The notes below the pieces were generated by a model that saw only the letters and a list, made by a program, of their open reading frames with translations, did no database searches and was not told the origin of the DNA. A program made the position numbers and the translations under genes. Positions 1 through 22,383 of a DNA stretch of 22,383 nucleotides are shown in pieces (the stretch's first letter is position 1; each line of letters opens with the position of its first letter). The DNA is from a virus. Location: IMG/VR virus record IMGVR_UViG_3300023174_003642, positions 1-22,383 of that record; one strand, written 5' to 3'.

Positions 1-1059
1 CAATGCTCCACCTTGGTTTACTTCAGCAATAACTGGACACATCCATTTGCGTGCCATCTCTACAACTTTATTTGCCCATACATCTGGTGAGCCAAGTACA
101 GATGCATCTTCCAATACCCACGCTTCACGTTTGTAGAGGTCACGGTCTCCTGATGCAGCGCATACAATAATTCCACATTCATCTCGTGGATTTTCCGCAA
201 CAGACGGGTCAACACCGATGCAACGAAGTGGTGTTCCAAGAGGAAATGAACCGTGACGATTGCGTTCAATCATCTCGATAGTCCAAAGAGCACCTTCTAT
301 ATCATCAAGCATTTCTCCGTAGAGTTCCTGAGAAGCCAAACGTGTACCTTCGTAAACTCCAAGAATTGCATCCATGTATGCACCAGAAAGATTTCCAGCG
401 TTATCCATAGTTGAGCCTTTAGTAATTACTACGTTGCTTCCCTTTTTTGCTTCTTCGATAAGTTGATAAAGAAGTGCTACACGCTTAGGTGTAGTAGTCA
501 ACATAATTTTTGGTCGGTCTCCAAGACGAGTACCAACTCGTAAGTTGTCGAATGCAGTCATACCTGCAGCGTCTGGAGTCTGTCGCCAAGCAGCAACCTC
601 GTCTCCCCAAGCGTGAGTAAATTGAGGACCACGGAGTGAGTCAGGTTCGTCTGCGGTAAAGCAAGTTGCAGTATTACCATTAGACCAAGTTAGACGACGC
701 TTAGATGGTTCGTAGTGTGGTTTTTCGCTTGGAGGTGAAACATTAATAATTCCTGATTCACCTTCAACAATAACGTCACGCACATCAGCGGCAGTACGAG
801 CAACAAGAGCAAAACGAAGTTGTCCCTTATTTGTGTACTTTGCTTCTTCACGAACCCACTCAGCGGCTGTTCTAGTTTTACCAGCACCACGACCTGCGAT
901 GTAAGCCCAAATATTCCAATCACCAGCAGGAGCCTGTTGTTCTGGACGACCCCATGCCTTCCAGTCCCAGATGAGAGTATCCATATCCATGTCTGCAAGA
1001 ACGGCTTCGCGCTCTGCTTCAGGGAGCATAGCAATTTGCTCCATTAGACTCTTACCCAT
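1..1059 (-). CDS. Terminase large subunit (3' end cut by window edge)
   Basis: Packaging motor ATPase and nuclease that pumps phage DNA into proheads. Reading the minus strand from the ATG at 1059 gives 353 open codons running off the window, so the C-terminus is missing. Visible motifs are Walker A GRGAGKT (residues 56-62), Walker B ending in the Asp-Glu pair of HAWGDE (153-154), a TTTPK coupling motif (188-192) and the start of the nuclease domain with GVDPSV (acidic D284). This order is typical of the gp17-like terminase family. The start is supported by a GAGGAA Shine-Dalgarno 6 nt upstream. It follows a terminator-like hairpin after the HTH gene, so it may be transcribed by read-through or from its own unseen promoter. 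Family assignment is strong; the packaging type cannot be told. Confidence 0.93.
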   Translation of the reverse strand, partial: MGKSLMEQIAMLPEAEREAVLADMDMDTLIWDWKAWGRPEQQAPAGDWNIWAYIAGRGAGKTRTAAEWVREEAKYTNKGQLRFALVARTAADVRDVIVEGESGIINVSPPSEKPHYEPSKRRLTWSNGNTATCFTADEPDSLRGPQFTHAWGDEVAAWRQTPDAAGMTAFDNLRVGTRLGDRPKIMLTTTPKRVALLYQLIEEAKKGSNVVITKGSTMDNAGNLSGAYMDAILGVYEGTRLASQELYGEMLDDIEGALWTIEMIERNRHGSFPLGTPLRCIGVDPSVAENPRDECGIIVCAASGDRDLYKREAWVLEDASVLGSPDVWANKVVEMARKWMCPVIAEVNQGGAL

Positions 1060-1072
1060 AATTCCTCATTCC

Positions 1073-1110
1073 AAAAAACAAAATGCCCTCACGCTGAGTA
1101 GCATGAGGGC
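1073..1110 (-). terminator. Intrinsic terminator between the HTH gene and terminase
   Basis: Inverted repeat GCCCTCA (1085-1091) / TGAGGGC (1104-1110), with a possible inner GCT/AGC pairing. On the minus strand it is followed by ATTTTGTTTTTT. It would end or attenuate the transcript of the upstream HTH gene just before the terminase ribosome binding site. Confidence 0.7.
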
Positions 1111-1122
1111 GATTAAGTTTAT

Positions 1123-1578
1123 TTAGGCGTTTCGCTTTAAACTACTCTGTACTCCATAATACAGGGGTGCAGCCGAACTTAGTCCTAATTCACGAGCCAA
1201 AACTGACAAAGAAACACCATTTCGGTATTCTAAAGATAGTTGGTCGTGATACTGGTCAATGCCAATTTCTTTTGCTTGCTTTACTCTAACTACTGCTTCA
1301 ATGTTTTCTTGACGAGTAGCCCTATTTCTAGGTTTAACCTGAGAAAGGTCTACATCTTTCATAATTACACGGCGGCGAATGCCTGGATAGGCAACACCAA
1401 GAGTTTTAGCAAGTTGTGGAAGACTTCCACCCTTTGACTTAAACTCAACTAGTAGTTCTGTGTATGCTCTGCTTGCTTCGTGCTCGGGACTTAATTGAGT
1501 ACGAGAGCCATAAGCCTTTTTAGCCAATGGCAGGATTGGTCGGATTTTATCCGCATATTCGAGCAGAAGGTCGCTCAT
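1123..1578 (-). CDS. Small helix-turn-helix protein, possible terminase small subunit
   Basis: A 151-residue basic protein directly upstream of the terminase large subunit. Two similar helix-turn-helix-like segments can be seen: GGSLPQLAKTLGVAYPGIRRR in the middle and GVSLSVLARELGLSS near the C-terminus, both with the A-x(3)-G-V/L pattern of a recognition helix. Position and DNA-binding character suggest a small terminase subunit or regulator, but no family was recognised with certainty. The frame is open from 1599, but the ATG there has no ribosome binding site. The internal ATG at 1578 has GGAGA 8 nt upstream and is preferred. A candidate promoter lies at 1619-1647. Confidence 0.7.
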   Translation of the reverse strand: MSDLLLEYADKIRPILPLAKKAYGSRTQLSPEHEASRAYTELLVEFKSKGGSLPQLAKTLGVAYPGIRRRVIMKDVDLSQVKPRNRATRQENIEAVVRVKQAKEIGIDQYHDQLSLEYRNGVSLSVLARELGLSSAAPLYYGVQSSLKRNA

Positions 1579-1618
1579 GTCTTTTTCTCCAATTGTCATT
1601 AGCGCATGTCATACCCTT

Positions 1619-1647
1619 ATGGTACAGGATATAAATACTCTATGCAA
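1619..1647 (-). promoter_or_regulatory. Candidate promoter for the HTH gene
   Basis: On the minus strand TTGCAT (1642-1647) and TACCAT (1619-1624) are separated by 17 nt. The predicted transcript would begin around 1612, leaving a short leader that carries the GGAG ribosome binding site before the ATG at 1578. Confidence 0.4.
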
Positions 1648-1660
1648 TTTATAGAAAAAG

Positions 1661-1867
1661 TTAGTTATCTTCTTTTTCTTCTTTTTCAAGTGGCTCACGA
1701 ACTCGTAGAGTGATAAGCCAAAGAGTCAAAGAGAAGAGAATTGCATAACCTACAACAACTCTTGCACTGCCGTCAAGCACGCACCAAGCAACAAACATAC
1801 CTAATAGTGTCCATGTCTGGTTTAGTGACTCGACGAAGATATCTTTAATCCAACGAAGTAGTCTCAT
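1661..1867 (-). CDS. Small membrane protein
   Basis: A 68-residue protein with an amphipathic basic N-terminus (MRLLRWIKDIF), two hydrophobic stretches (about residues 17-31 and 36-54) and a charged tail rich in Glu and Lys. It probably spans the membrane twice. Its ATG overlaps the stop codon of the secreted lectin gene by one base (TAATG), with AGGAAA 6 nt upstream, so the two are translationally coupled. This suggests a role at the cell surface together with the lectin protein, for instance in anchoring or in exclusion of other phages; that is inference. No family recognised. Confidence 0.7.
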   Translation of the reverse strand: MRLLRWIKDIFVESLNQTWTLLGMFVAWCVLDGSARVVVGYAILFSLTLWLITLRVREPLEKEEKEDN

Positions 1868-3960
1868 TATATTTTCCTTGTCAATAGTGATGCAGTTCCA
1901 GCAATTACTTGTGTAACAATTACTGCTGAAACTACTGTTTGTTTTGCTTTCTTACGTGTTTCTGGTGACATATCTGCACCAACATTTGCGATAGCAGTAA
2001 GTGCTTTACTTGGGTTAGTAAATACTGCTGAAAAAATCTCTGATGGAGATTTAAAAATTTGTAAAGCGTCAGCAACTTTAGCCGTTACAATAACGCCATT
2101 TTCCAAAGTAACAGGCTGTTCTGGTGGAAGGTCTGAGTAGTCCAGCCCAGAACTTTGAAGAACGTCAAATGGAATTGCTGTATCAGCATATTCAGAAACT
2201 AAAGAATCTACTGTTGGTTGTACTTCATCTATAGTCGGAGTAGGATTAGGAGTAGGCTCATTAGTGACATCAACAATAGGAGTAGGTTCAGGTGAAGAAG
2301 TTATTTCGGGGACTGGGGATTTTTCTACTTTTGGTGTTTTGGACGGCTGTGGCTCAGTTGTTGATGTTGATTCTGGTGTTGGGCTTTCTGACGGCTGTAA
2401 CGTCGGTGTGGGAGTAGGGGTTGGCTCAACGGTTGGTTCTACAGTAGGAGTAGGACTTGGTGTTGGTTCTACCGTTTCGCTTGGTGATGGTTCGGGAGTA
2501 GGTTCAACAGTTGGAGTTGGAGTTGGAGTAGGTGATGGCTCAACAGTTGGTTCTACAGTAGGTTCTGGGCTAGGAGATGGACTAGCAGATGGTTCTACAT
2601 AGTTAGGGTCATCTTCAATAGTTAACACAACTGAAAGATGTTTGTAGACTCCACCACAAGGGTCACCAAAAACTCCATTATCCGCATTTATGTTAAGAAT
2701 GTTGTTTGAAACTGCTTCAGTAACTAACTGTAAAGAGTTCTTTGAATCACATAATCCATACTGATAGTTTTCTGGGGTTCCATAAGAAGCAAAAAGTATT
2801 TCTTTAATTCTTTTTCCTACTGGAGCAGTATAACTAATCTGTGAATTTTCGTAAGAAGTTATAAATACAGCATTTTCGGGATAAGTAATTACTACTGGTT
2901 CTTCTGGACATTGTTGATTCCATTCAACATACGAACCGTCCCAGCAGTGAACTGGCGGTGGGATAACTGGACAAACACCATTCCATGGAACTACATCACC
3001 ATTCCAACAAACAATATCGGGTGGAGTTGGAGAACATTCTGATTGGTAGTGAACTGTGGAACCATCCCAACACACGACTACAGGTTCAGGTGAGCAAGTA
3101 CCATTCCAAGGGACTGATGAATTGTCCCAACAAACAATATCTGGTGGAACTGGAGGACAAGTTTCATTCCAAGCAACCGTAGTTCCGTCCCAACAACTTA
3201 AAGGTGGTGGAGTTGGAAGACATTCATTTTCACCAAATACTACATTTGAATCCCAGCAAATAAAAGTGGGAACTGGAGTAGGAGTAGGGGTAGGAGTTGG
3301 AGTTAAAGTTTCTGTAGGGGTAGGAGTTGGAGTTGGTTCTATAGGACAAACAGAAGTTAAAGGAATTACAGAGCCGTCCCAACAAGATTGCATCTCTACT
3401 GGACGACCACCATTGACGGTAAAAGCCTCAGAAATGGTTACTACCTCTTGTCCAGAGATAAAACGAATACCTCTACGCAAATCTGGAGGGACCCATCCTG
3501 TAGTTTCGATAGTTCCTGACCAAGAAGGAAGTTGAGTTGTATCAACTGTTAACTTAATAGTTGTGAAGTCTCCACTCCTTTGTGGGTAAGGACGAACTTT
3601 CCACTCTACGCAAAAACCTGAGTTGGTTGCTCCATAACTTAAATGACCATCAGCCCAAGTAACCCAGTCCCAACCTGCTAAGGAAATAGAAGGTGTATTT
3701 GGATATGCCCAGAATGTTGCATCTGGTGACCCAAATGTAAGTGTTCCATTTGTACTTGCATAAACGGTGTCATAAGAAGTGTCACCAAGATTTATGTTGG
3801 TAGAAAGAAATATTTGATGTGCAACATCATCTTCACCTGTCCAAGAAACTTGGTCGCAAGGTTGTTCAGATACTGCTGCATTTGCAGGTGTAGTAGGAAC
3901 AATTGCAATAAAAAATAAAAGATAAAAGAATACGGGTATGACCCGCAATAACTTACGCAA
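1867..3960 (-). CDS. Secreted CWDG-repeat / SUEL-type lectin protein
   Basis: A 697-residue surface protein. Residues 1-29 form a signal peptide (basic start, hydrophobic core, ANA-A cleavage-like site). Residues 30-188 are a beta-rich domain with a DTVYASTNGTLTFG segment that recalls nidogen-like domains (hedged). Seven C-x(11)-C units starting CWDG/CWDS/CWNG occupy 193-351. Residues 380-448 match the galactose/rhamnose-binding SUEL lectin family (Gal_Lectin): ASYGTPENYQYGLC, then NADNGVFGDPCGGVYKHLSV. A Pro-Thr-Glu-Ser linker spans 455-577, and a C-terminal region ends in a hydrophobic stretch (675-694) that may be a membrane anchor. The start is TTG at 3960 with a strong GGAGGGG 5-7 nt upstream. 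A secreted lectin next to a terminase is unusual; it could alter the host surface, block superinfection or be attached to virions. Confidence 0.85.
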   Translation of the reverse strand: MRKLLRVIPVFFYLLFFIAIVPTTPANAAVSEQPCDQVSWTGEDDVAHQIFLSTNINLGDTSYDTVYASTNGTLTFGSPDATFWAYPNTPSISLAGWDWVTWADGHLSYGATNSGFCVEWKVRPYPQRSGDFTTIKLTVDTTQLPSWSGTIETTGWVPPDLRRGIRFISGQEVVTISEAFTVNGGRPVEMQSCWDGSVIPLTSVCPIEPTPTPTPTETLTPTPTPTPTPVPTFICWDSNVVFGENECLPTPPPLSCWDGTTVAWNETCPPVPPDIVCWDNSSVPWNGTCSPEPVVVCWDGSTVHYQSECSPTPPDIVCWNGDVVPWNGVCPVIPPPVHCWDGSYVEWNQQCPEEPVVITYPENAVFITSYENSQISYTAPVGKRIKEILFASYGTPENYQYGLCDSKNSLQLVTEAVSNNILNINADNGVFGDPCGGVYKHLSVVLTIEDDPNYVEPSASPSPSPEPTVEPTVEPSPTPTPTPTVEPTPEPSPSETVEPTPSPTPTVEPTVEPTPTPTPTLQPSESPTPESTSTTEPQPSKTPKVEKSPVPEITSSPEPTPIVDVTNEPTPNPTPTIDEVQPTVDSLVSEYADTAIPFDVLQSSGLDYSDLPPEQPVTLENGVIVTAKVADALQIFKSPSEIFSAVFTNPSKALTAIANVGADMSPETRKKAKQTVVSAVIVTQVIAGTASLLTRKI
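2230..2598 (-). repeat. Pro-Thr-Glu-Ser linker repeats
   Basis: Low-complexity coding sequence for units such as PTPTPT, PTVEPT and PSPSP (residues 455-577 of the lectin protein). It acts as a long stiff spacer between the lectin domain and the C-terminal anchor region. The opposite strand carries open frames of Gly-Val-Ser repeats that are shadows of this repeat. Confidence 0.8.
2908..3384 (-). repeat. Seven CWDG coding repeats (about 63-nt period)
   Basis: Codes for seven units that begin C-W-[DN]-[GSN] and close with a Cys exactly 12 positions later: 193/205, 235/247, 256/268, 277/289, 297/309, 318/330 and 339/351. Units two to seven are contiguous at 20-21 residues each; the first is separated by a Thr-Pro linker. 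Each unit probably forms one disulfide-closed loop separated by Pro-rich joints. Confidence 0.85.
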
Positions 3961-4018
3961 AGTAACCCCTCCAGCAAGGGTAGAAATATCCGTGTGTCGT
4001 CGGATTTATGTTTCTATC

Positions 4019-4681
4019 TTACAATGTTTTTTCGTATGCTAAAAAAGAATTTCTTACAGTTGCTGGATACCATTTCTTTCCGCCATGTGCAGTTGGTACA
4101 CCTTCAGCGTTTAGTGCGTTAGCAATCAACTGATAGGAAAGTCCAAGTTTTTTATCGCGATAAATTCTTTCTCGTACTTCTAGTTCAACATCAGGGAGTG
4201 GACCTAAATCAATTCCCCACTTTTTTCCATTACTTCTTCTATCGCGATGAACATCTTTTTGACGTTCAGAAATCATTCCGCGTTCCATCTCCGCCATAGC
4301 AGCCATAATGGTAACGACAAAACGACCCTGATGAGTTGCAGTATCAAGACCAAGGTCAAGCAAAGCCAAACGCCAACCATACTTATGAGAACGGTCAACA
4401 ATACTAAGAAAGTCTTTAGTCGAGCGAGCAAGACGGTCGAGACGAGTGACATATAAAGCCTGTGCTTTTCCTGTGTCTAAGTCTTCTAGCGCATTTCTTA
4501 ATACAGGTCGTCCTTGAATACTTTTACCAGAGCGACCCTCTTCTCTTAAAATAACTGGTTCAAAGTCTGCTGCAAGTGCAGCATATTCCATCTGTTTTAC
4601 TTGAGCGTCAAGACTTATGCCATCATTAACCTGCATCTGTGTTGAGACGCGAGCGTAGAGATAAGCAATTCCGTTAGACAT
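4019..4681 (-). CDS. Serine site-specific recombinase (resolvase/invertase type)
   Basis: Cuts and rejoins DNA at paired short sites through a serine-DNA intermediate. The 220-residue product opens with YLYARVST, placing the nucleophile at Ser13 next to Arg11. It keeps the RLDRLARS motif of the catalytic pocket and the MAEMERGMISERQ segment that leads into helix E. The C-terminal part (GLSYQLIANALNAEGVPTAHG) is a short recombinase-type DNA-binding region, so this is much smaller than large serine integrases. Its start overlaps the DUF1232 gene by 8 nt. It could be an integrase, a resolvase or a DNA invertase acting on neighbouring genes; no crossover sites were found in the window. Confidence 0.9.
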   Translation of the reverse strand: MSNGIAYLYARVSTQMQVNDGISLDAQVKQMEYAALAADFEPVILREEGRSGKSIQGRPVLRNALEDLDTGKAQALYVTRLDRLARSTKDFLSIVDRSHKYGWRLALLDLGLDTATHQGRFVVTIMAAMAEMERGMISERQKDVHRDRRSNGKKWGIDLGPLPDVELEVRERIYRDKKLGLSYQLIANALNAEGVPTAHGGKKWYPATVRNSFLAYEKTL

Positions 4682-4895
4682 TTAAACTTCTTACATCAAA
4701 GTCCGTGTGCTTTTTTATGTACCTTAAGCCAAGAGAGATAACAATCAAATCATCTAACTGACCAAGTACTGGAATAAAATCTGGTATCAAGTCAATAGGA
4801 TTTATTAAATAAAGAACTACTAAAAAAATAACTACCTTTACTCTAAAAGGAGTTTTTACAGTTCGTATGTGCTGCCATAGTTCTTTCTTAAACAT
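4674..4895 (-). CDS. DUF1232 (YkvA-like) small membrane protein
   Basis: A 73-residue protein with the characteristic DUF1232 core LYLINPIDLIPDFIPVLGQLDD in residues 28-49, preceded by a hydrophobic segment. The family is widespread in bacteria and of unknown biochemical role. The gene overlaps the downstream recombinase by 8 nt and the upstream GH130-like gene by 8 nt, so the three form one operon. Confidence 0.85.
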   Translation of the reverse strand: MFKKELWQHIRTVKTPFRVKVVIFLVVLYLINPIDLIPDFIPVLGQLDDLIVISLGLRYIKKHTDFDVRSLNV

Positions 4896-5880
4896 CTAAG
4901 TCTTTCAGTGTCTTCTTGATATTTTCTTTGCTGATTGTTGCTACATAACAAGCAACATCTGAACGACCAAAACTAATGACGTATCCATCTTCTGTTGGAG
5001 CCATACCTGCTACAAAATCAAAACCTTTTTTCTCGGTAAAAACAAACTTATCTGAGATTTTAATGATGTTGTAGTCTTTGTCCATCAAAACAAAACGATG
5101 AGAATATTTAAGAACTTTTATTTTGGTTGAAAAAGTTACTGGATTAAAACCACTTACATAGTAATGTTCTGCTTCATGTATAACTGCTATGTTTGTGTCG
5201 TCATCAAACGGAAGAACTTGAGAACTACCTCTAAATGATTCAGTTATTGGATGTTTTTCTTTTTTTATAAACTTATTTCTAGATATTAGAACATGAGAAC
5301 TATGAATAAAATCTATTTTTGTATCTACTGAACGCTTGTCAATAGGCATCCAATTTTTTTCTGTCTTATCTTCATCTAAAGATTCTAATGTAGAGAAGCC
5401 AATAACTTTAGGATTCTCCAAAGACTCTAAAACTATCTTACAAATCTTTGCAACTTTAAACCCCTTCTCAAGGATTGTTGCAGTGATACAGTAGTCATAC
5501 CCGTCCCAGAAAAGTCTTGGGTCTTCAACATCTCTCTTAATATATGGTTTATATGATTTTAAATCTATTTGCTTTAGAGTTTCTTCTTCAAACTGCCAAG
5601 TATCTTTGTTTAACTTAACTAGAAATAGTTTATTTGTAATCATTGCTCCATTGATACTTACATCAGTTAAGCGTATATTTCCTTGTCCTTCAACAAAAAC
5701 ATAATTACTAGAACGGAAAGCCAGCCAATACTCTCCTTCATTAGAGAGCATGATTGAAGAGTTAAAAGAACTCCAGTTTTGGTTTGGTGGCTCTGCGTAT
5801 CTTCTTTGGAAAATAGGTTCACTACCGCCAAGTTCAGCAAGAGTAGGAAGATTATTATTTGTGCTTAATTCTGTTTCCAT
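4888..5880 (-). CDS. GH130-like five-bladed beta-propeller protein (copy A)
   Basis: A 330-residue protein related to the GH130 (mannoside phosphorylase) superfamily of beta-propellers. Recognisable points are DVEDPRL (EDPR at 119-122, where GH130 enzymes have their catalytic region), EKNWMP (174-179), RGSSQ (217-221), SHRF (260-263) and the closing GFDFVAGMAPTEDGYVISFGRSD. The same blocks occur in the paralogue at 10587-11672. Whether it hydrolyses, phosphorolyses or only binds a glycan cannot be decided; the EDPR motif is intact here, unlike in copy B. It overlaps the dCMP deaminase gene by 16 nt. With two glycosyltransferases nearby, a glycan-processing job is likely. Confidence 0.75.
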   Translation of the reverse strand: METELSTNNNLPTLAELGGSEPIFQRRYAEPPNQNWSSFNSSIMLSNEGEYWLAFRSSNYVFVEGQGNIRLTDVSINGAMITNKLFLVKLNKDTWQFEEETLKQIDLKSYKPYIKRDVEDPRLFWDGYDYCITATILEKGFKVAKICKIVLESLENPKVIGFSTLESLDEDKTEKNWMPIDKRSVDTKIDFIHSSHVLISRNKFIKKEKHPITESFRGSSQVLPFDDDTNIAVIHEAEHYYVSGFNPVTFSTKIKVLKYSHRFVLMDKDYNIIKISDKFVFTEKKGFDFVAGMAPTEDGYVISFGRSDVACYVATISKENIKKTLKDLDV

Positions 5881-6254
5881 ACAATTTTTTCAATTCCTGC
5901 TGAAGCAATTAGTTTTGAGCAACCTGAGCAAGGTTGACCAGTAATGTAAATAGTTGCCCCTTGAAGGTCGCTCCAGGAAGCCCGTAGAAGCGCGTTTGCT
6001 TCTGCGTGAGTAGTCCAACATAGGTCATATTGACCCTTTGCGTGTTCTGAAGTCGGGTCAAGTGCTCGTGGGCATTGTCCAGTTAATCCACAAGAGCGTT
6101 TATCTCCTGCTGGAGTTCCGTTATATCCAGTCGAGATAATCTTGTGGTCTTTGACGACTACTGCTCCGTGCTGTGCTCTAATACAATCTCCTCTAGCGGA
6201 AACTGCCAAAGCAATATCAAGATAGTACTCGTCCCAAGTCGGACGCATTATCAC
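5865..6254 (-). CDS. Deoxycytidylate (dCMP) deaminase
   Basis: Zinc enzyme that converts dCMP to dUMP for thymidylate synthesis. The 129-residue product has the cytidine/dCMP deaminase signatures HAEA (His83, catalytic Glu85) and PCSGC (Cys109, Cys112) as zinc ligands, plus the N-terminal GAVVVKDHKIISTGYNGTP block of the dCMP deaminase family. The start is either GTG at 6254, which overlaps the preceding stop as GTGA, or ATG at 6248; residue numbers here use the GTG. It sits in an operon with GH130-like copy A and complements the ribonucleotide reductase at 13-15 kb in supplying DNA precursors. Confidence 0.92.
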   Translation of the reverse strand: MIMRPTWDEYYLDIALAVSARGDCIRAQHGAVVVKDHKIISTGYNGTPAGDKRSCGLTGQCPRALDPTSEHAKGQYDLCWTTHAEANALLRASWSDLQGATIYITGQPCSGCSKLIASAGIEKIVWKQN

Positions 6255-6463
6255 TTGACTGGTTTTAGATTCTTTGGTTCTGCGTAATCAGAAAGTTCTG
6301 GGTCGTTCTTTATGTCGTCTTTTCCGATAAACATATCTACAATAGCCTTAGCAATGCCAATTACTAGTGCAGTAGCGAGCATCATAAAGATTGCAATAAA
6401 CGCCCACCCTGAGATAGTTCCAATGATGCTGAAAATCTTGCTTAGAGACAATGTAATGTCCAT
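6251..6463 (-). CDS. Small membrane protein, unknown
   Basis: A 70-residue protein with one long hydrophobic segment (about residues 12-45) and a charged tail. It has AAAGGG about 8 nt before its ATG and overlaps the dCMP deaminase start by 4 nt. It is the first gene of the leftward operon and is preceded by a near-palindromic element at 6493-6518. No family recognised. Confidence 0.65.
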   Translation of the reverse strand: MDITLSLSKIFSIIGTISGWAFIAIFMMLATALVIGIAKAIVDMFIGKDDIKNDPELSDYAEPKNLKPVK

Positions 6464-6492
6464 GTTTGTAACCCTTTCTAGGTTGCGTTAAC

Positions 6493-6518
6493 GTATACAC
6501 TTAAGTTTAAGTCTATAC
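6493..6518. promoter_or_regulatory. 26-bp near-perfect inverted repeat, operator candidate
   Basis: The half-sites GTATACACTTAAG and, read from the other strand, GTATAGACTTAAA match at 11 of 13 positions and are directly adjacent. The element lies 30 nt upstream of the membrane protein/dCMP deaminase operon, where a repressor would act. A TTGACT box (6537-6542 on the minus strand) lies just upstream but without a convincing -10 at standard spacing. Confidence 0.45.
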
Positions 6519-6561
6519 GAGAATTATGGTTCTGGCTAGTCAAAACGCCGTATCAATTATT

Positions 6562-6591
6562 GGGGTATGTTGTCGGTTAGTCAAGTACCCC
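6562..6591 (-). terminator. Weak hairpin after the ABC-GNAT gene
   Basis: GGGGTA (6562-6567) and TACCCC (6586-6591) can pair with an 18-nt loop, 33 nt past the stop of the ABC-GNAT gene. It is followed on the minus strand only by AATAATTG, so it is a weak terminator candidate. The rest of 6464-6623 shows no gene. Confidence 0.3.
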
Positions 6592-6623
6592 TAAAATCGA
6601 AATTTTCCGGGCTGCTTTGGATT

Positions 6624-7703
6624 CTAACCAACAAACTCGTGAGAGAAAGACCAACGGTTGGGGTTGATAGTCCATCGGGTTTTGGTGGGGTCTTGTCCGT
6701 CTTTGCGTTTCATGTGGTTCTTGGATGTTGGCTTCCAAAGTGGGGATTGGTCACGGTAGCCACCAAGTCGGGGGTGGGAAGTCTTTGAGAAGTATCGCTT
6801 GCCATTATCGGTATAATGCTTTGCTACTGCCTCTGAGAGTTTCGGTCCGAACCCTAATCCTTGATAGTCGGGCAGGATAACTAGCCTATGCTCCCTATAA
6901 GCGTTCTGGACAGTTCCAGATGGATACGCAAGAGACGAAGCAAAGCCAACTAACTGGTCGTCCCAGAATGCCACATAGCAGTGTGCTGACTTGTTGAGCG
7001 ATTCGGAGAGATAGTGGTGTGAAGCGAAGTGCTTCCAAACTTCGTTTGAGCAAGGATAAACTGAGAGATGTAGGTCAGGTCGTTGAAGCCACCTCCCGTT
7101 CGACCATTCGCCACGGTCTGTGTCGATAACCCAATCAGGTTCTAAATAATCTAGAATGTCTCTATGACAAGTTGCTAAAACTATGTTCTTAAGTCCATTT
7201 TTCCGGGCGTACCGAGCCATAGCCGTAGAAGCAGACTTAGCAACATTACGGTCAACAACAGAAGTGAACTCATCTATGATAGCGTTATTATGTAATGAGC
7301 GAGCGAGGTCTGCGCGGAACTTCTGTCCCGTAGAGAGAGCGTAGTAGGGCTTAATCCAATCTGGTACAGACATTAGACCTGCCGCTGTAAACCTCTCATT
7401 GGCTTCTACAGCGTTCTCAAAGTGCCATGCAATAGACCTAAATGAGTTCCAGTAGTGCTTCTCAGACTCTCCAAACTTCCTAAGCAACGTGGACTTACCA
7501 GAACCAGAAGCACCAACAATTACACCAATAGTGAAGTCTTTGGGTAGGTCTTCAGGGATTGTATATGGATAAAAGTTCTCTTCACCGTTTGATTCATAAT
7601 CAAATGGACGGATAAGTTCCTGAGTAAGACTGTCTACTCCTACACTTGTAATCATAGGTTGTTCACTCTTTTTGAGTGGTTTCCAGTCTTGGTCATCTGT
7701 CAT
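6624..7703 (-). CDS. ABC-type ATPase fused to a GNAT acyltransferase (Mom-like candidate)
   Basis: A 359-residue two-domain protein. Residues 55-200 form an ABC-family ATPase: Walker A GASGSGKST (64-72), signature LSTGQ (123-127), Walker B IIDEFTS (142-148) and a switch His in LATCH (180). Residues 212-325 are a GNAT acyltransferase with HHYLS (229-233), the acyl-CoA loop LPDYQGLGFG (278-286) and SHPRLGGYRD. There is no membrane segment, so this is not a transporter. ABC-ATPase proteins with such a GNAT domain resemble the Mom acyltransferase of phage Mu, which modifies adenine in DNA; a role in protecting phage DNA is therefore inferred but not proven. The ATG is 6 nt after a TACTAT -10 box, so translation is probably leaderless. 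It diverges from a glycosyltransferase gene only 58 nt away. Confidence 0.82.
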   Translation of the reverse strand: MTDDQDWKPLKKSEQPMITSVGVDSLTQELIRPFDYESNGEENFYPYTIPEDLPKDFTIGVIVGASGSGKSTLLRKFGESEKHYWNSFRSIAWHFENAVEANERFTAAGLMSVPDWIKPYYALSTGQKFRADLARSLHNNAIIDEFTSVVDRNVAKSASTAMARYARKNGLKNIVLATCHRDILDYLEPDWVIDTDRGEWSNGRWLQRPDLHLSVYPCSNEVWKHFASHHYLSESLNKSAHCYVAFWDDQLVGFASSLAYPSGTVQNAYREHRLVILPDYQGLGFGPKLSEAVAKHYTDNGKRYFSKTSHPRLGGYRDQSPLWKPTSKNHMKRKDGQDPTKTRWTINPNRWSFSHEFVG

Positions 7704-7709
7704 AGAAAA

Positions 7710-7738
7710 ATAGTACCTGTTTCGTTGTGAGAAATCAA
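7710..7738 (-). promoter_or_regulatory. Leaderless promoter of the ABC-GNAT gene
   Basis: On the minus strand TTGATT (7733-7738), 17 nt spacer, TACTAT (7710-7715), then 6 nt to the ATG at 7703. No Shine-Dalgarno fits between them, so the mRNA should begin at or next to the start codon. Confidence 0.65.
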
Positions 7739-7755
7739 TACAAGTATGTTAGCAT
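7725..7755 (+). promoter_or_regulatory. Leaderless promoter of glycosyltransferase A
   Basis: TAGCAT (7750-7755) stands 6 nt before the ATG at 7762, the leaderless spacing. A TTGTGA at 7725-7730 is a poor -35 at 19 nt. It interleaves with the opposite promoter, so the two genes probably compete or are co-regulated. Confidence 0.45.
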
Positions 7756-7761
7756 TATCTT

Positions 7762-8544
7762 ATGCAGGATAATGAAACAGTATGTATATCTTGGTGTCAC
7801 CACGGACAGGTAGATGCCTATTTCGCTCATAGTATGATGGATTTAATTAAAGAGGAACCTGAACGAATTGGAAACTTTAATAGCGTTCAAGGACTTGGGT
7901 TATTGGCTAAAAGCCGAAACATTCAAGTTCAATACTTTTTAAATAATACAGAAGACGATTGGCTGTTGATTGTAGACGCTGATGAATACGTTACTAGAGA
8001 TGCGTTCAACAAACTTGTAAACGCTGCAGATAAGGATGTATATCCTGTTGTATCTGGTTTATGTTTTGCTTCAACTTCTCCTGGACCGGGAAAACTAAAA
8101 CCTGTTCCTGCCATCTTTAGAGCAGATGAAGAACATGGTCTTGTACCGTTATTTGAGTATCCTAAAAACTCGCTGGTAGAGATTCATTCTGCTGGAACTG
8201 GCTGTTTAATGATTCACCGTTCGGTGCTATTACATATGCAGAAGGCTTATGAAAAGCAGACTGGTCCTGATTGGGCTTGGTTCCAAGATGGTCCAATTGA
8301 AAACGGTGGAGAAATAACTTGGATTTCTGAGGACTTGATGTTTTCCAAGAAACTAAATGAACTTGGCTACAGACTTGTTGCTCATACTGGGGCTTTGTTC
8401 CCGCACCATAAAGATTTTTGGTTGATTGAAATGCACTATGACGAGTGGCTTGCTGAAGAAAAAGAAAACCTTGGCTATCATAAACAAAATCCTTCTACTG
8501 GAACGAAGTTCGGACAAAATAGGAACAAACGCAAAAAAAGGTAA
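7762..8544 (+). CDS. Glycosyltransferase, GT-A fold (copy A)
   Basis: A 260-residue nucleotide-sugar-dependent transferase. It has the metal-binding DxD as VDADEY (72-74), GTGCLMIHRSV (145-155), a WFQDG block, the xED motif SED (189-191) typical of GT2-like enzymes, and FPHHK (213-217) near the end. The tail is strongly basic (NRNKRKKR), which would suit binding to nucleic acid or phosphate-rich polymers; that is inference. It is clearly paralogous to the product of 9508-10224 throughout. Sugar and acceptor are unknown: modified DNA bases, virion proteins or cell-wall glycans are all possible. It diverges from the ABC-GNAT gene and ends in its own terminator. Confidence 0.88.
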   Translation: MQDNETVCISWCHHGQVDAYFAHSMMDLIKEEPERIGNFNSVQGLGLLAKSRNIQVQYFLNNTEDDWLLIVDADEYVTRDAFNKLVNAADKDVYPVVSGLCFASTSPGPGKLKPVPAIFRADEEHGLVPLFEYPKNSLVEIHSAGTGCLMIHRSVLLHMQKAYEKQTGPDWAWFQDGPIENGGEITWISEDLMFSKKLNELGYRLVAHTGALFPHHKDFWLIEMHYDEWLAEEKENLGYHKQNPSTGTKFGQNRNKRKKR

Positions 8545-8580
8545 CAGTTTCTAGAATTATATAATAGAAAACTGATTTTT
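8545..8580 (+). terminator. Terminator of glycosyltransferase A
   Basis: CAGTTTCTA (8545-8553) pairs with TAGAAAACTG (8565-8574) with one bulged base, followed by ATTTTT. A second stem, GAACCCC (8623-8629) / GGGGTTC (8648-8654), lies between this and the next promoter. Confidence 0.7.
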
Positions 8581-8657
8581 CCAGACCTCATGGGATAAAA
8601 CGGATAGTAATTATTTTGGTAAGAACCCCTGGAAAAGATAATAAGTGGGGGTTCGGG

Positions 8658-8687
8658 TTGGCGTTTATTATACCTATCTGGTAGACT
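8658..8687 (+). promoter_or_regulatory. Leaderless promoter of the transglycosylase gene
   Basis: TTGGCG (8658-8663), 18 nt spacer, TAGACT (8682-8687), then 7 nt to the ATG at 8695. There is no good Shine-Dalgarno. Confidence 0.5.
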
Positions 8688-8694
8688 TGAAGAT

Positions 8695-9285
8695 ATGTTA
8701 GACAAAACCAAGGTGTCGAGGTCCGCGACTGCGCTTCTTGTGGCTTATGCCATATCGCTACCAGTTGCCCAACTTCAACAAACCAATGCTAATGAAAAAC
8801 AACAGAATATAAGTGCTGAAAAGCACAGCAAGACGGATAAGAAAACACCTAAGCCTAAGCACACCCATAAGCCGAAGCCTAAGAAAACCGCCAAGCCGTT
8901 GACAACCAAGACAAGTAAGCCTGTAGTTAGAGCATCTCGTTCTAGGTCGTCTTTTGTTCAACCAAAAGTCAATGCGAATGTTGCTAGTAATCAGGCTTTT
9001 GCCAAGTCATACATGGCAGAGAAGTACGGCTGGGATGGTGACCAAGTTGGTTGCATAATCAATCTATGGACTAGAGAAAGTGGTTGGAGACAAACTGCTC
9101 ACAATCCTTCATCTGGTGCTCATGGAATCCCACAATCTTTGCCGGGAAGCAAGATGGCAAGTGCTGGTGCTGATTGGTACTCAAACCCTGAAACCCAAAT
9201 CAAGTGGGGATTGAGTTACATTCACGGTCGGTACGGAACTCCTTGTGGAGCCATGTCGTTCTGGTACGGTCATAACTGGTATTAA
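8695..9285 (+). CDS. Secreted lytic transglycosylase (SLT-like)
   Basis: Cleaves peptidoglycan glycan strands. The 196-residue protein has an N-terminal hydrophobic signal or anchor segment (about residues 11-26, possible cleavage near Ala32), a Lys/Pro-rich linker (48-78) and a C-terminal catalytic domain (98-196). The domain has LWTRESGW with the catalytic Glu at 128, NPSSGAHGIPQSLPGSKMASAGADW and QIKWGLSYIHGRYGTP. This pattern is common in actinobacterial and actinophage cell-wall hydrolases. The export signal means it may act from outside without a holin, or reach its target by holin-triggered release. It is a single-gene unit with its own promoter and terminator, far from the holin at 20.6 kb. 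A cell-wall remodelling role during infection is also possible. Confidence 0.88.
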   Translation: MLDKTKVSRSATALLVAYAISLPVAQLQQTNANEKQQNISAEKHSKTDKKTPKPKHTHKPKPKKTAKPLTTKTSKPVVRASRSRSSFVQPKVNANVASNQAFAKSYMAEKYGWDGDQVGCIINLWTRESGWRQTAHNPSSGAHGIPQSLPGSKMASAGADWYSNPETQIKWGLSYIHGRYGTPCGAMSFWYGHNWY

Positions 9286-9297
9286 ACCTTTAAGGAA

Positions 9298-9333
9298 AGA
9301 AACCCCTCGGATTTATCTGGGGGGTTTTCTTTT
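9298..9333 (+). terminator. Terminator of the transglycosylase gene
   Basis: AAACCCC (9300-9306) pairs with GGGGTTT (9321-9327) around a short loop, followed by TCTTTT. It sits 13 nt past the stop. Confidence 0.75.
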
Positions 9334-9334
9334 G

Positions 9335-9380
9335 AGAAAAAAGAAAGACCCCCTAGAGAGAGAATAACTAGGGGGCTTTC
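9335..9380 (-). terminator. Opposing terminator for the leftward GT-B operon
   Basis: CTAGGGGGCTTTC (9368-9380) pairs with GAAAGACCCCCTAG (9343-9356) with one bulged A. Read on the minus strand it is followed by TTTTTTCT. It forms a convergent terminator pair with the plus-strand hairpin next to it. Confidence 0.8.
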
Positions 9381-9507
9381 AGTGTCACTCATTCGCAAGC
9401 GGGTGACTCCACTTGGGACAGTCAAAGTAGTAAGGAGGTAAGAACCTACACTCGACCGTGCGAAGACTATGTGTATAACCTAGCAGATGGGTTTGGGGGC
9501 TGTCAAA
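9381..9507 (-). other. Unexplained 127-nt transcribed spacer
   Basis: No gene is visible between glycosyltransferase B and its presumed terminator. The stretch holds a possible stem GTCACTC/GGGTGAC (9385-9408), a plus-strand AAGGAGGT (9432-9439) whose AGGT is paired in AGGT-aaga-ACCT, and GACAG/CTGTC ends that could close a larger fold. It could be a structured 3' UTR or a small RNA. It does not fold as a tRNA by eye. Confidence 0.3.
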
Positions 9508-10224
9508 TCAGTCTGTAATCTGTTCTAATCCAGTGCCTTCTTGATTGGCTACTGCCCACGCTAAATAGTGATGCTCATCTAGCCAGAACTGCTTATGATG
9601 CTGGAGAATTGCCCCTGTGTGTGCATACATAGGAATGTCATTAGACCGTAATAAGGTAGCAAACATAATGTCTTCAGATAGCCATTTATTTCCGCCTACT
9701 GGACCGTCCTGAAACCATGCCCAATCGTGTAGGTCTGGACCAGCAACATCTCGTAGTTTTTGAAGTACAGAACGGTGAATTAACAAACAACCTGTACCTG
9801 CTCCAGCAACTCGGATAACTTCGTTTCTTGGGTAGTTATCGTAGAAGTGGAAATCTCCGTTCTCATCGCTGTATAAAATTGAAGGAACTGGTCGTAAGTT
9901 TGGTCCATTCCATACAGCAATAAAAACTAAACCTGAAACTACTGGACGCTCGGATGACGCGGTGTCGCACAACAACTTAAAAGTTTTAGACGAGATACGC
10001 TCATCAGAATCAATCATTAGAAGCCAGTCATCTTTTGTGTTCTCTAAAAAGTGCTTAACTAAAACATTACGACTTCTGGAAAGCATACCTGTGCCATTGA
10101 TTGAGTAGAAAGAGCCGACACGCTTTGGATTGTCTTTCACTAAGTTCATAATGTTTACAGCAAACTCGGTATCAATCTTTCCGTCATCACACCAAGCAAT
10201 AGCAACTGTCTCTTTGTTTTTCAT
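9508..10224 (-). CDS. Glycosyltransferase, GT-A fold (copy B)
   Basis: A 238-residue paralogue of the gene at 7762-8544. Shared blocks include ETVxIxWC at the N-terminus, DDWLL then the DxD as IDSDE (72-74), RPVVSGL, AGTGCLLIHRSV, DWAWFQDGP, SED (183-185) and HHKQFW. It lacks the basic C-terminal tail of copy A. Its ATG overlaps the stop of the 118-residue upstream gene (ATGA) and has AAGGAAA just before it. It shares an operon with GH130-like copy B, so transfer and processing of the same glycan is a reasonable inference. Donor and acceptor are unknown. Confidence 0.88.
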   Translation of the reverse strand: MKNKETVAIAWCDDGKIDTEFAVNIMNLVKDNPKRVGSFYSINGTGMLSRSRNVLVKHFLENTKDDWLLMIDSDERISSKTFKLLCDTASSERPVVSGLVFIAVWNGPNLRPVPSILYSDENGDFHFYDNYPRNEVIRVAGAGTGCLLIHRSVLQKLRDVAGPDLHDWAWFQDGPVGGNKWLSEDIMFATLLRSNDIPMYAHTGAILQHHKQFWLDEHHYLAWAVANQEGTGLEQITD

Positions 10225-10577
10225 TCTTTTTCCTTTTTGTTTTTGTCAGAGTTTGCAAGAATAAATAAAACTTCCATCTCATCTGATGAAAGACTATCTT
10301 TATGTTCTAGATAAAGTTCTGCACTGTTTTTTGTTAGTCTTACAAACTGCTCATCTTCTGTAAACTCAATTTCAACAATGCCTTTTTGCCACAAAGAAAA
10401 AGTAGCGTCATCTGTTTTTTGAATGTGTTCGTTATAAAGGTCTGGAAATATATCCTTGCATTTCTCGGTAACGGTATAGACAGGCTCATTGTTATAATCA
10501 AGACCGATGTACTTTAATGCTCCTTCGGAAATTAAATAGTCAATAAAGTCTTCGATATCTTCTTCTTCGGGACTCAT
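10221..10577 (-). CDS. Small acidic protein, unknown (possible winged-helix)
   Basis: A 118-residue acidic protein between GH130-like copy B and glycosyltransferase B. The segment ISEGALKYIGLDYNNEPVYTVTEKCKDIF looks like a winged-helix wing and helix, and a similar repeat (FSLWQKGIVEIEFTEDEQFVRLTKNS) follows. This hints at two tandem winged-helix units, without a recognised family. AAGGAA lies 7 nt before the ATG, embedded in the preceding stop region, and the 3' end overlaps the transferase start by 4 nt. Confidence 0.65.
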   Translation of the reverse strand: MSPEEEDIEDFIDYLISEGALKYIGLDYNNEPVYTVTEKCKDIFPDLYNEHIQKTDDATFSLWQKGIVEIEFTEDEQFVRLTKNSAELYLEHKDSLSSDEMEVLFILANSDKNKKEKE

Positions 10578-10586
10578 TTAATTTCC

Positions 10587-11672
10587 TTAAATCTTAGGTG
10601 GTCTTAAATTACTAAGAATATTCTTTAGTGGCACAGATGCGATATGTGCCGAACTATCTAAAGCACCAAAAGTAACAAGTACGTTATTCTCGTGAATAGC
10701 AATTCCTGATGCAAATTCTACACTCTTATTAATGAAGTTAAATTTATCTGTAACCTTAAGAACTCTTCCTTGCTCATCAAACTGTACAAAGCGATGTGAG
10801 TAACACCTACGAACAATAGAAGGTTTTGTAATATCTCTAAAGTGCATTGCTTGGGCTAAATCACGTTGATGAATAATTCCTAGTAAAGTTCCGTTTTCTA
10901 GTCCAATAAGTTGAGAACTACCACTTATAGGAAGTTCATAACCGCCAACATTTGTAAATCGTTTTGTGTCCATATTAAAAGTTTCTGCAGACTGATACCA
11001 GTAATCGAAACTAACATCATTAGGGTTATAGAGAGACAATCTGTCTACTGGCATCCAATTCTTTTCAGTTACCGTTAGACCTTTAGGAGATTCAAAGATA
11101 TCTAAAGAAGTAGCCTTTGGAGTTTTACCTGATAGGTCTAGTTTCATAGAGCACATTTGAGGAGCAGGACTTTTATTGAACTCGTAGAAGGTTGCAGAAA
11201 GTCTTAGTCCGTCGTGATGATTATAGAGTCGAGCATCTTCTGCACCTCTGATAACCTCAAAGGGTGCTTGAGCATATGCTTCGGATAAATCTATCTCTCT
11301 GATTTTAGATAGTTTAAGAGTGTTTGGGTTTAGGTTTGCAATGAACATTCTGTTGCGATAAAGTTTCTCGCTACCAAAAGTACCGTCTACAAAAACATCA
11401 ACATAATATTCGCTAGGAGTCAAATATGAATCTTGTGATGTAAGTTCTTCGCCTAGTTCTGTCTGCCATTCTTTTCTGTGGTCTTTAAGACCGCCATTGG
11501 TAGAACGGAGTACAACAAGATAGCCGTGCTCCTCTGTGTAGCAGACAGACGGATTGAAAGCAGTCCACAGGGGTTCTTCACAGTAACGCGCAAGTTGTGA
11601 GACCTTACCGCCAAGCATCTCGGTAATAGTTGGTATACTTTTTAGGTCTTCTGGATTTACTGGTAGTGGCAT
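10587..11672 (-). CDS. GH130-like five-bladed beta-propeller protein (copy B)
   Basis: A 361-residue paralogue of the product of 4888-5880. Shared blocks are RGAEDARL (EDAR at 145-148, where copy A has EDPR), VTEKNWMPVD (EKNWMP at 203-208), SGSSQLI, YSHRFVQFDEQG, and the closing VEFASGIAIHENNVLVTFGALD, which resembles the final blade of GH130 enzymes. The frame extends upstream to 11729, but that would run across the tRNA-Arg gene on the other strand. The ATG at 11672 is preferred, and a TACGCT box lies 7 nt before it (leaderless pattern). It heads an operon with the small acidic protein and glycosyltransferase B. Confidence 0.75.
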   Translation of the reverse strand: MPLPVNPEDLKSIPTITEMLGGKVSQLARYCEEPLWTAFNPSVCYTEEHGYLVVLRSTNGGLKDHRKEWQTELGEELTSQDSYLTPSEYYVDVFVDGTFGSEKLYRNRMFIANLNPNTLKLSKIREIDLSEAYAQAPFEVIRGAEDARLYNHHDGLRLSATFYEFNKSPAPQMCSMKLDLSGKTPKATSLDIFESPKGLTVTEKNWMPVDRLSLYNPNDVSFDYWYQSAETFNMDTKRFTNVGGYELPISGSSQLIGLENGTLLGIIHQRDLAQAMHFRDITKPSIVRRCYSHRFVQFDEQGRVLKVTDKFNFINKSVEFASGIAIHENNVLVTFGALDSSAHIASVPLKNILSNLRPPKI

Positions 11673-11679
11673 AAGATAA

Positions 11680-11685
11680 AGCGTA
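11680..11685 (-). promoter_or_regulatory. -10 box of the GH130-like copy B operon
   Basis: TACGCT lies 7 nt before the ATG at 11672. No convincing -35 is seen at 17-18 nt because that space falls in the tRNA gene; an alternative is TTGCGC-N16-TATTCT further up. Confidence 0.35.
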
Positions 11686-11688
11686 ACA

Positions 11689-11694
11689 TAGAAT
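11689..11694 (+). promoter_or_regulatory. -10 box of the tRNA-Arg gene
   Basis: TAGAAT ends 8 nt before the first base of the mature tRNA, an appropriate distance for a transcript with almost no 5' leader. It stands back to back with the minus-strand TACGCT box. Confidence 0.4.
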
Positions 11695-11702
11695 AAAGTA
11701 AT

Positions 11703-11775
11703 GTCTCCGTGGCGCAATGGATAGCGCAACAGGTTTCTACCCTGTCGGTTGTAGGTTCGAGTCCTACCGGGGACG
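11703..11775 (+). tRNA. tRNA-Arg (UCU)
   Basis: A full cloverleaf can be drawn. The acceptor stem is GTCTCCG/CGGGGAC (one G-U pair) and the D stem GCGC/GCGC. The anticodon stem ACAGG/CCTGT carries loop TTTCTAC, giving anticodon UCU (reads AGA). The T arm is GTAGG-TTCGAGT-CCTAC. The discriminator base is G and the 3' CCA is not encoded. An AGA-reading tRNA on a phage of a possibly codon-skewed host would help translate phage genes. Confidence 0.95.
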
Positions 11776-11779
11776 CAAG

Positions 11780-11808
11780 TTGAAAATGTCAGTCATCTAT
11801 GATAGGAT
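11780..11808 (+). promoter_or_regulatory. Leaderless promoter of the 107-residue phage protein
   Basis: TTGAAA (11780-11785), 17 nt spacer, TAGGAT (11803-11808), then 6 nt to the ATG at 11815. This is the clearest example of the leaderless pattern in the window. Confidence 0.7.
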
Positions 11809-11814
11809 TGTTTT

Positions 11815-12138
11815 ATGGGAAAAAAGAAAAAGGTAGTTGCTCATCCAACAAGTTGGATTGTTAGCAATGAGATTCAGGTAAATGGTCGTATTGTTTCTGT
11901 TGGTACAGAAGTATCAATTAGTGGAGAGTCTGGTCGCTTCAGATTTATGAAGCACGTCAAGACAGATACTGCTGAGTGGATTGATGTTATTGGCGGTAAG
12001 AAGGGATACTCTACTTATCGTTCGTTTACCGTGGACAGAGTTAAGACGGTACACTATAAGAACAGGACGGATAAGAACATCGTCAAGGAACTTAAAGAAC
12101 GTAAGAAGCGTTTGAAAGCGGAATCGGAATCAGAATGA
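11815..12138 (+). CDS. Conserved phage protein, unknown function
   Basis: A 107-residue basic protein with a compact beta-rich centre (GRIVSVGTEVSISGESGRFRF and EWIDVIGG) and a Lys/Arg-rich C-terminal helix (about residues 85-103). The GTEVSISGxxGRFRF...EWIDVxGG layout recalls a small conserved protein of actinophages, possibly an SH3-like nucleic-acid-binding fold; no firm family is claimed. Its stop overlaps the CHAP-like gene start as ATGA, so both are made from one leaderless transcript. Confidence 0.7.
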   Translation: MGKKKKVVAHPTSWIVSNEIQVNGRIVSVGTEVSISGESGRFRFMKHVKTDTAEWIDVIGGKKGYSTYRSFTVDRVKTVHYKNRTDKNIVKELKERKKRLKAESESE

Positions 12139-12611
12139 ACCAACTTGTAGAGATTGCTCTAGATGAAGTTGGATATGTCAATGGTCCGAATCTAGATAAT
12201 AAATACGGTAAATGGTATGGGTTTAATAACCAGCCGTACTCTGCAATGTTTATTTCTTGGTGCTTTGGAAAAGCAGGTAAGAGTGAATTAGTTGAAGTTT
12301 CAAGTAAAAAGGGATTCGCTTCAAATAAGATTGCTTATGAACACTTCTACAAAAAGTATGAACAGTATCGTTTCTGGCAGGTGAGAAGTGGAGACCTTGT
12401 ATTCCTAGACTTCGATGGAAAGAAGAAGGATTTACAGGTGGGGGTTGTTATTGGGGTTGTCCGCAAGTTTGGTTATCCGTTGTGGATTGAAACTGTAGAA
12501 GCGGATACGACAGCAGACTACGCAAATGGAGAGAGCAAAGGTTTGCGTACAGGTGTCTACCGTCGTACCCGCGTAAAGAAAGATGTATTAACCATCTTCC
12601 GTTTCTTTTAG
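12135..12611 (+). CDS. CHAP-like amidase domain protein with lost catalytic residues
   Basis: A 158-residue protein with the layout of phage CHAP (NlpC/P60-type) peptidoglycan amidases: an N-terminal helix, the nucleophile block QPYSAMFISWCF (34-45), RSGDLVFLDFDG (85-94), then QVGVVIGVV (101-109) and an IETVEADTT strand. In active relatives the first block reads W-C-A-x-F-[VI]-S-W and the later one H-V-G-[IV]-V. Here Ser36 replaces the nucleophilic Cys and Gln101 replaces the general-base His. The nearby Cys43 is at the second, non-catalytic position. It has no signal peptide. It is likely a binding or regulatory pseudoenzyme rather than a lysin. It is translationally coupled to the preceding gene and converges on DUF3039. 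Confidence 0.75.
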   Translation: MNQLVEIALDEVGYVNGPNLDNKYGKWYGFNNQPYSAMFISWCFGKAGKSELVEVSSKKGFASNKIAYEHFYKKYEQYRFWQVRSGDLVFLDFDGKKKDLQVGVVIGVVRKFGYPLWIETVEADTTADYANGESKGLRTGVYRRTRVKKDVLTIFRFF

Positions 12612-12617
12612 GAAACG
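12600..12617. terminator. Hairpin at the convergent gene ends
   Basis: CGTTTC (12600-12605) and GAAACG (12612-12617) pair around a 6-nt loop that contains the overlapping stop codons of the plus CHAP-like gene and the minus DUF3039 gene. It lacks a clear U-tract, so it may be only a weak bidirectional stop. Confidence 0.35.
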
Positions 12618-12871
12618 ATATTAGAACTTGGAAGTGTGTCGTAAAGTTCTTTACAACTTGGGCACACAGGGAACTTTTCTGGGTCGCGTGATGGAATCCA
12701 AATCTTTCCGCAAAGAGCAATAATTGGAATACCATTAACCATTGATTCCATAATGTCTTCTTTGTATGCGTAATGCGAAAACTTATCGTGGTCGCCATCT
12801 TCAGTTTGGAAGTGTGTTGCTAAATCAACTTCAGTAACGCTTCCCATGAGTGGTTGTAGTTCTTCGCTCAT
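12608..12871 (-). CDS. DUF3039 family protein
   Basis: An 87-residue protein matching the actinobacterial DUF3039 family: FSHYAYKEDIMESMVNGIPIIALCGKIWIPSRDPEKFPVCPSCKELY. Cys54, Cys70 and Cys73 look like metal ligands. Function unknown. It overlaps the upstream zinc-ribbon gene by 4 nt, in one operon with the ribonucleotide reductase. The family is a useful pointer to an actinobacterial host. Confidence 0.88.
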   Translation of the reverse strand: MSEELQPLMGSVTEVDLATHFQTEDGDHDKFSHYAYKEDIMESMVNGIPIIALCGKIWIPSRDPEKFPVCPSCKELYDTLPSSNIVS

Positions 12872-13059
12872 AGTCCGAACTCCTTCTTTCTTTGTTTAGA
12901 ATAAAATCCATCACCTTGAAAAGTTACAGGAGTGGATTCAAATACGCGCTTTAGGTTAGCACCGCACTCTGGACACTCATGTACTTCTTGGTCAGCGTGG
13001 ATTGAACGAACTTCGATGTAAGTATGTCCGTTCTCACAGATGTATTCGTAACTTGGCAT
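12868..13059 (-). CDS. FmdB-type zinc ribbon protein
   Basis: A 63-residue protein beginning MPSYEYIC with Cys8, His12, Cys29 and Cys32 (CPECG) placed as in FmdB-family zinc ribbons. Its role is unknown; such proteins are common small partners in bacteria and phages. Its ATG shares a base with the stop of the ribonucleotide reductase (TAATG), which suggests coupled expression and perhaps an accessory role for that enzyme. Confidence 0.85.
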   Translation of the reverse strand: MPSYEYICENGHTYIEVRSIHADQEVHECPECGANLKRVFESTPVTFQGDGFYSKQRKKEFGL

Positions 13060-15119
13060 TACTTGTCCTTAAGATTCTCCGTGATGAGTTTGATTTCACA
13101 GCCGTCTGTTGTGCAGTAAGCCTCGCCAATTGCATCAGCAGCCATTCCAGCATACACCCCTGAGAAGTCAATTGGGAAGAGTTTGTGCTCTCCATCTTCA
13201 CGGTACTCATCTTCGGTAATCTGCGTGTAAGGCATCTGTGGGTAGGTGAAGTTGCCAGACGGTAAGAATGAAACAGTCTTCAACTGACCGTCGTACATAT
13301 GCAGAACGGTTCCGATGTGGTCTGCTTCAGACTCTGGGTCGAATGAGATTGTCACGGATACAGAGTTATCTGACCAGTAACGCTGTGCAGTTGCCGCGAG
13401 AGACATCTTCTCAAAGATAGTTACATCTTTTTCTGCGCGCTCTGCATCAGACTTGATTGGGAAGAATACAACAGAGGTTGTGTCTGGAGATTCTGATGCA
13501 GGTTCAATGCGGTAGTTTGCCATCTTGAAAAGTGGAAGCATTGGGTCGCCATTTGAGAAACGGATTGCACGAAGGAAGTATTTACCGCCGGGAGTCCAGT
13601 GAACACCGGGAGATTCTCCAGCAAGAATGGATACAGTTCCTGAAGGCTTAACGGTTGTCGTCTTGATTGACTCGCGAATACCTAACCACTCTGAGTAAAG
13701 AATGTCATAACGCTTGATGTTATCGTATCCTGCGTCCATCCACTCGCGAAGAGTTGGTAGACCCTGACGGTCAGCAAAGTTTGCTACGCCAGACATTGAA
13801 GTTCCGATGCGTCGATTTCTCTGCATGATTGCGTTTGTTTCTTCCCAGTGAGTTGGAAGAAGCGTAACGGTCTTAGCGTAAAGGTACGCAAACTTTAATG
13901 TGCGGTTGTAGTCTTCGATTGATTCGTGACGGTTGAGGTAAGTCTCAACAAGTGTGCACATCTCGAAAGATTCTAGAGACTGTTCAGCGCAAGGATTGTA
14001 GCCAGCAATGCGGTGGTCTTTGTTGTTGATTGGGTCAGCAAGACGACCGTACTTCTTTGATACGTCAAGCCAGATTACGCCGGGTTCTCCGTTGCGAGCG
14101 ATGCCATCAACGATTGGTGAAAGGTCTTGACCGACTGAGACGGATACAGAGTTGTTAGACATCCATCCCCAACCCGGCGCGCTAGGGTCATAGGAGTTGC
14201 GCTCTGGGAAAACTTCCGCGTTCTTTAGGTTGAGGAAGTCTTGGTCATCGATAGAACCGATTAGGAGTTCTGCAGAGCGTCGAACATTTCCTGATACGAC
14301 ACATACACCAATGAGATTACCAATATCAGCAATATCCCTCTTCGTAACAAGTTCACCAGCACGCTCCTTGAATAGTTTTGTGATGTAGTTGTGTAGACGC
14401 TCTAACGGTGCGTGACCTGCAGCAGTTCCACCGAAGGTAGCAATAGGTGCGCCTTCTGGACGAATTTCTGAGTAATCAAACTCGTAAGTTGGTTGGTCTG
14501 CTTTTAGGTAAGAGTTGATAAGAGCAACGGTTGATTCAACCCAACCTTCACGAGTATCTGGGATAGCAAAAACTTCTACATCAGACTTAGGTGCGTAAAT
14601 AGTAAATTCCTTTTCAGCACCCTTATCATCAAAGCCCACACCAACACCAAGCATTGACGCTTCCATCAGGAACGCAAAAGGTTTAGCAGGATTGTTCTTG
14701 GTCATTTCTAAAGTTGAAACAAACGCGCAGTTTTGAAGCGCGGCTGAGTTCTTCTGCACATTAACAATAGGAGTTCCCATAACCCACAAGCCTCTGCCGG
14801 GTGGAGTCCACTTCAGATTGAATAAACGGTCGAACGCTTCTTTTGCGGATGCAGATGCCTTAGCGTCAGACCATGGAAGACGGTTAGTTTTGCAGTGGTC
14901 TTTCTGTAGTGAGTACATGCCATTAATGACGCGCTCACAAACATCTACCCAAGTTTCTTTAGTTCCGTCTGGCTTCTTGCGTGAGTAAGTACGCAAGAAA
15001 GTAATCTCACCTACAGAGTTGCCACCAGCATCGCGGTAGCCAAATGGTGCTTTCTTATCTTTATAAGAAGCAACAAACTCCTCGTTAAGACGGAAGGAAA
15101 ATTGGACAGAAATAGACAT
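13059..15119 (-). CDS. Adenosylcobalamin-dependent (class II) ribonucleotide reductase
   Basis: Reduces ribonucleotides to deoxyribonucleotides with a cobalamin-generated thiyl radical. The 686-residue protein follows the monomeric RTPR type: TPPGRGLWVMGT (105-116), NCAF with Cys131, NPCAE with the thiyl Cys377 and Glu379, and Cys388, 11 residues after the thiyl Cys as in Lactobacillus leichmannii RTPR. KPSGTVSILAGESPGVHW and a C-terminal C-x(4)-C pair (669/674) for re-reduction complete the set. It needs no small subunit but does need host B12. The start has GAGGT before the ATG, and a promoter lies at 15177-15205. It leads the operon with the zinc-ribbon and DUF3039 genes. Confidence 0.95.
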   Translation of the reverse strand: MSISVQFSFRLNEEFVASYKDKKAPFGYRDAGGNSVGEITFLRTYSRKKPDGTKETWVDVCERVINGMYSLQKDHCKTNRLPWSDAKASASAKEAFDRLFNLKWTPPGRGLWVMGTPIVNVQKNSAALQNCAFVSTLEMTKNNPAKPFAFLMEASMLGVGVGFDDKGAEKEFTIYAPKSDVEVFAIPDTREGWVESTVALINSYLKADQPTYEFDYSEIRPEGAPIATFGGTAAGHAPLERLHNYITKLFKERAGELVTKRDIADIGNLIGVCVVSGNVRRSAELLIGSIDDQDFLNLKNAEVFPERNSYDPSAPGWGWMSNNSVSVSVGQDLSPIVDGIARNGEPGVIWLDVSKKYGRLADPINNKDHRIAGYNPCAEQSLESFEMCTLVETYLNRHESIEDYNRTLKFAYLYAKTVTLLPTHWEETNAIMQRNRRIGTSMSGVANFADRQGLPTLREWMDAGYDNIKRYDILYSEWLGIRESIKTTTVKPSGTVSILAGESPGVHWTPGGKYFLRAIRFSNGDPMLPLFKMANYRIEPASESPDTTSVVFFPIKSDAERAEKDVTIFEKMSLAATAQRYWSDNSVSVTISFDPESEADHIGTVLHMYDGQLKTVSFLPSGNFTYPQMPYTQITEDEYREDGEHKLFPIDFSGVYAGMAADAIGEAYCTTDGCEIKLITENLKDK

Positions 15120-15176
15120 ATGTAACCTCGTGTTTAGGGGGATAATTTAGTGCAGAGTTAAAATACTAGCAGGTAG

Positions 15177-15205
15177 AGCATAGGGGTATTTACTTCAGGG
15201 AGCAA
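15177..15205 (-). promoter_or_regulatory. Promoter of the ribonucleotide reductase operon
   Basis: On the minus strand TTGCTC (15200-15205), 17 nt spacer, TATGCT (15177-15182). This predicts a leader of about 50 nt carrying the GAGGT site. A hairpin GTATTTGCT/AGTAAATAC (15186-15209) overlaps the promoter and could be an operator. Confidence 0.5.
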
Positions 15206-15213
15206 ATACTTCG

Positions 15214-15411
15214 TTATTTTTTGAACTTAGGTCCATTGATTTCAGTACGAACAACTTCAGTACTTGCAAGAATGCCAAGAATAAACTGTTCAGATTCTCC
15301 GCTCATATACGCATCACTACGGATACTGTTCAGTTTAGTTAAAATTCTGAACAGTCGTTCGCTCTCTAACATTGAATCGTTTTTAGCATAATAACTTTTT
15401 TCGTTGTCCAT
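15214..15411 (-). CDS. Small hypothetical protein
   Basis: A 65-residue, probably helical, soluble protein (SERLFRILTKLNSIRSDAYMSGESEQFILGIL in the middle). Its ATG follows the stop of the HAD phosphatase gene without a gap. It is the last gene of the long leftward operon before the reductase promoter. No family recognised. Confidence 0.65.
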   Translation of the reverse strand: MDNEKSYYAKNDSMLESERLFRILTKLNSIRSDAYMSGESEQFILGILASTEVVRTEINGPKFKK

Positions 15412-15840
15412 TTAAAAATCTCCCGGCTGTACTTGTAGACACTTTAGTCCAATCTCACGCCACATATCAACTACCTGTTGACGGTCATCAAAAACGCATA
15501 AGACATCATATTCATCTTTGATTTGGTTCTCGTAGATTTCTTGTTTAACAATTGCGTCTTTACGGAAGTCACCAGTCTGTCTCATATAAAGACCAAAGTA
15601 ATAGGGACAGTAAGTAGCAAGCCATGTTCTTGTAACGGTGATACAGTCGTCACTTCTTCCAGTAACAAAAAGAATTCTATACCCCTGATGCCAAAGAGAA
15701 CGAACTATTTCAAGAATAATCTTGTCAGGGTTATCGTTGATTGCTTCTTTATAGTCATAGATATCTCTATCGGTTTTATGAGAGACCGTGCCGTCAATAT
15801 CAACAATGATTGCTTTAGGTAATGGATTTGATTTTTTCAT
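15412..15840 (-). CDS. HAD-superfamily phosphatase (polynucleotide 3'-phosphatase type)
   Basis: A 142-residue protein with all HAD motifs: DIDGT with nucleophile Asp14 and acid Asp16, FVTGRSDD, a conserved Lys in FRKDAIVK, and VFDDRQQVVDMWREIGL. This layout, with the closing CLQVQPGDF, matches the phosphatase half of T4-type polynucleotide kinase and its stand-alone phage relatives. It probably trims 3'-phosphates on nucleic acid ends, for example in tRNA or DNA repair. The kinase half is absent. AGGG lies 5 nt before the ATG; the 5' end overlaps a micro-gene. Confidence 0.85.
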   Translation of the reverse strand: MKKSNPLPKAIIVDIDGTVSHKTDRDIYDYKEAINDNPDKIILEIVRSLWHQGYRILFVTGRSDDCITVTRTWLATYCPYYFGLYMRQTGDFRKDAIVKQEIYENQIKDEYDVLCVFDDRQQVVDMWREIGLKCLQVQPGDF

Positions 15841-15979
15841 TTTCCCTGTCTAATTCTTCTAAAATTCTTAAAGCAAGATATTTTTCACCAAGAGATAAAT
15901 CTGTATAAAAGTTACTACAAGCATTAACCGCAGTGTTGCAGATTTCTCTAATTCTTTGTTCTTTTAGTTTATCGCTCAT
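15815..15979 (-). CDS. 54-residue helical micro-protein
   Basis: A 54-residue protein starting MSDKLKEQRI, with heptad-like charged helices (LRILEELDRENEKIK at the end). GGAGA lies 8 nt before the ATG. It overlaps the HAD gene by 26 nt and the upstream membrane protein by 11 nt, so it is part of a tightly packed chain. Unknown function. Confidence 0.65.
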   Translation of the reverse strand: MSDKLKEQRIREICNTAVNACSNFYTDLSLGEKYLALRILEELDRENEKIKSIT

Positions 15980-16190
15980 TTTTAGTTCTCCATTCAGTAA
16001 ACGATTTTATATATACAATTGAGTAAGCAATCGCCATAAAGATAAAACCGTATTGTTTTGTTGCTAGTGAGTAAGCAATCCAAATGCATTCGTTTGTGAG
16101 AAGTACAAGCCATCCCCAAATTGTTTTACGACCTACAAAAAAGATTCCAGTGACACCGATGATGCCTAAGACGTAAGACCAATATGTCAT
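15969..16190 (-). CDS. Small membrane protein of actinophage type
   Basis: A 73-residue protein with three hydrophobic segments (about 5-19, 25-42 and 48-62) around GRKTIWGWLVLLTNECIWIAYSLATKQYGF. Similar short proteins with a WGWLV...W..Y.LAT.Q.GF pattern occur in actinobacterial phages. The ATG directly follows the previous stop. Role unknown. Confidence 0.7.
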   Translation of the reverse strand: MTYWSYVLGIIGVTGIFFVGRKTIWGWLVLLTNECIWIAYSLATKQYGFIFMAIAYSIVYIKSFTEWRTKNER

Positions 16191-16298
16191 TTACTTTTTG
16201 TTTCTTTTGGATTGAATGTAGTTAAGCAATCCTAGACCGCAATTAAGCGCAACAAAGAACAAGATAAGTATTTCTACAACACTTGATGCTATTTTCAT
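16191..16298 (-). CDS. 35-residue membrane micro-protein
   Basis: Starts MKIASSVVEILILFFVALNC and ends in a basic tail (QSKRNKK), giving a single transmembrane helix with positive-inside topology. Its ATG overlaps the upstream stop as ATGA, and its stop abuts the next ATG. The ribosome site is weak, so it is probably coupled. Confidence 0.55.
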   Translation of the reverse strand: MKIASSVVEILILFFVALNCGLGLLNYIQSKRNKK

Positions 16299-16435
16299 TT
16301 TTTATCTTTTCTTTTCTTTTGATTTTTATGGTCATCTAAAACCATTAAGAGCATTGAGATAGATGCTCCTGCAAGTGCAATAGATAGACACGCACAAATA
16401 ATTCCGCCAATGATGTTATCTAATGTCATTATCAT
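16295..16435 (-). CDS. 46-residue membrane micro-protein
   Basis: One hydrophobic helix (about residues 7-32) followed by a very basic tail (KNQKKRKDKK). Two in-frame ATGs at 16435 and 16429 are possible starts. It overlaps the neighbouring micro-genes on both sides. The shape recalls small holin- or pinholin-like proteins, but nothing proves this. Confidence 0.5.
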   Translation of the reverse strand: MIMTLDNIIGGIICACLSIALAGASISMLLMVLDDHKNQKKRKDKK

Positions 16436-16520
16436 ATGTTCTTTTTAGGTTTTGATGTACGTCTTTCCACCACTGCTTTATTTCTTTTCTACTTCTTAGG
16501 TAAGAGAGAAGTCTATTCAT
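16416..16520 (-). CDS. 34-residue basic micro-protein
   Basis: Starts MNRLLSYLRSRKEIKQWWKD. Its ATG overlaps the stop of the 73-residue gene as ATGA and its 3' end overlaps the next gene by 20 nt. It is amphipathic and basic. Kept because of the overlap arrangement; the least certain of the chain. Confidence 0.4.
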   Translation of the reverse strand: MNRLLSYLRSRKEIKQWWKDVHQNLKRTYDNDIR

Positions 16521-16738
16521 TCGGTGTCACCGTCCACTGCTTTTAGGGTTGAACAAGGTATGTCCTCGTCTCTGCAAAAAATGCAAGGTATTTGCTCTCC
16601 AATATAACTAGGATTTGGTATATGAAGTTCGCGAACTCTTTGTATAGAATCAAAAAGATTATTAAATCCTTCTGCAAGAATTATGTATTGTTCTAAAAGT
16701 TCTTCGTGTGTAAGAGATTCTGGATTTAAAAATGTCAC
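16517..16738 (-). CDS. Small Cys-containing phage protein
   Basis: A 73-residue acidic protein with GTG start overlapping the upstream stop (GTGA). The N-terminal half is helical (HEELLEQYIILAEGFNNLFDSIQRVRELH). The C-terminal half carries C-x2-C-x6-C (Cys52, Cys55, Cys62) in IPCIFCRDEDIPCSTL, a probable metal site. The layout is familiar from actinophage hypothetical proteins. Confidence 0.65.
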   Translation of the reverse strand: MTFLNPESLTHEELLEQYIILAEGFNNLFDSIQRVRELHIPNPSYIGEQIPCIFCRDEDIPCSTLKAVDGDTE

Positions 16739-16875
16739 TTCTTTTTGGATTCCTTTTTTCTTGGTCTTCTTGATTCAATAAAAGACTTACACTCGCAGTC
16801 TTTTGCGACACAACTTGCTCTCAGGAGGAGATGTTCGTGGTCTGTGTGACCGCATTGGCAGTAAAGGATAGCCAT
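16735..16875 (-). CDS. 46-residue zinc-finger micro-protein
   Basis: MAILYCQCGHTDHEH at the start, then Cys22, Cys27 and Cys29, ending in a basic tail (RRPRKKESKKK). The C-x-C-x-H and C-x4-C-x-C pairs suggest one zinc site with a nucleic-acid-binding tail. Its ATG shares a base with the methyltransferase stop (TAATG), so it is coupled to that gene. Confidence 0.65.
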   Translation of the reverse strand: MAILYCQCGHTDHEHLLLRASCVAKDCECKSFIESRRPRKKESKKK

Positions 16876-18071
16876 TAGTTATCTTCTTTATTATCTAACT
16901 GATGTTGGATTCTGGCGTTTGCTATGGCGATGTACTCGGAGTCAAGTTCTATGCCGATGAAGTTGAAGCCTTCAATGACTGCGCCTTTACCTGTTGAACC
17001 TGAACCCATGAATGGGTCAAGAACAATGCCGTTTGGCGGTGTGATTAGTTTCACGAGGTAGCGCATCAGGTCTGTTGGTTTAACTGTCGGGTGATTGTTC
17101 TTGCTTGGTTGCGTAGTAAATTTATCATTTACAGAGCCATTTCCTAAGTCTTGTCCGTTTTTTTGATTTCCAAATTTTTTAGTTTTTTCCTCAAACTTAT
17201 CTAGCCCTTCGTTGCGGTCTTTTTTATTGGCTTTAGGACAGTAAAAGAAACGGGCAGGTTCACCTAGCAGTTCACCAACTTCGTCACTGCCATCGTGAAT
17301 GATGTTTGCAGGGAAACGACCTTCGGATGCTTTCCATCCACCTGAACCGTCACCACCTGAAACTGTCTCTTGTGTTCCAAAAGTTGCGGTTCGACTTCCA
17401 GCACTTGGTTCATCACCTTTGGCAATACTTATTCTGCTTGCGTCAATATTCAACGCGCCTGTTCCGTGAACCAATACATTTTGAGCAACAGTTCCAGTAA
17501 AAGGTTTGCGCGCCAAGACTAAAGGTTCGTGTGCTGGTTTTAATGCCGTTCCCCAACCTTCCCATTGTTGTGCTTCATCTGTAATTGCAGTTTCGGTTCT
17601 ATCGCATTGACAAGGATTCCCAGACGCTAAAGCCTTCAAGCAAACAGCGCAACGCCTATTCTTACTTATTTCTCCAACTTCACCCTTTTTTTGCATTGGT
17701 AAAGTGAGCCACTTTTCACGCTCTGCCCCTGCCAATTTGTCAATTGCCTTACTTATATTGTGAGACTTGGGAAACCCTGAACCATAAAGCCACATAATTT
17801 GGTCACGAATCTGAAACCCTGCATCTTCAATAGCAACTGCCATGCGGTGATAGGTGCGCGAACCACTGAACGCCAACAAGTGACCGCCGGGTTTTAGCAC
17901 TCGCAGTGCTTCAGTCCAGACTTCAACATTGAACGCAATGCCAGTGCTATCCCAGGATTTTGACATGAATCCAATTTCATAAGGTGGGTCGGTGACTATA
18001 GAGTCAACGCTGTTGTCTGGCATAGAACGCATTACATCAATGCAGTCTCCATTGTGGATTGTAAAAGTCAT
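16875..18071 (-). CDS. DNA methyltransferase, DPPY type with zinc-knuckle insertion
   Basis: Transfers a methyl group from SAM to an exocyclic amino group of DNA (N6-adenine or N4-cytosine). The 398-residue protein has the catalytic motif DPPY (28-31) first and the SAM-binding motif DPFMGSGSTG (352-361) last, the beta-class order. HPTVKP precedes the latter. Between them is a long variable region for target recognition, which holds a small four-cysteine knuckle (Cys141, 144, 154 and 156; CAVC...CQC). No restriction enzyme gene is nearby, so it is an orphan enzyme, probably shielding phage DNA from host restriction or marking it. It stands between two small genes in the leftward operon. Confidence 0.93.
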   Translation of the reverse strand: MTFTIHNGDCIDVMRSMPDNSVDSIVTDPPYEIGFMSKSWDSTGIAFNVEVWTEALRVLKPGGHLLAFSGSRTYHRMAVAIEDAGFQIRDQIMWLYGSGFPKSHNISKAIDKLAGAEREKWLTLPMQKKGEVGEISKNRRCAVCLKALASGNPCQCDRTETAITDEAQQWEGWGTALKPAHEPLVLARKPFTGTVAQNVLVHGTGALNIDASRISIAKGDEPSAGSRTATFGTQETVSGGDGSGGWKASEGRFPANIIHDGSDEVGELLGEPARFFYCPKANKKDRNEGLDKFEEKTKKFGNQKNGQDLGNGSVNDKFTTQPSKNNHPTVKPTDLMRYLVKLITPPNGIVLDPFMGSGSTGKGAVIEGFNFIGIELDSEYIAIANARIQHQLDNKEDN

Positions 18072-18072
18072 T

Positions 18073-18348
18073 TTATTTACCGTCTAACGCTGTTAAAATC
18101 TCTTCTTGCGGAATATCTTCATGGTCACCATGAACTCGGTAGGAATCAATCACATCACGCACGCGCTGGATTGCTTCTTCTAAAGCATTAACTTTATTGG
18201 TGAGCCGAGTAATCATAGTTCCCATCTCATGCCGAGACATGAGTTTGCTTTTTTCATCTTCTTTACTGTCTTCAGTAATAGTGACTTTAAGTCCCGAAGC
18301 ATAGGTATTAGTTGTTGTAGTTGTGACTATTTTGTTGTTAAAACTCAA
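18073..18348 (-). CDS. Small coiled-coil protein
   Basis: A 91-residue protein: a Thr-rich N-terminus, then a predicted coiled coil (SRHEMGTMITRLTNKVNALEEAIQRVRDVI, about 38-67) and an acidic end. It starts at TTG 18348 behind a strong AGGAGA site and overlaps the upstream gene. It lies one base before the methyltransferase start region. No family recognised. Confidence 0.65.
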   Translation of the reverse strand: MSFNNKIVTTTTTNTYASGLKVTITEDSKEDEKSKLMSRHEMGTMITRLTNKVNALEEAIQRVRDVIDSYRVHGDHEDIPQEEILTALDGK

Positions 18349-18619
18349 TGTGCTCTCCTAGCATTTTACCTGCAACAACTTCTGCAAGGTCCTTACAATT
18401 ACAGTCTATAACATCTTTGTCGCACTCTAAGTCGTGCCAAGCAAGTATTTCTCTAGACACACATTCGCGTATAATTTCTTCAATACCACCTACAACTAAG
18501 TCTGCATCTCTACGAAGAATTAACTCTTGGTGGCTATGATGCATATCATACTTTTTAAATATAAAAGTGACCTTATCAATCAACTTTGAGTAAATTGTCG
18601 ACGGTAATGTCGTTGGCAT
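18338..18619 (-). CDS. Small hypothetical protein with Cys/His content
   Basis: A 93-residue protein with HHSHQE near residue 27 and ECDKDVIDCNC near residue 65, suggesting possible metal binding. AAGGAG lies 7 nt before the ATG. It overlaps the ClgR-like gene by 44 nt at its 5' end and the coiled-coil gene by 11 nt. No family recognised. Confidence 0.6.
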   Translation of the reverse strand: MPTTLPSTIYSKLIDKVTFIFKKYDMHHSHQELILRRDADLVVGGIEEIIRECVSREILAWHDLECDKDVIDCNCKDLAEVVAGKMLGEHIEF

Positions 18620-18869
18620 ACAGCAACTCCTTTTCTAGAATAACTTTCTGCATATCAACTGCTACATCAATCATTAACTCCTCAACGGATATATTCAGGG
18701 CTGTGCAGATTGACTGAAGTACAGATGATGAAACATCTTTAAGACCGCGCTCGACTTCAGATAGATATGTATAGGAAACGAACGCCCTATCTGCCGTACC
18801 TCGTAAGGTACGGTTTTGGGCAGTTCGCTCCCTATTTATTGCTTGTCCTATGTATTCTTTTAGTAGCAA
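18576..18869 (-). CDS. ClgR-like XRE-family regulator
   Basis: A 97-residue helix-turn-helix protein. RTLRGTADRAFVSYTYLSEVERGLKDVSSSVLQSICTALNISVEEL (about residues 19-64) closely follows the actinobacterial ClgR regulator, whose host versions activate the Clp protease genes (typical wording: RTLREVS..ARVSLGYLSEVERG.KE.SSELL.SIC.AL). A phage copy might take over host proteolysis control or regulate the phage's own operon. The start is TTG 18869 with a perfect AAGGAGG 4 nt upstream. It precedes the methyltransferase operon. Confidence 0.8.
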   Translation of the reverse strand: MLLKEYIGQAINRERTAQNRTLRGTADRAFVSYTYLSEVERGLKDVSSSVLQSICTALNISVEELMIDVAVDMQKVILEKELLYANDITVDNLLKVD

Positions 18870-18888
18870 GATACCTCCTTGTTGGTTT

Positions 18889-19248
18889 CTACTTTTTCTT
18901 CCTGAACTTCTTTTTTGGTTCAGTTGGTTCAGACGGTTCAGACGGTGCGTGCCAAAGCGGGTCGTTAATGATTGCTTTTGTCTTTTTGTCTTTTATGTAT
19001 TGTTCGTATTCGTCTTGCTTTTTCTGGAGACGAACCTTGTTATGGATAACGGTAGAGAAGTGGTCTAACAGGATTAGAGCAGATTCAAAGAATGATGCGC
19101 TGTTTACTGCTAGGTCTTCCACATGGAATGTCTGATAAGGGTTCGTAATAGACTGACTAAAACGAGTCTTCAGGTAGTCCTGATGTGCGTTATGCACTGC
19201 TTCTAAGTATTCATCAATGGTGATGAAAAAAGGGTAATTATTATTCAT
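18889..19248 (-). CDS. Hypothetical protein with SEP-rich basic tail
   Basis: A 119-residue, mainly helical protein with a long charged helix (VIHNKVRLQKKQDEYEQYIKDKKTK) and a tail SEPSEPTEPKKKFRKKK. It is the first gene of the long leftward early-type operon and has a strong leaderless promoter, so it is probably expressed early and highly. No family recognised. Confidence 0.7.
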   Translation of the reverse strand: MNNNYPFFITIDEYLEAVHNAHQDYLKTRFSQSITNPYQTFHVEDLAVNSASFFESALILLDHFSTVIHNKVRLQKKQDEYEQYIKDKKTKAIINDPLWHAPSEPSEPTEPKKKFRKKK

Positions 19249-19255
19249 AAGGTCG

Positions 19256-19285
19256 ATGGTAAGGGATTGAGTAGGGGTCTGTCAA
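19256..19285 (-). promoter_or_regulatory. Strong leaderless promoter of the leftward operon
   Basis: On the minus strand a perfect TTGACA (19280-19285), 18 nt spacer, TACCAT (19256-19261), then 7 nt to the ATG at 19248. Confidence 0.7.
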
Positions 19286-19640
19286 GTGGGAATGTATGAT
19301 AATAAAAATTCTAAAAACGTGACATATATAATAACAAAAATAGTGATTATTGGTGGGATAGTCAATGGTGGAATGATTGCCAATAGTGAAATTGCTAATG
19401 ATGTTACTAGTCGGAAAAAGTAAATGGAAAAGTTTTTTATACTAGCCAGAAAAAATATTTTTGGAATAAAAAATCCAACTAGTAACACCATTGAGTATTA
19501 CTGTATTAAGTAATACTGACTATTTTTACCATACGCGCGTACGCGCGCGCTATAGGGGTGACCTGAAAAATAGTCGCTAATTGTGAATGGTAATATAGAT
19601 TGATTGAAGGAATGAATAAATTAAAAATAGAAGGATAGAA
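19286..19640. other. AT-rich divergent region with inverted repeats, origin or control candidate
   Basis: No convincing gene. It contains four structural elements. The 9-bp inverted repeat GTTACTAGT (19403-19411) / ACTAGTAAC (19478-19486) is perfect. The 8-bp hairpin GTATTACT/AGTAATAC (19495-19516) is perfect. The 10-bp inverted repeat GACTATTTTT (19518-19527) / AAAAATAGTC (19566-19575) is perfect. Between its arms lies a 21-nt alternating purine-pyrimidine run (19530-19550) including the palindrome GCGCGTACGCGC. The density of symmetric elements between two divergent operons suits a replication origin or a shared operator region. Confidence 0.5.
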
Positions 19641-19641
19641 C

Positions 19642-19670
19642 TTGCGCTAACATTGTTGGTGATGTAGTAT
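19642..19670 (+). promoter_or_regulatory. Promoter of the rightward operon
   Basis: TTGCGC (19642-19647), 17 nt spacer, TAGTAT (19665-19670), about 40 nt before the first rightward gene. Confidence 0.5.
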
Positions 19671-19709
19671 CTAGGAAGTTCATGCGAAGGAGTAGGAGTG
19701 TGTAATCAA

Positions 19710-19808
19710 ATGAGCAATATGAAAAGACTGTACGAAGCGATGCTCGAAAAAGAGCAAGAACAAGAAATAACCGAAACGGAAACGGAAGAAGGTAGTGCTG
19801 ATGAATAA
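19710..19808 (+). CDS. 32-residue acidic micro-protein
   Basis: Starts MSNMKRLYEAMLEKEQEQE and ends in an acidic run (ETETEEGSADE). GGAGTG lies about 10 nt before the ATG. It overlaps the start of the zinc-binding gene by 8 nt, so translation is probably coupled. Confidence 0.5.
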   Translation: MSNMKRLYEAMLEKEQEQEITETETEEGSADE

Positions 19809-20253
19809 TCCACTTGAAGCAATTGGAATTGAGTTAGAGGAAGTGCTTAGAGTTGACAAGGCTCTAAATACTCGTAAGATTGTTGACGGACGGATTTGTC
19901 TGTGTGGGCATAGTACTGCTCGACATACCCAAGTTGCTGGGCGGACTTTCTGTAAACCGTCAAAGATGGACTGTCCTTGTAAGAAAGAACGGTTAGTCCT
20001 TGAGGTTGATTCGACTCGACCATTTCTTCGTAAGACTGAGGGCGGTGGAGCGATGCACGCTTTGACTCGCGGTTTGGGTGTCCTGATTGAGCAGGGAAAG
20101 TCAGCCGAATGGTTGGTTGATTTGGTCTGTGACAGGTGTGGGGCAGATGATGTTGCTGTGTCTCCTGTTCCTGTAACTCAACACGGAGTTGCATCTACGG
20201 TTGCAACAGGGTATGATGCTTTGTTGTGTCAGGGCTGTCGAGAGGTAATCTGA
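19801..20253 (+). CDS. Conserved zinc-binding phage protein
   Basis: A 150-residue protein with two metal sites. The first is C33-x-C35-x-H37...H42...C51...C58-x-C60 (CLCGHSTARH...CKPSKMDCPC). The second is C110-x2-C113 paired with C143-x2-C146 as a classic zinc ribbon. Between them TRPFLRKTEGGGAMHALTRGLGVL is a distinctive block. Likely a DNA- or protein-binding accessory protein; no exact function is known to me. The frame is open from a GTG at 19795, but ATG 19801 has AAGG 8 nt upstream and is preferred. Confidence 0.7.
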   Translation: MNNPLEAIGIELEEVLRVDKALNTRKIVDGRICLCGHSTARHTQVAGRTFCKPSKMDCPCKKERLVLEVDSTRPFLRKTEGGGAMHALTRGLGVLIEQGKSAEWLVDLVCDRCGADDVAVSPVPVTQHGVASTVATGYDALLCQGCREVI

Positions 20254-20255
20254 TA

Positions 20256-20378
20256 ATGCTTTGGATGTTTTTGTTTGGCGTTATTGTCGGAACTTTGGTT
20301 GGCGTATTTGTGGTCAGTACTCTTGAGGCAAACCACCTAGCCGAACTAAAAAACAATAGCGACACGCCGAAAATATAA
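20256..20378 (+). CDS. 40-residue membrane micro-protein
   Basis: MLWMFLFGVIVGTLVGVFVVSTL is a single transmembrane helix with GxxxG-like spacing, followed by a polar tail. GAGAGG lies 10 nt before the ATG, just past the previous stop. It closes the rightward operon before a strong hairpin. Confidence 0.6.
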   Translation: MLWMFLFGVIVGTLVGVFVVSTLEANHLAELKNNSDTPKI

Positions 20379-20382
20379 ACAC

Positions 20383-20440
20383 TTTTTGGGGGCTAAGTAT
20401 TATAACATCTTAGCCTCCAAAAACCCTTTGTTTTCAAGGG
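20383..20440 (+). terminator. Tandem hairpins ending the rightward operon
   Basis: TTTTTGGGGGCTAAG (20383-20397) pairs with CTTAGCCTCCAAAAA (20409-20423) over 15 bp with one G-U pair. A second stem ACCCTT/AAGGGT (20423-20440) follows, then CTCTTTAT. The long stem has no U-tract of its own, so it may also protect or process the mRNA. Confidence 0.55.
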
Positions 20441-20454
20441 TCTCTTTATAGAAG

Positions 20455-20495
20455 GGCGCGAATGGGTGCGCCTGTCTCACCACGCGCCACTTTTT
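20455..20495 (+). terminator. GC-rich stem followed by U-tract
   Basis: GGCGCG (20455-20460) pairs with CGCGCC (20483-20488), followed by ACTTTTT. With the tandem hairpins just upstream it separates the zinc-protein operon from the holin. The segment 20379-20567 holds no gene. Confidence 0.45.
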
Positions 20496-20567
20496 CGTCC
20501 GAACTTTTTTACCGTATCATTTGTTTATTGGACTTAATCCAAAGAACTTGACAACGGAGTACAAATA

Positions 20568-20978
20568 ATGTATGATACATTCTTCCTAACGGCGACACTA
20601 GAACGAGCCGTAAAGACCTTTGCTCAGACCTTTCTCGCCCTTGTTGGCGCAGACGCGGCGAGCGTTTTAACCGCTTCAACCGTTGACTCCGCAAAAGTTG
20701 CTGGCGGAGCGGCGATTCTTTCCATTCTCACTTCCCTAGCGTCTAGCGCATCGGGTCGCTCTGGTCCTTCACTTGCTGGCGAGACAACCGAACCCGACAC
20801 CCACCTAGTAACTTCCGTCGTGGTCGCACCGCCAAAGAAAAAGCCAGCCGCGAAAAAACCATTAACCGCAACGGTTTCCGTTTCTCCAACGCCAGTTACG
20901 CCTAAAGCGAAACCCGCTCCAAAGAAAGCCCCAGTTAAAAAGTCAACGGGGACACCAGTCATCAAAAAGAAACCGTAA
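20568..20978 (+). CDS. Holin (actinophage type)
   Basis: Membrane protein that sets lysis timing. The 136-residue product begins MYDTFFLTATLERAVKTFAQTFLALVGA, followed by AKVAGGAAILSILTSLASSASGRSGP. The ERAxKTFAQxxLALxGA...AxxxAxLSxLTSLAS pattern is that of the r1t-like holins of actinophages. Two hydrophobic segments lie at about 15-35 and 44-62, then a long Lys/Ala/Pro tail (88-136). GGAG lies 8 nt before the ATG. No endolysin gene adjoins it within the window; the candidate wall hydrolase is at 8.7-9.3 kb. Codon use is visibly richer in GCG/ACG/ACC than in the genes before 20.4 kb. Confidence 0.82.
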   Translation: MYDTFFLTATLERAVKTFAQTFLALVGADAASVLTASTVDSAKVAGGAAILSILTSLASSASGRSGPSLAGETTEPDTHLVTSVVVAPPKKKPAAKKPLTATVSVSPTPVTPKAKPAPKKAPVKKSTGTPVIKKKP

Positions 20979-21063
20979 TTATTATTTCCAGGGGCCTGGC
21001 GGCGAGACCTTAACCCCAGACAAATTTGACAAATGACACAAAGTATGATAGCGGCGAGCCGTT

Positions 21064-21084
21064 ATCCAAAACTGAAATTTTTTA
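21064..21084. repeat. 21-bp direct repeat, copy 1
   Basis: Core AAACTGAAATTTTTT. It is identical over 21 bases to 22213-22233, and both are followed within a few bases by ACGGCGTG. This copy is intergenic and runs into the AGGAG site of the next gene. In the matching frame it would encode SKTEIF then a stop. Confidence 0.85.
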
Positions 21085-21093
21085 GGAGACGGC

Positions 21094-22071
21094 GTGTCTG
21101 ACGAAGTTATTAAGTTCGAGACGGAGGGCAAGACCGTTGACCCAACGGATAGCCAACCGCGTCTCGATACACCGCTCGACCTGAGACCCGACCTTAGCGA
21201 ACTTGGTATTATAGAGCACGAACGCGGCGTGTGCGAAGATACATATGATAACCGTTCGACATTGCGGCGAGCCAAGTTAAACTGGGATGCTGTCTACGAC
21301 GCAACGGGTGGGGCAACGGGTCTTATCGCAGCCCGTAGCCAAGAGTCAATGCGCGAACGGCGTGTCCTTAGCCTCGCCGAAAAACGTCCCGTCTTAACGG
21401 ATGCTAAGAATCCAAACTCAGATTACCTAACGGGTGTCGACCTTTTGGTTGATGAAGCGGCGTGCCGAATCATTCCGCCATGGGTTGTTGGGGCAACCCG
21501 TAAGTGGGTAGCCGAACAAAACGAACCAACGGCGAGCCAAAAGCAACCCGCTGTATTACCAGCCCGCTGCAGGATTGTCAAGGATGACGGTATCCGCTGC
21601 ATGTTGTGGAGTTCCGGGAGAATCAAGGATGACGGCTTGTGCCGGGCGCATCTTAAATCGGTTCGCAAACCGGGCGAAGATGTTGAACGGGCGAGACGCA
21701 AACTCATCCAAGCCGCACCGTACGCTGTTGACGTTCTTGAAGATATGATGGAAAATGCTGAGTCGGAACCCGTAAAACTTAAAGCGGCGACCGAGATTCT
21801 TGACCGTGCTGGCGTGCGCGGAGGAACGGACCTCAGTGTGGACATCGAAGTTAACGATGCCCGTCCACCGCATGTGATTGTTGCAGAACGGCTTGCCCGC
21901 TTAGCGGCAGGAGCGGCGAGCCTCCAAAGCAGATTAACCGCAACGGATGATATAACCGATGCCGAGATAGTTGAAGATTCAACCAACGGCAAGACCGATG
22001 AGCCGCAGCGAAGCCCGGAAGTTATAACATCTGCAGATGACGCTGAAGGCGGCGAGACCGATGACGTTTAA
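21094..22071 (+). CDS. Zinc-knuckle protein, terminase-small-subunit-like C-terminus
   Basis: A 325-residue acidic protein. Residues 1-140 are unrecognised. A C-x9-C-x13-C-x2-H knuckle (Cys159, 169, 183, His186; CRIVKDDGIRCMLW...GLCRAH) is followed by a helical segment ending PVKLKAATEILDRAGVRGG (227-244). The combination of an RC..W....GLC.xH knuckle with an AA..ILDRAG helix occurs in actinophage proteins close to terminases, often called small terminase subunits; this is a resemblance, not proof. The acidic C-terminus is low complexity. The GTG start has AGGAG 5 nt upstream. The next gene overlaps its end. Confidence 0.6.
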   Translation: MSDEVIKFETEGKTVDPTDSQPRLDTPLDLRPDLSELGIIEHERGVCEDTYDNRSTLRRAKLNWDAVYDATGGATGLIAARSQESMRERRVLSLAEKRPVLTDAKNPNSDYLTGVDLLVDEAACRIIPPWVVGATRKWVAEQNEPTASQKQPAVLPARCRIVKDDGIRCMLWSSGRIKDDGLCRAHLKSVRKPGEDVERARRKLIQAAPYAVDVLEDMMENAESEPVKLKAATEILDRAGVRGGTDLSVDIEVNDARPPHVIVAERLARLAAGAASLQSRLTATDDITDAEIVEDSTNGKTDEPQRSPEVITSADDAEGGETDDV

Positions 22072-22234
22072 AGAAATGCTTGACAACGCTGAGGAACTTG
22101 CTACACTGCTAACCGCTGACATTCCGTTAGCGAAGACCCGCGAAGAACATATCCGTGTAACGGCGAGGGCGAATCACGCAACCGCTTTGGTTAACGCAAT
22201 GCGCGAGTCCGAATCCAAAACTGAAATTTTTTAA
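22061..22234 (+). CDS. Small helical protein, unknown
   Basis: A 57-residue protein starting MTFKEMLDNAEELATLL, mostly helical (HIRVTARANHATALVNAMRESE). The frame is open from an ATG at 22037, but ATG 22061 lies right after GGCGGCGAGACCG and overlaps the previous stop by 11 nt, the usual coupling distance. Its last codons (SKTEIF, stop) are encoded by the second copy of the 21-bp repeat. Confidence 0.55.
   Translation: MTFKEMLDNAEELATLLTADIPLAKTREEHIRVTARANHATALVNAMRESESKTEIF
22213..22233. repeat. 21-bp direct repeat, copy 2
   Basis: Identical to 21064-21084. Here it forms the 3' end and stop codon of the small helical gene. Confidence 0.85.
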
Positions 22235-22383
22235 CGGCGTGCCCGCACGGGACCCCGGAAAATATAATTGCGAGTACCCCATGGACACAAAACTCGATTT
22301 TGCAAAATTTATTTTTACGCTCTGAGCGAACGGCTTGCCAAAACTTGACGGGTTGACTAGGCTCAGGTTTGCCGTAGACAGAC
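22235..22383. other. Right-edge sequence without a clear gene
   Basis: A CCCG-ca-CGGG hairpin lies near 22242-22251. A GTG-started 28-codon frame (22239-22325) follows ACGGC as in the gene at 21094, but lacks a Shine-Dalgarno. TTGACT-N16-TAGACA near the edge (about 22354-22381) could be a promoter for a gene beyond the window. Confidence 0.3.

Follow-up and report, generated by a model that had tools for sequence, protein, structure and literature searches.

What would a phage do with an exported lectin? The question is raised by an open reading frame on the minus strand (1867–3960) of IMG/VR virus record IMGVR_UViG_3300023174_003642, analysed over positions 1 to 22,383 and here called the window (22,383 nucleotides). 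The frame opens with TTG, preceded by GGAGGGG, and it is a real gene, as dN/dS against the near relative L002 is 0.13–0.31 for the N-domain, the SUEL domain, the C-domain and the small partner protein encoded next to it; all four are under purifying selection. A preliminary description had given the order as signal peptide, beta domain, CWDG array, SUEL-type lectin, PT linker and C-terminal anchor, and this order was borne out (Table 1); linker and anchor are both present, but a conserved domain that lies between them had gone unremarked. All of the evidence is sequence- and model-based, and the contigs are metagenomic, many of them fragments.

Table 1. Features of the stalk protein, its partner and neighbouring or lysis-related genes in the window
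Feature	Positions	Strand	Residues	Basis or remark
Terminase large subunit (terL), partial	1..1059	(-)		context
HTH-like protein (DUF2089-like)	1123..1599	(-)		neighbour in the terL clade, outside the pair
Two-TM partner protein	1661..1867	(-)	68 aa	TAATG: start shares 1 nt with the lectin stop
Stalked, membrane-anchored exported protein (predicted) with SUEL head	1867..3960	(-)	697 aa	
C-terminal TM anchor and short basic tail	1870..1944	(-)	673-697	
Membrane-proximal domain (C-domain)	1945..2235	(-)	576-672	conserved, family-defining
P/T/E-rich stalk	2236..2598	(-)	455-575	sequence
SUEL lectin domain	2617..2871	(-)	364-448	Pfam match 380-445
Seven C-x11-C CWDG/CWNG loops	2908..3384	(-)	193-351	
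All-beta N-terminal domain (N-domain)	3400..3876	(-)	29-187	25-row alignment, AF2
Signal peptide, Sec-type	3877..3960	(-)	1-28	MRKLLRV...ANA, cut before A (AXA site); sequence and relatives
Serine recombinase (Resolvase)	4019..4681	(-)		next gene upstream of the stalk gene within the terL clade
Endolysin	12135..12611	(+)		phrog_21357, 1e-19
Holin	20568..20978	(+)		phrog_443, 5e-17

The N-domain is 70–90% identical across its alignment and was modelled with a pLDDT of 77 and a pTM of 0.75. Pfam had no match for it and neither Foldseek nor VIA-align returned a significant or standout match in the PDB (best Z 4.8); a nidogen-like look was set aside as an impression only. The C-x11-C loops (residues 193–205, 235–247, 256–268, 277–289, 297–309, 318–330 and 339–351) read CWD in six cases and CWN in one, and a short PT spacer follows the first. 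The longest P-rich stretch has a median length of 124 aa across the family. At the C-terminus the hydrophobic stretch spans approximately residues 674–693 and the tail contains K; basic tails of this kind fit an anchor with its C-terminus inside. By one simple heuristic for both ends, which is not SignalP-grade, a signal-peptide-like N-terminus was found in 113 of 118 non-redundant full-length members, compared with 50 of 657 control ORFs, taken from these loci and similar in length, and a C-terminal TM in 114; the two occurred together in 109 members and in 8 of the control ORFs. These counts support the earlier reading of the protein as exported and membrane-anchored.

That the protein carries a SUEL-type lectin domain was confirmed by profile and by fold. 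The Gal_Lectin profile PF02140 matched the protein with an E-value of 7.2e-6 and 26.7 bits, under the gathering score of 31.4, and scored 31.7 bits, above the cut-off, in a DNA-level search and 32.0 bits against L002. A phmmer search of the PDB gave the rhamnose-binding lectin 5h4s (5e-15), with several stretches contributing to the score. An AlphaFold2 model built from 23 rows (mc760febc4992) had a pLDDT of 87–97 over the domain, and its PDB matches ranked 1 to 14 were all SUEL proteins (prob 1.00), including sea urchin and salmon lectins, latrophilins and rice BGal1. Rhamnose-binding lectins carry the motifs YGR, DPC and KYL (PMC10817417), whereas the motifs here are YGT, DPC and KHL, and residues 364–448 hold two cysteines against the eight conserved in that subfamily; by its motifs and cysteines, then, the domain is not a canonical rhamnose-binding lectin. 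It shares the profile, the fold and the DPC motif with the rhamnose-binding lectins, the lectin domain of latrophilin and the C-domain of rice BGal1, but it is a single module of a phage membrane protein with putative sugar binding. Because the SUEL domain of rice BGal1 bound no sugar (PMC13070324), we can only infer such binding here.

The SUEL domain was taken as the centre of the protein in the preliminary description; it is present, but it is one exchangeable head rather than the defining feature. Among 79 members the heads recognized by Pfam were SUEL (20), PA14 (10), fn3 (2) and GLEYA (1), and inspection by eye added beta-helix-like and GGxGxD-like heads; part of the heads are short or not lectin-like, and some members are headless. 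SUEL, PA14, fn3 and GLEYA are all frequent in adhesins or in proteins that bind glycans. A comparison of L002 with L004 shows a clean swap in the slot that follows the CWDG array and precedes the stalk, with homologous flanks. Judged from these sequences, the conserved parts are the C-domain, the anchor and the partner gene, and the head slot would amount to a natural library of swappable modules of glycan-binding type. At 16 non-redundant loci with very different heads, the gene immediately preceding the stalk gene encodes the serine recombinase, and a link to head exchange is possible. No recombination site was found; invertible or cassette-switch DNA was rejected, as inverted repeats beside the recombinase were only imperfect and chance-like and the recombinase is confined to loci that also carry a terL of the window's type.

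The coupling to a small membrane protein, also noted before, proved near-exclusive. We searched IMG/VR with alignments of the C-domain plus anchor (A2) and of the partner (A3), retaining at most 80 loci per search, and counted pairing per retrieval set without summing, because loci from different searches may share a contig. A3 alone matched at least 600 stretches, of which 598 were confirmed to encode the partner, compared with 136 matches for A2, 45 for SUEL and 36 loci for the N-domain. Of 79 loci fetched with A3, 74 had A2 upstream, one did not, three ran into a contig end and one was not recovered a second time, so that the stalk protein is directly upstream in 74 of 75 interior loci; conversely, A3 was present in all 73 A2-fetched loci not cut by a contig end. 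Both were found in 37 of the 45 SUEL-fetched loci, with three others truncated and one (L236) having A3 beside a diverged A2. In the remaining four (L224–L227, three distinct proteins) the SUEL protein continues in frame into an A3-like hairpin; these tails scored 15–25 bits against A3 models, the best of 3336 control tails reaching 7.0, and an internal start within the fused frames may exist. Exactly one partner copy was present in each of 25 records.

Neither conserved family has a described counterpart in the collections searched. The cassette pair had no match in Pfam (the head excepted), PHROGs, NCBIfam, the known anti-phage defence profiles of PADLOC or 50,697 phage records; among the last the N-domain was absent and SUEL, C-domain and partner queries gave nothing convincing. 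Patterns of the N-domain, scanned over 84,980 genomes for host copies, gave three short matches only, and no paper on such a two-gene cassette was found among the searchable literature. The hosts are probably actinobacterial (freshwater), to judge from gene content: of 25 records, 23 encode WhiB and the two shortest do not, and Corynebacterium alone had it among the control genomes. The window terL shares 74% identity with its counterpart in Actinomycetia phage DSL-LC01, which carries a holin-like gene and in which the stalk/partner pair was not detectable.

The gene had been placed beside a terminase. The terL gene is indeed near in the window's clade, but the partner and the HTH-like gene intervene, and as a general feature the adjacency fails, as it is seen in one clade only and most other clades have the pair beside holin or endolysin genes. 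At 92 loci with 3 kb of downstream sequence, labelled by profile searches seeded with one protein each, a holin-like gene was present within that distance in 64, a label that rests on weak phrog_443 matches (the stronger match is phrog_26427, annotated 'nuclease'); it is next after the partner, approximately 160 bp past the end of the stalk gene. An M23 or CHAP lysin was found in 52 of these loci and at least one lysis-type gene, holin-like or lysin, in 80, which is consistent with late expression of the pair.

We propose that the two genes (3960–1867 and 1867–1661, minus strand) encode a membrane complex displayed on the infected actinobacterial cell. In this model the large protein would be exported through Sec and stay anchored by its C-terminal TM beside the two-TM partner, and the P/T-rich stalk would lift a head of glycan-binding type beyond the cell wall; the head, SUEL in this phage, would be exchanged among phages and the anchor and partner retained. 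Late in infection the heads may cover host surface glycans, with the effect that adsorption of competing phages would be blocked and progeny would be spared sticking to the lysed host. A surface-displayed membrane complex is the best-supported part because export, anchoring and pairing all point to it, and on the sequences display on the infected cell is likely. That a lectin head covers host glycans, for exclusion or for sparing progeny from debris, is our best explanation, although we advance it tentatively and at somewhat less than even confidence. By analogy, masking would most likely be the benefit, with T5 Llp as a functional precedent: Llp blocks the receptor, and such exclusion proteins prevent adsorption to infected cells and lysed fragments (PMC9586334). 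The likeness to Llp, also phage-coded and a proposed host-surface blocker of adsorption, has no basis in sequence or architecture, since Llp, a small lipoprotein, targets a protein receptor at a Gram-negative outer membrane. Exclusion proteins are usually early, whereas the cassette sits with late genes, which counts against exclusion. Against masking stand the absence of YGR and of most of the cysteines of rhamnose-binding lectins and the failure of the rice BGal1 domain to bind sugar (PMC13070324).

The proximity of holin and endolysin genes could point to a role in lysis instead. The head might sense phage, glycans or neighbouring cells and the partner relay this to the holin, so that the time of lysis is set much as by RI and RIII in T4, to which the sequences are unrelated. 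The holin-like gene next after the partner, the lysins and the class-II-holin-like hairpin of the partner are all as this reading expects; in the window's clade, however, holin and endolysin lie away from the pair and from each other (in G003 the holin is approximately 20 kb off), and a lysis clock needs no large swapped lectin heads, so we consider it unlikely. Its simpler form, in which the partner is itself the phage holin and the lectin protein a mere neighbour, draws on size, two-TM topology and nearby lysis genes and is very improbable: separate phrog_443 holins exist in the same genomes, and the partner always accompanies the stalk protein and is in some loci even joined to it. Like phrog_443 or r1t-type holins it is a small two-TM protein, and such holins are encoded nearby, but the phrog_443 profile matched neither the window partner (E limit 0.1) nor five of its relatives (E limit 1), and the partner is tied to the stalk protein rather than to lysins.

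Another possibility is that the protein is a flocculin-like adhesin that sticks the infected cell to neighbouring cells or particles, and progeny would then be freed beside new hosts. A long stalk topped by a PA14, GLEYA, FN3 or SUEL head follows the plan of eukaryotic and bacterial adhesins, and the late gene position would suit; in yeast flocculins and PA14-GLEYA adhesins, too, a long P/T/S-rich stalk at the cell surface carries the glycan-binding head, but these proteins are cellular, differently anchored and without a two-TM partner. Against this reading, the hosts are probably free-living ultramicrobacteria; we consider it unlikely, on a par with a lysis regulator. A virion protein, that is a tail or head fibre whose hydrophobic N-terminus misleads, is quite improbable. 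Receptor-binding proteins often have lectin-type heads and the gene is near terL in one clade, but export and anchor signals coincide in nearly all members, the protein is strictly paired with, or fused to, a membrane protein, and the gene is outside tail modules at the loci seen, with no sign of a virion structural module around it, as the preliminary description had implied.

The surface complex, if real, would mean that infected cells are dressed in exchangeable lectins, and superinfection exclusion, progeny loss to debris and cell–cell adhesion would become testable in abundant freshwater bacteria. The cassette is common in phages of probable actinobacterial hosts. Still more tentatively, it may represent a widespread, undescribed actinophage system in which a two-protein base with interchangeable lectin heads on wall-spanning stalks remodels the surface before lysis and controls adsorption.

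Other genes of the window and its relatives deserve mention. At 13 loci an exported-looking protein of approximately 170 aa (L173:5163–5666 and relatives), for which Pfam had no match, is encoded directly upstream of the stalk gene. The phage with the lectin pair also carries a glycan-related set, namely two GH130-like proteins that Pfam matched weakly (330 aa, 4888–5880, and 380 aa, 10587–11729, both minus) and two glycosyltransferase-like genes (7762–8544, plus; 9508–10224, minus). A transglycosylase SLT-like protein with a hydrophobic N-terminus (8695–9285, plus; phrog_12661) and a fused ABC-type ATPase and GNAT protein (6624–7703, minus; phrog_11143, 6e-101) with weak similarity to PADLOC mad3/mad8 are present, as is a tRNA-Arg (tct) at 11703–11776 (plus). 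The GC content is 49–54% at 20001–22000 and approximately 41% elsewhere; one stretch still resembles DSL-LC01, and a chimeric contig is therefore not indicated.
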